From positions 144,642 through 208,641 of the forward strand of contig CANEXF010000004.1 of NCBI GenBank assembly GCA_947443645.1: 64,000 bases of DNA, given 5' to 3'. Below the pieces are notes generated by a model. That model made no database searches, had not been told where the DNA came from, and was given only the letters and a program-made list of their open reading frames with translations. Shown in pieces: positions 1 through 64,000 of the stretch (position 1 is the stretch's first letter; each line of letters starts with the position of its first letter). The translations under genes and the position numbers were made by a program. The DNA comes from Comamonadaceae bacterium. GTDB lineage: Bacteria > Pseudomonadota > Gammaproteobacteria > Burkholderiales > Burkholderiaceae_C.

Positions 1-387
1 GAGGGCCATCGGGTCATTGCCGGCAGGCCCGGTTACGGCGTGCGTCAACTGGTTGACGTGGCTGCAGCCAACGCCGATATCACGCTGCAGGTGGTCAATG
101 AAATTTCCTTTCTCTCCACTGGCTTGTGGATGACGGCCAGCGGCATGGGGGCGTCCATCATGCCGTCTGCTTACTCCAGATATTCACAGTATTCGTACTC
201 ACGCGAACTGGTCACCAAAAAACTGACCTCGCCTGTGGTGTCGCGCGATATCTTTGTCGTCACAAAAAAGGGGCGGTCGCTGTCATCGGTTTGCCAGAGT
301 TTTTTGGCCGTTCTGGCCTCTGAGCTGCAGGAAAAAAAGCCATCTCCAGCGCTGAAAAGAGGCAAAAAAAAAGACCCTGCTCTTTAG
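1..387 (+). CDS. LysR-type transcriptional regulator, C-terminal part (5' end outside window)
   Basis: The reading frame is open from base 1 and stops at 385-387, giving about 128 residues. The part visible resembles the second half of the LysR substrate-binding domain: a V-x-E-I segment, then SGMGASIMPSAY, which matches the usual 'G-x-G-(I/V)-x-(L/I)-L-P' strand near the end of the fold. The DNA-binding helix-turn-helix lies upstream of the window, so target and effector cannot be judged. The last 17 residues form a lysine-rich tail that ordinary LysR proteins lack. A GTG at 40 sits mid-domain and is not a real start. Confidence 0.7.
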   Translation, partial: EGHRVIAGRPGYGVRQLVDVAAANADITLQVVNEISFLSTGLWMTASGMGASIMPSAYSRYSQYSYSRELVTKKLTSPVVSRDIFVVTKKGRSLSSVCQSFLAVLASELQEKKPSPALKRGKKKDPAL

Positions 388-493
388 TGGGCTGAAGCCA
401 AGGCGGACCTGCCAGGCTGGCGGCGTATCAATCCCACGCCGTCACTTCGCGAAATTCTGCACTTGGCCTGGCTTTCACGGATTACGCATTGCG

Positions 494-979
494 TCAATTG
501 TTTGGTGTCAGTCTGCGCTGTATGCTTTGTTCGAGCTCGCTGAGTCGCGTCGCCATGGACCGATCCGACTGCTCGAGCCTTTGCATCAGGGCCTGCTGAG
601 TCTGTGACAGCCGCTCACTGAGCACCGTAGCTGTTGCGGCCTCACGCGACACAGCAGCAGCTGCTTGGGCCTCAAAGTAATGGCGCAATTCTGTGAATCG
701 AGAAGCTTCAGCCTTGTAGGCCAGATCACGCTGGGTGTTGAGTTCACGCGCATATTGGCGCGTCTCTATCAGGTTGACACTTTGCATGTAGACGGTTGCT
801 GCGAGAAAAACAACCATTACCAGAAACAGCAGCACCAGCATCACCAGGCCTAGCGGCACCTGCACGGTTGTCACGCCCAGACTAAGCACACTGAGGCGCA
901 TGAACTCATCGAAATTGAGTGCCGCAAAAGCGGCGACCAGTACGATGCCAAAAATCAAAAATATTGTTCTTGCGCGCAT
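494..979 (-). CDS. LapA-like (DUF1049-type) small membrane protein
   Basis: This 161-residue protein has two hydrophobic segments, about residues 4-22 and 38-62, separated by a short loop with an N-F-D-E motif. A hydrophilic, glutamine- and glutamate-rich helical region of about 95 residues follows and looks like a coiled coil (repeated L-x-x-R-L and SE-L patterns). The paired transmembrane hairpin plus cytoplasmic coiled coil is the arrangement of LapA/YciS-like inner-membrane proteins. The family match rests on architecture only. It is divergent from tex, with 117 bases between the starts. No enzymatic motif is visible. Confidence 0.6.
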   Translation of the reverse strand: MRARTIFLIFGIVLVAAFAALNFDEFMRLSVLSLGVTTVQVPLGLVMLVLLFLVMVVFLAATVYMQSVNLIETRQYARELNTQRDLAYKAEASRFTELRHYFEAQAAAAVSREAATATVLSERLSQTQQALMQRLEQSDRSMATRLSELEQSIQRRLTPNN

Positions 980-1096
980 GGCTGCTTCCTTGAATGATGA
1001 TCCTTGAACTGGCTAAAGTATCGGCCGCACGGGCTTTTTACGCTGTGGGACAATGCCTCCCCTCAACGTCAGTTTGTCCACGACAGCCAGGGCCCT

Positions 1097-3484
1097 ATGC
1101 AAAAAATAATTCACCAGATCGCGCTGGAAATCAAGGTTCAGGACCATCAGGTCAAGACCGCCGTGGAGCTGCTCGATGGCGGCGCAACCGTGCCGTTTAT
1201 TGCCCGCTACCGCAAAGAGGCCACTGGCGGTCTGGACGACATCCAGCTGAGAGAACTCGAATACCGGCTGGGCTATCTGCGCGAGCTTGAAGAGCGGCGG
1301 CTGGCGGTTTTGAAAAGCATTCAGGAACAGGGAAAGCTCACGCCCGAGTTGCGCGCGGCCATTGAGATGGCTGCCACCAAACAGGACTTGGAAGACCTGT
1401 ATCTGCCTTTCAAGCAAAAGCGCCGTACCAAAGGACAGATTGCGCGAGAAGCGGGCATTGAGCCGCTGGCCGACAAATTGTTTGCTGACCCGTTGTTGGT
1501 GCCTGCTGATGAGGCCGCGGCTTATGTCAAGGCAGAAAAAAATGAAACCGGTGACGACTTCACAACAGTGCAGGCGGTGCTAGACGGTGTGCGTGACATT
1601 CTGAGCGAGCGTTGGGCTGAAGACGCGACACTGGTGCAGTCGCTGCGCCAATGGCTCTGGAGTGAAGGCCTGTTTTCATCCAAGCTGGTTGCCGGCAAGG
1701 ACGAGAACCATGCGGACAACGCCAAATTCCGTGACTATTTTGATTACGACGAGCCGATTGGCCGCGTGCCATCACACCGCGCGCTGGCGGTTTTTCGTGG
1801 GCGGGGCCTGGAGATTCTGGACGCCAAGCTGGTGTTGCCCGAGCCGCCCGAGCTGGCGCCGCTGGCAAGCGGCAGGGCTGCGCCAGTCGTGTCGCTGGCA
1901 GAAGGCAAGATCGCCTTGCATCTGGGCTGGAGCCACAAATCCAGGCCTGCCGATGACCTGATTCGCAAATGCGTGGCCTGGGCCTGGCGCGTCAAGCTCA
2001 ATTTGTCGCTTGAGCGCGATCTTTTCACCCGCTTGCGCGAAGAGGCCGAGAAAGTTGCGATCAAGGTGTTTGCTGACAACCTGCGCGATTTGCTGCTTGC
2101 AGCGCCAGCCGGCCCACGCGTGGTCATGGGCCTGGACCCGGGCATACGCACGGGCGTGAAAGTGGCTGTGGTGGATGCCACCGGCAAGCTGGTTGAGACC
2201 GCCACGGTTTTCCCGCATGAGCCGCGCAAGGACTGGGACGGCTCGCTGCACACCCTGGGCAAGCTCTGCGAAAAGCATGGTGTCAACCTGATTGCCATCG
2301 GGAATGGCACGGCCAGCCGCGAGACCGACAAGCTGGCTGCTGACCTGATGAAAAGAATTGAGGGTATGCAACGCGTTGTAGTTAGTGAAGCCGGCGCTTC
2401 GGTGTATTCGGCCAGCGAATTTGCATCGCAGGAAATGCCCGACGTGGACGTCAGCCTGCGAGGCGCGGCCAGTATTGCGCGGCGCCTGCAGGATCCCTTG
2501 GCCGAACTGGTCAAGATTGACCCCAAATCCATAGGCGTTGGCCAGTACCAGCACGACGTCAATCAGAGCGACCTGGCGCGCAGCCTGGACACGGTGGTGG
2601 AAGACTGCGTGAACAGCGTGGGGGTGGATCTGAACACCGCCAGCGTGCCGTTGCTGGCTCGTGTGTCCGGTTTGAGCCAGACGGTGGCCAAATCCGTGGT
2701 GCGCTGGCGCGATGCAAATGGCGCATTTGCCAGCCGCGCCGACTTGCTCAAGGTGACCGGTCTGGGTGCCAAGACCTTTGAGCAGAGCGCGGGCTTTTTG
2801 CGCCTGCGGGGCGGCAGCAACCCGCTGGACATGACAGGCGTGCACCCCGAAACCTATGCCGTGGTCGAGCAGATCATGGCGCAAACCGGCAAGCCGGTGG
2901 CAGAGCTCATGGGTCGAGCCGACATGCTTAAAGCGCTCAGGCCCGAACTGTTTGCGAACGAAAAATTTGGTGTCATCACGGTCAAGGACATCATCGCGGA
3001 ACTGGAAAAACCCGGTCGTGATCCGCGCCCCGACTTCAAGGTTGCGCGCTTTAACGATGGCGTCGAAGACATCAAGGACCTCAAGGAAGGCATGGAGCTC
3101 GAAGGCACGGTCAGCAATGTCGCGGCTTTTGGCGCCTTCATTGACATCGGCGTGCATCAGGACGGTCTGGTGCATGTGAGCCAGCTCAGCCACAAGTTCA
3201 CGACCGATGCACGTGAAGTCGTCAAGACCGGCGACATCGTCAAGGTGCGCGTGACCGAGATCGATGTGGCGCGCAAGCGCATCGGCCTGAGCATGAAGCT
3301 GGGCGAGGCGCCAGCGCGCAGGGATGCGCCGCGCGACAACCGCTTTGAAGCGGCCCGGCCTGGCCAGAACCAGAACCGTGGCGGCCGCAGCGACAGCTAC
3401 TCGCAGGGCGCGCGTGCGCCGCAGGCGCCTCAGGGTACGGCCATGGCCTCGGCCTTCAGCAAGCTGGCCGACCTGAAAAAATAA
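1097..3484 (+). CDS. tex: Tex, S1-domain RNA-binding transcription accessory protein
   Basis: Tex proteins are conserved nucleic-acid-binding factors acting on transcription. The 795-residue product has the full architecture: an N-terminal helical region, a YqgF/RNase-H-like domain beginning near residue 342 (MGLDPGIRTG), tandem helix-hairpin-helix motifs at about 508-570, and an S1 domain at about 665-735 (GTVSNVAAFGAFIDIG). The C-terminal 60 residues are Arg/Gln/Ala-rich and low-complexity. I chose the ATG at 1097 because homologues begin MQKIIHQIA-like. An upstream ATG at 1004 would add 31 residues without family similarity. The long open frame antisense to this gene is a codon-bias shadow. 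Confidence 0.96.
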   Translation: MQKIIHQIALEIKVQDHQVKTAVELLDGGATVPFIARYRKEATGGLDDIQLRELEYRLGYLRELEERRLAVLKSIQEQGKLTPELRAAIEMAATKQDLEDLYLPFKQKRRTKGQIAREAGIEPLADKLFADPLLVPADEAAAYVKAEKNETGDDFTTVQAVLDGVRDILSERWAEDATLVQSLRQWLWSEGLFSSKLVAGKDENHADNAKFRDYFDYDEPIGRVPSHRALAVFRGRGLEILDAKLVLPEPPELAPLASGRAAPVVSLAEGKIALHLGWSHKSRPADDLIRKCVAWAWRVKLNLSLERDLFTRLREEAEKVAIKVFADNLRDLLLAAPAGPRVVMGLDPGIRTGVKVAVVDATGKLVETATVFPHEPRKDWDGSLHTLGKLCEKHGVNLIAIGNGTASRETDKLAADLMKRIEGMQRVVVSEAGASVYSASEFASQEMPDVDVSLRGAASIARRLQDPLAELVKIDPKSIGVGQYQHDVNQSDLARSLDTVVEDCVNSVGVDLNTASVPLLARVSGLSQTVAKSVVRWRDANGAFASRADLLKVTGLGAKTFEQSAGFLRLRGGSNPLDMTGVHPETYAVVEQIMAQTGKPVAELMGRADMLKALRPELFANEKFGVITVKDIIAELEKPGRDPRPDFKVARFNDGVEDIKDLKEGMELEGTVSNVAAFGAFIDIGVHQDGLVHVSQLSHKFTTDAREVVKTGDIVKVRVTEIDVARKRIGLSMKLGEAPARRDAPRDNRFEAARPGQNQNRGGRSDSYSQGARAPQAPQGTAMASAFSKLADLKK

Positions 3485-3512
3485 CACGCACTGCTGCCAA
3501 TCCGCTTAGTTG

Positions 3513-4658
3513 ATGCAAGCCCTTCGCATTTATGTCGGCCCCAGGGCCAGGGCGCATATCGAGCAGCATGGATTGCAAGCGCAGGACATAGGTGTGGTTC
3601 CCGGTGCTGCGGGCGGCCCCAAAGGCCTGATTCTGGGCCCACTGGACCGTTTTATTTTTGGCAGCTGGTTGGCGCAGACGACGCAGCCCGTGCATCTGGT
3701 GGGCGCCTCCATCGGGGCCTGGCGCATGGCGACGGCCTGCCTCAATGATCCGGTTGCCGCTTTTGAGCGCCTCGAGCATGACTACATCCATCAGCACTAC
3801 GCGCTTGAGGCGGGCCAAAAGCGTCCGAGCGCTGATGTTGTGAGCGAGCAGTTTGGCCAGAGCTTGCGCGGCTTTTACGCGGGCAGGGTGGCCGAAGTGC
3901 TGTGCCATCCACGCTTTCGTCTGCACATCATCACCGCTCGCGGCCGTCACATTCTGGGTCGGGAACACGGGCTGGCTACACCGCTGGGCTATCTGGGGGC
4001 GTTTCTAAGCAACAGCCTGCACCGCAAAGCCATGGGCGCGTGGCTGGAGCGCGTGGTCTTTTCCAGCCACAACGCGGCGCTGCCGTTTGCCACAGGCGAC
4101 TACCGCACCAGGCAGGTTCATCTCGATGACAGCAACTTCATGCCGGCGCTGCAAGCGAGTTGCGCCATTCCTTTTGTCCTGCGTTCAGTGCACAACATTC
4201 CGGGCGCGCCGCCCGGCGCCTACTGGGACGGCGGCATCACCGACTACCACCTGCACCTCAACTATGCTTCTGATTTGATAGCTGCCAGCGCCCGTGGATC
4301 GGTCGATAAAAGCCTTTTTGATGCTGGATTCGAGGCTAGAAACGCATCCGCCGGACTGGTGCTTTACCCGCACTTTCAAAAAGCCGTGGTGCCAGGCTGG
4401 CTCGACAAGACGCTGAAGTGGCGTCACAAGGCCACGCATTTTCTGGACAACATGGTGCTGCTCGCGCCCGATCCGGACTGGGTCAGGACGCTGCCTAACG
4501 GCAAGCTGCCTGACCGCAGCGACTTCACACATTATGGCAATGATTTGCAGGCCAGGGTCAAGGCCTGGTCAGCGGCTGCTAGCGCGAGCCAGCAGCTGGT
4601 CGATGAGTTGCAAGCCTGGCTCTTGCGACCAGACATGTCGCAGCTGGCGAGTTTGTGA
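3513..4658 (+). CDS. Patatin-like phospholipase family protein
   Basis: The 381-residue protein carries the patatin hallmarks: a glycine-rich oxyanion segment GAAGGPKG at residues 31-38, the nucleophile elbow G-A-S-I-G at 64-68 (Ser66), and a catalytic D-G-G near residue 235 (YWDGGITDYH). Such enzymes hydrolyse acyl chains from lipids through a Ser-Asp dyad. The natural substrate cannot be inferred. No signal peptide is seen, so it is probably cytoplasmic or peripheral. A TTG codon directly precedes the ATG; I use the ATG. Residues around 252-275 are encoded by an interspersed repeat (see 4268-4335). Confidence 0.85.
   Translation: MQALRIYVGPRARAHIEQHGLQAQDIGVVPGAAGGPKGLILGPLDRFIFGSWLAQTTQPVHLVGASIGAWRMATACLNDPVAAFERLEHDYIHQHYALEAGQKRPSADVVSEQFGQSLRGFYAGRVAEVLCHPRFRLHIITARGRHILGREHGLATPLGYLGAFLSNSLHRKAMGAWLERVVFSSHNAALPFATGDYRTRQVHLDDSNFMPALQASCAIPFVLRSVHNIPGAPPGAYWDGGITDYHLHLNYASDLIAASARGSVDKSLFDAGFEARNASAGLVLYPHFQKAVVPGWLDKTLKWRHKATHFLDNMVLLAPDPDWVRTLPNGKLPDRSDFTHYGNDLQARVKAWSAAASASQQLVDELQAWLLRPDMSQLASL
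4268..4335 (+). repeat. Interspersed repeat, 'AGCTGC' family, copy inside the patatin gene
   Basis: The core TGATAGCTGCCAGCGCCCGT is the same core seen at 30369-30422 and, inverted, at 10635-10708 and 52908-52967. The distal part (TTTTTGATGCTGGATT) also matches the hrpA copy. It is read in frame as a loop segment of the lipase. Confidence 0.7.
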
Positions 4659-4676
4659 TGGCCGGCCGGCTTGCGC

Positions 4677-6026
4677 TCAGCTCAGTTTCTTGACCAGCAC
4701 CTGGCTCTTGCGGTCCCAGTTGTACTTGCGCTTGCGGGCTTCGGGCAACCAGTCGGGATCGACCTGCACAAAGCCGCGTTTGATAAACCAGTGCATGGTG
4801 CGGGTGGTCAACACAAAAATGCTTTGCAGGCCGGCCGCGCGCGCACGTTGCTCAATGCGCTTGAGGACTTTTTCGCCGTCGCCCTGGCCCTGGCTTTGTG
4901 GTGAGACGGTGAGCGCCGCCATCTCGGCCGTTTTGGCTTCGGAGTAAGGGTAGAGCGCCGCGCAGGCAAATATCACGCCGTCATGTTCAATGATGGTGTA
5001 TTGGTCGGCGTCGCGTTCGATTTCGGTGCGGCTGCGCTTGACCAGGGTGCCGTCGTTTTCAAAAGGCTCTATCAGTTGCAATATGCCGCCCACGTCATCG
5101 CTGTTGGCTTCGCGCAGGTTTTCGAGCTTTTCGTCCACCACCATGGTGCCAATGCCGTCGTGCACATAAATTTCCAGCAGCAGCGAGCCGTCCACCGCAA
5201 ACGGCAGGATGTGGCTGCGCTCGACGCCGCCCTTGCAGGCCTTGACGCAATGCTGCAAATAAAACGCGGCCTGCAGCGGATGCTCGGCGGGTGGCAATTC
5301 GGCCAGCAATTTTTCGGCCGCAGCCAGCGGCAGCTCGGTGTCTATCGGGTTGTCTTCGCTTTCCGGCTGGTCGGGGTCTATGCGTATGCCGGGAATCTCG
5401 CTCAGGAAAATAAGTTTGTCGGCCTGCATGGCTATTGCCACTGACGTGGCGACTTCTTCCATGGTCAGGTTGAAGGCCTCACCAGTAGGTGAAAAACCAA
5501 ACGGCGACAGCAGGACCATGGCGCCTAAGTTCAGCGTTTGTGCGATCGCCGCAACATCGACCTTGCGCACCGCGCCCGAATGCTTGAAGTCAACGCCGTC
5601 GAGAATCCCGACCGGACGCGCAGTGATGAAATTGCCAGAGATCACGCGCACGGTGGCGCCGGCCATGGGCGTGTTGGGCAGGCCCTGGCTGAATGCCGCC
5701 TCGATTTCGTAGCGCAGCTGGCCTGCAGCTTCCTGCGCGCAGTCCAGTGCCACTTCGTCTGTGATGCGCATGCCATGCGAGTACTTGGCTTCATGGCCTT
5801 TGGCCAGCAGCTGCTCGTTGACCTGCGGCCTGAAGCCGTGCACCAGCACGATTTTCACGCCCATGCTCTGAATCAGCGCCAGGTCCTGCGCGATGTGTTG
5901 CAGCTTGCCAGCGGCAATGGCTTCGCCAGCGATGCCGACCACAAAGGTTTTGCCGCGGTGCAGGTGGATGTAAGGCGCCACCGAGCGGAACCAGGGGACA
6001 AAAGTGAAATTGAAGACCGCAGACAT
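4677..6026 (-). CDS. argA: N-acetylglutamate synthase (amino-acid kinase + GNAT domains)
   Basis: ArgA transfers the acetyl group of acetyl-CoA to L-glutamate, the first step of arginine synthesis, and is classically inhibited by arginine. The 449-residue product has the two-domain bacterial layout: an amino-acid-kinase-like fold over roughly residues 20-280 (VKIVLVHGFRPQ and DGVDFKHSGAVRKVD segments), and a C-terminal GNAT domain with the acetyl-CoA loop QGQGDGEKVL. I prefer the ATG at 6026, where homologues begin; a GTG at 6119 would add 31 dissimilar residues. It is convergent with the patatin gene, 18 bases apart. Confidence 0.95.
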   Translation of the reverse strand: MSAVFNFTFVPWFRSVAPYIHLHRGKTFVVGIAGEAIAAGKLQHIAQDLALIQSMGVKIVLVHGFRPQVNEQLLAKGHEAKYSHGMRITDEVALDCAQEAAGQLRYEIEAAFSQGLPNTPMAGATVRVISGNFITARPVGILDGVDFKHSGAVRKVDVAAIAQTLNLGAMVLLSPFGFSPTGEAFNLTMEEVATSVAIAMQADKLIFLSEIPGIRIDPDQPESEDNPIDTELPLAAAEKLLAELPPAEHPLQAAFYLQHCVKACKGGVERSHILPFAVDGSLLLEIYVHDGIGTMVVDEKLENLREANSDDVGGILQLIEPFENDGTLVKRSRTEIERDADQYTIIEHDGVIFACAALYPYSEAKTAEMAALTVSPQSQGQGDGEKVLKRIEQRARAAGLQSIFVLTTRTMHWFIKRGFVQVDPDWLPEARKRKYNWDRKSQVLVKKLS

Positions 6027-6272
6027 GGGCGCGCTTTCGGGTTCGGGCGGGGAAAACAAGGGCTGGGATGGGACGCTGTTGGAAAAATGAACAATAGGCC
6101 AGGCCCAAGACCAGGCCACGCAAACGAGTGTAAGGCAGGAATTTGCTGCGTCAGCCCTACTGGCAGTAGCTGCTCTGGCCTGATTTGTTACATCGACGCC
6201 GATCTGACCCCTGGCGCCGGCTGTCCTTAAAACAGTTGCCTGATTGGTCAGCGCCGGGTATCTTGCAGGCAG
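6027..6272. other. Divergent intergenic region argA / GGDEF gene
   Basis: This 246-base spacer separates the divergent starts of argA and the GGDEF membrane protein and presumably holds both promoters. I see no convincing -35/-10 pair or riboswitch. A short perfect palindrome, CTACTGGCAGTAG, lies at about 6160-6172; its role is unknown. Confidence 0.4.
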
Positions 6273-7496
6273 ATGGATAAATGGGTAATCGGTTTTTGGG
6301 GTTGCTATTTCGGCACGACCGCCTTGATGCTGGCAGGCTCCGCTTGGGCCTTCGCGCGGACCTTGCGGCGGATTTCGCTCAATGCCGCGCTGTCAGCGCT
6401 GGCCTCGACGTTTTTTGTCGTTGCATTTTTGGGCGGTTTTCCGATTGCCGATGCCGACGCGATGGCGCGCTTTCAGGCCCATATCGCCACGCTGGTCTCG
6501 GGGCCGCTGGCCTATCAGTTGCTGGCCATTCTTGGACTGCTCAGATCGAGCGCACGAAAGCGACGCGCAGCGTTTTCGCTGGGCGCATTTTGCGCTTTGG
6601 TGCTGGCCATTGGCTGGTGCCTCCAACCCATGGACGCGCTGGCGCTGAGTACCGGCATGGCCTGCCTGCTGGGATTTGTCGCATTGTTCGGAACGCTTTA
6701 CAGTGCCTGGCGCGGCGCAAAACTGGCCTGGGCGGCCGTGCTGAGCGTTTTCTCGATGTTGGTCGCCCTGGCGGGCCTGGGCTGGATTGCGCTTAGCCAG
6801 CAACAGGCGCCGTGGCCCGTGCACGTGGTGAGCGCGTTGGCTGCCACGATTTACCTGATCACCATGGCCGGCGTTTTGTGGATGCGCTATGCCTACCTGG
6901 TGGAGTTGCACGAAGCCATGGCACAAGGGCCGAGCTATGACCCGGTCACGCGCATGCGTTCTCACGCCGAAACCGGGCAACTGGTGGGCACGGTTTTCAG
7001 GGGCTTTCGCCAAGACCGGATACCACTGGGCATCATCGTGCTGACCATCGCCAATATCTACGCGCTGGAAAAGCTGCATGGTTTTGCCGCCGTCAACAGC
7101 GCGCTTTTCGTCTGTTCCGGGCGCCTGCGCCGTTCAGTGCCGGCGAATGTGGAGATTGGCCGCCTCGGCAGTGACGGTTTTCTGCTTGTCATGCGTCATT
7201 GCACTGACAGCGGGCGGCTGATTGATGTGGCGCGTTCGCTCGAATCGCGTCTGCGCAAGTCTGTCGTGCTCAACACCAGCCGCGAGGTCGCTCAGCTGGA
7301 GTCAACCAGCGCGGTGTGGCGGGCCGAGATCGGCGTCGGCGTGATGGTGGTGTCCAACACGGCGGTGCGGGGTTCCAGTGCGGTGGCGATGGCGCGCGGC
7401 ATGTCGCGCACCGCCATCAGTTATGCCAGCCGGATTGCCTGGTATGACGCGTCCAGCGCTGAAATTGTCGAGCTGCCGGTGTTGTCGCCGGCATAA
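6273..7496 (+). CDS. Membrane protein with degenerate GGDEF domain
   Basis: The 407-residue protein has about seven hydrophobic segments in residues 1-205 (for example ALMLAGSAWAFA and IYLITMAGVLWM). A domain with GGDEF-family order follows from about residue 220: the YDPVTRMRS opener, then the signature region. The signature itself reads R-L-G-S-D-G-F where active diguanylate cyclases have GG(D/E)EF, so the catalytic residues are gone. I infer a non-catalytic sensor or a GTP/c-di-GMP-binding scaffold in the inner membrane. The domain assignment rests on position and the surrounding hydrophobic pattern, so other readings remain possible. Confidence 0.7.
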   Translation: MDKWVIGFWGCYFGTTALMLAGSAWAFARTLRRISLNAALSALASTFFVVAFLGGFPIADADAMARFQAHIATLVSGPLAYQLLAILGLLRSSARKRRAAFSLGAFCALVLAIGWCLQPMDALALSTGMACLLGFVALFGTLYSAWRGAKLAWAAVLSVFSMLVALAGLGWIALSQQQAPWPVHVVSALAATIYLITMAGVLWMRYAYLVELHEAMAQGPSYDPVTRMRSHAETGQLVGTVFRGFRQDRIPLGIIVLTIANIYALEKLHGFAAVNSALFVCSGRLRRSVPANVEIGRLGSDGFLLVMRHCTDSGRLIDVARSLESRLRKSVVLNTSREVAQLESTSAVWRAEIGVGVMVVSNTAVRGSSAVAMARGMSRTAISYASRIAWYDASSAEIVELPVLSPA

Positions 7497-7535
7497 GCCG
7501 CGCCAGGGCGTGGCAAACGCCGATAATCCAAGGCT

Positions 7536-10500
7536 TTGAGCCTCACTTCATTGTCGTCCTTGCCCTCTTCCCCGCCTGACCTCTTGTCCTCGCCGCCTGC
7601 GCGGCTGTTGATCGAGTTTCCAGAATCGCTGCCCGTTTCGGCCAGGCGCGATGAGATCACGGCCGCCATGCAGGCGAACCAGGTCGTCATTGTTTGCGGT
7701 GAAACCGGCTCGGGTAAAACCACGCAACTGCCCAAGATTGCGCTGGCCATGGGCCGTGGCAAGCTCAACTACCCGGCTGGCCAGCGTGGCAAGCTGATTG
7801 GCCACACCCAGCCACGCCGTATTGCGGCGTCCAGTGTCGCCAAGCGCATTGCCGAAGAGCTCAAGACCACGCTGGGCGACGTCGTGGGTTACAAGGTGCG
7901 CTTTCAGGACCGGCTGAGCCGCGATGCGTCGGTCAAGCTCATGACCGATGGCATTTTGCTGGCTGAAACTCAGACCGATCCGCTGCTCAGTGCCTACGAC
8001 ACCATCATCATTGACGAGGCGCACGAACGCAGCCTGAACATCGACTTTTTGCTCGGCTATCTGCGCCAGCTGCTGCCACGCCGGCCCGACCTCAAGCTTG
8101 TGATCACTTCGGCGACGATTGATGCGCAGCGTTTTGCGGATTACTTTGCGTCTAATAATGGACCGGCTCCGGTCATCATGGTTTCGGGCCGCATGTTCCC
8201 GGTTGAACAGCGTTACCGCCCGTTTGAGGAATCGCGCGACTACGACCTCAACGACGCGATAGCCGATGCCGTCGATGAGCTCTGGCTCAGCCCGCACAGC
8301 GCCGGCGATATCCTGGTTTTTCTGCCGGGCGAGCGTGAGATTCGCGAAGCCGCCGATCATTTACGCAAGCATCTGTCGCACCAGCCGCTGAACCGCAACG
8401 CCGATGTGCTGCCGCTGTTTGCGCGTTTGAGTCCGGCAGAGCAAGACCAGATTTTCGCCGGGCACAGCAACCGCCGGATTGTGCTGGCCACCAACGTGGC
8501 CGAGACATCGCTCACCGTTCCTGGTATCCGCTATGTGATTGACGCAGGCACAGCGCGCGTCAAGCGCTACAGTTTCAGGAGCAAGGTGGAGCAGCTCATG
8601 GTCGAGCCGATATCGCAGGCGGCCGCCAACCAGCGCGCCGGCCGCTGTGGCCGGGTCGCCGACGGTATTTGCATACGTTTGTATGACGAGCAGGATTTTC
8701 TTGGTCGCACGCGCTTTACCGACCCCGAAATCCTGCGCAGTTCGCTGGCCTCGGTGATTCTGCGAATGAAGGCCTTGCGCCTCGGCTCGATTGAAGATTT
8801 CGCTTTCATTGAGGCGCCCCAGCGCCGCGCCATCACCGACGGCTACCAGCTGCTGGCAGAGTTGGGCGCGGTCGATGACGACAATGAACTCACGCCGGTA
8901 GGCCAGACGCTGGCCAAGCTGCCGCTGGACCCGCGCGTGGGCCGGATGATTCTGGAAGCCAGGGACAGGGGCGCGCTCGACGAGGTGCTGGTGATTGCCA
9001 GTGCGCTCAGCGTGCAGGACGTGCGCGACCGCCCCATGGACAAACAGGCGCCGGCCGACCAGGCACACGCCAAGTTTGATGACGAGAAAAGCGAGTTTGT
9101 CGGTTATCTGAAGCTGTGGAAATGGCTGGGCGACGCACGCGGCGGGAAGTCATCACACGGGGACATTCAATCGGTGGGGGTCAGAGCCCGATCTACCGAG
9201 CCGACCGCTGGCGCGGACGCCTCCGGTAATCGGGATCTGACCCACCATTCACACAAATTGTCCAACCGCCAGTACGAAAACCTGCTGCGCGAAAATTTCA
9301 TCAACATCCGCCGCGTACGCGAGTGGCGCGACATCCATTCACAACTGCACAGCGTGATTGGCGAACAAGGCTGGCATCTGAATGACAAGCCGGCCAGCTA
9401 CGAGCAGCTGCACCAGTCCATGCTTTGCGGCCTGCTTGGCAACCTGGGCCAGAAAAACGAGGAAGAAGACTGGTATCTGGGTGCGCGCGGCATCAAGTTC
9501 TACCGCCATCCCGGTGCCAAGCTCAGCAAAAAGCCGGGTCGCTGGATTGTGGCGTCCGAGCTGGTTGAAACCACGCGCCTGTTTGGTCGCGGCATAGCCA
9601 ACATTGAGCCGCAGTGGATAGAACAGGTTGCTGGCCACCTGCTGAAAAAGCAGCTGCTGGACCCGCATTGGGAAAAAAAGGCCGCGCAGGTCACGGCGCT
9701 GGAGCGCGCGACGCTTTATGGGCTGGTGATCTACAACGGCCGCCGCGTCAACTTCGGCCGGGTCGACCCGGTCACGGCGCGTGAGATCTTCATCCGTGAA
9801 GCGCTGGTGGCTGGTAACTGGGAAACCAAGCTGCCGTTTCTGGCGGCCAATCAAAAGCTGATTGTCCAGGTGCAGGATCTGGAGCACAAGGCGCGGCGTC
9901 AGGACGTGCTGGTTGACGAAGAGCTGATTTACGCTTTTTACGACCAGCAACTGCCTGCCGATATCTGCACCGGTGCGAGCTGTGAGCACTGGTACAAGGA
10001 CGAGGTCAAAAAACAGCCCCAACTACTGCTGCTCAGCCGGGAAGAGCTGATGCGCCACGAGGCCGCAGGAATCACCACGCAAGCGTTTCCGAAAACCCTG
10101 AGACTGGGCGGCGTGGACTGCAGCGCGACTTATCTGCACGAGCCGGGCGACGCCAGGGACGGCCTGACGGTAGACCTGCCGCTGTTTGCGCTGAACCAGG
10201 TCAACGAGGAGCGTTGCGAGTGGCTGGTGCCCGGCATGCTCAAGGACAAGATTCAGGCCTTGATCAAGACCCTGCATCAAAGGCCGCGTTCGCGCCTGGT
10301 GCCGCTGCCGGAAACGGCCGCGCGCATGGCCGCGCAATTGATGCAGCCCGAGGTGTTTGGCAGCGGCTCCTTGACAGATGCCGTGCTCAAGCTGGTGCGT
10401 GAAAGCGCGGCGGTCGATGTCAAGCGCGGCGACTTGAAGCTGGACATGCTGCCGGCGCATTTTTTCATGAACTTTCGCGTCATCGACGAGCACGGCCGGC

Positions 10501-11621
10501 AACTGGGCATAGGCCGAAGCCTGGGCGGACTCAAGGGCGAGCTGGGGGCCCAGGCGCGCGGCGCCTTCCAAGCCCTGGCCGGCCTGAAAAACCTGTCCAT
10601 TGCTGTGTCTGGTGCTGAAAAACTGCCTGCTTCAGACTCAAATTCAGTATCAAAAATGGCTGAGAGCCAATCGGGACGGGCGCGAGCAGCTCCTGAAAAT
10701 AGAGCAAATGCGGCAGCATCCGCGCCCAAGGTAGCCGAGCGTTACACCAGCTGGAGTTTTGGCGAACTGCCTGAACTGATGGAAATCCGCAAGGGCGCGC
10801 AGACCTTGATAGGCTTTCCAGCCTTGGTTGACCTGGGTGCTGAAGGCGGCGGCGCCGTGACCATAGAGGTGTTTGACGAGCCCGAAATGGCCGCAGCCAA
10901 ACACCGCGCCGGCTTGCGTCGGCTGTTTTCGCTGCAGATCAAGGATGCGCTCAAGTACCTGGAAAAAAACCTTCCCGACCTGCAAAAGACGGCCACCGCC
11001 TTCATGCTGGTCGGCCGTGCGCCAGACAATTCAGGCGGCGGAACGCTGGAGGAGCTGCGCACGCAAATCCTGGAGGTCGCGCTGGACCGCGCTTTCCTGC
11101 TCGAACCCTTGCCAACATCAGAGGCCGAGTTCAAAAAACGCGTGGAAGACGGCCGTGGCCGGCTGACCCTGATCGCCAGCGAGGTGGCGCGCCTGGCCGG
11201 GAGCATCCTGAGCGAGTACGCGGTGGCCCTGCGCAAGATCAAGGACAGCAAAAACGCGGCAGATGCTGCGGCAGATGCCGCTCAGCAGTTGCAGCGCCTG
11301 GTACCCAAACGGTTTTTGACCACCACGCCCTACGTGCAATTGCAGCACTTTTCGCGTTACCTCAAGGCGATCACGCTGCGGCTGGACAAGTGGCGAGCCG
11401 ACCCGGCGCGCGACAGCGCCCGCATGGCTGAACTCAAGCCCCAGGAGCAGCGCTTTTGGCGTCTGGTCGCAGAGCGCAAAGGCGCGAGCGACGCACGCAT
11501 GCAGGAGTTTCGCTGGTTGCTCGAAGAGTTGCGGGTCAGCTTTTTCGCCCAGGAATTGCGTACCCCGCAACCCGTCAGCCTTAAACGGCTGGAAAAGGTC
11601 TGGGCTCAGCTCAATAGCTGA
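7536..11621 (+). CDS. hrpA: DEAH-box ATP-dependent RNA helicase HrpA
   Basis: HrpA is a large DEAH helicase that acts on RNA and ribosome-related substrates. Walker A GETGSGKTT lies at residues 55-63, DEAH near 158-161, SAT just after, and the motif VI segment QRAGRCGR near 365. The HA2/OB and DUF3418 regions typical of HrpA follow. At 1361 residues it is slightly longer than the usual ~1300. The excess is partly explained by two in-frame repeat insertions, near residues 545-571 and 1033-1057. The start is uncertain: only TTG codons precede Walker A at a suitable distance, and I take the TTG at 7536. Confidence 0.95.
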   Translation: MSLTSLSSLPSSPPDLLSSPPARLLIEFPESLPVSARRDEITAAMQANQVVIVCGETGSGKTTQLPKIALAMGRGKLNYPAGQRGKLIGHTQPRRIAASSVAKRIAEELKTTLGDVVGYKVRFQDRLSRDASVKLMTDGILLAETQTDPLLSAYDTIIIDEAHERSLNIDFLLGYLRQLLPRRPDLKLVITSATIDAQRFADYFASNNGPAPVIMVSGRMFPVEQRYRPFEESRDYDLNDAIADAVDELWLSPHSAGDILVFLPGEREIREAADHLRKHLSHQPLNRNADVLPLFARLSPAEQDQIFAGHSNRRIVLATNVAETSLTVPGIRYVIDAGTARVKRYSFRSKVEQLMVEPISQAAANQRAGRCGRVADGICIRLYDEQDFLGRTRFTDPEILRSSLASVILRMKALRLGSIEDFAFIEAPQRRAITDGYQLLAELGAVDDDNELTPVGQTLAKLPLDPRVGRMILEARDRGALDEVLVIASALSVQDVRDRPMDKQAPADQAHAKFDDEKSEFVGYLKLWKWLGDARGGKSSHGDIQSVGVRARSTEPTAGADASGNRDLTHHSHKLSNRQYENLLRENFINIRRVREWRDIHSQLHSVIGEQGWHLNDKPASYEQLHQSMLCGLLGNLGQKNEEEDWYLGARGIKFYRHPGAKLSKKPGRWIVASELVETTRLFGRGIANIEPQWIEQVAGHLLKKQLLDPHWEKKAAQVTALERATLYGLVIYNGRRVNFGRVDPVTAREIFIREALVAGNWETKLPFLAANQKLIVQVQDLEHKARRQDVLVDEELIYAFYDQQLPADICTGASCEHWYKDEVKKQPQLLLLSREELMRHEAAGITTQAFPKTLRLGGVDCSATYLHEPGDARDGLTVDLPLFALNQVNEERCEWLVPGMLKDKIQALIKTLHQRPRSRLVPLPETAARMAAQLMQPEVFGSGSLTDAVLKLVRESAAVDVKRGDLKLDMLPAHFFMNFRVIDEHGRQLGIGRSLGGLKGELGAQARGAFQALAGLKNLSIAVSGAEKLPASDSNSVSKMAESQSGRARAAPENRANAAASAPKVAERYTSWSFGELPELMEIRKGAQTLIGFPALVDLGAEGGGAVTIEVFDEPEMAAAKHRAGLRRLFSLQIKDALKYLEKNLPDLQKTATAFMLVGRAPDNSGGGTLEELRTQILEVALDRAFLLEPLPTSEAEFKKRVEDGRGRLTLIASEVARLAGSILSEYAVALRKIKDSKNAADAAADAAQQLQRLVPKRFLTTTPYVQLQHFSRYLKAITLRLDKWRADPARDSARMAELKPQEQRFWRLVAERKGASDARMQEFRWLLEELRVSFFAQELRTPQPVSLKRLEKVWAQLNS
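9172..9250. repeat. Palindromic GGGTCAGA...TCTGACCC element inserted in hrpA
   Basis: The left arm (9175-9200, containing GGGGTCAGAGCCCGAT) and the right arm (9222-9249, containing ATCGGGATCTGACCC) are imperfect inverted copies around a GC-rich centre. The translated segment interrupts HrpA between the conserved WKWLGDAR and KLSNRQYE blocks, where homologues have only a short linker. The arm sequence resembles REP-type elements mobilised by RAYT transposases. That link is from memory, not tested. Confidence 0.75.
10635..10708 (-). repeat. Interspersed repeat, 'AGCTGC' family, inside hrpA
   Basis: Read on the minus strand it runs from TTGCTCTATTTTCAGGAGCT through a GCGCCCGT core to TTTTTGATACTGAATT. 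The last part matches the distal end of the patatin-gene copy (TTTTTGATGCTGGATT). It adds a Ser/Ala/Asn-rich stretch before the conserved YTSWSFGELPE block of HrpA. Confidence 0.7.
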
Positions 11622-11718
11622 GGCCAGACCTTTCAGTGAAGGCTAACAACTGCCGAAGGCTTGTTATGCCGCAACTAGAAACATGGCTCAGCTCAATAGT
11701 TAAGGCCAGACTTTTCAG
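11603..11718 (+). repeat. Direct repeat of the hrpA 3' end
   Basis: Bases 11603-11636 span the last hrpA codons and stop and recur at 11685-11718 with three mismatches, an offset of 82 bases. The second copy is outside the gene and its stop-codon region is altered (TAGTTAAGG). This looks like a partial duplication of the gene end. Confidence 0.8.
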
Positions 11719-11733
11719 CGCAGGATAGAGGCA

Positions 11734-11767
11734 AAAAAATGGACCTTGCGCGCAAGGTCCATTTTTT
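11734..11767. terminator. Bidirectional rho-independent terminator
   Basis: A perfect 34-base palindrome with stem TGGACCTTGCG / CGCAAGGTCCA is flanked by six A on one side and six T on the other. It can therefore terminate hrpA from the left and the small DUF3309 gene from the right. Confidence 0.92.
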
Positions 11768-11787
11768 GTTTGGGCGACGTTTTTTTG

Positions 11788-11946
11788 CTAGATGCGGCCC
11801 ATCAGCAACAGCACCACCAAAATGATGACGATCAGGCCAAGACCGCCGCTAGGCCCGTAACCCCAGCTGCGGCTATGGCCCCAGGTTGGCAAGGCGCCGA
11901 CGAGGATAAGAATGAGAACAATCAGCAGAATGAACGACAGAGACAT
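11788..11946 (-). CDS. DUF3309-type 52-residue membrane peptide
   Basis: This short gene encodes 52 residues. The N-terminal hydrophobic helix (residues 3-20, rich in I, L and V) is followed by PTWGHSRSWGYGPSGG and a second hydrophobic helix (about 36-49) ending MGRI. The pattern helix, P-x-W-x-H-S-x-x-W-G-Y-x-P-S-G-G, helix is that of the DUF3309 family of unknown function, common in proteobacteria. An AGGAGTATTTCA sequence directly upstream of the ATG gives a good ribosome site, and the bidirectional terminator follows the stop. It is probably an inner-membrane hairpin peptide. Confidence 0.88.
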   Translation of the reverse strand: MSLSFILLIVLILILVGALPTWGHSRSWGYGPSGGLGLIVIILVVLLLMGRI

Positions 11947-12036
11947 TGAAATACTCCTTGATATCTGCCGTCAATCTTGACCGGGACGACTTCAAGTCCC
12001 GCTAGGCGCGCAACTTGTCCACCCGTCAGGAAGCAC

Positions 12037-13209
12037 CTACAGTCTGGCCAGTCGGTCCAGCGCCGCGTTCAGGGTTTCGTCCTTTTTGGCAAAGCAAAAG
12101 CGCACCACGCGCTGGTCAAAGCCATCGCCGTAAAACGCCGACAGCGGAATCGCAGCCACGCCGATCTCCGAGGTCAGCCACTTGCAAAAATCAGCCTCGT
12201 TCAGATCGCTCACTTCGGAAATGTCCACGCACTGAAAGTAGCTGCCCTCGCTAGGCAGCAGTTTGAAGCGGGTCTTGGCCAGCCCGCTGCGAAACAAGTC
12301 GCGCTTGCGCTGGTAGAAGGCCGGCAACTCAAGGTAAGGGCGGTCACTGGCCATGTAAGCGGCCAGACCGTGCTGCACCGGCGTGTTGACGGTAAACACA
12401 TTGAACTGATGCACCTTGCGAAACTCTGCCGTGAGCGCTGCGGGGGCCGCGACATAGCCGACTTTCCAGCCTGTCACATGGTAGGTCTTGCCAAAACTGC
12501 TGACCACAAAGGCGCGTGCTGCCAGGCCTGGAAAGCACACCGCGCTCTGGTGGACTTGCCCCTTGTCGGCGTCAAACACCATGTGTTCGTAGACCTCGTC
12601 ACTGATCAGCAGCACATCGGTGGGCGCCAGAATCTCCTGCAGCCGCAGCATGTCGGCTTCGGTCCAGACCGTGGCGCTTGGGTTGTGCGGGGAATTGATC
12701 AGGATGGCGCGGGTTTTGGTCGTGATGGCGCTGGCGATTTTGTCGAAGTCCGGTCTGAAGCTGCCAGGCGTCAAGGGCACGCGCACCACCACGCCGCCGG
12801 CCAGTTCGATGTTGGGCACATAGCTGTCGTAGCAGGGCTCCAGCACGATGACTTCATCGCCAGGGTGAACCACGGCCAAAATCACGGTGATGATGGCCTG
12901 CGTCGCGCCGGCTGTGACGGTGATTTCCGTGTCGGGCTTGTAGCTGCGGCCGTAGAGCTTGAGTAGCTTGGCGGCGATCGCCTCGCGCAGCACCGGCACG
13001 CCCGCCATCGGCGGATACTGGTTCAGGCCGCGCGTCATGGCGTCTGTGACTGAAGCGATCAGCTGCGGATCACAATCGAAATCAGGAAAGCCCTGACCCA
13101 GGTTGACCGCGCCTTTTTCCTGCGCCAGGCTAGACATCACGGTAAAAATGGTGGTTCCGACGGCGGGCAGTTTGGTTTTTAGCGTGGGGGTGCGTTCGAT
13201 AGTCGTCAT
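12037..13209 (-). CDS. PLP-dependent aminotransferase, methionine aminotransferase (YbdL) type
   Basis: This 390-residue fold-type I class I/II aminotransferase has N-P-H-N-P-like NSPHNPSAT at about 172-180, Asp204 (ISDEVY) for the pyridine nitrogen, and the Schiff-base lysine Lys241 in SSFGKTYHVTGWK. Near-identical motifs occur in E. coli YbdL, which prefers methionine and aromatic amino acids. Kynurenine aminotransferases have similar motifs, so the substrate is inferred. The start ATG at 13209 matches the family. It lies between the DUF3309 gene and cysB, all on the minus strand, with an 89-base gap to cysB that contains a repeat remnant. Confidence 0.88.
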   Translation of the reverse strand: MTTIERTPTLKTKLPAVGTTIFTVMSSLAQEKGAVNLGQGFPDFDCDPQLIASVTDAMTRGLNQYPPMAGVPVLREAIAAKLLKLYGRSYKPDTEITVTAGATQAIITVILAVVHPGDEVIVLEPCYDSYVPNIELAGGVVVRVPLTPGSFRPDFDKIASAITTKTRAILINSPHNPSATVWTEADMLRLQEILAPTDVLLISDEVYEHMVFDADKGQVHQSAVCFPGLAARAFVVSSFGKTYHVTGWKVGYVAAPAALTAEFRKVHQFNVFTVNTPVQHGLAAYMASDRPYLELPAFYQRKRDLFRSGLAKTRFKLLPSEGSYFQCVDISEVSDLNEADFCKWLTSEIGVAAIPLSAFYGDGFDQRVVRFCFAKKDETLNAALDRLARL

Positions 13210-13243
13210 GGCTGTAAGGATGGGTGATTCTTTCAGTCTTCTT

Positions 13244-13292
13244 CAAGTGGCCGCCGCAGAACCGGCTTTACCGGGCCGCAGGCCGCTTAGTG
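13244..13292. repeat. Partial palindromic repeat (GAACCGGCTTTACCGGGCC family)
   Basis: GCCGCAGAACCGGCTTTACC and the following GGGCCGCAGGC match the left part of the element at 59757-59843 (GAACCGGCTTCGCCGGGCCG). It sits between cysB and the aminotransferase gene, with a CCGG(C) stem-loop at the core and no T-tract. Confidence 0.65.
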
Positions 13293-13298
13293 GGAGGA

Positions 13299-14243
13299 TC
13301 AAAGCTCGTAGTCGCTGATATGGCCTGACATGACTTTTTCTATCAGGTTGCGGTTCAACTTGTCGCTCAGCAGTTCGGCAAAGGTATAGACAAAGTTGCG
13401 CAGGTAGGCGCTGCGCTTGAAGGCGATGCGCGCCACATTCACGCCGAACAGGGCGCCGGCCGGAATGGCCACCAGATCGCTGTTGGTGCCGTCGTCCTTG
13501 ATCGCCATTTCCGCCACGATGCCTACGCCCAGACCGAGGCGCACATAGGTCTTGATCACGTCCGAGTCAATGGCTTCCAGCGCAATGCGCGGCTGCAGGC
13601 GCTTGGCCTCAAAGGCCTGGTCAATCTTGGTGCGTCCCGTGAACGACGGGTGGTAGGTGATCAGCGGCTCGGCGGCGAGGTCTTCAAGCGTGATGTTCTC
13701 TTTGCTTGCCAGCGGATGCGCCACAGGCAGCACCAGCATGTGCTGCCACTCGTAGCAGGGCAGGGTGATCAGGTCGGGGTATTGGGTCAGTGACTCGGTC
13801 GCAATGCCGATCTCGGCGACTTCGTCGAGCACCATTTTTGCGACCTGATCGGGCGAGCCTTGATGCAGGCTGACGTTGACGTTGGGAAAGGCCGCGCGCA
13901 ATTTGGCCACCGGTTGCGGCAGCACATACCTGGCCTGGGTGTGGGTGGTAGCAATCGACAGGGTGCCGCTGTCCTGCGCCGAGAACTGCTCGCCGATACG
14001 GCGCAAATTGCCAACCTCGCGCATGATGATCTCTATGCTTTTGAGCACATGGTCGCCCGGCTCAGTCACGCGTTTGAGGCGTTTGCCGTGGCGCGCGAAA
14101 ATCTCGACACCCAACTCTTCTTCAAGCTCGATGATGGCCTTGGAAACGCCGGGCTGCGATGTGTGCAGCGCCTTGGCGGTTTCGGTCAGATTCAGACCAC
14201 GGCGAACGGCTTCCTGAACGAAGCGGAATTGGTGAAGGTTCAT
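13299..14243 (-). CDS. cysB: CysB-type LysR regulator of sulfur assimilation
   Basis: CysB/Cbl proteins activate sulfate and sulfonate assimilation genes in response to N-acetylserine and sulfide levels. The 314-residue product opens with MNLHQFRFVQEAVRRGLNLT, the CysB form of the LysR helix-turn-helix (TAKALHTSQPGVSKAI at about 22-37). The segment TTHTQARYVLP near residue 100 is the CysB sulfate/effector-binding loop. It is preceded by a short AT-rich leader and followed by the aminotransferase gene on the same strand. No sulfur-assimilation operon is inside the window. Cbl versus CysB cannot be separated by eye. Confidence 0.92.
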   Translation of the reverse strand: MNLHQFRFVQEAVRRGLNLTETAKALHTSQPGVSKAIIELEEELGVEIFARHGKRLKRVTEPGDHVLKSIEIIMREVGNLRRIGEQFSAQDSGTLSIATTHTQARYVLPQPVAKLRAAFPNVNVSLHQGSPDQVAKMVLDEVAEIGIATESLTQYPDLITLPCYEWQHMLVLPVAHPLASKENITLEDLAAEPLITYHPSFTGRTKIDQAFEAKRLQPRIALEAIDSDVIKTYVRLGLGVGIVAEMAIKDDGTNSDLVAIPAGALFGVNVARIAFKRSAYLRNFVYTFAELLSDKLNRNLIEKVMSGHISDYEL

Positions 14244-14330
14244 ATCAAATCCAGGCTAATTATTGCTTTTATTATGCCTGTAACTTGCTAAAGAATACTC
14301 CCCGGCGAATGCCGAAAGTCGCGCGCCCAG

Positions 14331-14690
14331 CTAGGCCAGCGCGATATCGGCCATCAGGGCGATCAGCTCCGGGGATTCGCCGGCCGTTGGCAAGAGTGTC
14401 ATCTGCACCTGCGGATGGGCTGCGCGCAGCGCCAGCATCAGCTCCGGCAGGTCTTCACGCGCATGCTTGCCTACACCCAGGAATAGCGGAAATACCTTTA
14501 GCTGGCGGGCGCCAGCAGCTATCAAGTCAATAGCGGCGTCGGGCAGGGACGGCAGGCACAGCTCAAGGTAAGCGCAGCGTACTGGCGTGTCTGGCTGGCG
14601 CTGGGCAATTTGTGCGGCCACGGCTTCTATGGGCAAGCGCCATTGCGGGTCACGGGAGCCGTGGGCGAAAAGAATAATGCCAGTCTTCAT
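14331..14690 (-). CDS. cbiX: Sirohydrochlorin chelatase, CbiX/SirB short form
   Basis: The 119-residue protein is a single-domain chelatase of the CbiX-small/SirB type, which inserts Co or Fe into sirohydrochlorin for cobalamin or siroheme. His10 in ILFAHGSRD and His76 in GVGKHAREDLP are the two metal-site histidines expected. Proximity to cysB suggests a role in siroheme for sulfite reductase, but that is inference. It follows lptG by 28 bases on the same strand. The codons for residues 53-61 (IDLIAAGA) coincide closely with the 'AGCTGC' repeat core, yet the protein length is normal. Confidence 0.85.
   Translation of the reverse strand: MKTGIILFAHGSRDPQWRLPIEAVAAQIAQRQPDTPVRCAYLELCLPSLPDAAIDLIAAGARQLKVFPLFLGVGKHAREDLPELMLALRAAHPQVQMTLLPTAGESPELIALMADIALA
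14505..14535 (-). repeat. Possible 'AGCTGC' repeat core within cbiX
   Basis: On the minus strand CTATTGACTTGATAGCTGCT followed by GGCGCCCGC matches the core of the repeat family found in dapE and the patatin gene. The encoded residues also fit the CbiX family with no length change, so this may be convergence or replacement rather than insertion. Confidence 0.4.
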
Positions 14691-14718
14691 ACAGCTTTCA
14701 AACAGTGCGCATCAATTG

Positions 14719-15867
14719 TCAGCGTCTCAGCACCAGCCAGCGAAATGCGGCCAGCGAGATCGCCATGTAAAACAAGCCAGGCGCCGCCGCCGCCAGCCAG
14801 GGCTGCCAGTTCTGCAAGTTACCCACATAGCCAAAGACGTTGTTGAGCAAAAAGAAGCTGATGCCGATCAGGACGCCGGCAAACACATAGCTGGCAATGC
14901 CGCCAGAGCGAAAGTGCAGATAGGCAAAAGGCAGGGCCAGTATCACCATGACCAGGCAACTCAGCGGGTAAAAGACCTTTTTCCAGAATTCGATCTCGTA
15001 GCGCTGCGCGGTCTGGCCGTTGGCATCGAGGTGGCGGATGTAGTTGAAAAGGTCCAGCGTGCTCATGCGCTCAGGCTTGAGCAGTGCAACAGACACCATT
15101 TCCTGGGTTATCTCGGTGGGCCAGCGGTAGCTCTGCACCACACTGCGGCTAACCCCTGCTGCCCGCTTGCCAAGGCCTAATGGCTTGTTCTTGTCCGGCT
15201 GGGGATCGAATTCCGAGCGTGTGGCTTTTTGCAGAATCCAGGCGTCACCGGTGCCAAACTCGGCCACATCCGCCTGGGTAATCGAGACCACCAAGCCCTT
15301 GTTGTCAAACTCGAAAATCTCCACGCCCTGCATTTCGTTGCGCGAGGTCAGCGTCTTGACGTTGGCGACAAAGGTGTTGTAGGCCTGCTTTTCCTTGAGC
15401 CATGCGCCGGTTTGGCCCACTGTGATCGCGCTCTGGTAACGCACTTTGAGCAGTTGCGCTGCGCGCTCGCTCGCTGGGGCGACATAGTCGCCTATCAAAA
15501 AACTCAGAATCACAAAAAATGAACCCAGCGTGAGCAGCAATTTGAGCGCGCGCCAAGGGTCCAGGCCGCTGGTTCGCAAGATCGTGTATTCGGAGCTTTG
15601 CGCCAGCCTGGCCATCACGAAAATAGTGCCTATCAGCACCGAAATCGGCAGAAGCTCATAAAGGTGGTTGGGGACCAGCAGGCCGACATAGACCAGCGCA
15701 TGACGGATCTGATAGATGTCATTCGCTGTGGGCAGCCCGTTGTTTTTGCCCAGGTATTGCAACTCGTCGACCAGGTCAAAAAAGAAGAACAAGGCCAGAA
15801 AGCCCATCGCCACAAACGCAATCGAGGCGATCACCTCGCCATAAATAAGTCGGCGTATGGTTTTCAT
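14719..15867 (-). CDS. lptG: LPS export permease LptG
   Basis: LptG with LptF forms the inner-membrane permease of the LptB2FGC complex that extracts lipopolysaccharide for transport to the outer membrane. The 382-residue protein has the YjgP/YjgQ layout: an N-terminal pair of membrane helices (opening TIRRLIYGEV), conserved LLPISVLIGT, a large periplasmic beta-jellyroll from about 130 to 270, and three C-terminal helices ending FRWLVLRR. It overlaps lptF by four bases, so the two are translationally coupled. The start ATG at 15867 lies within the end of lptF. Confidence 0.95.
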   Translation of the reverse strand: MKTIRRLIYGEVIASIAFVAMGFLALFFFFDLVDELQYLGKNNGLPTANDIYQIRHALVYVGLLVPNHLYELLPISVLIGTIFVMARLAQSSEYTILRTSGLDPWRALKLLLTLGSFFVILSFLIGDYVAPASERAAQLLKVRYQSAITVGQTGAWLKEKQAYNTFVANVKTLTSRNEMQGVEIFEFDNKGLVVSITQADVAEFGTGDAWILQKATRSEFDPQPDKNKPLGLGKRAAGVSRSVVQSYRWPTEITQEMVSVALLKPERMSTLDLFNYIRHLDANGQTAQRYEIEFWKKVFYPLSCLVMVILALPFAYLHFRSGGIASYVFAGVLIGISFFLLNNVFGYVGNLQNWQPWLAAAAPGLFYMAISLAAFRWLVLRR

Positions 15868-17000
15868 GAGGCCGCTTTCTCAGGCTTTGACCTGGCCGCC
15901 AGGGCTGACCCACGCGCCAAGCGCAGCACCGAACGCAAGGTCCAGTTGGCATTGCGCTTGGTCAGCCAGGCCAGCGCCAGCAGCAGCACGCCGCCATGCA
16001 AAAGGAGCAGCAAGTATTCGAAACGGATCAGTCCGCCAAAAATCCAGCTTTGACCCAGGTTGATCAGGTTGTTGTAGACCAGAAACGTCAGCACCACAAA
16101 AACCATGTTGCCGCTACGCCCGCCGCGCGGGTTGGCATTGGCCAGTGCCACGGCGAGCACGACAAAGTTGATCGCGGCCAGCACCAGGCCAAGCCGCCAG
16201 GCCAGCTCACTGAGGTTGGCCCGGGTGGGCGACTTGATCAGGGCTGGAATCGACAGCAGCTTGGATTCAGACGCGTCGACACTGAGCGAAACGGTGTCGC
16301 CCATATTGCTGCCGTATTCCTCGAAGTCGCTGATCTTGAGCGCGGACTTGCCGATTTCATGCTCCATCCTTTGGCCGTTCTGAAGCAGCAGAACCTGTTT
16401 GTCACCGCTGCTGTCAACGCGGCCTGAACGCGCTGTCGTGACCGAGCTCTTGCCTTTTTCGTTCGCGGCGATAAAGACGCTGTTGCTCGATTTCTGGTCT
16501 ACCGAGGCGTTGCGGTCAATGAAGAACACGCGTTTGCCGCTAGACGACTCCTGAAACTGGCCGGGCGCCACGCGGTCCAGATCGCCGCGACTTCCGTAGC
16601 GCTCCTGCATGTCCTTGGTTTGCTGGTTGGTCCAGGGCCAGACAAACAGCGCCATCAGGGCGATGATCAGTAGAACCGGCCAGGCAAAGCGGAACAAAGG
16701 CTTCAAAAACCGGCCCAGCCCCTGGCCGCTGGTGAACCAGACCACCATCTCGCTGTCCCGGTACATGCGCGTCAAGGTGCTCACCATGGCAATGAACAAT
16801 GAAAGCGTCAAGATGGTGGGCAGACGCCCCAGCGTCGAATAAGCCATGAACAGCATCACATCCTGCGGATTGATCACGCCACGCGAGGCCTGACCCAGTG
16901 TGCGTATCAGCACGATGGTCAGGACGATGGTGATCAGGACGACCAGTGTTGCCCCGAAGCTGCGCGCCAGCTCTCTGCGAATCGAAGATTGGAATAACAT
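15864..17000 (-). CDS. lptF: LPS export permease LptF
   Basis: This is the partner permease of LptG. The 378-residue product opens with MLFQSSIRRELARSFGATL, typical of LptF, followed by two membrane helices and the conserved GRLPTILTLSLFIAMVSTLT region. Next come a periplasmic domain (about 120-265) and C-terminal helices. It is the first gene of the minus-strand unit lptF-lptG(-cbiX) and is divergent from pepA, an arrangement common in proteobacteria. Usual family length is about 360-370. Confidence 0.95.
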   Translation of the reverse strand: MLFQSSIRRELARSFGATLVVLITIVLTIVLIRTLGQASRGVINPQDVMLFMAYSTLGRLPTILTLSLFIAMVSTLTRMYRDSEMVVWFTSGQGLGRFLKPLFRFAWPVLLIIALMALFVWPWTNQQTKDMQERYGSRGDLDRVAPGQFQESSSGKRVFFIDRNASVDQKSSNSVFIAANEKGKSSVTTARSGRVDSSGDKQVLLLQNGQRMEHEIGKSALKISDFEEYGSNMGDTVSLSVDASESKLLSIPALIKSPTRANLSELAWRLGLVLAAINFVVLAVALANANPRGGRSGNMVFVVLTFLVYNNLINLGQSWIFGGLIRFEYLLLLLHGGVLLLALAWLTKRNANWTLRSVLRLARGSALAARSKPEKAAS

Positions 17001-17065
17001 TGACTAATAGCTCGCCTTGGCGTTTTTCACTTTATTTATTTTTTTAATTGGCCAGACCTTCAATT

Positions 17066-18652
17066 ATGGACTTCGAACTCAAGACATTGACCCGCGCCCG
17101 CCTATGCACTGAAAAATGCGACGCCCTGGTGGTGCTCGTTCCGCTGGCGCCCCAGATGATGGGCAGCCACGCCGATCCAGTCTCCGAGCTGGTGGCGCTG
17201 GCCATCAAGTCGGGTGACTTTGAGGCCAAGGCGGGCAAGTTGTTGAGCAGCTACCGCCCGGCGGGCCTTGCAGCGACCCGTCTGGTGCTGGTAGGCGCAG
17301 GCGATGGCAGCGCCAAAAACATACGTCTGGCAGTCACGGCCGCCATGAATTCGCTCAAAAACGGCAACCACGGCAGCCACTTCAACGCCAAACGTGTGTT
17401 GCTTAGTCTGTCGGCCCTGAACGAAGTGGACGCGCCGCATGCCAGTGCCGCAGTGCTGGCCTGCGGCGACGCCGCTTATGCTTACAGCACAACCAAGTCC
17501 AAGGCGGCAGTCGCAAGCTTTGAGCATGTGGTGCTGGCCGTCACGGACGCGGCCAAGGTCAAGGCGGGATTTGAAAAAGGCCTGGGACTGGCCAAAGGCA
17601 TTGCGCTGGCCAAGGAATGGGCCAACCGTCCGTCCAACCACGCCACGCCAACCCTGTTGGCCGGAGCCGCCAAGGAACTGCACAAACTGGCCAGGATCAA
17701 GGTCGAGATTCTCGGCCCCAAAGAGGTGGCCAAGCTCGGCATGGGCGCATTGATGGCGGTCGCGCAGGGCTCGTCTGAACCCTTGCGTTTTATTGTTTTG
17801 CGTTACGACGGCGCAGCCAAGGCGGCAGCACCCGTGGTGCTGGTGGGCAAAGGCATTACCTTCGACACCGGCGGCATCTCCATCAAGCCGGCCGCAGAGA
17901 TGGACGAGATGAAGTTCGACATGTGCGGCGCGGCCAGCGTTCTGGGTACATTTCGGGCACTTGCCGAGCTGAAGCCGCAGATTAATGTGGTCGGCCTGAT
18001 CCCTGCCTGTGAGAACATGCCTGACGGGCACGCCATCAAGCCGGGTGACGTGGTCACCAGCATGAGCGGGCAAACCATTGAAATTCTCAACACCGATGCC
18101 GAAGGCCGGCTGGTGCTGTGTGACGCGCTGACTTATGCCGAACGCTTCAAGCCGCAGGCCGTGGTCGATATCGCTACCCTGACGGGCGCCTGCATGATCG
18201 CGCTTGGCGGTGTGCGCAGCGGCCTGTTTTCCAGCGACGAGGACTTGGCCAAGGCGCTGATGGCGGCGGGCGAGTCATCGCTTGATCTGTGCTGGCGGCT
18301 GCCGCTTGACGATGATTACGCCGAAGGCCTGAAAACGAATTTTGCAGATGTGGCCAACGTGGCGGGTCGCGCTGGCGGCGCCATCACCGCGGCCAAGTTC
18401 CTGCAGCGCTTTAGCAGCAAGTTTTCCTGGGCCCACCTGGACATTGCTGGCACAGCGTGGAAGAGTGGTGCGGCCAAGGGCGCCACCGGCCGTCCGGTGG
18501 CCTTGCTGGTCGATTACTTGCTGGGCCAGGCGCAGCTGAATAATTCTGCTGCGGCGTCGCCAGCGGCCAAGCCGCGCAAGGCTGCCGTCAAGCCTGCAGC
18601 AAGCCCAAAGCGGCCTAGCGCCAAAGCCTTGCCGAAAACCCGCGCCGCATGA
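17066..18652 (+). CDS. pepA: Leucyl aminopeptidase PepA (M17)
   Basis: This is a dimetal aminopeptidase that releases N-terminal residues. The M17 landmarks are present: the metal-binding and catalytic block VGKGITFDTGGISIKP near residues 255-270 and the signature NTDAEGRLVLCDAL near 342-355. The 528-residue protein is longer than usual (about 500). The extra length is a C-terminal Ala/Lys/Pro-rich tail of about 35 residues after the conserved VDYLLGQ. I chose the ATG at 17066; a TTG at 17048 would add six residues. It is divergent from lptF and overlaps holC by four bases. Confidence 0.95.
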   Translation: MDFELKTLTRARLCTEKCDALVVLVPLAPQMMGSHADPVSELVALAIKSGDFEAKAGKLLSSYRPAGLAATRLVLVGAGDGSAKNIRLAVTAAMNSLKNGNHGSHFNAKRVLLSLSALNEVDAPHASAAVLACGDAAYAYSTTKSKAAVASFEHVVLAVTDAAKVKAGFEKGLGLAKGIALAKEWANRPSNHATPTLLAGAAKELHKLARIKVEILGPKEVAKLGMGALMAVAQGSSEPLRFIVLRYDGAAKAAAPVVLVGKGITFDTGGISIKPAAEMDEMKFDMCGAASVLGTFRALAELKPQINVVGLIPACENMPDGHAIKPGDVVTSMSGQTIEILNTDAEGRLVLCDALTYAERFKPQAVVDIATLTGACMIALGGVRSGLFSSDEDLAKALMAAGESSLDLCWRLPLDDDYAEGLKTNFADVANVAGRAGGAITAAKFLQRFSSKFSWAHLDIAGTAWKSGAAKGATGRPVALLVDYLLGQAQLNNSAAASPAAKPRKAAVKPAASPKRPSAKALPKTRAA

Positions 18653-19086
18653 CAGAAATCGAGTTTCATTTCAATGTGCCTGACAAGTTGCAGTATGGCT
18701 GCCGCCTGCTGCGCAAGGTTTACCGCACAGGCGCCAGGGCCGTTGTGACCGCCGAGCCCGCCGTCCTTGGCGAACTCGATCAGCTGCTGTGGCGTTTTTC
18801 TGCGGTCGAATTCCTGCCGCATTGCCTGAGCACTTCGGATCAGCGCAATGTGGCTGCCAGCCCACTGCTGCTGGCCGAGCGGCTCGATGCCTGTGCTTCC
18901 GACAGCATTCTTATCAACCTCGGGCAAAGCATGCCGGATGATTTCGAGCGATTCGAGCGTTTCATTGAAGTCGTCTCCGACCATGCGCAGGACCGGCTTG
19001 ACGGGCGTAGTCGCTGGAAGCATTACAAAGACAGAGGCTACGCGCTCAAGCTGCACGATCTTGCTGCGAGCAAGGCATCCGCATGA
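18649..19086 (+). CDS. holC: DNA polymerase III chi subunit
   Basis: HolC joins psi in the clamp-loader complex and contacts single-stranded DNA-binding protein. The 145-residue product has the family's start (TEIEFHFNVPDKLQYGCRLLRK), the conserved L-D-x-L-L-W-R-F region, and the FLPH segment. The pepA-holC order with four-base overlaps is widespread in proteobacteria and supports the call. It overlaps the next small gene by four bases. Confidence 0.92.
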   Translation: MTEIEFHFNVPDKLQYGCRLLRKVYRTGARAVVTAEPAVLGELDQLLWRFSAVEFLPHCLSTSDQRNVAASPLLLAERLDACASDSILINLGQSMPDDFERFERFIEVVSDHAQDRLDGRSRWKHYKDRGYALKLHDLAASKASA

Positions 19087-19412
19087 ACCGTAGTTCGACC
19101 CCGCCGCGCTATGTCCCAACGCTGACCGAAGTGGTCTTGCCCGGCCGGTTGGATGCGGCGCCTTCGCCTGCGCCGCCCGAGTTTAGCCAGGAGGGCTATG
19201 GCCAGCTCGATGCGCGGCTTGAGGCGCAGATCGTTCAGCGGGTGATGCAACGCGTGGACCTGGTTCTGGAGCGGCGCCTGCGAGAGGCGCTGGGGCAATT
19301 GATACTCTCGCATACCCAGTCCCTGGGGCCGCGTCTGAGCGAAGAAATCGAGCTGGTGGTGCGTGAGTCTGTCAGCCAGGCCGTCGCGCAGGAGTTGCCA
19401 CCGCAGAGCTGA
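19083..19412 (+). CDS. Conserved hypothetical protein downstream of holC (DUF2486-like)
   Basis: The 109-residue protein has no recognised catalytic motif. It opens with a proline-rich segment and YVPTLTEVVLPG, which resembles the N-terminus of Burkholderiales DUF2486 proteins encoded after holC. The rest (residues 38-105) is strongly helical with regular Leu/Val spacing and alternating Arg/Glu, suggesting an amphipathic or coiled-coil dimer. The four-base overlap with holC makes it the third gene of the pepA operon. Function unknown; the family link is from memory. Confidence 0.6.
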   Translation: MNRSSTPPRYVPTLTEVVLPGRLDAAPSPAPPEFSQEGYGQLDARLEAQIVQRVMQRVDLVLERRLREALGQLILSHTQSLGPRLSEEIELVVRESVSQAVAQELPPQS

Positions 19413-19552
19413 AATAGTGGCGGCGCGGCTGCAATGAATTGCACGCCGGGACCGGGCCCATCCCACAGACTCAAAAAATGCGATATGTTCTGCCCTGTGG
19501 CGTCAAAATCCTTTTTCTATCCTTAACGAATATTTCCTAACCGGAGCGTTTT

Positions 19553-20683
19553 ATGCAGATGAAATTCAAACTTACCGTGGTCGCTGCCCTGGGCTGCCTG
19601 GCGGGCATGGCCGCTGCCCAGGAAACGATCGTGAGGATTGGTCACGTCGCGCCACTTTCCGGTTCGCAAGCGCATTACGGCAAGGACAATGAAAACGGTG
19701 TGCGCATGGCCATAGACGACCTGAATGCCAAGGGTCTGGTGATAGGCGGCAAAAAGGTCAAGTTTGAAATCGTCGCCGAGGACGACGCTGCCGATCCCAA
19801 ACAAGGCACGGCAGCGGCACAAAAGCTGTGCGACTCCAAGGTCGCAGGGGTGGTGGGTCACCTGAACTCCGGCACGACCCTGCCAGCGTCCAAGATTTAC
19901 AACGATTGCGGCATTCCACATGTCACAGGAGCCGCAACCAACCCCGACCTGACCAAGCCAGGCTACAAAACTACCTACCGCATCATTGCCAACGACAACG
20001 CACTGGGTGCCGGGCTGGCTTTTTACGCAGCCGATGCCCTCAAGCTCAAGCGTGTTGCCATCATTGACGACCGCTCGGCTTACGGCAAGGGCGTTGCCGA
20101 GGTGTTCAAGAAGACCGCGCTGGCTAAAGGCATGACGGTGGTTGACGAGCAGTTCACGACCGACAAGGCCACGGATTTCATGGCCATTTTGACGGCTGTC
20201 AAAGCCAAGAGTCCGGACGCGATATTCTTCGGCGGCATGGACCCGCAAGCTGGCCCCATGCTGCGCCAGATGGAGCAACTCGGCTTGAACAAGGTCAAGT
20301 ATTTTGGCGGTGACGGCATCTGTACAGCCGAAGTGGCCAAACTGGCAGCTGGCGCCAAGACCTTGGGCAATGTGGTTTGCGCCGAGGGTGGTGCTTCGCT
20401 GGCCAAGATGCCGGGCGGCGAAGCCTGGAAAAAGCGCTACGACGCCAAGTACCCGAACCAGTTCCAGATTTACAGCCCCTACACCTACGATGCGACCTTT
20501 GTACTGGTGGACGCCATGCAGCGCGCCAACTCCACGGACCCCAAAGTCTACACGCCAGAGTTGATCAAGACCAACCTCAAGGGTGTAACCACCACCATTG
20601 CATTTGAGGCCAATGGCGAGTTGAAAAACCCGGCGATTACCTTGTATGTCTACAAGGATGGCAAGAAGTCGGCTCTGAATTGA
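19553..20683 (+). CDS. Branched-chain amino-acid ABC transporter substrate-binding protein (LivK-like)
   Basis: This periplasmic binding protein belongs to the Leu/Ile/Val type I family. The 376-residue precursor has a signal peptide with Ala-X-Ala cleavage after AGMAAAQ (about residue 23). The mature start is ETIVRIGHVAPLSGSQAHYGKDNENG, the family's ligand-binding opening. Later blocks such as GHLNSGTTLPASKIY and IYSPYTYDATFVLVDAM also fit. The permease and ATPase genes are absent nearby, so it stands alone or works with a distant transporter. A second ATG two codons in is also possible. A strong terminator follows. Confidence 0.9.
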   Translation: MQMKFKLTVVAALGCLAGMAAAQETIVRIGHVAPLSGSQAHYGKDNENGVRMAIDDLNAKGLVIGGKKVKFEIVAEDDAADPKQGTAAAQKLCDSKVAGVVGHLNSGTTLPASKIYNDCGIPHVTGAATNPDLTKPGYKTTYRIIANDNALGAGLAFYAADALKLKRVAIIDDRSAYGKGVAEVFKKTALAKGMTVVDEQFTTDKATDFMAILTAVKAKSPDAIFFGGMDPQAGPMLRQMEQLGLNKVKYFGGDGICTAEVAKLAAGAKTLGNVVCAEGGASLAKMPGGEAWKKRYDAKYPNQFQIYSPYTYDATFVLVDAMQRANSTDPKVYTPELIKTNLKGVTTTIAFEANGELKNPAITLYVYKDGKKSALN

Positions 20684-20695
20684 GTTAGCGCTGAA

Positions 20696-20736
20696 GACGT
20701 AAAAAAAAGCCACCTTCAGGTGGCTTTTTTTACGTC
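20696..20736 (+). terminator. Rho-independent terminator after the LivK-like gene
   Basis: The stem is AGCCACCT / AGGTGGCT with a short loop, bounded by eight A and seven T, and outer GACGT/ACGTC bases extend the palindrome. It lies 13 bases past the stop and is also usable for the convergent gene at 20819. Confidence 0.92.
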
Positions 20737-20818
20737 GATCACTGTGTGTCAATCGCCCGGTGATGTGACCTAATCAGGCACAAGCCGTTTGACTTCAAGG
20801 TGATGTGTGATCAGCAGC

Positions 20819-21190
20819 TTAATGCGCTTGACTCTCAAAAGCTTTACGCATGTAGCGGTCAAGCTGGATGAAGTATTTTTCAGACAATTCCGTTTTAACG
20901 ACGTGCTTGATACGGTTGTCATCGGCATTGACTTCAAGCGCGATCATCCCTTTCATTCGCAGCGTTTTAATTCGTCGGTGTGCGGTTGTTTTGGAAATAT
21001 CCGGAATCATTTGCATGGCGTCCAGCACGGTGATTGGGTCGCCTTTGAGCCAATAGACTGCAAACATGTTCAACATGCCTTCTTCCGCGATATCCATTAA
21101 AGGGAAATCGGAAAAAGGTCGTTTACTTAGCAAAATTTCTAAAAACTTTATGTACGTATTTGATGTCGTGACTGCGTTTTTATTTTGCAC
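20819..21190 (-). CDS. Small winged-helix (MarR-like) DNA-binding protein
   Basis: The 123-residue protein shows a helix-turn-helix pattern at about residues 53-80 (ITVLDAMQMIPDISKTTAHRRIKTL), followed by MKGMIALEVNADDNRIKHV, which fits a wing hairpin. The MarR/winged-helix assignment is by pattern only. The gene is AT-rich compared with its neighbours, begins with GTG, and has no clear Shine-Dalgarno sequence. It sits beside the 151-residue regulator in the same AT-rich islet, suggesting both came together by transfer. Target genes are unknown. Confidence 0.6.
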   Translation of the reverse strand: MQNKNAVTTSNTYIKFLEILLSKRPFSDFPLMDIAEEGMLNMFAVYWLKGDPITVLDAMQMIPDISKTTAHRRIKTLRMKGMIALEVNADDNRIKHVVKTELSEKYFIQLDRYMRKAFESQAH

Positions 21191-21327
21191 AATAGTTATT
21201 TGGGTTGAAGTTTTAACCTGCGAGATTGCTTGATCCGTAAACTATTATTTTGATAAACTTTAATATCTCTGATTGCAATAATAAATTGCAATATAGGTCG
21301 GCTTGTAATCGGCTTCTTTGAAAAAGA

Positions 21328-21783
21328 TTATTTTTGTTTGCTGGAAATCTCGATGTCCTCAAAATCTTGGCTTGAGGCAAAAAGACTTAGCAGTGATATT
21401 GCAAACTTAATCAAGTTTATTTTTTCTCTTGAGTTCATATTTTCGAAATCTGGTCTATAAATTTCCAGGATTTTGGCCAGATCTGGTAATTCACTAACTC
21501 CATTCGGGCTAATTGATTTATTTTTAAAAATTTTATTTAAGTCAAATTCGAGCCAGTCAGCTAATATTTTTAATTTGTCTGGCTCTGGAAATGCCATCCC
21601 TCGCAACCACTTTCTAGCTGTTTCTCGTGAAATTGACTTTTTATCTTCTGCTCGCAAGTTGAAGTCACGTGCAAACATATTAGACGAGAATTTTTTGCCA
21701 AATTTTTGAATTAATTTTTCATTGAGCTGGCTTGAAAATTCTGTGGCCAAGCTGCTTTTTATGGATTCTGTAGAATGGTCCAT
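21328..21783 (-). CDS. AT-rich putative HTH DNA-binding protein
   Basis: The 151-residue protein is much richer in Lys, Asn, Ile and Phe than its neighbours, reflecting low-GC codons. Residues 40-80 (AEDKKSISRETARKWLRGMAFPEPDKLKILADWLEFDL) have the order of a Cro/C1-type helix-turn-helix: a 'S-R-E-T-A-R-K-W' recognition helix, then the 'P-x-x-x-x-L-x-x-L-A-x-W-L' helix common in short phage-type regulators. The C-terminal 50 residues are helical and acidic. Palindromes upstream (21824-21938) are candidate operators. Origin by transfer is inferred from composition. Confidence 0.6.
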   Translation of the reverse strand: MDHSTESIKSSLATEFSSQLNEKLIQKFGKKFSSNMFARDFNLRAEDKKSISRETARKWLRGMAFPEPDKLKILADWLEFDLNKIFKNKSISPNGVSELPDLAKILEIYRPDFENMNSREKINLIKFAISLLSLFASSQDFEDIEISSKQK

Positions 21784-21823
21784 TTTCGATTGTTTTAAAA
21801 AACATCTATTGTTTTAGCCTAAG

Positions 21824-21844
21824 GTTTATTAGTCAACAATAAAC
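21824..21844. promoter_or_regulatory. Inverted repeat GTTTATT-n7-AATAAAC
   Basis: A perfect 7-base inverted repeat with a 7-base spacer lies 40-60 bases upstream of the AT-rich regulator's ATG. Its position suits an operator overlapping the promoter. Confidence 0.5.
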
Positions 21845-21856
21845 TGCGAATATATC

Positions 21857-21903
21857 GCCAATCAAATATTGGCATTCATTTATTTAGCCAATTAAAACTT
21901 GGC
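21857..21903. promoter_or_regulatory. Paired operator-like palindromes GCCAA-n7-TTGGC
   Basis: Two 17-base palindromes with identical outer arms occur at 21857-21873 (GCCAAT-n5-ATTGGC) and 21887-21903 (GCCAA-n7-TTGGC). Their starts are exactly 30 bases apart, close to three helical turns. Such spacing on one DNA face suits cooperative binding by a dimeric repressor; the gene at 21328-21783 is the obvious candidate. Confidence 0.6.
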
Positions 21904-21926
21904 AATTATCGAGGCTAATTTTTCTG

Positions 21927-21938
21927 ACCAACGTTGGT
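21927..21938. promoter_or_regulatory. Perfect palindrome ACCAACGTTGGT
   Basis: This 12-base perfect palindrome lies 24 bases beyond the paired GCCAA sites. The half-site CCAA is shared with them, so it may be a third, more compact operator. Confidence 0.4.
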
Positions 21939-22161
21939 GATAGACGAAGTCAAATATTTCATTTTTTCCGCCCGAATGGCAAGTGGCTGGCATATATCCG
22001 ACGCCTATAGCCTTGCATCACGAGCATGCGATTCTTGCGCTCAGACTGGGTTGTCGCTGTAGGACAGAGTCGAACAATGCACTAGGCACATCGACCAGGT
22101 TGCTGGCCGCGTCATGCGTCAACCGGGTACAGGCCTTGCTGCGAGGGTCGGCGTGCTTGTT

Positions 22162-22665
22162 TCAGGCGCCAAGCGCTGCGTGCGGCAATTCAAGTTGGGC
22201 CTGCCTGGCCACGCGTATGCAATCCTTCATGTGCTCTTCGCCGAAATAGCTAATCGCGGCATAACCGACTGCAGCGGAAACAACCTGGCCCGCGAAGGGC
22301 ACAAACTTGGCGAGTTGCTTGCTTCCCAGGCGCATGCCAATCTTGGTGGCCGCCTTGATGACCAGATCATGGCTGATGAACTTGCCTATCAGCACGGAGC
22401 CGACCAGCGCGATGGCTTTTTGCACCTGGTCGCGCTGCTTCGGGTCAAGTTGATCGAGCTGCGCAGGGCTTAGGCCAAACTCCCGGTTGATCTCTGGAAT
22501 CAGCCGGGAAAGCAGGGCGGCGTCTACTGCCCAGTCCAGTCCTGGCACCGGTAAGGCGCTGGCTGCCGCGGCGACCAGTGCCCGGCGGTTGAGCAGCTTG
22601 CGGCTGCGCCTGACGGCAGTCTGCAAGGCAGCATCGTCAGCTGCCATGTGAAGTGCTGTAGCCAT
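22162..22665 (-). CDS. DUF697-like membrane-associated protein
   Basis: The 167-residue product contains the hydrophobic block VGSVLIGKFISHDLVIKAA followed by KFVPFAGQVVSAAVGYAAI, a pattern seen in DUF697 domains that often follow Era-like GTPases. No GTPase domain is attached here. The upstream ALPVPGLDWAVDAALLSRL segment also fits. It is probably peripheral or embedded in the inner membrane; function unknown. I use the ATG at 22665; a TTG at 22710 would add 15 residues. It lies downstream of the ABC-F gene on the same strand. Confidence 0.65.
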   Translation of the reverse strand: MATALHMAADDAALQTAVRRSRKLLNRRALVAAAASALPVPGLDWAVDAALLSRLIPEINREFGLSPAQLDQLDPKQRDQVQKAIALVGSVLIGKFISHDLVIKAATKIGMRLGSKQLAKFVPFAGQVVSAAVGYAAISYFGEEHMKDCIRVARQAQLELPHAALGA

Positions 22666-22718
22666 GCGTTTGAAGCCTTTAAAAGTGGCGCGGGGCGGGG
22701 ACCCGGCCAATCACAACT

Positions 22719-24659
22719 CTACACCGCAGCGGCTTCAAGCTGCTCGGTCAGCTCCAGCCAGCGTTCTTCCAGCGTGACCAGCTCGCTGTCTATCAGCTTG
22801 AGCCGCTTGCCGGTCTGCGCGATTTCCTGCGTTGCCTTGGTGCTTGCGAGCAAATCCTGCAGTCCGGTTTTTTCGCGGTTCAGCGCCTGCATGCGTTGAT
22901 CGATTTTTTCCAGCTCCTTGCGCAATGGCTTGCTTGCTGCAGGCGCCGGCGCGGCCACCACCACTGGCTTGGCTGCAACCGCCTGGGCGGCGTTGCCGGC
23001 TTTCTTGGCTTCCTCGCGTTGCCGCTTGGCGTGGTCAAGCAGGTATTTCTGGTAGTCGTCAAGGTCGCCATCAAAAGGCGCCACACCGCCTTGCGAGACC
23101 ATCCAGAACTCGTCGCACACGGCGCGCAGCAAGGCGCGGTCATGGCTGACCAGCATCACGGTACCTTCAAATTCATTGAGCGCCATAGACAAGGCCTCAC
23201 GGGTCGCCAGGTCCAGGTGGTTAGTCGGCTCATCAAGCAGCAGCAGGTTGGGGCGCTGCCAGACGATCATGCACAGCACCAGACGCGCTTTTTCACCACC
23301 GCTCATGCTGCCCACGGCCTGCTTGACCATGTCGCCGCCAAAATTGAAATTACCCAGAAAACTGCGCAAATCCTGCTCGCGGGTAGGCTGGTTGCCCATC
23401 TTGCCGGCGGCCGTGACTTCCTTGACCAGCCGAATCATGTGTTCCAGCGGGTTGTCCGCTGGTCGCAGCACGTCCAGCTCCTGCTGCGCAAAGTATCCAA
23501 TGTTCAGGCCCTTGCCTTCGGTCATCTCACCCTGGATGGGCGTGAGCGCGCGCGCCACAGTCTTGACCAGCGTTGACTTGCCTTGTCCGTTGGCACCCAG
23601 AATACCGATGCGCTGGCCGGCCAGCACCGATTTGCTGACGTTTTGCACAATCACGGTAGGCGGTGTGCCCTCAGGCGCGTCTTCAGGCGCAGGGTAGCCA
23701 AAGTAGGCATTCTGCATCGACAGCATGGGGTTGGGCAGGTTGGCAGGTTCCTTGAATTCGAAGGTGAAATCGGCTTCAGCCAGCAGCGGCGCGATTTTCT
23801 CCATGCGGTCCAGCGCCTTGACCCGGCTTTGCGCCTGTTTGGCCTTGCTGGCCTTGGCCTTGAAGCGGGCAATGAACTTCTGCAGGTGGGCAATCTTGTC
23901 CTGCTGCTTGGAGTAAGCGCCTTGCTGCAGCGCCATCTGCTCGGCGCGCAGGTCTTCAAACTTGCTGTAGTTGCCGCCGTAGCGCGTGAGCTTGGCGCTC
24001 TCAATGTGCACGGTCACGTCGGTCACCGCATCCAGAAACTCGCGGTCATGGCTGATGACCAGCATAGTGCCCTGGTAGCGTTTGAGCCAGGCTTCCAGCC
24101 AGACCAAAGCGTCCAGATCCAGGTGATTGGTCGGCTCGTCAAGCAGCAGCAAATCCGACGGGCACATCAGTGCGCGCGCCAGTTGCAAGCGCATGCGCCA
24201 GCCGCCTGAAAAGCTGTTGACCGGGTTGTTGACCTCGCTGAGCTTGAAGCCCAGACCCAGAATCAGCGCCTGGGCGCGGGCTTCCGCGTCGTGCGCGCCG
24301 GCGTCATACAGGTTCATGTAGGCGTTACCCATGCGGTCGCCGTCGCCGCTGAGATCGGCAGCATCGACTTCGGCCTGCGCGGCCAGCAGCACCACATCGC
24401 CTTCAATCACGTAGCTGGTGGCGCTTTGCTCGGTTTCCGGCATGTCCTGGGCCACCTGCGCCATACGCCACTGTGCAGGGATGAAAAATTCGCCGCCGTC
24501 TTCGTGCAGCGTGCCGTTGAGCATGGCAAACAGCGACGACTTGCCCGCGCCATTGCGCCCCACCAGACCGACGTTTTCGCCGGGATTGAGGGTGACAGAA
24601 GCACTGTCGAGAATCACTTTGGAGCCGCGACGCAGCACCACATTTTTTAGGGTAATCAT
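22719..24659 (-). CDS. ABC-F family ATPase, YheS type
   Basis: ABC-F proteins bind the ribosome E site and help resolve stalled or difficult translation; they have two ABC cassettes and no membrane part. In this 646-residue protein the first Walker A is GRNGAGKSS at 34-42 with signature FSGGWRMRLQLARAL and LLLDEPTNHLDLDALVWLE. The linker (PtIM) region covers about 245-300. The second cassette has GANGQGKST and MSGGEKARLVL. The C-terminal 80 residues contain an Ala/Pro spacer and a coiled coil. Length and N-terminus (MITLKNVVLRRG) fit YheS better than Uup. Confidence 0.9.
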   Translation of the reverse strand: MITLKNVVLRRGSKVILDSASVTLNPGENVGLVGRNGAGKSSLFAMLNGTLHEDGGEFFIPAQWRMAQVAQDMPETEQSATSYVIEGDVVLLAAQAEVDAADLSGDGDRMGNAYMNLYDAGAHDAEARAQALILGLGFKLSEVNNPVNSFSGGWRMRLQLARALMCPSDLLLLDEPTNHLDLDALVWLEAWLKRYQGTMLVISHDREFLDAVTDVTVHIESAKLTRYGGNYSKFEDLRAEQMALQQGAYSKQQDKIAHLQKFIARFKAKASKAKQAQSRVKALDRMEKIAPLLAEADFTFEFKEPANLPNPMLSMQNAYFGYPAPEDAPEGTPPTVIVQNVSKSVLAGQRIGILGANGQGKSTLVKTVARALTPIQGEMTEGKGLNIGYFAQQELDVLRPADNPLEHMIRLVKEVTAAGKMGNQPTREQDLRSFLGNFNFGGDMVKQAVGSMSGGEKARLVLCMIVWQRPNLLLLDEPTNHLDLATREALSMALNEFEGTVMLVSHDRALLRAVCDEFWMVSQGGVAPFDGDLDDYQKYLLDHAKRQREEAKKAGNAAQAVAAKPVVVAAPAPAASKPLRKELEKIDQRMQALNREKTGLQDLLASTKATQEIAQTGKRLKLIDSELVTLEERWLELTEQLEAAAV

Positions 24660-24728
24660 TTAAAACAGACAAACTCAGGAAGATTATTCGGGCAGCGTGT
24701 TTCGCGCCGCCGGGTCAGGACGCCAATC

Positions 24729-25631
24729 TCAAGCCAGTTGCTGGCGCGTGAGGAGCAAAACCTGATCAGGGCCGGCGCTGGTCTCGAACCACAGGGGTTC
24801 AAGCTCGGGAAAAGCGCGTTCAAAGTGCGCACGCTCATTGCCGATTTCCAGCACCAATACCGCATTTTCGCTCATATGGGCCGCAGCCGTCAGAAAAAGG
24901 CCGCGAATGAAGTCCATGCCGTCCTCGCCACCGGCCAAAGCCAGGGACGGTTCAGCCCGGAATTCAGCGGGCAAAGCGGCCATGGTGGTGGCGTTCACAT
25001 AGGGCGGATTGCACAAAATCAGGTCGTAGCCACCATTTTCTTTTCCGTTGCAGGCGGCGAGTCCGTCGGACACCAGCAGGGTGATGCGGCTTTGCAAGGC
25101 ATGGCGATCCACATTGATGCGGGCCACCGCCAGGGCGTCGGTGCTGAGGTCGGCGGCATCGATCACCACATCGGGGTAGGCCATGGCCGCCAGGATGGCC
25201 AGGCTGGCGTTGCCGGTACACAGGTCCAGCACGCGGTGGGTATCGACACTGAGCCAGGGATCTATGCTTTCGTCGACCAGCAACTCGGCAATCAGGGAGC
25301 GCGGAATGATCACGCGCTCGTCCACATAAAAGGGCACGCCTTGCAGCCAGGCTTCCTGGGTCAGGTAGGCTGTGGGCTTGCGTGTGCTGATGCGTGCTTC
25401 CAAAAGTGTAGCTAGCTGCGCTCGTTGCTCGGGCGTTACGGGGCGATTGGCGACTGAATCGAGGTCATCAAGCGGCAAGCCGAGTCGCCACAGCACGAGC
25501 CAGGCGGCTTCGTCAAAAGCGCTCAGCGTGCCCTGGCCAAAACCATTGGCCAGACTCAAGCCCGCGGCTTCCAGCTGGGCGGCAGCCTGGTCAATCAGCG
25601 CCACAACCGTCACGGTGTTGCCCGCGGTCAT
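24729..25631 (-). CDS. prmB: Ribosomal protein L3 N5-glutamine methyltransferase
   Basis: PrmB methylates a glutamine of ribosomal protein L3 using S-adenosylmethionine. The 300-residue protein has the SAM-binding motif [14 protein letters not shown] at about 132-145 and the glutamine-methyltransferase signature NPPYVN at about 208-213. The N-terminal helical domain matches PrmB rather than PrmC, as does the location beside dap genes. Its GTG/ATG start overlaps the dapE stop by four bases, so the two are translationally coupled. Confidence 0.92.
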
Positions 25632-26842
25632 GCGCGGTCTGTCCCGGCCAGGCGCTCAAGCACGCCCTTGTAGATGTTTTTCAGCGGCTCAATCGAGCTC
25701 ACCAGCACATGCTCGTTGATCTTGTGAATCGACGCGTTGATGGGGCCGAACTCGATCACCTGGCTGCAGACCTTGGCGATAAAGCGGCCATCGCTGGTGC
25801 CGCCCGTTGTAGACAGCGCTGTCGTCAAGCCGGTTTCGGCCAGGATGGCGCCGCGCACGGCCTGAACCAGCTCACCCGGCGTGGTCAAGAATGGCAGGCC
25901 GCCCGTGACCCAGCTCAACTCGTAGTCAAGCTGGTGCCGGGCCAGCACAGCCTCGAGACGCTCGCGCAGGCATTCAGGCGTGGATTCAGTGCAAAAGCGG
26001 AAGTTGAAATCGACAACCAGTTCACCTGGAATGATGTTGGACGCGCCCGTGCCGCCATGGATATTCGACACCTGCCAGCTGGTGGCCGGGAAGAATTCAT
26101 TGCCCTGGTCCCATTCGGTCGCCACGAGTTCGCTGAGCGCAGGCGCAAACAGGTGAATCGGGTTTTTCGCCAGATGCGGATAGGCGATGTGGCCCTGAAC
26201 GCCCTTGACCGTGAGCTTGCCGCTCATGGTGCCGCGCCTGCCGTTCTTGATCATGTCGCCGAGCTGGTCGACCGAGGTCGGCTCGCCAACAATGCAGTAG
26301 TCCAGCACTTCGCCGCGCGCGGCCAGCTGCTTGCAGACCACCACCGTGCCGTCGTTGGCCGGGCCTTCTTCGTCACTGGTGAGCAAAAAAGCAATCGACA
26401 GATTGGGCTGGGGATGCTGCGCCAGAAACTCCTCGACCGCGACCACCATGGCGGCCAGCGAGGTTTTCATGTCGGCCGCACCGCGGCCATACAAAACGCC
26501 ATCGCGGTGACTTGGCGTGAAGGGGTTGCTGTGCCACTGCGCGAGCGGGCCGGTGGGCACCACATCGGTGTGGCCGGCAAACACCAGGGTTTTGGGCGGC
26601 TGCTTCTGCGCTATTGAATCTGTAGCTGCTGGCGCCTGTCCTTCGGGCGTTGCAGCGCTGAAACCCTTGAATTTCGCCCACAGATTGGTGACCCGGAAGT
26701 CATCAGGACCGCTGACGATGGTTTCGCACTCAAAGCCCAGTGGGCTGAGCCTGTCGGCAATGATGCGCTGGCAATCGGCGTCGTCGGGCGTGACCGAGGG
26801 GCGTGAGATGAGTTGCTCGGTGAGTTGCAGGGTACGGTTCAT
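25628..26842 (-). CDS. dapE: Succinyl-diaminopimelate desuccinylase
   Basis: DapE hydrolyses N-succinyl-LL-diaminopimelate in lysine and peptidoglycan precursor synthesis, using two zinc ions. Metal and catalytic blocks are visible: [26 protein letters not shown] and [11 protein letters not shown]. The family is usually about 375-380 residues; this one has 404. The excess lies just before FAGHTD, where about 20 extra residues are encoded by an 'AGCTGC' repeat. It follows pilU by two bases and overlaps prmB by four. dapC, dapD and dapE together cover the succinylase branch. Confidence 0.96.
26609..26665 (+). repeat. Interspersed repeat, 'AGCTGC' family, inside dapE
   Basis: CTATTGAATCTGTAGCTGCT continues into GGCGCCTG; the distal portion carries CTTCGGGCG. 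It encodes a linker-like insertion ([18 protein letters not shown]) immediately before the first zinc-site strand of DapE. Confidence 0.8.
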
Positions 26843-26844
26843 GT

Positions 26845-27993
26845 CTAGTGCTTAACGTCCAGCGTGATTTCAGTGAACGAGGGTTCGTCGTCGGGGTCTT
26901 CTTCCGGCTCGGCTGCGGCCTTGGATGCCACGGCGAAGTCGTTTTCGAGCCGCCACATCAGATTGGTTGGCGAGTCGGCATGCGTCAAGCCTTCCTTACG
27001 GGTCACCAGGCCTTCAACAATCAAGCGGGCAATGTCCTGCTCAAAGGTTTGTGAGCCTTCGGCCATGGATTTTTCCATGGCCTCGTGCACGCCGGAAAAG
27101 TCGCCTTTTTCAATCAGCTCCGAAACCAGCTTGGTATTGAGCATGACCTCGACGGCTGGCGTGCGGCTGCCGGCCTGGGTGCGCAGCAGGCGCTGTGACA
27201 CGATGGCCTTCATGGCTGCGGCCAGGTCGCCCAGCATGGTGGGCCTGACCTCGACCGGGTAAAAGCTCAGGATGCGGTTCAGCGCCTGGTAGCTGTTGTT
27301 TGCGTGCATGGTGGCCAGGCACAAATGGCCGGACTGGGCATAGGCGATCGCCGCTGACATGGTTTCACGGTCGCGGATTTCGCCGATCAGGATCACGTCT
27401 GGCGCCTGCCGCAGCGCGTTTTTCAGCGCCACTTGCAACGACTGCGTGTCACTGCCGACTTCGCGCTGGTTGACAACGGATTTCTTGTTGCTGAACAAGA
27501 ATTCCACCGGGTCCTCAATGGTCAGAATATGCCCGAGCGAGCTCGCATTGCGGTGGTCTATCATCGCCGCCAATGTGGTGCTCTTGCCGGCACCGGTCGC
27601 GCCCACCATCAGCAGCAGGCCGCGCTTTTCCATCACCAGTTCAGCCAGTATGGGCGGCAGTTTCAGGCTGTCCAGCGCCGGGATGTCGGTCGGAATGTAG
27701 CGAATCACGGCTGCATAGGTGCTGCGCTGGCGAAATCCACTGATACGGAAATTGCCAACACCGGCCAGCGGGAAAGCCATGTTCAGCTCGCCGATTTCCT
27801 GCAACTCTTCAATGCGCTCGGGCGGCAAAACTTCTGCCAGCAGGCTCAGCGGCGCCTCAGGCGGCAAGACCTGGCTGTTGATGGGCAGCGCCTGGCCGTT
27901 GATCTTGATCAGCGCCGGCGAATGCGCCGACAGGTAGACGTCAGACGCCTTCTTGTCGGCCATCAGACGCAAAATTCTTTCCATCGTGCTCAT
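26845..27993 (-). CDS. pilU: Type IV pilus retraction ATPase, PilU-like
   Basis: PilU is the PilT-dependent accessory retraction ATPase of type IV pili, a cytoplasmic hexamer. The 382-residue protein has Walker [11 protein letters not shown] near residue 132, Asp box and Walker [11 protein letters not shown] near 200, and a His box ([10 protein letters not shown]). The acidic C-terminal extension ([10 protein letters not shown]) and overall length favour PilU over PilT. It stands inside the dap cluster (dapD upstream, dapE two bases downstream) with no other pilus genes in the window. A later ATG (third codon after the first) is possible. Confidence 0.88.
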
Positions 27994-28113
27994 AGCATGT
28001 CTTTCGGCAATTGTCCGCAGGGTCGCCCCATACTAGAACCCGCTCGGGACCCATGCAAGCTGCTTGCGGGGCGCAGCAAAGTACGCCTGGCAAGCCGCGT
28101 GGGGCTTATCTCC

Positions 28114-28953
28114 TCAGTCGCGCAGCAAATCGTTCAAGCTGGTCGTGGCACGGGTTTTGGCGTCGACTTTCTTGACGATCACGGCGCAATACAGGGAGTA
28201 TTTACCATTTGCCTTGGGCAAGTTGCCCGACACCACCACGGAACCTGCCGGAATACGGCCATAAGTCACGGTGTCAGCTTCGCGATCGTAAATCGGGGTG
28301 CTCTGACCCAGGTACACGCCCATGGAGATCACAGAGTTTTCTTCAACAATCACGCCTTCAACCACTTCGGAGCGCGCGCCGATAAAGCAGTTATCTTCAA
28401 TGATGGTGGGGTTGGCCTGCAAGGGTTCAAGCACGCCGCCCAGACCGACGCCGCCTGACAGGTGGACGTTGTTGCCAACCTGTGCGCAGCTGCCAACGGT
28501 GGCCCAGGTATCAACCATGGTGCCTTCGCCAACCCAGGCGCCTATGTTCACGTAGCTGGGCATCAGGATCGCGCCCTTGGCAATGAAGCTGCCGCGGCGG
28601 GCCACGGCGGGCGGCACCACGCGCACGCCGGTGGCGCGCATTTCGGCTTCGCTCAGGTGTGCGAACTTGGTTTTGACCTTGTCAAAAAAGCCCAGGTCAC
28701 CGGCGCGCATGATTTCGTTGTCATGCAGGCGAAAACTCAGCAGCACGGCTTTCTTGATCCATTGGTGGGTGGTCCACACGCCGACGCTTTCGCGGGTGGC
28801 GACACGCAGGCTGCCGTTGTTGAGTTGCGAAATGGTGTGCTCGACGGCTTCCAGAATATCTTTTGGGGCTGATTTTGGCGACAAATTGGCGCGGTCTTCC
28901 CAGGCTGCGTCAATGGTGTTCTGAAGAGCGCTGTGCGAGTTGTCTTGAGTCAT
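28114..28953 (-). CDS. dapD: Tetrahydrodipicolinate N-succinyltransferase
   Basis: DapD succinylates tetrahydrodipicolinate using succinyl-CoA. The 279-residue protein has the helical N-terminal domain, then a left-handed beta-helix of hexapeptide repeats over roughly 110-245 (for example [20 protein letters not shown] and [20 protein letters not shown]). The length is normal for the proteobacterial trimeric enzyme (about 274). It lies between dapC (70 bases upstream) and pilU (120 bases downstream) on the minus strand. Confidence 0.96.
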
Positions 28954-29023
28954 GTTCTTGAATTCTTAAGAAAGAGTGGGAAGATTTAAAGGGATTCGAA
29001 AAAGCTGGGAATCAACGGTTCAG

Positions 29024-30316
29024 TCAACTCTGAACCCTGGAGCGGATAAATTGTGCGATGCGCTGGGCGGCTTCCACGCACTCGGCGGTTTCTGCCACCA
29101 GCGCCATGCGCACGCGTCCGGCACCCGGGTTGTGTCCCTGCGCGTCACGGGCCAAATAGCTGCCCGGCAACACCACCACATTGTAGGCAGCCAGCAGGTC
29201 GCGGGAAAATGCCTCATCAGAGCCCTTGAAGACCTCGGGAATAGCGGCCCAGAGATAAAAGCCGGCATCCGGCAGCGCCACATCCATGACTTCGGCCAGC
29301 AGCGGCGTGACTGCAGCGAATTTCTTGCGGTACAGGGCCCGGTTGTCCACCACATGCGCCTCGTCAGCCCAGGCCGCGATGCTGGCCGCCTGAACAATGG
29401 GGCTCATGGCGCTGCCGTGGTAGGTGCGGTAAAGCAGGAAAGGCTTGATCAGCGCTGCATCACCGGCAACAAAGCCGCTGCGCAGGCCGGGCACGTTGCT
29501 GCGCTTGGACAGGCTGGTCAGCGAAATCAGGTTTTTGAAGTCATGCCGGCCCAGCTTGACGGCGGCTTCCAGGCCGCCCAACGGCGCTTCGTCGCGGAAA
29601 TAGATCTCGCTGTAACACTCGTCAGAGGCGATCACAAAGCCATGACGGTCGCTGAGCTCGAACAGCAGCTTCCATTCGTCCAGGCTCATGACGGCACCCG
29701 CCGGGTTGCCTGGTGAGCAGACAAAAATCAGCTGGGTTTTGGCCCAGACAGCCTCTGGCACGCTGGCCCAGTCAACCGCAAAGTTGCGCGCCGGATCGCT
29801 AGGAACAAACCAGGGCTCGGCCCCGGCCAAAAGTGCAGAGCCTTCGTAGATTTGATAAAACGGATTCGGGCAAAGGACTATTGGGGGCCCCACGCTCGCC
29901 ACTTCATGTGCTTCGCTGCCCCCCGAGGGGGCGTCGCCCGCCTTGGGGTAGCCCGGCAGCGGTCGGGTGCCCGTCTGCGTTGGATCAATAACTGTTTGCG
30001 CCAGTGAAAAAAGCGCTTCGCGCGAGCCGTTCACCGGCAGGATTTGCGTGGCTGCGTCGACCTCGATGCCGTAGCGTCTGGCCAGCCAGGCTTGAATGGT
30101 CTGGCGCAGTTTCGGCTCACCCAGTGTGCCGGGATAGCTGGCCAGGCCTGACAGGCTGCCGGTCAGCGCATCCTTGATCAACTGCGGTGTGGCGTGGCGC
30201 GGCTCGCCTATACCCAGGCTGATCGGGGTGTAGGCCGGGTTGGGCGTGACATCGGCGTGCAGCTTGCGCAGCCGCTCGAAAGGGTAAGGCTGAAGGCGTG
30301 AGAGCAGGGGATTCAT
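29024..30316 (-). CDS. dapC: Succinyldiaminopimelate aminotransferase DapC
   Basis: DapC transaminates N-succinyl-2-amino-6-ketopimelate with glutamate in the lysine branch. The 430-residue protein is a fold-type I PLP enzyme: LPVNGSREALF near 93-103, VCSPGNPAGAV, ASDECYSEIYF, and the lysine in SLTSLSKRSNVPGLRSGF. Family members have about 395-400 residues. The extra 30 or so (about 115-147) sit between AQTVIDPTQ and VLCPNPFYQIYEGS and are encoded by a 'CCCCCTCGGGGG' repeat. It is the first gene of the dap cluster, transcribed away from smc. Confidence 0.93.
   Translation of the reverse strand: MNPLLSRLQPYPFERLRKLHADVTPNPAYTPISLGIGEPRHATPQLIKDALTGSLSGLASYPGTLGEPKLRQTIQAWLARRYGIEVDAATQILPVNGSREALFSLAQTVIDPTQTGTRPLPGYPKAGDAPSGGSEAHEVASVGPPIVLCPNPFYQIYEGSALLAGAEPWFVPSDPARNFAVDWASVPEAVWAKTQLIFVCSPGNPAGAVMSLDEWKLLFELSDRHGFVIASDECYSEIYFRDEAPLGGLEAAVKLGRHDFKNLISLTSLSKRSNVPGLRSGFVAGDAALIKPFLLYRTYHGSAMSPIVQAASIAAWADEAHVVDNRALYRKKFAAVTPLLAEVMDVALPDAGFYLWAAIPEVFKGSDEAFSRDLLAAYNVVVLPGSYLARDAQGHNPGAGRVRMALVAETAECVEAAQRIAQFIRSRVQS
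29876..29962 (-). repeat. 'CCCCCTCGGGGGGCAG' palindromic repeat inside dapC
   Basis: On the minus strand it reads GCCCCCTCGGGGGGCAGCGA, a spacer, then a GTGGGGG-type end, matching the copies in glnD and upstream of yciB. It is translated in frame as a Gly/Pro-rich loop (SGGSEAHEVASVGPP) that DapC homologues lack. Confidence 0.85.
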
Positions 30317-30632
30317 CCCATGATTATCCAGCCTGAAAAGCGCGCTATCTGGCCGTTGCCTGGCGTGGCGCTATATAAAGAGTAGCTGCCAGCGCCCGTC
30401 TGTACTGCTTTAAAGCTCGATTTCGCACCGGAAAACGACCGGAAAAACTTGCGAAGCGGCTGAAAAAAGCTCAAACCAGCTTTCGCGCCTGCCCGTGACG
30501 CGCAGTGGTGTCTGGCGGCAGCTTGGCGTCGAGTAACATTAGTCGCTCGCGCAGCACCAGTTGCTACGCCAACGAATTGCAAAAAGTTCTATTAAATCAA
30601 TAGCTTAGACCAGGAAGAACACAGGGTACGCC
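30317..30632. other. Divergent intergenic region dapC / smc
   Basis: This 316-base spacer contains an 'AGCTGC' repeat at 30369-30422 and, near the smc start, CTATTAAATCAATAG, a small inverted repeat that may be another repeat end. Possible frames on the minus strand have no family features. Promoters for both genes must lie here; I cannot place them. Confidence 0.5.
30369..30422 (+). repeat. Interspersed repeat, 'AGCTGC' family, intergenic copy
   Basis: GCTATATAAAGAGTAGCTGC continues to CAGCGCCCGT. This copy lies between genes and gives the reference form for the intragenic copies. Confidence 0.75.
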
Positions 30633-33600
30633 GTGCGTCTGAATTCAATCAAGTTATCGGGCTTCAAATCTTTCGCTGAGCCGACCAATTTCGTGCTGCC
30701 TGGCCAGCTGATTGGCGTGGTCGGGCCCAACGGTTGCGGCAAATCCAACATCATGGACGCGGTGCGTTGGGTGCTAGGCGAAAGCAAAGCCTCGGAGTTG
30801 CGTGGCGAGTCCATGCAGGACGTGATTTTCAATGGCACCACCACGCGCAAGCCGGCCAGCCGCTCCAGCGTGGAGTTGGTGTTTGACAACGCTGACCACC
30901 GCGCCGGCGGCCAATGGGGGCAGTTTGAAGAAATCGCCGTCAAGCGCGTGCTCACGCGCGACGGCACATCGAGCTACTACCTGAACAACCAGCCGGTGCG
31001 CAGGCGCGATGTGCAGGATGTGTTTCTGGGCACCGGACTCGGTCCACGCGCTTACGCCATCATCGGCCAGGGCACCATCAGCCGCATCATCGAGTCCAAA
31101 CCCGAGGAATTGCGCCTGTTTCTAGAAGAGGCCGCGGGCGTCTCCAAATACAAGGAACGCCGCCGCGAGACCGCCAACCGCCTGTCCGATACCCGCGAAA
31201 ACCTGACCCGGGTCGAAGACATCCTGCGTGAGCTCAATGCCAATCTGGACCGGCTCGAAAAGCAGGCCGAGGTCGCGATGCGCTACAACAGCCTGCAGGC
31301 CGATGGCAGCCTGAAGCAGCACCAGCTCTGGTTTTTAAAGCGCTTGGACGCCGAAGCCGACCAGAGCAAGGTCAAGGCCGACGCCGAAAAGGCGGTCAAC
31401 GACCTCGAAAGCCGTGTCGCCGACTTGCGTCATATCGAGGCTGACCTTGAAGCCATACGCCAGGCGCATTACGCCGCCGGCGACCATGTCAACCAGGCCC
31501 AGGGCAAGCTTTACGAAGCCAGCACCGAGGTCGGACGGCTCGAAGCAGAGATCCGCTTTGTTGTCGATGGCCGGCTGCGCGTCGAGCAGCGTCTGGCCCA
31601 GCTCAAGGAACAAACCGCCCAATGGGCCACACGCCGGGAAGACGCGGCTATCGAATCTGAAAGCCTGTCGGCGCAGGCCTTTGACGCCGAAGAAAAAGCC
31701 GAACTGCTGGCCGCGCAGAGCGAAGAGCAGCAAGGTCAGTTGCCCGCACTGGAAGAGTCGCTGCGCAGCGCCCAGGCCAAAGCCAACGAGCAGCGCGCCA
31801 GTGTCACCCAGGTGCAGCAGCAAATACAGGTGCTGGCCGCCGACCAGCGCAACATTGAAGAACAGTCGCGCATACTGAGCTTGCGCATGGAGCGCCTGGG
31901 CGCCGACCGCAATGCCCTCAATGCGCCCGACGAAGCCCGTCTGGTCAACCTCAACCAGCAATTTGACAATGCCAGGCAGGCGCTGGTCGAGGCTGAGGCA
32001 CGGCTGGAGGAACTGAGCGACAGCGTGCCCCAGCTCGATGAAGACCGCCGCGCCAAGCAGCAGGCCGTCAACACCGAATCTGCCAAACGGGCCGATTTGT
32101 CCGCCCGCATGGAAGCGCTCAAGGCGCTGCAGGAAAAAGTCAAGACCGACGGCAAGCTCAAGCCCTGGCTGGCCAAGCATGGACTTGACGGCCTGCAAGG
32201 GCTGTGGAGCCGCATTCACATAGAGCAGGGCTGGGAAAACGCCCTGGAGGCCGCACTGCGCGAGCGCCTGGGCGCGCTGGAAGTCAGCCGGCTCGACCTG
32301 GTGCGCGGTTTTGCCGGCACCGACGGCCGTGACAGCCCGCCGGCCAAGCTGTCCTTTTACTCGCCGCCCCCGGGCGCTGCCGCCGGCCGTGCCAACAGCC
32401 ATATCAACCTCAAGCCGCTGGCCGATCTGCTGCGTCTGAACGACGCCAGCCAGTCAGCCCTGCTGGGCGACTGGCTGCATGGCTGCTATACCGCTGAAAA
32501 GCTCGACGATGCGCTGGCCGCACGCGAGCGGCTGCTGCCCGGAGAAGTGATTTACGTCATGAGCGGCCACGCGGTGACGCCCTACAGCGTGAGCTTTTAC
32601 GCCCAGGACTCCGAGCAGGCCGGACTGCTCGCGCGTGCCCAGGAAATTGAAAACCTGGACAAACAGCTCAAGGCCCAGCTGCTGATCGCCGAGGAAGCAC
32701 GTTCTGCCTCCCTGCGCGCTGAGGCCGCCTACGCGGATGCGGCAGCAAGGCTGGCCAGCGCGCGCCGTGAGGCCGCCGAAGGCCAGAGTCGCACGCATGA
32801 GCTGCAAGTTGAAGTGCTGCGCCTGACACAGCTGGCCGAACAGACCCGCGCGCGCAGCGAGCAGATTCTGGCCGACATGGGCGAGATCGAGGCCCAACTG
32901 GCCGATCTGCAGGAGCGCAAGTTCACGGCTGAAGGCCGTTTTGAAGAACTCGACATGCAACTGGCCGACAGCCAGGAGCGTCACGCCCAGCTCGACGACC
33001 GCGTGATAGAAACCGAACGCAAATTGAACGAGTCGCGCGAGCAGCAGCGCGCGCTGGAGCGCCAGTCGCAGGAAGCCCAGTTTGCGCTGCGCAGCCTGGC
33101 GTCGCGGCGCGAGGAGTTGGCGCGCTCGCTGCTGATCGCAGCCCAGCAGGCCGACACGATTGCGCTCGAAGAACAGCGGGCCCAGGAGGAACTCTCGCGC
33201 CTGACCGACGCGGCGGCGCAAGCCGGCCTGCAGTCGGCCTTGAGCATCAAACTCGAACGCGAAGCTGACCTGGGCGCCAAGCGCAGCCAGTACGATGACT
33301 TGACGGCCAAGCTGCGCGCCAGCGACGAGCGGCGCCTGCAACTCGAGCGCGAGCTTGACCCGCTGCGCCAGCGCATCACCGAGTTTCAGCTCAAGGAACA
33401 GGCCGCGCGCCTGGGGCTGGAGCAATACGCGCAGCTGCTGGCTGACGCGCAGGCCGACCTGACCGCTGTCGAGCTGTCGATTCAAAACGGCAATGTGCGA
33501 CTGACGGGTTTGCAGGGCGACATTGACCGCATCAACCGCGAGATTCAATCGCTGGGCGCGGTCAATCTGGCGGCGCTAGACGAACTGAGCACGGCGCGTG

Positions 33601-34172
33601 AACGCAAGCAGTTTCTCGATGCGCAGTCGGCTGACCTGAATGAAGCCATGACCACGCTGGAAGACGCGATCAAGAAAATCGACATGGAAACACGTGACTT
33701 GCTGGCCAGCACCTTTGCGGCGGTCAACGAGCACTTCGGCAAGATGTTCCCGGAACTGTTCGGCGGTGGCAATGCCAAGCTCATGATGACGGGTGAAGAA
33801 ATTCTCGACGCCGGTGTGCAGGTCATGGCCCAGCCACCGGGCAAGAAAAACCAGACCATTCATTTGCTGTCAGGCGGAGAAAAAGCGCTGACTGCGATCG
33901 CGCTGGTGTTTGCGATTTTCCAGCTCAATCCAGCGCCTTTTTGCCTGCTGGACGAGGTCGATGCGCCGCTGGACGATGCCAATACCGAGCGCTATGCAAA
34001 ACTGGTCGCGAGCATGAGCAAGCAAACCCAGTTTTTGTTCATCAGCCACAACAAGATTGCCATGGAAATGGCCGAACAACTGATTGGTGTGACCATGCAG
34101 GAACAAGGGGTGTCACGCATCGTGGCGGTGGACATGGAAGCCGCGCTCGGCTTTGCGGGGGCCGGCGCATGA
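30633..34172 (+). CDS. smc: Chromosome segregation ATPase SMC
   Basis: SMC forms a ring complex with ScpA/ScpB that compacts and segregates the chromosome. The 1179-residue product has the whole plan: Walker A GPNGCGKSN at about 32-40, a long coiled coil, a hinge around 510-650, a returning coiled coil, then the C-motif LLSGGEKALTAIAL and Walker B CLLDEVDAPLDD near the end. The start is a GTG (RLNSIKLSGFKSFAEPT follows), which matches homologues. It overlaps zipA by four bases (ATGA), indicating translational coupling. Confidence 0.97.
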   Translation: MRLNSIKLSGFKSFAEPTNFVLPGQLIGVVGPNGCGKSNIMDAVRWVLGESKASELRGESMQDVIFNGTTTRKPASRSSVELVFDNADHRAGGQWGQFEEIAVKRVLTRDGTSSYYLNNQPVRRRDVQDVFLGTGLGPRAYAIIGQGTISRIIESKPEELRLFLEEAAGVSKYKERRRETANRLSDTRENLTRVEDILRELNANLDRLEKQAEVAMRYNSLQADGSLKQHQLWFLKRLDAEADQSKVKADAEKAVNDLESRVADLRHIEADLEAIRQAHYAAGDHVNQAQGKLYEASTEVGRLEAEIRFVVDGRLRVEQRLAQLKEQTAQWATRREDAAIESESLSAQAFDAEEKAELLAAQSEEQQGQLPALEESLRSAQAKANEQRASVTQVQQQIQVLAADQRNIEEQSRILSLRMERLGADRNALNAPDEARLVNLNQQFDNARQALVEAEARLEELSDSVPQLDEDRRAKQQAVNTESAKRADLSARMEALKALQEKVKTDGKLKPWLAKHGLDGLQGLWSRIHIEQGWENALEAALRERLGALEVSRLDLVRGFAGTDGRDSPPAKLSFYSPPPGAAAGRANSHINLKPLADLLRLNDASQSALLGDWLHGCYTAEKLDDALAARERLLPGEVIYVMSGHAVTPYSVSFYAQDSEQAGLLARAQEIENLDKQLKAQLLIAEEARSASLRAEAAYADAAARLASARREAAEGQSRTHELQVEVLRLTQLAEQTRARSEQILADMGEIEAQLADLQERKFTAEGRFEELDMQLADSQERHAQLDDRVIETERKLNESREQQRALERQSQEAQFALRSLASRREELARSLLIAAQQADTIALEEQRAQEELSRLTDAAAQAGLQSALSIKLEREADLGAKRSQYDDLTAKLRASDERRLQLERELDPLRQRITEFQLKEQAARLGLEQYAQLLADAQADLTAVELSIQNGNVRLTGLQGDIDRINREIQSLGAVNLAALDELSTARERKQFLDAQSADLNEAMTTLEDAIKKIDMETRDLLASTFAAVNEHFGKMFPELFGGGNAKLMMTGEEILDAGVQVMAQPPGKKNQTIHLLSGGEKALTAIALVFAIFQLNPAPFCLLDEVDAPLDDANTERYAKLVASMSKQTQFLFISHNKIAMEMAEQLIGVTMQEQGVSRIVAVDMEAALGFAGAGA

Positions 34173-35251
34173 GCACGCTTCAGATCAGCCTGACCATCGC
34201 CGGTGGCTTGCTGCTGGCCGGCGTCGTGGCCCACAGCGCCTGGTCGGCGCGTAAAAACCTGCCCAAACGTGCCACGCCTGAAACGACCAGCGAAGCCGGC
34301 CTGGAGCCGGCTCAGACCGATGCGCCGGGCGATTCGGGCCAAGAGCCACAAGAACGCCAGGAACCCCGTTTCGACATCGACGGCGACTCTGGTCTGGGGG
34401 CACTGACCACGCTGATGGCGCTGGAGAAAAAGCCCGGGCTGGATGCATTGATCGACGTGATCGCACCGGTGGTGATTGATGCCGTGGTGTCTGGCGAAGC
34501 GGCCCTGGCCGCCATGCCCAGCACGCGCCGCGCCGGTAGCAAGCCCTTCGGCGTCGAAGGCCTGAGCGTCGCCAACGGCGAATGGGAGTTTCCTTGCGCC
34601 GGGCAGCGCTACAGCGCTTTTCAGTGCGGCGTTCAACTTGCCAACCGGGTTGGCGCGCTGAACCAGATCGAGTATTCCGAGTTCGTGATCAAGGCGCAGG
34701 CCTTTGCTGACGCCATAGACGGCGCCCCGGAATTTCCCGAAATGCATGACGAAGTCGCGCGTGGTCGCGAACTTGACCAGTTTGCAAGTGCCCATGATGC
34801 ACAGCTGAGTTTTACGCTGCGCGCGCTGAACACCGCCTGGAGTCCGGGCTATGTCGCGCAGAACGCGGCCAGGCTGGGTTTCGTGGCCGGCTCCATACCC
34901 GGGCGCATGGTGCTGCCGGCGAATCAGCAAGGTGGCGCGCCCATTTTGGGATTGGCCTTCGACACCCAGGCCGCCATGGCCGAAGACCCCGAGCAGACCG
35001 CCTTGCGCGAAATCACCCTGTCGCTGGACGTGCCGCAGGTGCCGCGCGGCGATCAGCCCTTTGCGCGCATGTGCGAGGCCGCGATTGCGCTGGCCACGGG
35101 CATGGATGGTGTCATCGTTGATGACAACGGCAACCTGATTCCGGCTTCGGCCATGGACGGCATCGCCACCGAGCTGGAGCTGCTGTATGACACGCTGGAC
35201 CAGCGCGAGTTGTCTGCGGGCTCGGTGCTGGCCAGACGACTTTTTTCCTGA
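34169..35251 (+). CDS. zipA: Cell division protein ZipA-like
   Basis: ZipA anchors FtsZ to the membrane at the division site. The 360-residue protein has an N-terminal membrane segment (LTIAGGLLLAGVVAHSAW, about residues 7-24), a charged Glu/Pro/Gln-rich linker to about residue 70, and a C-terminal domain of about 140 residues (IRMVLPANQQGGAPILGL-type strands) corresponding to the FtsZ-binding domain. The central region is longer and less conserved than in enterics. The start overlaps the smc stop; a frame open further upstream runs through smc and is not used. The smc-zipA-ligA order supports the call. Confidence 0.85.
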   Translation: MSTLQISLTIAGGLLLAGVVAHSAWSARKNLPKRATPETTSEAGLEPAQTDAPGDSGQEPQERQEPRFDIDGDSGLGALTTLMALEKKPGLDALIDVIAPVVIDAVVSGEAALAAMPSTRRAGSKPFGVEGLSVANGEWEFPCAGQRYSAFQCGVQLANRVGALNQIEYSEFVIKAQAFADAIDGAPEFPEMHDEVARGRELDQFASAHDAQLSFTLRALNTAWSPGYVAQNAARLGFVAGSIPGRMVLPANQQGGAPILGLAFDTQAAMAEDPEQTALREITLSLDVPQVPRGDQPFARMCEAAIALATGMDGVIVDDNGNLIPASAMDGIATELELLYDTLDQRELSAGSVLARRLFS

Positions 35252-37405
<2,154 letters not shown>

Positions 37406-37440
37406 GTGCACCAAGGCTTTCGTGCCGCGATAATCCGGCC

Positions 37441-37980
37441 ATGAGTATTCGAGAAATCATCAAAATGGGCGATGCGCGGCTGCTTCGCATCGCCCAGCCA
37501 GTCACCGAATTCGACACCGACGAGCTGCACCTGCTGGTCCTGGACATGTTCGACACCATGCGCGCGGTCAACGGCGCCGGGCTGGCTGCGCCGCAGATTG
37601 GCGTTGATCTTCAACTGCTGATTTTTGGCACTGACCAGATCAATCCGCGTTACCCCGATGCGCCCTTGGTGCCAAGAACGGTGCTGCTCAACCCTGTGCT
37701 CACACCTTTGGGCGACGACATGGAAGAGGGCTGGGAAGGCTGCCTGTCTGTGCCCGGTCTGCGCGGCATGGTGCCGCGTTTTTCAAGCATCCGCTACACA
37801 GGGTTCGATCCCTACGGCGACGCGATTGATCGCACGGTCGATGGTTTTCATGCGCGCGTGGTACAGCACGAATACGACCACCTGATTGGCAAGCTGTACC
37901 CGATGCGCATCCGCGACTTCAGCAAGTTTGGCTATACGGACGTGCTGTTTCCAGGACTCGATGCATCCGACGACGATTGA
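37441..37980 (+). CDS. def: Peptide deformylase
   Basis: Removes the formyl group from nascent proteins. The 179-residue enzyme has all three motifs: [10 protein letters not shown] (about 46-55), EGCLSVPG (about 99-106) and QHEYDHLIG (about 141-149), whose Cys and two His bind the metal. It is not next to fmt, the usual partner, so this may be a second deformylase copy. It follows ligA by 35 bases and may be co-transcribed. The C-terminus is slightly extended, as in several betaproteobacterial forms. Confidence 0.95.
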
Positions 37981-37988
37981 GTTCCTGA

Positions 37989-38012
37989 GGCTTCAGCCCA
38001 TGCGCTGAAGCC
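37989..38012. terminator. Possible weak hairpin between convergent def and leuD
   Basis: GGCTTCAG / CTGAAGCC arms with an 8-base loop lie just past def and include the leuD stop. No T-tract follows on either strand, so intrinsic termination is doubtful. Confidence 0.35.
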
Positions 38013-38601
38013 AAGGTTCTTCAGATGCGATTTTGGCCTCATGCGCCGCGATCGCATCCGCGTAGCGCAAGGTGCGCGTGATGTCATCTTCGCCCGAAAG
38101 CAATTGCGCCCGGTGGCCCGACGCAAGGCCAAAGCTGATACTGAATCCACCCGGCGCTGTCAATTTGCAGGCGGCAATGTCCATTTCCAGTTCCTGCGCC
38201 ATGCTGCCGGTTTCCAGCGCCGCGATCAACGCCGCGTGGTCCTGCGGCGTAACGGTGGCGGCCACGATGCCGTTTTTCACGCAGTTGTTGCGAAAAATGT
38301 CGCCAAACGAAAGCGCCACGATGGCCTGAATGCCATAGTCGGCCAGCGCCCAGACCGCATGCTCTCTTGAGGAGCCGCAACCAAAATTACGGCTTGCCAC
38401 AAGGATTTGTGCGCGCTGTTCAGCAGTCACAAATGCTGCCTCAAGGTGGCCCGCAGCCACCCAGTCGGCAAACAGGTGTGCGCCCATGCCTGCACGATCG
38501 GTCTTTTTCAGGAACTGGGCGGGGAAGATGGCGTCTGTGTCGATGTCGTCACGCGCCAGCAGCGCGGCCCGGCCCTTAAGTTTTGTAACTGCTTGCCTCA
38601 T
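37993..38601 (-). CDS. leuD: LeuD-like small subunit of an isopropylmalate/maleate-type hydro-lyase
   Basis: The 202-residue protein is the swivelling small subunit of a LeuCD-type dehydratase: DDIDTDAIFPAQFLKKTDRAG near the start and the ASRNFGCGSSREHAVWAL loop that completes the active site. The substrate-facing region reads HRAQLLSGEDDITRTL. leuA and leuB are not nearby. Instead it closes a catabolic gene block, so it may hydrate citraconate, maleate or dimethylmaleate rather than serve leucine synthesis (inference). It overlaps leuC by four bases. Confidence 0.85.
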   Translation of the reverse strand: MRQAVTKLKGRAALLARDDIDTDAIFPAQFLKKTDRAGMGAHLFADWVAAGHLEAAFVTAEQRAQILVASRNFGCGSSREHAVWALADYGIQAIVALSFGDIFRNNCVKNGIVAATVTPQDHAALIAALETGSMAQELEMDIAACKLTAPGGFSISFGLASGHRAQLLSGEDDITRTLRYADAIAAHEAKIASEEPWLQRMG

Positions 38602-40001
38602 GACAAAAACTCCCTTGGGTCGGTGAAGGCGCCGCGCAACGCTGAAGCCGCTACAGCCGCCGGGCTCATCAGGTGGGTGCGGCCACCCTGGCCTTGGCGG
38701 TTTTCAAAATTCCGGTTGGAGCTTGAGGCGCTCCGCTGGCCTGCGGTCAGCGCATCGCCATTCATGCCTATGCACATGGAGCAGCCCGACTCTCTCCATT
38801 CAAAGCCGGCATCCACAAAAATCTGCGCCAGGCCTTCGGCCTCTGCCGCACGCTTGACCAGCATGGAGCCAGGCACCACCAGGCCCCGCACGCTGGATGC
38901 AACCTGCCGCCCCTTGACGACAGTTGCTGCGGCCCGCAGGTCTTCGATGCGCGAATTGGTGCACGACCCGATAAAGGCCACGTCAATCGGTATGCTGGCA
39001 ATCGTCTGGCCCGCGCGCAGGCCCATGTAAGCCAGTGCGGCTTCAAACCGCGGTTGTTCGTCGGCATTGCCGTTGTTGAACGCAGCAGGCACACGCTCGT
39101 TGAACGTGGCGCTGTCGGCCGGTGTGGTGCCCCAGGTCAGCATGGGCTGGACGGCTGAGGCATCAATGCTTTCAAGGCGGTTGAAGTCGCTGGGCGCGTC
39201 GGTCTTCAAACTGCTACAGTGCTTGACGGCTTCGTCGAACGTCGCCTTTGCCAGGCCAGAAACACGGCTGCGCAGGTAGTCCACAGTAAGGCTGTCAGGC
39301 GCCACCAGCCCGAAGCGGGCGCCAGCCTCTATGGTCATGTTGCAAAGCGTCAGGCGCGCTTCTATTGAAAGGGCGCTGATGGCCGAACCAAAGTATTCGA
39401 TGGAAAAACCGGCACCGCCAGCCGTACCTATCTGGTGGATGATCGCCAGGGCCAGGTCTTTTGCGTAGGCGCCCTTGGCAAGGTGGCCATCGACCTGGAT
39501 GCCCATGCTGCGAACCTTGCGCATCCAAAGGGTTTGCGTGCTCATGACATGTTCGGCCTCTGACGTGCCTATGCCCCAGGCCAAGGCGCCCAGAGCGCCC
39601 AGCGTTGCAGTATGGGAATCCCCACACACGGCAGTACAGCCCGGCAGTATGAAACCCTGCTCGGGTGCGACCACATGAACAATGCCCTGCCGCGCGTCGT
39701 CCAGGTCAATCAGCCGCATGCCGGTTGCGCGTGCGTTGGTGCGCAAGGTTGCGATCTGGGCTGCACTTTCGGGATTGGGGATGTTGGTCACGCGATCTGC
39801 CGTGGTCGGCACGTTGTGATCCTGGATCGCCATGTGGCGCTCTAGCGAGTGCAGCACCCGGCCAGACGCCGCCAGACCGGCAAAGGCCTGTGGGCTGGAC
39901 ACTTCGTGTACGAGGTGCCTGTCGATGTAGACAAGGTCTTCACCATCGTTGTTGCTGGCCACCACATGGGTTTGCCATATCTTGTCGAACAGGGTGCTCA
40001 C
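38598..40001 (-). CDS. leuC: LeuC-like large subunit of an isopropylmalate/maleate-type hydro-lyase
   Basis: The 467-residue protein is an aconitase-superfamily subunit with the [4Fe-4S] ligands in FIGSCTNSRIEDL (about 343) and GCSMCIGMN (about 405-410), and the early IDRHLVHEVSSPQAF and VCGDSHTATLGALG blocks of LeuC. It clearly belongs to the LeuC group. Family members also act on citraconate/maleate, giving methylmalate or D-malate. The GTG start at 40001 follows a purine-rich leader. It lies immediately after three gene fragments and is on the same strand as the monooxygenase operon. Confidence 0.88.
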   Translation of the reverse strand: MSTLFDKIWQTHVVASNNDGEDLVYIDRHLVHEVSSPQAFAGLAASGRVLHSLERHMAIQDHNVPTTADRVTNIPNPESAAQIATLRTNARATGMRLIDLDDARQGIVHVVAPEQGFILPGCTAVCGDSHTATLGALGALAWGIGTSEAEHVMSTQTLWMRKVRSMGIQVDGHLAKGAYAKDLALAIIHQIGTAGGAGFSIEYFGSAISALSIEARLTLCNMTIEAGARFGLVAPDSLTVDYLRSRVSGLAKATFDEAVKHCSSLKTDAPSDFNRLESIDASAVQPMLTWGTTPADSATFNERVPAAFNNGNADEQPRFEAALAYMGLRAGQTIASIPIDVAFIGSCTNSRIEDLRAAATVVKGRQVASSVRGLVVPGSMLVKRAAEAEGLAQIFVDAGFEWRESGCSMCIGMNGDALTAGQRSASSSNRNFENRQGQGGRTHLMSPAAVAASALRGAFTDPREFLS

Positions 40002-40047
40002 GGATGTCTCTTTCTGCAGGAAGCTGCGTTCAATTCTGTGCGTCTGA

Positions 40048-40299
40048 TCAGCAGTGATGAAAGCGGAAATGGTCTGTCAAGCTGACAATCAGCCCCGCCG
40101 TGGGCGAGGGGAAATGCCCGCTGAACAGCAGAGTAGTTGTGTCGGCCAGTTGGTGAACCAGCTCAGACCGGGTTTGTGCAGCTTGCGCGGCGTCATGGCA
40201 AAAACGCGATGACAGCGACAGGTCAATCAGCTGCGCCGGGGTGTGCAGGATATCGCCGGCAAACACCGCGTGTTCGACCAGCACACCCCCTTTCACCGG
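40048..40299 (-). pseudogene. Remnant of metallo-beta-lactamase-fold hydrolase (C-terminal part)
   Basis: The translated fragment contains HAVFAGDILHTPAQ, a run ending SSRFCHDAAQAAQTR, and LLFSGHFPSPTAGLIV. These are the last third of MBL-fold hydrolases in which 'F-T-G-D-x-x-H' and 'P-x-H-F-P' carry metal-binding residues. The N-terminal HxHxDH part is missing. It is fused in frame to an aldehyde-dehydrogenase fragment, so the open 152-codon frame is a chimera of two broken genes. Confidence 0.7.
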
Positions 40300-40555
40300 G
40301 CCACGGCCGTTGACCAGATTCACCACCACAGGAGGCCGGCAGGCGCTGTGAATCAGTTCCATGAAACGCTGCATGCCGGCGGCGGCCATTTCATACGGCT
40401 TGACGACACAGGTGTTGCCAAAGGCGATGGCAGATGCGAGCTCTATCGAGCAAAGCGTGATTGGCTTCCAGCACATCACTGCGGCGCTCATCCGTGATGG
40501 GGTCATACACAGGAATGCGGTGCTGCTGCGCAGGCGCTACAAAGCGCCCGCCATT
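40300..40555 (-). pseudogene. Remnant of aldehyde dehydrogenase (internally deleted)
   Basis: In one frame the minus strand from 40555 reads NGGRFVAPAQQHRIPVYDPI, the usual ALDH N-terminus. After about 100 bases the frame shifts and the sequence resumes as ASAIAFGNTCVVKPYEMA, the cofactor-domain strand that lies over 100 residues later in intact enzymes. The catalytic cysteine region is absent. I infer an internal deletion plus frameshift. Confidence 0.7.
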
Positions 40556-40737
40556 GCAAGCGGTATAGACGGTACGGCCTGCGCAATCACCAGTCCGGCG
40601 AATCCGCAGACCATGAAAACCTCGGTGTGCGCGAAATTGATGCGGTGCAGTACCCCAACACCCGAGGTGAAGCCCACCGCGACTAGCGCATACAGGCCGC
40701 CTATCATGAGGCCGTTGATAATTTGACCGGCAATCAT
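40537..40737 (-). pseudogene. Truncated LivH-type branched-chain amino-acid permease
   Basis: Sixty-six codons encode INGLMIGGLYALVAVGFTSG and HRINFAHTEVFMVCGFAGL, the first two to three helices of LivH permeases, which normally have about 290 residues. It stops at TAG where the aldehyde-dehydrogenase fragment begins, so the rest of the gene was lost at that junction. It starts 13 bases after the stop of the isomerase-like gene. Confidence 0.75.
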
Positions 40738-40750
40738 CTACTGGCCTACA

Positions 40751-41491
40751 TCAATAGTGAGACAGCAGCTTGCCAAAGCCCTGCAGCTTGTCGTTGATGC
40801 CGACGGCGCGTAGCGCGTGCCAGTAGGTTGCCGTGTTGATCGCGATGACTGGCTTTCCAAGATATAGCTCTGCAGCTGCTGCAAAACGAACCATGGATAA
40901 ATTGGTGCCGACCTGGACGATGGCGTCCACATCGTCGCCATCGAGTTGCCTCAGCGCATCGCGACACATCTCGTCTGTGGTGTGGGCGATTTGTACAGGA
41001 CTGGGTCGCCGCAGGCATAGGTCGCGCACGACGGTGAAGCCGCAGTCCTGATAAAACCGGCGGACTTCGTCGTTCGCGACAGGAAAGTAGGGGGAAAGAA
41101 AGGCAATCCTCTTGGCCTTGTAAACATTGAGGGCAGCTTCAGTGGCAAATGAGCCACAGGAAACCTCCACACCGGCGCGTTCCCGCATCATGGCGAGGTA
41201 GCTCTCGGCGCCTTTGCGTCCGTCCCAGAATGTCGCGGCCGACATACCCATCACCAGGTACTGCATCTCACAACTTTTGAGAACGTCTACCGCCTGCAGG
41301 GTGTTGCCCTGAATGTTCTTGACCAGTTTCAGAAATTCTTCGTTGGTACTGACGGGATCATTGGGAATGATGATCCGGCTGTAGTGGTTGGTCACGCCCA
41401 CAGGACGCATGTCGTCAAAGTCCGGCTGGACGATGGTGTTGGTGGAAGGGCCCAGCGCCCCGAACTTCATGCGATAACCAAGATGATCCAT
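40751..41491 (-). CDS. Asp/Glu racemase superfamily protein (maleate isomerase / arylmalonate decarboxylase-like)
   Basis: The 246-residue protein opens with RMKFGALGPSTNTIVQPDF, like maleate isomerases and arylmalonate decarboxylases. Its C-terminal block ELYLGKPVIAINTATYWHAL also matches. The two positions where the superfamily has catalytic cysteines read VMGMSAAT (Ser84 region) and VQVGTNLS (Gly195-Thr196), so both cysteines appear to be missing; other cysteines exist elsewhere. The reaction is therefore uncertain: isomerase, decarboxylase or a non-catalytic relative. It is the fourth gene of a tight operon, two bases after the amidase-like gene. Confidence 0.75.
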   Translation of the reverse strand: MDHLGYRMKFGALGPSTNTIVQPDFDDMRPVGVTNHYSRIIIPNDPVSTNEEFLKLVKNIQGNTLQAVDVLKSCEMQYLVMGMSAATFWDGRKGAESYLAMMRERAGVEVSCGSFATEAALNVYKAKRIAFLSPYFPVANDEVRRFYQDCGFTVVRDLCLRRPSPVQIAHTTDEMCRDALRQLDGDDVDAIVQVGTNLSMVRFAAAAELYLGKPVIAINTATYWHALRAVGINDKLQGFGKLLSHY

Positions 41492-41493
41492 TG

Positions 41494-42114
41494 CTAGACT
41501 TTCGAAAGTAGTTGGAGAAAAGCGTCACGCGACATCACATCGGCATATTTCTGGCGTATGTCGAACAGGTTGGCCTCATGGGGCTCGATGGCTCGATCGC
41601 CTACGCAGTCCTCGATAACGATGGTGCGGAAATTGAACTGCATGGCGTCAATCGCTGTTGCGCGAACGCAGCCGCTGGTGGTGCAGCCAACCACCACTGC
41701 GGTGTCAACGCCGCGCAGGTGCAGCCACTCGGACAGGCCGGTGGAGAAAAAGGCAGAGGCCGAGACCTTGCGCAGCACCCATTCGCCGCTTATTGGCGTG
41801 AGCTGCGGCACGATTTGCGAGCCGGGTGCGTGTTCGGTCAACGTCAGAAGCGGCGGCACCTTCATGCAAAACACATTTTTATTCGCGCCATCATCTGCAA
41901 ACACCACGCGCGTGTGGACTACGGGCAGGCCGGCCTTGCGAAAGGCAGCCAGCAACGGAACAGTGGCCTCGACAGCTGCTGCGATATGGGGGCCGCCAAA
42001 TTGCGCTTCGTCCACGAAACCGTTGACGAAGTCCACCAGTATCAGACCGCAGCGTGAGCCGATACCGGAGGCATTGCCCATGTTCTGCTTGCGGTAGATG
42101 TCTTCCTTGCTCAA
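41494..42114 (-). CDS. Isochorismatase-family cysteine hydrolase (N-carbamoylsarcosine/maleamate amidase-like)
   Basis: The 206-residue enzyme has the Asp-Lys-Cys triad of the family: Asp28 in LILVDFVNGFVD, Lys116 in WVLRKVSASAF, and Cys149 in VVGCTTSGCVRATAIDA. The TTSGCVRAT form is typical of N-carbamoylsarcosine amidohydrolase and maleamate amidase (NicF), which release ammonia from an amide. Isochorismatases lack this cysteine, so isochorismate chemistry is unlikely. It overlaps the upstream lyase gene by four bases. The neighbouring isomerase-like and hydratase genes suggest its product is a maleate-like diacid (inference). Confidence 0.88.
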   Translation of the reverse strand: MSKEDIYRKQNMGNASGIGSRCGLILVDFVNGFVDEAQFGGPHIAAAVEATVPLLAAFRKAGLPVVHTRVVFADDGANKNVFCMKVPPLLTLTEHAPGSQIVPQLTPISGEWVLRKVSASAFFSTGLSEWLHLRGVDTAVVVGCTTSGCVRATAIDAMQFNFRTIVIEDCVGDRAIEPHEANLFDIRQKYADVMSRDAFLQLLSKV

Positions 42115-43019
42115 GATTTGACCTCTTGGGCAGCATGCGACTTGTCGAATTCAGCGACCCAGTCAAAACCCATCAGTTTGGAAAATTCCTGGAAATCATG
42201 GAGCTCCTGTTTGACGTTGGCACTCGAGCCTGTAGCCTTGATGTGGCTGTACACATTTTTGAAGGCCGCGCCCGCCGACAGGAACGCCGCCGACGGGAAG
42301 ATGGCCAGGCCGAACCCAATTCGCTGCAGTTCATCCTTTGTCAGTACGGGGGTGCGCCCCGTTTCAACCATGTTGGCCACCAGCGGCAGGTCGAATGCCC
42401 TGCCGATTGTTTCCATCTCCTCAATGGACTCCGGACTTTCAATAAACAGGATGTCGGCTCCGGCCCGGGCGTATTTCTCCATGCGCCGCAGGGCTTCGTC
42501 CAGACCCAGCACAGTGCGTGCATCCGTGCGCGCAATGATCTGGAAGTTCTTGTCGGTACGGGTTTGTGCCGCCACCTTGATCTTGGCAACCATGTCCTCG
42601 GTTGGCACCACCCGGCGGCCCAGCATGTGGCCACACTTCTTGGGGAACTCCTGGTCTTCAAGCTGAATCGCGCAGGCACCTGCGGTTTCGTAGCCACGAA
42701 CGGTGTGCATGACGTTGAGCAGACCGCCATAGCCCGTGTCACCGTCGCAGATAAGCGGCGTATCGGTGATGCTGGCGTATTGGGCGACGCGGTTGACCAT
42801 GTCGGTGTAGCTGGCCAGACCAGCATCGGGCAGCCCCAGGTAGGAAGCGACGGTACCGTAGCCCGTCATATACAAGGCTTCAAAACCCATCTGGTCAGCA
42901 ATCTTGGCGGAGACCATTTCAAAGACACCGGGCGCGACGACCAGATGTCCCCGCGTAAAGTGGGCTTTGAGTTCTGCACGTTTTTGCGTGCCGGTTTTGG
43001 TGCTTAGACCTTGCTTCAT
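42111..43019 (-). CDS. Isocitrate lyase / PEP mutase superfamily C-C lyase
   Basis: The 302-residue protein has the superfamily's barrel motifs: YMTGYGTVASYLGLPD (about 50-65), the metal-binding Asp92/Asp94 in ICDGDTGYGG, ED-Q-E-F-P then KKCGH at 127-131 carrying the catalytic cysteine, and IARTDAR. Members that retain KKCGH cleave 2-methylisocitrate, oxaloacetate, 2,3-dimethylmalate or 2-alkylmalates to pyruvate or glyoxylate plus a second acid. Beside a LeuCD pair, a malate-type substrate is plausible (inference). It is second in the operon with four-base overlaps at both ends. Confidence 0.85.
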   Translation of the reverse strand: MKQGLSTKTGTQKRAELKAHFTRGHLVVAPGVFEMVSAKIADQMGFEALYMTGYGTVASYLGLPDAGLASYTDMVNRVAQYASITDTPLICDGDTGYGGLLNVMHTVRGYETAGACAIQLEDQEFPKKCGHMLGRRVVPTEDMVAKIKVAAQTRTDKNFQIIARTDARTVLGLDEALRRMEKYARAGADILFIESPESIEEMETIGRAFDLPLVANMVETGRTPVLTKDELQRIGFGLAIFPSAAFLSAGAAFKNVYSHIKATGSSANVKQELHDFQEFSKLMGFDWVAEFDKSHAAQEVKS

Positions 43020-44212
43020 GCTATGGACTCCGCGCGCTCAAGCGCATCAATCATGGATGTTTTTCGAAGGTAATCCTTCGAGGCGACAGGGTTGGCTGCG
43101 ATGGCCCGCAACTCATCCTGGGTTTTTCGGCGCTTTTCGGGGTCGCGCTCTTCTATGGTCTTTTTGTTGCGAGCGGTATTGGCATTGATGTATTCAATGG
43201 CTATTGAGCGCCGCTGGCGTTCGTATCGATCAAGCAAATCTGGCGACGCACCAGAAACCAGGATTTCAACGAGTTTTTCGGACAGGTTGAAGGCGTCATG
43301 AACACCCCCGTTCATGCCCATGCCGCCCAGTGGGTTGTTGATATGCGCGGCATCGCCGGCAAGAATCACGCGGCCACGGCGGAACTCCTTGGCAACACGT
43401 TGGTGTACCTTGTACAGCGTGCGGTGCACGGTAGGGTAGGGCGTTTCCTTGGGCAGCAGATTTTGCAGACGTGCCTGGATGGACTCATCTGTCAGAACTT
43501 CCTCGTCAGATTCTTCCGGACGGGTAGGAAAAAGCACCCGCCACAAGGTCGGAACCCGCAGCAACACGCACCATTCGTCAGGGTCCGAAACGTAATTCAC
43601 GTAAGACAGTTTTGGAAAATGGTCGGCGAATTCAAAGGCAGTCGACACCACCAGAAAGCGCTCGGGATAGGTAAATCCTTCAAATTCAATGCCGAGCGAC
43701 TGGCGCACCGTACTCCATGCGCCATCCGCGCCTATCAGGTAGTCACCGGACAAAGTCTGAACCTGGTCATCAATCCTCACCTCGACCTGCACACTTTCTG
43801 CATCCTGCTTCACCGATAGCAATTCAGCGCCGAGCATCACTTTGGCGTGGGGGAATTTGGCCAGACGATCAAGCAGTAGCGTGTTTAATTTCCATTGCTC
43901 GCATTGCAGGCGAAATGGATGCTGGGTTTCGCCTTCCAGCAAAGCCATGTCGAATTCGGCAATAAGGCCTTCCTTGCGGTCGCGCTGTTGGGTGTAGCGC
44001 GCAACCAGGCCTTGCGATACAAGCTCCTCTGTCAACCCGAACCGCGCCAGCTTGTCCAGCGTGGGAGGGTGAAAGGTTGAGGCGCGCAAATCTTCTGGTG
44101 ACGAGGTGTTGCGTTCAAAGACCGTCACGGGAATGCCGGCTGTGGCAAGTGTCAAAGCGCTGACCAGACCTACAGGTCCTGCCCCAGCAATCAATACATG
44201 AGAGGAAGTCAT
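43016..44212 (-). CDS. FAD-dependent aromatic-type monooxygenase (PHBH fold)
   Basis: The 398-residue enzyme has all three group A flavin monooxygenase motifs: GAGPVGL at 10-16, the GADG motif at 161-164 (YLIGADGAWSTVR), and GDAAH at 286-290 followed by NPLGGMGMNGGVHDAFNL. Such enzymes hydroxylate activated rings using NAD(P)H and oxygen. Relatives include 3-(3-hydroxyphenyl)propionate and pyridine hydroxylases, so the substrate is not determined. I chose the ATG at 44212 because the Rossmann strand starts there; an earlier ATG at 44308 adds 32 unrelated residues. It is the first gene of the operon. Confidence 0.9.
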   Translation of the reverse strand: MTSSHVLIAGAGPVGLVSALTLATAGIPVTVFERNTSSPEDLRASTFHPPTLDKLARFGLTEELVSQGLVARYTQQRDRKEGLIAEFDMALLEGETQHPFRLQCEQWKLNTLLLDRLAKFPHAKVMLGAELLSVKQDAESVQVEVRIDDQVQTLSGDYLIGADGAWSTVRQSLGIEFEGFTYPERFLVVSTAFEFADHFPKLSYVNYVSDPDEWCVLLRVPTLWRVLFPTRPEESDEEVLTDESIQARLQNLLPKETPYPTVHRTLYKVHQRVAKEFRRGRVILAGDAAHINNPLGGMGMNGGVHDAFNLSEKLVEILVSGASPDLLDRYERQRRSIAIEYINANTARNKKTIEERDPEKRRKTQDELRAIAANPVASKDYLRKTSMIDALERAESIA

Positions 44213-44557
44213 TGGCGATCTGTCCAAGTAAATAAAGTTTGGATGATTAGCCACAATTTCTTTTTGTACAAGCCGGAGAAACTCCAGCCATACCAATAAA
44301 TTATCCATCCATATTTTTGGTCACATGACTAACATCGAGTTAGAGTCGCCTGCCGCTCGTTGAATCGATTTTTAAGCCGTGCATTGGTGCACGACTGCGT
44401 CCAGGAGACCGTCAACGGTTCGAGTAAAGCCCGATATGGCACAACAAATGTGCGATTTCAGTTTCTGACGTTCTTCCGTGGTGCGTCACGGCGACTGAAA
44501 ATATCTGGCGCATGTCGATGCTCACGAAGCGCCCTATGTTTTCTACTGATGAAGTAG
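44213..44557. other. Intergenic region upstream of the monooxygenase operon
   Basis: This 345-base stretch lies between the lysR stop and the monooxygenase start. It is AT-richer near the operon start (44220-44340), where the promoter is expected. An imperfect palindrome, GTGCATTGGTGCAC, lies at about 44382-44395. A 65-codon plus-strand frame at 44360 has no recognisable features. Nothing else seen. Confidence 0.5.
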
Positions 44558-45469
44558 TCAGACCTCCGTATGCAGGCGCAAGCCCTCCATGAAAGCCTTC
44601 AACATCGGCGACTCTTTCGTTTCACGACGGCGAATGACGCCAACGCTGCCTTCTCTCAAGTAGGGAAGAGGAAGGGGCACCACTTGTTTGAGCCCCTGAA
44701 AGTAGTGCATCAGCCTGGCTGACATTGGTGCCACGAGGTCACCGTCTTGGAGCATGGTCACTATGACCAGGGTAGAACCTGTCTCGACACGATAACGCGG
44801 CGAAGGCTGGCCAGCCAGAGCCAATTCGTGTTCGAGTTCACGCCTGAGCGGGCTGACTTTCGGTGGAATGATCCACGGATAACGCAGCACGTCTGGCCAG
44901 TCTACCTTGCGTTTTTTTGCCAGCGGGTGGTTGGCCCCCACCACCACACGGATTTGCTCGGGGTACAAGATGTCGCAGCGCACGCCCGCGTCAAGCCTGG
45001 CCTGGTCGGTACGGGTGATCACCAGATCCACGCGCCCCTCCTGGAGTTGAGGCAGCAGGGTATCGAGCCGGTTTTCAATGATGTTGAGGTATGCGTCAGG
45101 AAACCGTTTTCTGAAATACCCGGCAGCACGCGGTACCAGTCCTGTGGCGACGGTTGGCGTCGTTCCTACAACAAGATTTCCTGAAGCGCCGGTGGACATC
45201 AGACTTATGGTGGCCTGCGTGCGATCCAGTTCGCCGATGATGGCGCGCGCATGAGAGACCAGCGCTGTACAGAACTCAGTGGGCGTGAGGCCACGCGAGT
45301 TGCGCTTGAACAGCTTTACATTCAGGTCTTCCTCCAGCTCACTGAGCCATTTGGACAAGCCGGGCTGGGTGACGCCCATTTGCGCGGCCGTGTGACTGAC
45401 GTTACGGGTCTCGTAGAGTGCCACCAGCAGGTATAGCTGACGCATGCGAAGGCGCTGTGTCCACTCCAT
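44558..45469 (-). CDS. LysR-type regulator of the catabolic block
   Basis: The 303-residue protein has the LysR N-terminal helix-turn-helix (RQLYLLVALYETRNVSHTAA, then GVTQPGLSKWLSELEE) and a complete effector domain (GNLVVGTTPTVATGLVPRAAG). It is divergent from the Bug-family transporter gene and lies upstream of the monooxygenase operon on the same strand. It is the likely regulator of one or both, probably induced by the substrate or an intermediate (inference). The inducer cannot be read from the sequence. Confidence 0.88.
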   Translation of the reverse strand: MEWTQRLRMRQLYLLVALYETRNVSHTAAQMGVTQPGLSKWLSELEEDLNVKLFKRNSRGLTPTEFCTALVSHARAIIGELDRTQATISLMSTGASGNLVVGTTPTVATGLVPRAAGYFRKRFPDAYLNIIENRLDTLLPQLQEGRVDLVITRTDQARLDAGVRCDILYPEQIRVVVGANHPLAKKRKVDWPDVLRYPWIIPPKVSPLRRELEHELALAGQPSPRYRVETGSTLVIVTMLQDGDLVAPMSARLMHYFQGLKQVVPLPLPYLREGSVGVIRRRETKESPMLKAFMEGLRLHTEV

Positions 45470-45696
45470 TTGGTTATGTCCTTAAAGTTATGGAATTAGA
45501 AGTTAATATCATTTTAAAGAAATACCATTAAACCCCACAATGGGCAGCTTGCGTGGGCGAGTGCTTTTGGGATGGGCACACTTTTTTCTCCTGTGTAATG
45601 ACCGTCAAGATCAAGGTATTGTTGAACGGCTGGGGCAGGCGGGCACGGTAAGTGCTAATTGCCAAGGACATCATTTCTTTGTTTCATGGAGTAGTT
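45470..45696. promoter_or_regulatory. Divergent lysR / Bug-gene promoter region
   Basis: The first 70 bases are markedly AT-rich, with ATGG...CCAT arms (45490-45530) and several T-n11-A combinations that would suit a LysR-type operator. The exact site and promoters cannot be fixed by eye. A GGAG ribosome site precedes the ATG at 45697. Confidence 0.45.
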
Positions 45697-46671
45697 ATGC
45701 GTCGTGATTTTTTGATTGCCCTTGCATCTGTCTGCGGTTCTACACTTTTACCCCGGATTGCCTTGGCACAGCAGTACCCCGTGAAGCCTGTGCGCATCAT
45801 CGTGCCCGCTACACCGGGCGGAACGTCTGACATCTTCGCCCGAGCCATTGCGCTCAAACTCCAGGAATCACTGGGCCAGCCAGTCATCGTCGAATACAAG
45901 CCAGGCGCAGGTACCAATATTGCGACCGACTATGTGGCGAAGTCAGCGCCTGATGGTTACACCTTGCTGATTAACGGCATCACCTTGTCAGTCAATCCAG
46001 CCCTTTATTCAAATTTACCTTTCAATCCAAGCAAGGATTTCGCACCCATCATCGAGGTGGCCGAGATGCTGAACGTCGTGACAGTGCACCCCAGCGTGCC
46101 TGCGAACTCGATGAAGGAACTGATCCAGCTGATCAAGAAGGACCCAGGAAAATTCAACTACGGTACGCCTGGGGTCGGCAGCTCGGGCTTTCTCTCGGCC
46201 GAGCTACTGGCCCTGAAAACCGGCGCAAAGATCACGCATATTGCTTATCAGGGCAATGCACAGGCCACCACCGACCATATTGGCGGTACGCTGCAGGTTG
46301 GCTTTGTCAACCTGCCTGTGGCCTTGCAGTTCGTAAAAAGCGGCAAGCTCAAGGCGCTGGCTGTGACATCGGCCGTGCGTTCCCCGTTGCTGCCCGATGT
46401 GCCAACTGTTGCGGAAGCACTGGGCATTCCCGACTACGAGCTCAATGGCTGGTTCGGACTGCTCGCACCAGCCAAAACCCCGGCAGATATCGTCGCCCGC
46501 TTGCATGAAGAAACCCGAAAGGCGCTACGCGATCCGGCCTTGATTGACATCATCAAGGTGGCCGGCGGCGAGGTTGTAGGCGGCTCAAGCGCGCAGTTCG
46601 ATATGCGCATCAAAAAGGACGCAGAGCGTCTGACTGAGGTGATTCGTCTTTCTGGCGCAAGCGCCAAATGA
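45697..46671 (+). CDS. Bug-family tricarboxylate transporter substrate-binding protein (TctC-like)
   Basis: Bug proteins are periplasmic binding proteins, abundant in Burkholderiales, that capture carboxylates for tripartite tricarboxylate transporters. The 324-residue precursor has a signal peptide starting MRRDFLIALAS and cleaving near ALAQQ; the mature opening YPVKPVRIIVPATPGGTSDIFARAIA is the family signature. PGAGTNIATDYVAKSAPDGYT and HIAYQGNAQATTDHIGG follow. TctA and TctB permease genes are absent, as is common. An upstream ATG at 45652 adds 15 residues without signal character. Confidence 0.93.
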   Translation: MRRDFLIALASVCGSTLLPRIALAQQYPVKPVRIIVPATPGGTSDIFARAIALKLQESLGQPVIVEYKPGAGTNIATDYVAKSAPDGYTLLINGITLSVNPALYSNLPFNPSKDFAPIIEVAEMLNVVTVHPSVPANSMKELIQLIKKDPGKFNYGTPGVGSSGFLSAELLALKTGAKITHIAYQGNAQATTDHIGGTLQVGFVNLPVALQFVKSGKLKALAVTSAVRSPLLPDVPTVAEALGIPDYELNGWFGLLAPAKTPADIVARLHEETRKALRDPALIDIIKVAGGEVVGGSSAQFDMRIKKDAERLTEVIRLSGASAK

Positions 46672-46831
46672 GCGTTTTTGTCGCACAAGTCGGGCTTTGC
46701 CCGCCAGTGCGCATCGGCTAAAGCAGCAAACGGCGTGGCTAATGCCCGTCGTGGCAGGGTGCAAGCCGACTACCGCGGCCGAATCACACGGTTTACGCAA
46801 GCGCAACATCTATTGGGCTCAGGAGATTTTT

Positions 46832-47611
46832 ATGTCGAAACCAAGCTACCAGTCCCTGCAGGATCGGGTGGTGATCGTGACGGGCGGCGTGCGTGGTCTG
46901 GGCCGGGAGATGGCTCTTGAGCTGGTTGAGCAGGGTGCAAAGGTTGTTGTGACAGGCTCGTCTGAAACGGACGCGATGCACGAGACCATAGCCTTGTCAA
47001 AGACGCTGGTTGGCGCGGATCGGATGGTCGCGATCGCTGCAAATGTGAGCAATTTCAAGGCCTGTGAATCGCTGGTACAGGCCACGCTTGAGCGATTTGG
47101 CGACCTCCACGCATTGGTCAATAACGCAGGTCAAGGCATGCGCCTGATCAGTGAGACATTCAACACCAAGCCGGTCCCTTTCTGGGAAATTGATGCCGAT
47201 CACTGGCGCAGCATCGTGGCAACCAATGTCAATGGCGCCTTCAACATGGCCCGAGCATGCGTGCCGCACATGCTGGACAGAAAATTTGGCAAGGTGATCA
47301 ACATTTCAACGAGCGACCAGACCATGGTCAGGCGCGGGTATTCACCTTATGGACCGTCAAAGGCCGCATTGGAGGCTATGTCGCGCGTCTGGGCTCAGGA
47401 TCTTGAAGGAACCGGGGTGGATATCAATGTCTACCTTCCTGGCGGCGCGGCAGACACCGATTTGCTGCCTCCGAGCGCGAACAAACGGGGTGCTGACGGT
47501 AATTTGTTGCCGGCAGCCATCATGCGGCGGGGTATTTCGTGGCTGTGTTCCGATGCATCCAACGGTCACACCGGGGGGCGCTATATCGCACGCCTCTGGG
47601 ATAAACTCTGA
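46832..47611 (+). CDS. Short-chain dehydrogenase/reductase (SDR)
   Basis: The 260-residue protein has the SDR motifs: TGGVRGLGREMA (TGxxxGxG) near 17-28, NNAGQG for structural support, catalytic Ser in INISTSDQ, and the Tyr-x3-Lys pair in SPYGPSKAALEA. It probably oxidises or reduces an alcohol/ketone intermediate with NAD(P). A clear AGGAG precedes the ATG at 46832. An ATG at 46697 opens a longer frame but the extra 45 residues are non-SDR. It follows the Bug gene by 160 bases and likely shares its transcript. Confidence 0.9.
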   Translation: MSKPSYQSLQDRVVIVTGGVRGLGREMALELVEQGAKVVVTGSSETDAMHETIALSKTLVGADRMVAIAANVSNFKACESLVQATLERFGDLHALVNNAGQGMRLISETFNTKPVPFWEIDADHWRSIVATNVNGAFNMARACVPHMLDRKFGKVINISTSDQTMVRRGYSPYGPSKAALEAMSRVWAQDLEGTGVDINVYLPGGAADTDLLPPSANKRGADGNLLPAAIMRRGISWLCSDASNGHTGGRYIARLWDKL

Positions 47612-47740
47612 CTGATTCGCAAGCGGCCCTGAAGGCCAGCGCACCCGGGTATTTCCTAGCTGCGTAGCGCTTTGTCCATTGGGCGCATCGTCGTAAACTG
47701 CGCCCGGTAAGCGCAAATTCCAAATAACGGAGGCATACAC

Positions 47741-48238
47741 GTGAAGAAAAGAACTCTCGTCACACTCACGGCTGCATTGCTGGGCAGCACATGCGCCATG
47801 GCTCAGACAAGCCCTGGCTTGTTGAGCGAACGCAGCATCTCTGCAAGCGCGGCAATGGAGCTGGCCAACACCAGCCTGGAGCGTTGCCGGGCCGACGGCT
47901 ACAAGGTCAGCATCACGGTATTGAACCGCCATGCGCGTACGGCTGTGGTCATCAGTGACGACGGCGTCAATCCGCACACCCTTGAAAACAGCCTGCGAAA
48001 GGCATACACAGCGTTCACCACGCGCAGCCCCAGCGCAGACATGGGCAAACGACCCCAGCCCGGGCTGGACGGCTTCATGCAATTGGAAAAAATAACCACC
48101 ATTGAAGGCGGCCTGCCGATTTTTGCCGGCAAGGAGCTGGTGGGCGCAGTCGGAATCTCGGGCGCACCCGGCGGCGAAAAAGACGCCGCTTGCGCACAAG
48201 CCGGTATAGACAAGATCGCCCGCTTGCTGGGCAACTGA
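47741..48238 (+). CDS. Exported HbpS/GlcG-like (DUF336) protein
   Basis: The 165-residue precursor begins at a GTG preceded by GGAGG and has a signal peptide cleaving after CAMAQ. The mature part has the GlcG/HbpS order: ISASAAMELANTSLERCRAD, then VSITVLNRHARTAVVISDDG, KAYTAFTTRSPSADM, and GGLPIFAGKELVGAVGISG. HbpS-like proteins bind heme or act near oxidative catabolic systems; GlcG sits in glycolate operons. The role here is unknown, but co-location with the SDR and Bug genes suggests part of the catabolic block. Confidence 0.85.
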   Translation: MKKRTLVTLTAALLGSTCAMAQTSPGLLSERSISASAAMELANTSLERCRADGYKVSITVLNRHARTAVVISDDGVNPHTLENSLRKAYTAFTTRSPSADMGKRPQPGLDGFMQLEKITTIEGGLPIFAGKELVGAVGISGAPGGEKDAACAQAGIDKIARLLGN

Positions 48239-48260
48239 TCAGCCGCCCGGTCTGCCGGCC

Positions 48261-50912
48261 TTAATCGTTCAGGGCCTGCAGCAGTTCGGTTTCGATAGCA
48301 ATCTGCGCCTTGTTGTGTTGCAGCTCCTGCCCGTCTATCAAAAAGGTGTCTTCTACGCGCTCGCCAAGCGTGGTGACTTTTGCCAGCTGCAAGTTGATAC
48401 GGTGTCGGGCCAGCACGCGCGCAATCAGGTACAAGAGGCCGACACGGTCACTGGCCGATACATTGAGCAACCAGCGCTGGGCTTTTTCATCGGGCCGCAA
48501 ATCCACCCGCGGCGCAATCGGAAAGCTCTTGACGCGGCGTGAAACGCGGCCGCGACCTGGCGCCGGCAAAGGCCCGCGCTCTTCGACCGTGCGGTTCAGC
48601 TCGGCCTCAACCATCGCGGCAAGCTCGCGGTAATGTTCTGCAATATCAGGACTGACGACTTGAAAGGTATCAAGCGCATAGCCATCGTGGGTGGTGTGGA
48701 CCTTGGCGTCCAGAATACTGAACCCGGCCTGATCAAAGTAGCCGCAAATACGGGCGAACAGGTCAGGTGCATCGGGCGTATAGACCAGCACCTGCATGCC
48801 TTCGCCGGTAGACGAGCGGCGCGCACGAACAATCGCCTTGGCCTTGCCAACATGGCGTGAAAGTTGCCGCGCATGCCAGGCGATGTCGGCGGCCTCGTGA
48901 CGCATGAAGTAACTCACGTCCAGGCTGGCCCACAAGGCCTTGTGCGACTCAAAGGGCTCGGCATGCAGCGCCAATATGGTCAGGGCCTCACGCTTGCGGG
49001 CCTCAACTTCTGCATCGGCGTCCGGTGCCCGCCCACCCAGCACGCGCAGCGTGTAGCGGTAGAGGTCTTCGAGCAGTTTGCCTTTCCAGGCGTTCCAGAC
49101 CTTGGGACTGGTGCCGCGTATGTCGGCCACCGTGAGCAGATACAGGGCCGTCAGGTAGCGCTCGTTGCCCACGCGCTTGGCGAATGCAGCAATGACTTGT
49201 GGATCGCTCAGGTCTTCTTTCTGGGCAATCCGGCTCATGCTCAAATGCTCGCCGACCAGAAACTCCGCAAGCTTTGCATCCTCTGTCGCGATGCCGTGCT
49301 GCCTGCAAAACAGGCGCACGTCCTTGCAACCGAGCTCGGAATGGTCACCACCGCGCCCTTTGGCGATGTCATGAAACAGTGCGGCGACGAACAGTATCCA
49401 CGGCTTGTCCCAGCCGGCGGCCAGTTGCGAACACATCGGGTACTCATGGGAGTGCTCGGCCATGAAAAAGCGCCGCACATTGCGCAGCACCATCAGGATG
49501 TGCTGGTCCACGGTATAGACATGAAACAGGTCATGCTGCATCTGACCGACGATTTTCCGGAAAGTCCAGAGATAGCGGCCGAGCACGGAGGTTTCGTTCA
49601 TCAGCCGCATCGCGTGTGTGATGCCTACGGGCTGCTGCAGGATTTTGCGGAAGGTGTCACGGTTGACCGGGTCGCTGCGAAAACCCGCGCTCATCACGCC
49701 GCGGGCGTTGTACAGCGCGCGCAAGGTGCGCGCCGACAGCCCCTTGATGCCGACATTGGTCTCGTAGAGCAAAAAGGTCTCTAGGATGGCATGCGGCTCG
49801 CGCACGTACAAATCATCGCTGACGACCTCCAGCATGCCGGCCTTGTCCGAAAACCGCTCATTGATGGCGCGCAGCGGGTAGGTGTTTGGATGGAGCCGCT
49901 CCTCAATGTTGAGCAACAGTATCTGGTTCAGCTGTGTCACCGCCTTGGCCGCCCAGTAATACCGCTTCATCAGCGCTTCACTGGCGCGCACCATGGGCCG
50001 TTTCGCCGACGGGCCGGCCTTGGGCGAAACAGCCCCCTCGGGGGGCAGCGAGGACACGCCAGAGGCGGGCGCGGGGGTACTGTGATAGCCGAACGATTCT
50101 GCAACAGCGGTTTGCAGGTCAAACACCAGCCGGTCTTCGCGCCGGCCAGCAATCAGATGCAGGCGCGCACGTATCAGGCTGAGCAGCGCCTCGTTGCTCT
50201 TGATCTGACGGACCTCAAAAGCCGTGGCCAGACCGCTTCTGGCCAGGTCATCCCAGGACTTGCCCAGGCCGGCGGCCCGGGCTACCCATAGCACCACCTG
50301 CAGGTCGCGCAGTCCACCTGGCGATTCCTTGCAGTTCGGCTCCAGTGAATAGGGCGTGTTTTCAAACTTGTTGTGGCGCTGGCGCAGCTCCAGTGTCTTG
50401 GCGACAAAGAAGGCCCGCGGGTCCATCAGGGCTTTGAGCTTTTCCTGCAGGCGGACAAAATTCTTCTTTGAGCCCGCCACCCGCCTGGCCTCCAGCAAGG
50501 AGGTTTGCACCGTGACGTCTTTGGTCGCATCTTCAATGCAATCGGCCAGCGTGCGCACGCTGGAGCCGATTTCCAGCCCGCTGTCCCAGCAGTTGCTGAT
50601 GAAGCTCTCAACCTTGGCCTTGAGCACCGGATCGCTATCGACTCTGGCGTCATCCGGTAGCAGCAACAGAACATCCACATCGGAATGGGGAAAAAGCTCA
50701 CCCCGACCGTAACCACCGGCCGCGACCAGACAGGCGCTGACTGGAAAGTCCGCCGCCTGCCACAGCAGTTGCAAGGTGGCATCGGTGTGCCTGGCCAGTT
50801 TTTGTAGCAGCGTGTGAATGCCGCGGCTGGAAGCCTTGCTGGCCGCCAGGGAGGCGAACAGGGCGTTTTTACCGGCGCGGTATTCCTCGCGCACCTGGGC
50901 CAGGTCAGTCAT
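48261..50912 (-). CDS. glnD: [Protein-PII] uridylyltransferase/uridylyl-removing enzyme
   Basis: GlnD senses glutamine and adds or removes UMP on PII proteins. The 883-residue protein has the nucleotidyltransferase motif [18 protein letters not shown], a GlnD PII domain, the HD phosphohydrolase domain ([18 protein letters not shown]), and two C-terminal ACT domains. I use the ATG at 50912; an earlier start at 50996 overlaps map. Residues about 276-306 (Pro/Ala/Ser-rich) come from an inserted repeat between AESFGYHS and [16 protein letters not shown]. It lies 22 bases downstream of map, the usual order. Confidence 0.96.
49993..50083 (+). repeat. 'CCCCCTCGGGGGGCAG' palindromic repeat inside glnD
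   Basis: GCCCCCTCGGGGGGCAGCGA is identical to the core of the dapC copy. The flanks (GGCCTTGGGCGAAACA and GGCGGGCGCGGGGGT) also correspond. In the gene frame it encodes [20 protein letters not shown]. Confidence 0.87.
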
Positions 50913-50934
50913 GGGAAGCTTTACGGAAAGCGGA

Positions 50935-51795
50935 TCAGGCGGCGCTGACGGACACGGACCGGTCGGGTTGCGCGTTGGCAACCAAGCCCGTGACAAAGGC
51001 CGGGATCTCCGGGCTTCCGGCAGACAGCGTCAGCACTTCATAGCCGGTCTCGGTGACCAGTATGGTGTGCTCCCACTGCGCTGACAGCGAATGGTCGCGC
51101 GTCACAATGGTCCAGCCGTCTTTTTCTGCGCCGTCCTTGATCTCGCGCTTGCCGGCGTTGATCATGGGCTCTATCGTGAAGGTCATGCCAGGCTTGAGCT
51201 CTTCAAGCGTGCCAGGCCGGCCGTAATGCAGCACCTGCGGCTCTTCATGAAAACGCTTGCCAATACCGTGGCCGCAAAACTCGCGCACGACGGTAAAGCC
51301 CTGTTTTTCGGCAAAAGTCTGAATGGCGAAACCGATGTCACCCAGCCTGACGCCGGGCTTGACGCGCATGATGCCTTGCCACATGGCCTCGTAGGTGACC
51401 TTGCAAAGTCGCTTGGCAGCAATCGAGACTTCACCAATCATGTACATGCGGCTGTTATCGCCAAACCAGCCTTCTTTGGTGATCACGGTGACATCAATAT
51501 TCATGATGTCACCCTTTTTCAAGGGCTTGTCATTAGGAATGCCATGGCACACCACATGGTTTAGCGAGGTGCACAGCGATGCAGGATAAGGCGGATAGCC
51601 TGGCGGTTGGTAGCCCAGTGTGGCGGAAACCGTGCCCTGCACGTTGACCATGTAGTCGTTGGCGAGCTTGTCGATTTCTCTGGTGGTCACACCGGCCTTG
51701 ACGAAAGGCGTCAGGTAATCCAGCACCTCGGATGCCAGTTTGCAGGCCACGCGCATGCCTTCGATACCGGCTGCATCTTTGTAGGTAATACTCAT
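50935..51795 (-). CDS. map: Methionine aminopeptidase, type I
   Basis: Map removes the initiator methionine. The 286-residue enzyme has the five metal ligands in their usual contexts: [38 protein letters not shown] and [10 protein letters not shown]. The ATG at 51795 is where family members start; a codon 30 bases earlier adds ten residues. It is the first gene of map-glnD and is divergent from purL. The C-terminal extension of about 20 residues ([13 protein letters not shown]) is poorly conserved. Confidence 0.96.
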
Positions 51796-52022
51796 GCGCA
51801 GATTATCCCACTGACGGCAAGCCATGATCCGTTCACGGTTTTCCGGGCCACAGACTGCCGGAGATATCTGCGCTTGGGCTGGAGGGCCGCTGTGCGCTGG
51901 TAAAATCCCGCGTTAACGTACCGCCGCCGGCAGATCAATGCCGCAAGGTGCACGCCCCCCACAGGCGCGGCTTCACAGTCGCCCGCTAACTGCCTCCCAA
52001 CCGCCACCAGGCCGACGACATC
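51796..52022. other. Divergent intergenic region map / purL
   Basis: This 227-base spacer must hold promoters for map-glnD and purL. A TAAAAT about 120 bases before the purL GTG is a possible -10 element, but no well-spaced -35 is evident. No PUR-box or purine riboswitch recognised. Confidence 0.4.
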
Positions 52023-55000
52023 GTGACCCTTCACCTGACGACTTTTGTGGGCGAGCCTCGCGGCATCAATGCCCTGAGCGACTTTCGCATCCAGCAACTC
52101 CTTCCGCGCCTGCAGGCCATAGAAAGCAAAGTAGTGGGCGTCAGCGCCCGTTTCGTGCATCTGGTGGCGAGCGAAGCGCCACTGGCAGAAGCTGCAAAAA
52201 CCCAGCTCGCCGCCTTGCTGAGCTATGGCGAGCCGGGTAAGGCCGAGGTCGAGGGCCGATCCCTGGATGCGGCGCTGTTCATCGTGTCGCCGCGTTTTGG
52301 CACTGTCTCGCCCTGGGCGTCCAAGGCCACCGACATTGCGCACAACTGCGGGCTGGCGGTCAAACGCATAGAGCGCGTCACCGAATACCGCCTCACGATC
52401 AAGTCTGGACTGCTGGGCAAGAGCACGCTGACGACCGGCCAGCGCGAGCAGCTGGCCGCCTTGCTGCACGATCGCATGACAGAAAGCGTGATGCCAGAGC
52501 TGGCGCAAGCCGCCGGACTTTTTGACGAGTTGCTGGGCGCAGCGCTGCAAACCATAGACGTTCTGGGCGGCGGCAAGGCCGCGCTTGAACGCGCCAATAT
52601 CGAATTTGGCCTGGCGCTGGCCGCTGACGAGATTGACTATCTGGTGCAGGCGTTCACAGAAAACCCGCAGCTCAAGCGCAATCCGACCGATGTTGAGCTC
52701 ATGATGTTTGCGCAGGCCAACAGCGAGCATTGCCGGCACAAGATCTTCAACGCCGACTTCACGATAGATGGCGAACGCCAGGACAAGAGCCTGTTTGCCA
52801 TGATTCGCAACACTGAAAAGCTCAACCCCCAGCACACGGTGGTGGCTTATTCAGACAATGCGTCTGTCATGGAGGGCTCCGAAGTCCAGCGTTTTTATGC
52901 CAAATCGACTGCTAACGACCAGGCGACGGGCGCAAGCAGCTATCAAAAATATAGTGCTACAGAAGCCGTTCTGACGCATGTGCTGATGAAGGTCGAGACG
53001 CACAACCACCCGACCGCGATTTCTCCGTTTCCTGGCGCGTCCACCGGCGCGGGCGGCGAGATTCGAGATGAGGGCGCGACCGGCCGTGGCTCCAAACCGA
53101 AGGCGGGCCTGACAGGTTTCACGGTCTCCAGGCTGTTTGATGGCGATTACGGCAAACCAGAGCACATTGCCAGCCCGCTGCAAATCATGACCGAGGGACC
53201 GCTCGGTGGCGCGGCCTTCAATAATGAATTTGGCCGGCCCAATCTGACGGGGTACTTTCGTGAATACGAGCAGACCGTAGGCGGTCAGCGCTGGGGTTAC
53301 CACAAGCCCATCATGATCGCGGGCGGCGTCGGCACGATTGACGCCGGGCTCACGCAGAAGATCCTGTTTCCGGCTGGCACCTTGCTGATTCAGCTGGGCG
53401 GTCCTGGCATGCGCATAGGCATGGGCGGCAGCGCCGCCAGCTCCATGGCATCGGGCGCCAACGCAGCGCAACTCGACTTTGATTCGGTGCAGCGCGGCAA
53501 CCCCGAGATCGAGCGGCGCGCCCAGGAAGTCATCAACCAATGCGCGCAACTGGGTCAGGCCAACCCGATTCTGGCGATCCACGATGTCGGCGCCGGCGGC
53601 CTGTCGAATGCCTTTCCCGAGCTGGTCAATGACGCGGGCCGTGGCGCACGCTTTGATTTGCGCGCCATCAAGCTCGAGGAAAGCGGCCTTTCTCCCAAGG
53701 AAATCTGGAGCAACGAGAGCCAGGAACGTTATGTCATGGCGATCGCCCCCGAGTCGCTGGCGCAATTCCAGGCCTTTTGCGAGCGCGAGCGCTGCCCGTT
53801 TGCCGTGATTGGTGTGGCGACTGAAGAGCGGCAACTGGTTCTATCGGATGCCGGCGTGCCCCTCACCCCAACCCTCTCCCCTGAGGGGCGAGGGAGCGAT
53901 TCCGTTTTGCACCCTCTCCCCCTGGGAGAGGGCAGGGGTGAGGGCGTTTTCGCATCGGCCCCAGTTCATATGCCGATGAATGTGCTGCTGGGCAAACCAC
54001 CCAAGATGCATCGCGACGTCAAGAGCGTTGCGCACACCATCACGCCGCTTGACCTGACGGGCATTGAGTTGCAAGCAAGTGCGATTGCCGTGCTGAGCCA
54101 CCCGACGGTGGCATCCAAGCGTTTTCTGATTACCATTGGCGACCGCAGCGTGGGCGGCTTCACGCACCGCGACCAGATGGTCGGCCCGTGGCAGGTGCCT
54201 GTGGCCGATTGTGCGGTGACACTGGCCGATTACCAGGGTTTTTCTGGCGTGGCCATGAGCATGGGGGAGCGCACGCCACTGGCGGTCGTCAATGCAGCGG
54301 CATCTGGGCGCATGGCCGTGGCCGAGGCCATCACCAATTTGCTGGCCGCACCGATAGAGCTGGCGCGCGTCAAGCTCTCGGCCAACTGGATGGCTGCTTG
54401 CGGTGAACCGGGCCAGGACGCCGCGCTCTATGAGACTGTCAAGGCTGTCGGCATGGAACTCTGCCCGGCCCTGGGCGTGTCGATTCCGGTGGGCAAAGAC
54501 TCCTTGTCCATGCGCACCGTCTGGAGCGAAGACGGCAGCAGCAAGAAAGTCACCTCGCCGGTGTCGCTGATCGTCAGCGCCTTTGCTACGCTGAGCGATG
54601 TGCGCGGCACGCTGACGCCGCAACTCAATGCGCAGGAAGCCGACACCACCTTGATCCTGATCGACCTGGGCAAGGGCCAGTGCCGCATGGGCGGCTCAAT
54701 ACTGGCGCAAAGCCTGGCGCTGGAAGGCGGTGATGTCCCCGATCTGGACGACGCCAAGGACCTGGTGAACCTGGTCAAGGCGATCAACCAGCTGCGCGGC
54801 CAGGGCCAGCTGCTGGCCTACCACGACCGCAGCGACGGTGGCCTGTTTGCCACCGCCTGTGAAATGGCTTTTGCCGGCAACGTTGGCGTATCGCTCAATG
54901 TCGACATGCTGCTGGTTGAAGGCGATGGCATTTCCGACAGCCGCATGGACACTGGTGACAGTAAGAACTGGGCCAGCCAGGTCAGCGCACGCCGCGAAGA

Positions 55001-56174
55001 GCTCACGCTCAAGGCCTTGTTCAATGAAGAACTCGGCGTTGTGATTCAGGTACGTGACGAGGTGCGCAACGAAGTCATGCAGACACTGCGTGAGCATGGG
55101 CTGTCAAAATTCAGCCACTTTGTCGGAAAGACCCGACCGCAACATGCCGCGCTCACGGTGGGCAAGGGCGAGGTCCAGGTCTGGCGCGATGCCAAGGCGG
55201 TCTTCAAGGCTCCGCTGCAGGACTTGCACCAGGTCTGGGATTCGGTGAGCTGGAAGATTTGCCAGCAGCGCGACAACCCTGCCGGCGCGGATGCCGAACA
55301 TGCGGCAGTGGGTGACCCCACCAATCCCGGCTTGCACGTCTTTCTCCCTCTCCGGCCGGGAGAGGGCAGGGCTGAGGGTTCCCCATATTTGAATTTATCA
55401 AAACCCAAGGTAGCTATCCTGCGCGAGCAGGGCGTCAACTCGCATGTGGAGATGGCTTACGCTTTCACACAGGCCGGCTTTGATGCCTGCGACGTGCACA
55501 TGACAGACTTGCAAAGCGGGCGAGCCCAATTGGCGGACTTCAAGGGCGTCGTTGCCTGCGGCGGGTTCAGCTATGGCGACACCTTGGGTGCAGGCATTGG
55601 CTGGGCCAGGTCCATCACCTTCAACCCGCTGTTGGCGACGCAGTTCAAGGCCTTTTTTGCGCGCCAGGATACCTTTGGTCTGGGCGTGTGCAACGGTTGC
55701 CAGATGTTTGCCGAACTGGCCGAGATCATTCCAGGGGCTGATGCCTGGCCGCGCTTTACCACCAACAAGAGCGAGCGCTTTGAGGCGCGTTTTAGCCAGG
55801 TCGAAGTGCTCGACTCGCCCAGCCTGTTCTTTGCGGGCATGGCCGGCAGCCGCTTGCCGATTGCCGTGGCGCACGGCGAGGGTTTCGCCAACTTTGACCC
55901 CTTGCTGGGTGGGCGAGGCCATGCCGCGCAGACGATTGCGGCGATGCGCTTTACAGACAACCACGGTCATCCCGCACAGGGCTATCCGGCCAATCCCAAC
56001 GGCAGTCCAGACGGGCTGACGGCCGTGACCACAGCGGATGGCCGCTTCACGGCCATGATGCCGCACCCGGAGCGGGTGTTTCGCAACATCCAGATGAGCT
56101 GGAGTCCACTGGACAGCAGTGCGCACAGCCCGTGGATGCAGCTTTGGCAAAACGCACGCAAGTGGGTTGGCTAA
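52023..56174 (+). CDS. purL: Phosphoribosylformylglycinamidine synthase, large single-chain form
   Basis: PurL converts FGAR to FGAM with glutamine and ATP in purine synthesis. The 1383-residue enzyme has the N-terminal PurS-like domain, the FGAM synthase halves ([33 protein letters not shown]), and a C-terminal class I glutaminase with its cysteine near 1223 (GVCNGCQM). Family members have about 1295-1340 residues. Three repeat insertions explain the excess: about 296-315, 613-641 and 1108-1119. All keep the frame. The start is a GTG. Divergent from map. Confidence 0.96.
52908..52967 (-). repeat. Interspersed repeat, 'AGCTGC' family, inside purL
   Basis: On the minus strand GTAGCACTATATTTTTGATA runs into AGCTGCTTGCGCCCGTCG. 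It encodes [13 protein letters not shown] just before the conserved [13 protein letters not shown] block. Confidence 0.85.
53859..53944. repeat. CCCTCACCCC...GGGGTGAGGG palindromic repeat inside purL
   Basis: Outer arms CCCTCACCCC (53860-53869) and GGGGTGAGGG (53935-53944) are perfect inverted copies, and inner CCCTCTCCC/GGGAGAGGG segments pair as well. It is read in frame as [13 protein letters not shown]...[10 protein letters not shown], a residue pattern often seen where this repeat is mistaken for coding sequence. Confidence 0.9.
55344..55378. repeat. CCCTCTCC...GGAGAGGG palindromic repeat (short form) inside purL
   Basis: The stem CCCTCTCCGG/CCGGGAGAGGG is followed by CAGGGCTGAGGG, a half of the longer 53859-53944 element. 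In frame it gives [14 protein letters not shown] just before the glutaminase domain. Confidence 0.85.
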
Positions 56175-56197
56175 GCGCGCGGCGACTCAAGCGGTCA

Positions 56198-57001
56198 TCA
56201 AGGCGCGGGCGGAGCCACCGCCGCGCCTTCGATCTGGTGGCGTTGCAGCGCCTTGGCGACAAAGCCCGAGACTTTCATCTCCTCGATGAAAGTGTGCATA
56301 TAAGGCAGCGCCGCCTCGCGCCCTTTGGGCAGACCCATGGCTTGCTGAATCACCATGAAACGCCCGTCCAGCAGGCGCAGACCCGGCAGGCGCTGGGCAT
56401 CTGCTTGCAGCTGCTGCTTGACGCCGGCCGCGACTTCCATGTTCTGCGCGAGAAACACATCTGTGACCGTCGGTGAGGTCGGTGCCTTGACCAGCGTTGC
56501 GGCCTTGAGCGCTCGCGTCAGGTAGAGATCGTAGGCGCTGCCGTTGCCAACCACCACGCGGTTGCCGGCACGGTCCACATCCTCGTTGCGCTGGATAGGC
56601 GAATCCTGCTTGACCAGATAAGCCCCTTCAATGATCACGTAGGGCGGCGTCTGCAGCATGTCATTGGCACGCACCGGGTCCAGCGCAACAAAGGCGATGT
56701 CGACCTCTGCGTTCTTCACCGCTTGCACCACCTTGCCTGCCGAGTCAAATGGATGCAGCACGACGGGCACGCCCAGGCGCCGGCCCAGTTCACGCGCCAA
56801 GTCGACAGAAACGCCACGCGGTGCCCCACTGGCGGCATCCCTGATGGCCAATATGGGGTTGCCAAAATTGATGGCTGCGCGCAGGCTTCCCGTGGGTGCC
56901 AGCACAGCTACCGGCGCACGCGGCGACGTTGCGCAGGCGGCCAGCACACCTAGCAGACAGCTCAGGCCGAGGCCGCTGGCCACGCGTTGCCAAAGCACCA
57001 T
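56198..57001 (-). CDS. Periplasmic solute-binding lipoprotein, family 3 (amino-acid type)
   Basis: The 267-residue precursor has a lipoprotein signal with lipobox L-A-A-C at residues 19-22. The mature part resembles family 3 binding proteins: TGSLRAAINFGNPILAI, then GVSVDLARELGRRLGVPVV, and DIAFVALDPVRAND. Ligand is unknown; polar amino acids are usual for the family. No permease or ATPase genes are adjacent. It overlaps the stop of the upstream metallo-hydrolase gene (ATGA), so the two are translationally coupled. Confidence 0.85.
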   Translation of the reverse strand: MVLWQRVASGLGLSCLLGVLAACATSPRAPVAVLAPTGSLRAAINFGNPILAIRDAASGAPRGVSVDLARELGRRLGVPVVLHPFDSAGKVVQAVKNAEVDIAFVALDPVRANDMLQTPPYVIIEGAYLVKQDSPIQRNEDVDRAGNRVVVGNGSAYDLYLTRALKAATLVKAPTSPTVTDVFLAQNMEVAAGVKQQLQADAQRLPGLRLLDGRFMVIQQAMGLPKGREAALPYMHTFIEEMKVSGFVAKALQRHQIEGAAVAPPAP

Positions 57002-57840
57002 CAGAAGTCGACCTTCTGGCCTGGTTCGACCACCAGCATGCGTGGCGTTCCAGGTGCGTTACCCAATGCGGCATTGAATTCTGCCGGAGTGCCGCGCAGT
57101 TGCGGCGTGGTGCCGTAGTGGATGGGCAGCGCGAACTTGGGCCGTATCATGTCGCGCACCGCCATGGCGGCGTCGACCGGGTTCATCACAAAGTGCCCGC
57201 CAATCGGGATCATCACCAGGTCGGGACGGTACATGTCACCGATCAAGCGCATGTCGCCAAACACGCCGGTATCGCCCATGTGCCAGATCTTGAAGCCGTT
57301 TTCCATCTCCAGAATAAAGCCGACCGGCTCGCCGCCCACATGAACCTCTTCCTTGTTGGTGACGGGGTTCTTCCAGCCCAGTTCGGACGAGTGCTCTGCA
57401 TGCACGGCGGTGATCTTCACGCCGTTGGGGCCGAAGGGCGTGATGGTCCCGCCCTTGCCAAAGCGTTGCGACAGCTCGGGCGGCAGTATGCCCAGCGCGA
57501 TGATGCTCTGGTTCAGGCCGGCCGGTCCATAGACCGGCACGTTGTGCATCTTGGCCAGCGCCGGCGCGTCGGCAAAGTGGTCAAAGTGCGCGTGCGTGAC
57601 CAGGATCAGGTCCACCTTGCCCAGAGATTCCAGGGCTTTGAAGCCCGCTGGCGTTTTGGGGTTCGACGTCAACCAGGGGTCGATGACAATGACCTTGCCG
57701 GTTGGTGTGGTGATGCGCATGGCGGCCTGACCCAGCCAGAGCACCTCGGTCTTGCCATTCTGGGCAAAAGCCGTGGCGCTGCACAGTATCAGCAAGGCCA
57801 GCGCAGAGCGCAGCATGGCGGCGATAAAGCGGTTTGACAT
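57001..57840 (-). CDS. Exported metallo-beta-lactamase-fold hydrolase (UPF0173-like)
   Basis: The 279-residue precursor has a signal peptide ending near TAFAQ, then VLWLGQAAMRITTPTGK and the metal motif H-x-H-x-D-H in VTHAHFDHFAD. A second histidine is in HAEHSSELG, an Asp in MGDTGVFGD, and a terminal His in LPIHYGT. This set matches L-ascorbate-6-phosphate-lactonase/UPF0173-like metal-dependent hydrolases, but with export to the periplasm. Substrate unknown. I use the ATG at 57840 since it begins the signal peptide; an earlier start at 57912 adds 24 residues. Confidence 0.85.
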   Translation of the reverse strand: MSNRFIAAMLRSALALLILCSATAFAQNGKTEVLWLGQAAMRITTPTGKVIVIDPWLTSNPKTPAGFKALESLGKVDLILVTHAHFDHFADAPALAKMHNVPVYGPAGLNQSIIALGILPPELSQRFGKGGTITPFGPNGVKITAVHAEHSSELGWKNPVTNKEEVHVGGEPVGFILEMENGFKIWHMGDTGVFGDMRLIGDMYRPDLVMIPIGGHFVMNPVDAAMAVRDMIRPKFALPIHYGTTPQLRGTPAEFNAALGNAPGTPRMLVVEPGQKVDF

Positions 57841-57927
57841 GTGTTTCCCCTCAAGGTGGTGGGTAAACCAGATATTGGAACGACAGTGGTCCAGTGCGTC
57901 AACCGGGAACACGCGAGGTAGAAACGA

Positions 57928-57953
57928 AAAAGCGCGGCCTTGGCCGCGCTTTT
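57928..57953 (-). terminator. Rho-independent terminator after the PpiC-type gene
   Basis: Perfect inverted repeat AAAAGCGCGGCC / GGCCGCGCTTTT with a two-base TT centre, 21 bases past the ppiC-type stop. On the minus strand the right-hand A run becomes a short T-tract. Confidence 0.85.
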
Positions 57954-57974
57954 GAACAAATACCGTCGCTTAGC

Positions 57975-58760
57975 TTATTCGACTTTGGCTTTTTCCCGCA
58001 AGCCTTGCTGAAATGCGGCCAGCCGCTGTTGTTCGAGCTGCTGCGTGATTTGTGGCTTGAGTTCTTCAAAGCCGGGCAACTGGGCTGAACGGATATCGTC
58101 GACACGGATCACGTGGTAGCCAAACTGGGTCTTGACTGGCGTGTCGGTCAGCTGACCTTTGTTCAGCTTGAGCAGGGCTTCGCTGAACTCGGGTACGTAG
58201 CTGCTGGGGTTGGCCCAATCAAGATCGCCACCATTGGCGCCAGAACCGGTGTCCTTGGACTGCTTTTTGGCGATATCTTCAAACTTGCCGCCTTTTTTCA
58301 GGCTGGCGATGATGGCCTTGGCGTCTTGCTCTTTTTCAACCAGGATGTGGCGCGCCTTGTATTCCTTGCCGCCATTGGCTGCTGCGAACTTGTCATATTC
58401 GCCCTTGAGCTCGGCGTCCGTGACCGGGTTCTTCTTCTGGTAGTCGGAGAACAGCGCGCGTATCAAAATGGTCTGGCGCGCCAGTTCCATTTGCACTTTG
58501 AAATCTTCGCTGGCCGACAGGCCCTGCTTTTCAGCTTCTTGCATGAAAATTTCGCGGGCAATGACTTCCTCGCGCAACTGCGCCTGCATCTCAGGCGTCA
58601 CAGGTCGGCCGGACTTGGCCACTTGCTGCGCCAGCGAATCAAGACGGGTCTTGGGTACGGCCTTGCCGTTGACGATGGCGATGTTCTGGGCCAGTGCGCC
58701 TTGGGCGCCAAACGCCATCAGACCAGCCATGGCGGTTGCCCATACGAGTTGTTTCTTCAT
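57975..58760 (-). CDS. Periplasmic parvulin-type peptidyl-prolyl isomerase
   Basis: The 261-residue precursor has a signal peptide (cleavage near GALAQN), a SurA/PrsA-like N-terminal helical domain, and a rotamase domain at about 132-225 (YKARHILVEKEQDAKAII, GGDLDWANPSSYVPEF, FGYHVIRVDD). It catalyses proline isomerisation during folding of exported proteins. It is the last gene of the minus-strand run selO-msrB-yciB-bolA, and a terminator follows. PpiC, PrsA and PpiD-like names are all used for such proteins. Confidence 0.9.
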   Translation of the reverse strand: MKKQLVWATAMAGLMAFGAQGALAQNIAIVNGKAVPKTRLDSLAQQVAKSGRPVTPEMQAQLREEVIAREIFMQEAEKQGLSASEDFKVQMELARQTILIRALFSDYQKKNPVTDAELKGEYDKFAAANGGKEYKARHILVEKEQDAKAIIASLKKGGKFEDIAKKQSKDTGSGANGGDLDWANPSSYVPEFSEALLKLNKGQLTDTPVKTQFGYHVIRVDDIRSAQLPGFEELKPQITQQLEQQRLAAFQQGLREKAKVE

Positions 58761-58782
58761 AAGTGTCCTGTTGAGATGAAAT

Positions 58783-59067
58783 TTATGTGGGCGTTTCGAG
58801 GATTTCTATGGCCAACGCGTGCAAGCCCTGATCTATGAAATTTTGCAGTGCATCATACACAAGTCGGTGGCGCGCCACGCGGCTCTTGCCGGCAAACGCT
58901 GGGCTCGCAATGCGTATGCGAAAGTGCGTTCCCCAGCCCTGGGCATTGGCGCCCACATGGCCGGCATGCGCTGCGCTTTCGTCAAGCACCTCGAGTTGGC
59001 TCGGTTGCAGCCTGGCCATGAGCACTTGCTCAAGCGCGGCTTGCGTGACGGGCAGGATGTCGCTCAT
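58783..59067 (-). CDS. bolA: BolA-family protein
   Basis: BolA-like proteins partner with monothiol glutaredoxins in iron-sulfur handling and affect morphology. The 94-residue protein has the family's helix and loop: LDESAAHAGHVGANAQGWGTHFRI, in which the H of SAAHAGH is the conserved metal-ligand histidine, followed by KSRVARHRLVYDAL. It overlaps yciB by four bases. The C-terminal extension (LHALAIEILETPT) fits BolA. Confidence 0.9.
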   Translation of the reverse strand: MSDILPVTQAALEQVLMARLQPSQLEVLDESAAHAGHVGANAQGWGTHFRIRIASPAFAGKSRVARHRLVYDALQNFIDQGLHALAIEILETPT

Positions 59068-59690
59068 GGGGCAGCGTCCGGTTTGGCGTACTTGTTGAGG
59101 TAGACCGCTTGCAGCAGGACAAACACCAGCATCAGGCCCATACCGCCAAAGAGCTTGAAGTTGACCCAGGTGCTGGTGGGGAAATTAAAGGCCACCCAGA
59201 GATTGAGTACGCCCATCAGCGCAAAAAAGGTCACCCAACTGAAATTGACGACGCGCCACACCGGGTCGGGCAGGGTCATTTGCGCGCCCATCAAGGACTT
59301 GATGCCATTCTTTTTGAGCACCAGCTCGCCAAACAGCAGCGCGCCACCCATCACCCAGTACAGCACGGTTGGCTTCCACTTGATAAAGCTCTCGCTGTGA
59401 AAGTAAATCGTGGCCCCGCCCAGTACCGTAACCAGCCCGAGGCTGACCCACAGCATGGTGTCTATCTTCTTGCCACGCGCCTTGAGCCAGAGAATTTGCG
59501 CCATGGTCGCCACAATCACGACCACCGTGGCCAGCAGCACGGGCGCCTCGACAAGCCCGACCGAGCCGCCCGCAACCATGAAGCCCAGCCAGTCGGTCGC
59601 CATGCCGGCAGCCCAATCCTTGTGGCCTTCGGCGTACTTGAACATGCCGAAGAAAAGGGCAATGGGCAAAAAGTCAAATAAAATTTTCAT
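59064..59690 (-). CDS. yciB: Inner-membrane septation protein YciB/IspZ
   Basis: YciB is a small polytopic inner-membrane protein linked to cell envelope synthesis and septation. The 208-residue product begins MKILFDFLPIALFFGMFKYA, typical of the family, and has five to six membrane helices with the conserved KWKPTVLYWVMGGALLFGEL region. I chose the ATG at 59690; a GTG/TTG-type start 21 bases upstream adds seven non-conserved residues. Coupled to bolA by overlap. A palindromic repeat separates it from msrB. Confidence 0.93.
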   Translation of the reverse strand: MKILFDFLPIALFFGMFKYAEGHKDWAAGMATDWLGFMVAGGSVGLVEAPVLLATVVVIVATMAQILWLKARGKKIDTMLWVSLGLVTVLGGATIYFHSESFIKWKPTVLYWVMGGALLFGELVLKKNGIKSLMGAQMTLPDPVWRVVNFSWVTFFALMGVLNLWVAFNFPTSTWVNFKLFGGMGLMLVFVLLQAVYLNKYAKPDAAP

Positions 59691-59756
59691 AGACTGATTA
59701 TCGCGGGACATGCCCGGAAGAAAATTGAGCAGGTCGTGGTGTCCGCTTTTTCAAGC

Positions 59757-59843
59757 AGGGGCCGCGGAACCGGCTTCGCCGGGCCGCAGGCGCAGCAGCC
59801 CCCTCGGGGGGCAGGGAGCGACACACCGTGCGCGACCGTGGGG
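59757..59843 (+). repeat. 'CCCCCTCGGGGGGCAG' palindromic repeat between msrB and yciB
   Basis: GAACCGGCTTCGCCGGGCCG (59770 region) is followed by GCCCCCTCGGGGGGCAGGGA and a GTGGGGG end at 59840. It is the only full-length intergenic copy and defines the two-part structure. It ends right at the msrB stop codon. Confidence 0.87.
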
Positions 59844-59844
59844 G

Positions 59845-60255
59845 TCATTTCTTCTGGAAATCGAGTGAGGCGGAGTTCATGCAGTAGCGCAGACCGGTAT
59901 CGGTCGGACCGTCGGGAAACACATGACCGAGGTGGGCCCCGCAGCTGGCGCACACGGTTTCGGTGCGGACCATGCCGTGCTGGCGGTCCACGATTTCCTC
60001 GATGGCGCCAGGCACTGCTTCTTCAGAAAAGCTGGGCCAGCCGCAACCCGCGTCAAACTTGCTGGACGAATCAAAAAGCTTTGCGCCGCAGCAAATGCAG
60101 TGGTAGCTGCCATCGGCCCAGACGGTTTCGTATTTGCCCGTGTAGGGCCGCTCGGTAGCGGCGTGGCGAGTGACCTCGAAAGCGAGCGCTTCAGCGCCTT
60201 TTTCGGCCAGCAAGGCCTTCCACTCGGCGTCGGTTTTTTCAATTTTTGTGCTCAT
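59845..60255 (-). CDS. msrB: Peptide-methionine (R)-S-oxide reductase
   Basis: MsrB repairs the R form of methionine sulfoxide. The 136-residue enzyme has two zinc CxxC pairs ([10 protein letters not shown] and [12 protein letters not shown]), the [10 protein letters not shown] substrate block and the catalytic Cys in [13 protein letters not shown]. It is cytoplasmic, with no signal peptide. It lies 30 bases downstream of selO on the same strand, a pairing that fits redox repair. The stop coincides with the end of an interspersed repeat. Confidence 0.96.
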
Positions 60256-60285
60256 CGCTATGAATCCTTGGGGGTGGGGAAGTGG

Positions 60286-61758
60286 TCAGGAACTGCAGCT
60301 GATTTCTATGCCTGCAGCCCATTCAGGAGGAAAATCAGCAAAGCTGTCGTGGCCGGGATGTTCGTCAAATGGGGTCTGCAGCAGATGCAGCAAAGTGTCG
60401 ACCCCGGAAAAGTCCTTTAGTTTCGCCCCTCGTATGGCCTGCTCGCCCAAATGGTTTCTAAGCACGAACTTTGGGTTGTTTTTAAGCATCAAATCGGCCC
60501 TCAGCGCACTATCCACGTGCGTAAGCCGCTCTGAATACTGTAGCGCCCAGGCATTGAAGGATTCGCCGTCAAAAAACAGCTCGCGCAGCGGCTCTTGACC
60601 GCGTTGCGGCGTCATGCCGCACAGGCGGCGCCAGAATATCGTGTAGTCGACGCGGTTGGCTGCCAGCAGTTTGAAGGTGTTGTCTACCAGGGCGCTGTCG
60701 TCGGCCTGCATGTCCGGCAGGCCCAGCTTGGCGCGCATGCGTGCTTCGAGCGCCTTGGGAAACACGGTTTTGTAGGATTCCAGCGCCGCCAGCGCCTGGT
60801 CCTGGTCGTCCATCAGCGGCAGCAAGGCCTGGCCCAGGCAAAACAGGTTCCAGTAGGCCATATTCGGTTGCCTGTTGTAGGCATAGCGGCCCTGGTTGTC
60901 GGAGTGGTTGCAGACATGGCCGGGCTCAAACGCATCCATGAACTGGAACGGGCCATAGTCAATCGTCAAGCCCAGAATGCTCATGTTGTCGGTGTTCATC
61001 ACGCCGTGGCAAAAGCCAACAGCCTGCCAGGCAGCCATCAGATGCGCGGTGCGCTCGCTGACAGCTTCAAGCAGGGCGGCATAAGGCTGCGCCGCATCGC
61101 GGCAAGCGGGGTAGAACTTGTCTATGACGTAATCGGCCAGGGTTTTGAGCTGCTCGTGCTGGTCGGTGTAGCTGAAATGCTCGAAGTGGCCAAAGCGGAT
61201 AAAGCTGGGCGCGGTGCGTGTAACGACCGCTGCGGTTTCTATTTCTTCGCGTCGCACTTTGGCGTCTGAACCGGTCACGCACAAGGCCCGCGTGGTGGGA
61301 ATACCCAGGGCGTGCATGGCTTCGGAGCACAGGTATTCACGAATCGAGCTGCGCAGCACGGCGCGCCCGTCACCCATGCGCGAATAGGGCGTGCGACCCG
61401 CGCCCTTGAGCTGCAGCTCCACACCGCCGGTGTCCGTGGCTAGTTCGCCAAGCAGGATGGCGCGGCCGTCACCAAGCTGTCCGGCCCACTGGCCAAACTG
61501 GTGGCCGCTGTAAACGCTGGCCAGCGGTTCGGCACCCGCAGGGGTCTGGTTGCCAGTGAAACTCTCAAGCGCGGCCTGCGACTCAAACCAGGCCGGCTCC
61601 AGACCCAGCTCGCGCGCCACGGCCTGGTTGCGGCTAATCCAGTAGGGCGCGGGCAGGGCTTGTGGCTCAAGCCGGGTGAAAAAGCGCTCGCCCAGTTGCG
61701 TAAAATTATTTTGCCAGGGCAGGCGGGTGTGGACATCTTGGTAGATTGCAGCGGTCAT
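60286..61758 (-). CDS. selO: Protein adenylyltransferase SelO (YdiU)
   Basis: SelO is a pseudokinase-fold enzyme that transfers AMP to Ser/Thr/Tyr residues of redox proteins. The 490-residue protein has the family blocks: [40 protein letters not shown], and [20 protein letters not shown] with the catalytic Asp, plus the C-terminal ISCSS where eukaryotic versions carry selenocysteine. I use the ATG at 61758; a TTG two codons earlier is possible. First gene of the minus-strand redox/envelope run. Confidence 0.94.
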
Positions 61759-61786
61759 GCGCAAATTGTCCCCTACCTGACTTGAA

Positions 61787-61802
61787 CCCGTGAATTCACG
61801 GG
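61787..61802. promoter_or_regulatory. Perfect palindrome CCCGTGAATTCACGGG upstream of selO and the acyl-CoA ligase
   Basis: A 16-base perfect palindrome lies 29 bases from the selO start and 92 bases from the acyl-CoA ligase start. Its placement between divergent genes suits a repressor site. The protein is unknown; a TetR-type fatty-acid regulator would be one guess. Confidence 0.5.
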
Positions 61803-61893
61803 CAATCCCGAATGACTCAGGCTGCTGCCTGCGGCATCATCAATGCATGGGCAGACATTTGTCCGCCCGCAGCCAACAAACGGAGAACTATCG

Positions 61894-63522
61894 ATGCTTG
61901 GGTTAATGCAAAGCCAGCCGCTCTTGATTTCGGGTCTGATTGAGTTTGCCGAGCGCCACCATGGCGATGCCGAAATCGTCTCCCGCCGCGTGGAGGGCGA
62001 CATACACCGCTACACCTACAAGGATTCGGCCCAGCGCGCCCGCCAGGTCGCCCAGGCGCTGGACGCGCTCAAGCTCGATTTCAGCGATCGTGTGGCGACC
62101 CTGGCCTGGAACGGCTACCGGCACTTTGAGCTTTATTACGGCGTCAGCGGCTCAGGCCGGGTGCTGCACACCATCAACCCGCGCCTGCACCCTGACCAGA
62201 TCGCCTGGATTGCCAACCACGCCGAAGACCAGGTGCTGTGCTTTGATCTGAGTTTTTTGCCACTGGTGCAGACAGTTCACGCCAGATGCAGCACCATCAA
62301 ACACTTTATTGCCTTGTGTGATGAGGATAAATTACCCAAGGATTCCGGCATTCCGCATCTCATCAGCTATGAGCGCTGGCTGGGCGAGCAGTCCGGCATC
62401 TATGCCTGGCCGAGCTTTGACGAGAATTCGGCCTCCAGCATGTGCTACACCAGCGGCACTACCGGCAACCCAAAGGCCGCGCTTTACAGCCACCGCTCAA
62501 GCACCTTGCATGCCTATGCGGCCGCCTTGCCAGACGTGATGTGCATATCGGCCCGCGACGCGATCTTGCCGGTGGTGCCCATGTTTCACGTCAACGCCTG
62601 GGGCATTCCGTATTCGGCGGCCCTGACCGGTGCCAAGCTGGTGTTTCCCGGCCCGGCGCTTGATGGCAAGTCGGTCTACGAACTGATTGAGGCGGAAAAA
62701 GTCACCTTCGCTGCGGGCGTCCCCACCGTCTGGCAAATGATGCTCGGGCACATGAAGCCTGCAGGTTTGCGGTTTTCAACGCTCAAGCGCACCGTGATTG
62801 GCGGCTCGGCCTGCCCACCAGCCATGATCCGGGCCTTCAACGAAGACTATGGCGTAGAGGTACTGCACGCATGGGGCATGACTGAGATGAGCCCTCTGGG
62901 CACCTTGTGCACACTCAAGAACAAGCACGATGCCTTGCCCGAAGTCGAAAAGATGAAGATTCGCCTCAAGCAGGGGCGGGCGATTTACGGTGTCGACATG
63001 AAAATTGTCGATGCTGCAGGCAAAGAGTTGCCCTGGGACGGGAAAACCTCAGGCAATCTGTATGTCAAGGGCCCCTGGATTGTGCGGGAGTACTTCAAGA
63101 GCGAGGGCGGCGATCCGCTGGTCGACGGCTGGTTTCCAACCGGCGATGTGGGCACCATAGACGCCGATGGTTACCTGCAGATCACGGACCGCAGCAAGGA
63201 TGTGATCAAGTCCGGTGGCGAATGGATCAGCTCCATCGAGGTAGAGAACATAGCCATGGCCCATCCGGCGGTGGCAATGGCGGCCTGCATAGGCATGCGT
63301 CACCCCAAATGGGATGAGCGTCCCATTTTGGCGGTGGTCAAAAAGCCGGGCATGGACACTTCGCGCGAGGAATTGATGCGCTTTTATGAGGGCAAGACAG
63401 CCAAGTGGCAGATTCCTGATGACGTGGTGTTTGTTGATGCCATTCCTTTGGGCGCCACCGGCAAGATGCTCAAGACCAAGCTGCGCGAAATGCTCAAGGA
63501 CTACCGGCTGCCCGGCGCTTGA
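61894..63522 (+). CDS. Fatty-acyl-CoA ligase (AMP-forming)
   Basis: The 542-residue enzyme activates a carboxylic acid as acyl-AMP then acyl-CoA. It has the P-loop [12 protein letters not shown] near residue 185, the aromatic/adenine block [13 protein letters not shown], the hinge region [25 protein letters not shown], and the catalytic lysine in [11 protein letters not shown]. Length and motifs fit medium/long-chain fatty acid ligases (AlkK/FadD-like). GGAGA precedes the ATG at 61894, which I prefer to an ATG at 61843. Downstream is a branched-chain amino-acid-type binding protein, a common neighbour in Burkholderiales. Confidence 0.9.
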
Positions 63523-63654
63523 GGCCTGGCCACTGCAGGCAAGGCCTGCTGTCGCCTGCGGGATAGCTGCGGCCTTGTTGTTCGGGCAATCCCTAGCGCC
63601 GCGCCTTGCAAATACTTGTAATCTGAAAGTCCGGAAAACAAAGGAGACGCTGTC

Positions 63655-64000
63655 ATGAAATTTGTTGTTCGATTGCTTGCCGTGGGACTTGCACTGGCGT
63701 TTGGCGGCGCGGCCTGGGCTCAAAAAGGTGAGACTGTCAAAATTGCCATGATCGAAGGCTTGTCGGGCTCTTTTGGCAACGTCGGGCAAAACCAGCTCAA
63801 GACCTGGCAGTTCCTGGCAGAGAACTTGAACGGCGCCAAAAACGTGGCTGGCGTGAATTTTGAAATTGTCGGCATGGACAGCAAAGGCTCTCCGCAAGAG
63901 GCCTTGAACACCTTCAAGGCCGCAGTTGACCAGGGCTTTCGCTACATCGCGCAAGGCAATGGCTCGGGCGCGGCACTGGCCCTGAGCGATGCGGTGGCCA
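63655..64000 (+). CDS. LivK-like branched-chain amino-acid binding protein, N-terminal part (runs off window)
   Basis: An AAGGAG ribosome site precedes the ATG at 63655, and 115 codons are visible before the window ends. The product has a signal peptide cleaving after AAWAQ, then VKIAMIEGLSGSFGNVGQNQ and EIVGMDSKGSPQEALNTFKA, which match type I branched-chain amino-acid binding proteins. It is a different paralogue from the one at 19553. The preceding acyl-CoA ligase gene suggests a carboxylate or aromatic-acid ligand (inference). Confidence 0.88.
   Translation, partial: MKFVVRLLAVGLALAFGGAAWAQKGETVKIAMIEGLSGSFGNVGQNQLKTWQFLAENLNGAKNVAGVNFEIVGMDSKGSPQEALNTFKAAVDQGFRYIAQGNGSGAALALSDAVA

Follow-up and report, generated by a model that had tools for sequence, protein, structure and literature searches.

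How can a gene of purine synthesis carry several dispersed repeats inside its reading frame and still keep that frame, and why do the repeats lie where they do? This question is raised by purL in the stretch of 64 kb analysed here (the window), which is part of a Comamonadaceae genome of 3,225,575 bases in 50 contigs. The first-pass annotation had proposed that purL contains three in-frame repeat insertions of two unrelated families, each lying between conserved blocks. Our results confirm this description: the reading frame is open, all three segments are present and in frame (Table 1), segments 2 and 3 belong to one family and segment 1 to another, and alignment with relatives places the segments between conserved blocks. 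The genome contains a single purL gene, recovered as two adjoining match pieces, and its product shows the Pfam domains FGAR-AT_N, FGAR-AT_linker, AIRS_C, FGAR-AT_PurM_N-like and GATase_5. A search of the genome for the same repeats, as the annotation had suggested, found many dispersed copies of both families, which we denote A (sites 2 and 3) and C (site 1). We consider it very probable that short dispersed repeats inserted into purL at the DNA level and now encode additional loops of the enzyme, and that loops tolerant of such additions have been reused by unrelated repeat families.

Table 1. Positions in the window of purL, its three repeat-derived segments and two further genic repeats.
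Feature	Coordinates	Strand	Remarks
purL, FGAM synthetase, 1383 aa	52023..56174	+	GTG start as listed; ORF open throughout
Site 1: AT-rich element of family C (old; about 55-64 nt), residues about 294-312	52902..52957	+	consensus match
Site 2, first half: family A antisense, residues about 613-624	53859..53894	-	34/36 identical to TMECO no. 9
Site 2, second half: family A sense, residues about 630-641	53912..53945	+	31/34 identical to TMECO no. 1
Site 3: single family A unit, residues about 1108-1119	55346..55378	+	27/34 identical to TMECO no. 1
Family B core inside glnD (48261-50996, minus strand)	50032..50050	+	exact core; GlnD by NCBIfam; in frame
Family B core and end in class I/II aminotransferase gene (29024-30316, minus strand)	29886..29932	-	Pfam Aminotran_1_2; in frame

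At site 2 (53859-53945), family A is present as an inverted pair that forms the CCCTCACCCC palindrome, with arms at 53860-53880 and 53924-53944 that are 90% complementary. The palindrome of site 3 agrees with the second half of site 2 at 83% over 42 nt. When the palindrome core of the family, CCCTCTCCCNNNGGGAGAGGG, was searched with up to three mismatches, 20 forward positions were found in the genome and none for the control. We grouped these positions into 13 loci, two of which lie in the 4.15 kb of purL, compared with 0.02 expected by simple proportion. The sequence identifies family A as the G/C-rich intrastrand triplex motif (TM/PIT) of E. coli. In the second half of site 2, the third strand mirrors the stem (stem of 9, one mismatch, class II), and under the simplified rule applied here, no third-strand match with the stem was found for the first half of site 2 or for site 3. 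Family A is present in 56 of the 87 genomes of the genus and resembles the E. coli motif (TM_ECO/PIT) in its sequence, its inverted pairs and its many copies per genome. However, Holder et al. (2015, PMC4666352) describe the motif of E. coli K-12 MG1655 as lying always between genes, whereas family A is in frame in purL and is called genic at most of its other loci (see below).

The first segment had been described as an 'AGCTGC' repeat at 52908-52967. A repeat is indeed present there but is better delimited as AAATCG...GACGGGCGCAAGCAGCTATCAAAAATATAGTGC, at about 52902-52957. A single match to the core at 52936-52954 was found in the window, against a mean of 0.00 in 100 shuffles. The family C string AGCTATCAAAANNATAG, with up to two mismatches, gives 57+49 matches in the genome compared with 1+2 for a reversed control, and site 1 aligns to the family C consensus with a z of 20.2, the consensus being that of 33 copies from the same genome, the purL copy included. 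The longer loop at site 1 also occurs in the six nearest relatives, of which five are named Polaromonas and the sixth is a Burkholderiales MAG, and this indicates that the element is old. A loop of 33 aa was found in 40 of the 64 same-genus loci read at this site, and once duplicates are removed, family C can be recognised there in 50 of 125 loci, some of them from Acidovorax and Rhodoferax. The insertion at site 1 is long-standing, and its hairpin has since decayed. The expectation that the insertions would be recent and missing from most relatives fails for site 1, which is common across the genus. At sites 2 and 3 the insertion reading stands, and many relatives have a short loop.

The age of site 1 within the genus is what would be seen if the segments were native, length-variable loops of PurL that merely resemble repeats, and loop length does vary in lineages with no recognised repeat, including near ORF position 386. 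Shared segments with conserved residues in close relatives had been proposed as the signature of such loops; the relatives do share the site 1 loop, but its residues are not strictly conserved. Moreover, the segments match, at the DNA level, repeats that are scattered through the host genome, the palindrome of site 2 is intact, and species differ in the repeat family that occupies a given loop. At all three window sites, the matches to dispersed repeats lie well above those of shuffles, an outcome that tells against native loops. We accordingly regard this explanation as very unlikely and continue with insertion.

The insertion reading gains its generality from the same loops in related genes. 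Among named records, the nearest PurL is from Polaromonas. The window was aligned with 47 of 80 fetched relative loci, and in the genus, represented by 87 genomes, a PurL match was present in 82, of which 70 loci were read. Loops were labelled by reading their DNA and then scoring it against the family consensus strings with shuffles, duplicates being removed; six duplicates of genus genomes were dropped from the label counts, the tree, the core scan, and the frame and fold tallies. Where sites 2 and 3 are not short in the relatives, other repeat families are found inserted in some of them. Site 2 (116 loci) carries family B in 19 loci, A in eight, D in one and a weak C in one, and site 3 (121 loci) carries A in 15, C in eight and D in two. 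Two labels at site 2 are doubtful, namely C in L030 and B in L019 (11 aa), and there are long unlabelled inserts, ten at site 2 and five at site 3. Family B is a repeat of about 86 nt with a GCCCCCTCGGGGGGC core, present in 85 of the 87 genus genomes and represented by 90+100 matches in the host genome, with none for the control; family D is REP-like. In 127 PurL genes, the cores of families A, B and C are confined to the three loops, with the exception of one weak stray, and among 133 full-length PurL proteins, sites 2 and 3 and one other loop, which is free of A, B and C cores, are the only places beyond the N-terminus with inserts of at least 15 aa. The length-variable loop near ORF position 386 was set aside as a candidate: it proved to belong to other Burkholderiales and to outgroups, and it lacks the cores of families A, B and C.

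Several events in one gene had been thought unusual, a view that the genus does not bear out. Among 58 same-genus PurL genes in which all three sites were read, the window included, 22 carry repeat labels at two or three sites. Site 2 or site 3 is labelled in 29 of the 58, and both are labelled in eight, the window among them.

Repeated hits on the same short stretches could also be produced if the loops were hot spots at the DNA level, attracting repeats by a target sequence or structure that they have in common. However, several unrelated families are involved, inspection by eye reveals no motif common to the flanks of empty sites, and the linker of UvrA, described below, behaves alike. These observations make hot spots an unlikely explanation, and we favour tolerance at the level of the protein. 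Under this model, families A (the triplex motif), B, C (AT-rich) and D (REP-like) would enter genes in Polaromonas and its relatives, and insertions probably strike many genic places. The survivors would be those copies that keep the frame and lie where the protein can accommodate added residues, in a loop or in a linker between domains. A few loops would be reused by unrelated families because only such copies survive, so that the reuse would reflect selection acting on the protein.

The coding properties of the inserts bear on this model directly. Wherever both anchors were found in the 145 loci, the intervening sequence keeps the frame and contains no stop, at site 1 (130/130), site 2 (120/120) and site 3 (136/136). 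Locus L073 of the alignment set has a frame break inside its purL match. Family A is read as PSPQPSPSGRG...GERAGVRG in L135, in a frame that differs from that of the window; because more than one reading frame is used, the peptide encoded by family A is not conserved. The consistency of the frame is relevant to the idea that the inserts are lost ahead of translation or in the course of it, as introns, by bypass or by excision from the DNA. Bacterial introns and bypassed sequences are known in general, which lends the idea some plausibility. Yet removal would require neither the frame nor the absence of stops, both of which are kept wherever the anchors could be found, and a search of Rfam over 51800-56300 gave only two sub-threshold matches, neither of them to an intron. 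Removal is therefore exceedingly unlikely, and the inserts would be translated in the living cell as part of the enzyme.

Within the protein, the motif of site 2 starts 6 residues past the end of the best AIRS_C match and maps between positions 598 and 601 of chain 1t3t_A, and site 3 ends 8 residues ahead of the match to GATase_5, the glutaminase domain, which begins at residue 1127. In an AlphaFold2 model of residues 190-1383, computed from 34 sequences and with a modest mean pLDDT of 71.7, the site 2 insert has a pLDDT below 50, lacks secondary structure and is placed between two strands. Parts of sites 1 and 3 also fall below 50 in this model, and other stretches are poor too.

Positions at domain borders, such as those of sites 2 and 3, would suit inserts that are useful and kept by selection, either because mRNA hairpins slow the ribosome and give time for folding or because the added linker tunes the enzyme. 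The hairpin of site 2 is very strong: the RNA of 53850-53960 folds at -77.7 kcal/mol (z -7.1, with none of 200 shuffles as good), and the family A inserts at this site often keep it (median z -4.5, range -9.9 to -0.8). However, the fold of site 3 alone is unexceptional (z -1.4, 19 of 200 shuffles as good), as is that of site 1 (z -0.1), and across the loci the folds of inserts at site 1, of family B inserts at site 2 and of inserts at site 3 are weak (medians -0.1 to -1.0). Furthermore, the inserts are missing from many relatives, they decay, and unrelated peptides and frames occur. Usefulness is thus quite unlikely, and tolerated inserts that are presumably close to neutral appear to fit these observations better.

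The history of the loops is consistent with repeated turnover. On a tree of 99 PurL sequences from which the loops had been excised, at least 13 state changes are needed at site 1, 27 at site 2 and 22 at site 3. Even close relatives differ in state, as L112 does from L109 at site 3 and L142 from L125 at site 2, and in one case a replacement can be placed on the tree, with L143 holding family A at site 3 where its neighbours hold family C. Remnants are found as well: family B copies are shortened in L157 and L159, and an apparent end fragment of family B was recognised by eye in the short loops of L131, L134 and L156. We read the shortened copies and the differences between close relatives as insertion followed by decay. 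After entry, in-frame deletion and substitution would erode the copies, and another family may replace them. The counts of state changes do not equal counts of insertions because the family A inserts of L136, L140 and L143 have neighbouring codons in common. These inserts may stem from one ancestral event or may have spread by recombination; by eye, a sliding comparison of identity revealed no clear recombination tract around the family A insert.

The focus of the earlier annotation on one gene proved too narrow: by a coding classifier, at least 16 other genes carry segments of family A or B. The classifier was trained on five ORFs of the window, three of which were assumed to be coding without a family search, with thresholds set by us; one A locus and two B loci, being too short, were dropped from the fold and coding tally of the sampled copies. 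On this basis, eight of the 11 family A loci outside purL in the host genome are called in-frame genic. Their hosts are like propionyl-CoA carboxylase, formate dehydrogenase, indolepyruvate oxidoreductase and oxoprolinase in four cases, and in the other four an FAD/FeS oxidase, an MmeI-like protein, YgiQ and UvrA. Coding calls are rarer for the sampled sites of family B (9/30) than for random positions of the same loci (94/200). The nine B hosts match families that include CMAS, AcrB, M20 peptidase, APH and PEP carboxylase, and the two genes of the window listed in Table 1, for the aminotransferase and GlnD, are among them. For family C, about nine of 33 sites look coding by eye, purL included, with hosts that include TruB, an RsmB-like protein and LpxB. 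In other genomes of the genus, sampled at one copy each, coding calls are fewer, at 6/29 A copies and 7/28 B copies (one of the latter in purL).

The linker of UvrA repeats the purL pattern of unrelated families at one loop. We searched 51 genomes and took the best 30 loci, of which seven without an ORF were left out. Among the 23 parsed loci, six carry family A or a variant and one carries family B, all at a single linker. In the UvrA gene L278, family A is present at a second place too.

The repeats are presumably mobile. We found neither a transposition event nor a target-site duplication, nor an enzyme that would mobilise them. The one widespread Y1 transposase (PF01797) is encoded in 84 of the 87 genus genomes, and none of the 20 loci that were read has an A or B copy beside it. 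Mobilisation by a RAYT was rejected as a candidate, no link to A or B repeats having been seen in those 20 loci. At the Y1 loci L260 and L269, the script took another ORF. Near the Y1 transposase of L270 there is at most a short C-like stretch, judged by raw scores.

Intragenic REPs of the GTAG/CGTC type offer a close parallel. They are described in genes such as uvrA and truB, loops and linkers have been proposed as harmless sites for them, and recB is given as a case of different REPs at about one site (Di Nocera et al. 2013, PMC3733652). Both uvrA and truB are also hit here. Unlike those REPs, the site 2 palindrome has neither a GTAG nor a CGTC tag (53855-53950, by eye), and no transposase gene is flanked by A or B repeats in the 20 loci just mentioned. 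A CGTC is present at 55337-55340, a few bases ahead of the site 3 palindrome, in His-Val codons common to many relatives, and we take it to be due to chance. Polaromonas does not appear in the accessible text of that report on intragenic REPs.

The purL repeats are also like the Rickettsia palindromic elements, several palindromic families of which lie in frame in unrelated housekeeping genes according to PMC10969869 and PMC3733652. Our repeats differ in belonging to another lineage, in the use of more than one frame by family A and in the sharing of loops by unrelated families; the likeness is one of description. The beta-proteobacterial repeat element (BRE) is given as about 90 bp long, with most copies in Polaromonas sp. 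JS666 (29) and some wholly within coding sequences (PMC3110155). Family B resembles it in size and range, by description and not by sequence. A literature search for palindromic insertions in purL showed none among the entries listed, nor did purL figure among those listed for palindromes within genes, REPs, repeats of Polaromonas, the CCCTCTCCC string and triplex motifs; most subscription journals lay outside the scope of the search. The mechanism proposed here is of a known kind, and the reuse of loops by unrelated families and the presence of triplex motifs within genes look new.

Taken together, these observations suggest, tentatively and with somewhat less than even confidence, that Polaromonas is pervasively decorated, with at least three unrelated repeat families in frame in housekeeping genes and a cycle of entry, decay and replacement continuing at fixed permissive loops. 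Extrapolation from the fractions of B, C and A sites given above (9/30, about 9/33 and 8/11) would put the number of such genes very roughly at 100 in the 3.2 Mb genome. If this is true, the record of insertions would amount to linker scanning done by nature, pointing out where essential proteins are tolerant. Because unrelated families occur at the same loops in many species, tolerance of the protein could be separated from target preference, making an old question testable. The present results also place triplex motifs, which in E. coli have been tied to intergenic instability, inside open reading frames, and show that outside Rickettsia, too, short dispersed repeats can supply central enzymes with new protein sequence time and again.

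A Y1 transposase-like gene with a product of ~240 aa, mostly single-copy, is carried by 84 of the 87 genomes of the genus; at the 20 loci read (L255-L274), no copy of family A (the triplex motif) or family B (the ~86-nt repeat) adjoins it.

Within the window, family B sequence lies in frame in glnD and in a class I/II aminotransferase gene, and GlnD residues ~305-345, around the core, look inserted. In the window's own genome, an alpha/beta hydrolase gene seems, by eye, to contain several tandem in-frame segments resembling family B. Some stretches of a large open reading frame, which we take to encode a helicase-like protein, also have the look of inserts, and these gave no matches to the repeat cores, the short family strings used for matching. 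In two Limnohabitans loci (L013 and L015), the second of the three PurL insert loops is filled by a GTTCAGCGTTCAG-type tandem repeat that carries no family A-D label. Directly 3' of purL, there is a sub-threshold Rfam match to the Burkholderia sRNA ncS16 (25.7 bits against a gathering threshold of 48).

Coordinates of the features
Feature	Location
Helicase-like frame	window 7536-11621
Aminotransferase, family B element	window 29886-29932
glnD, family B core	window 50032-50050
ncS16 match	window 56201-56279
Hydrolase gene	L326:621-2099
UvrA, own genome	G000:C15:18369-21299

UvrA was searched for in 51 genomes of the genus; most of them encode it within an open frame of ~1,900-2,170 aa (own genome and relatives L275-L304), and a second UvrA-like half adjoins UvrA at these loci; together, the two apparently constitute a fused double UvrA.
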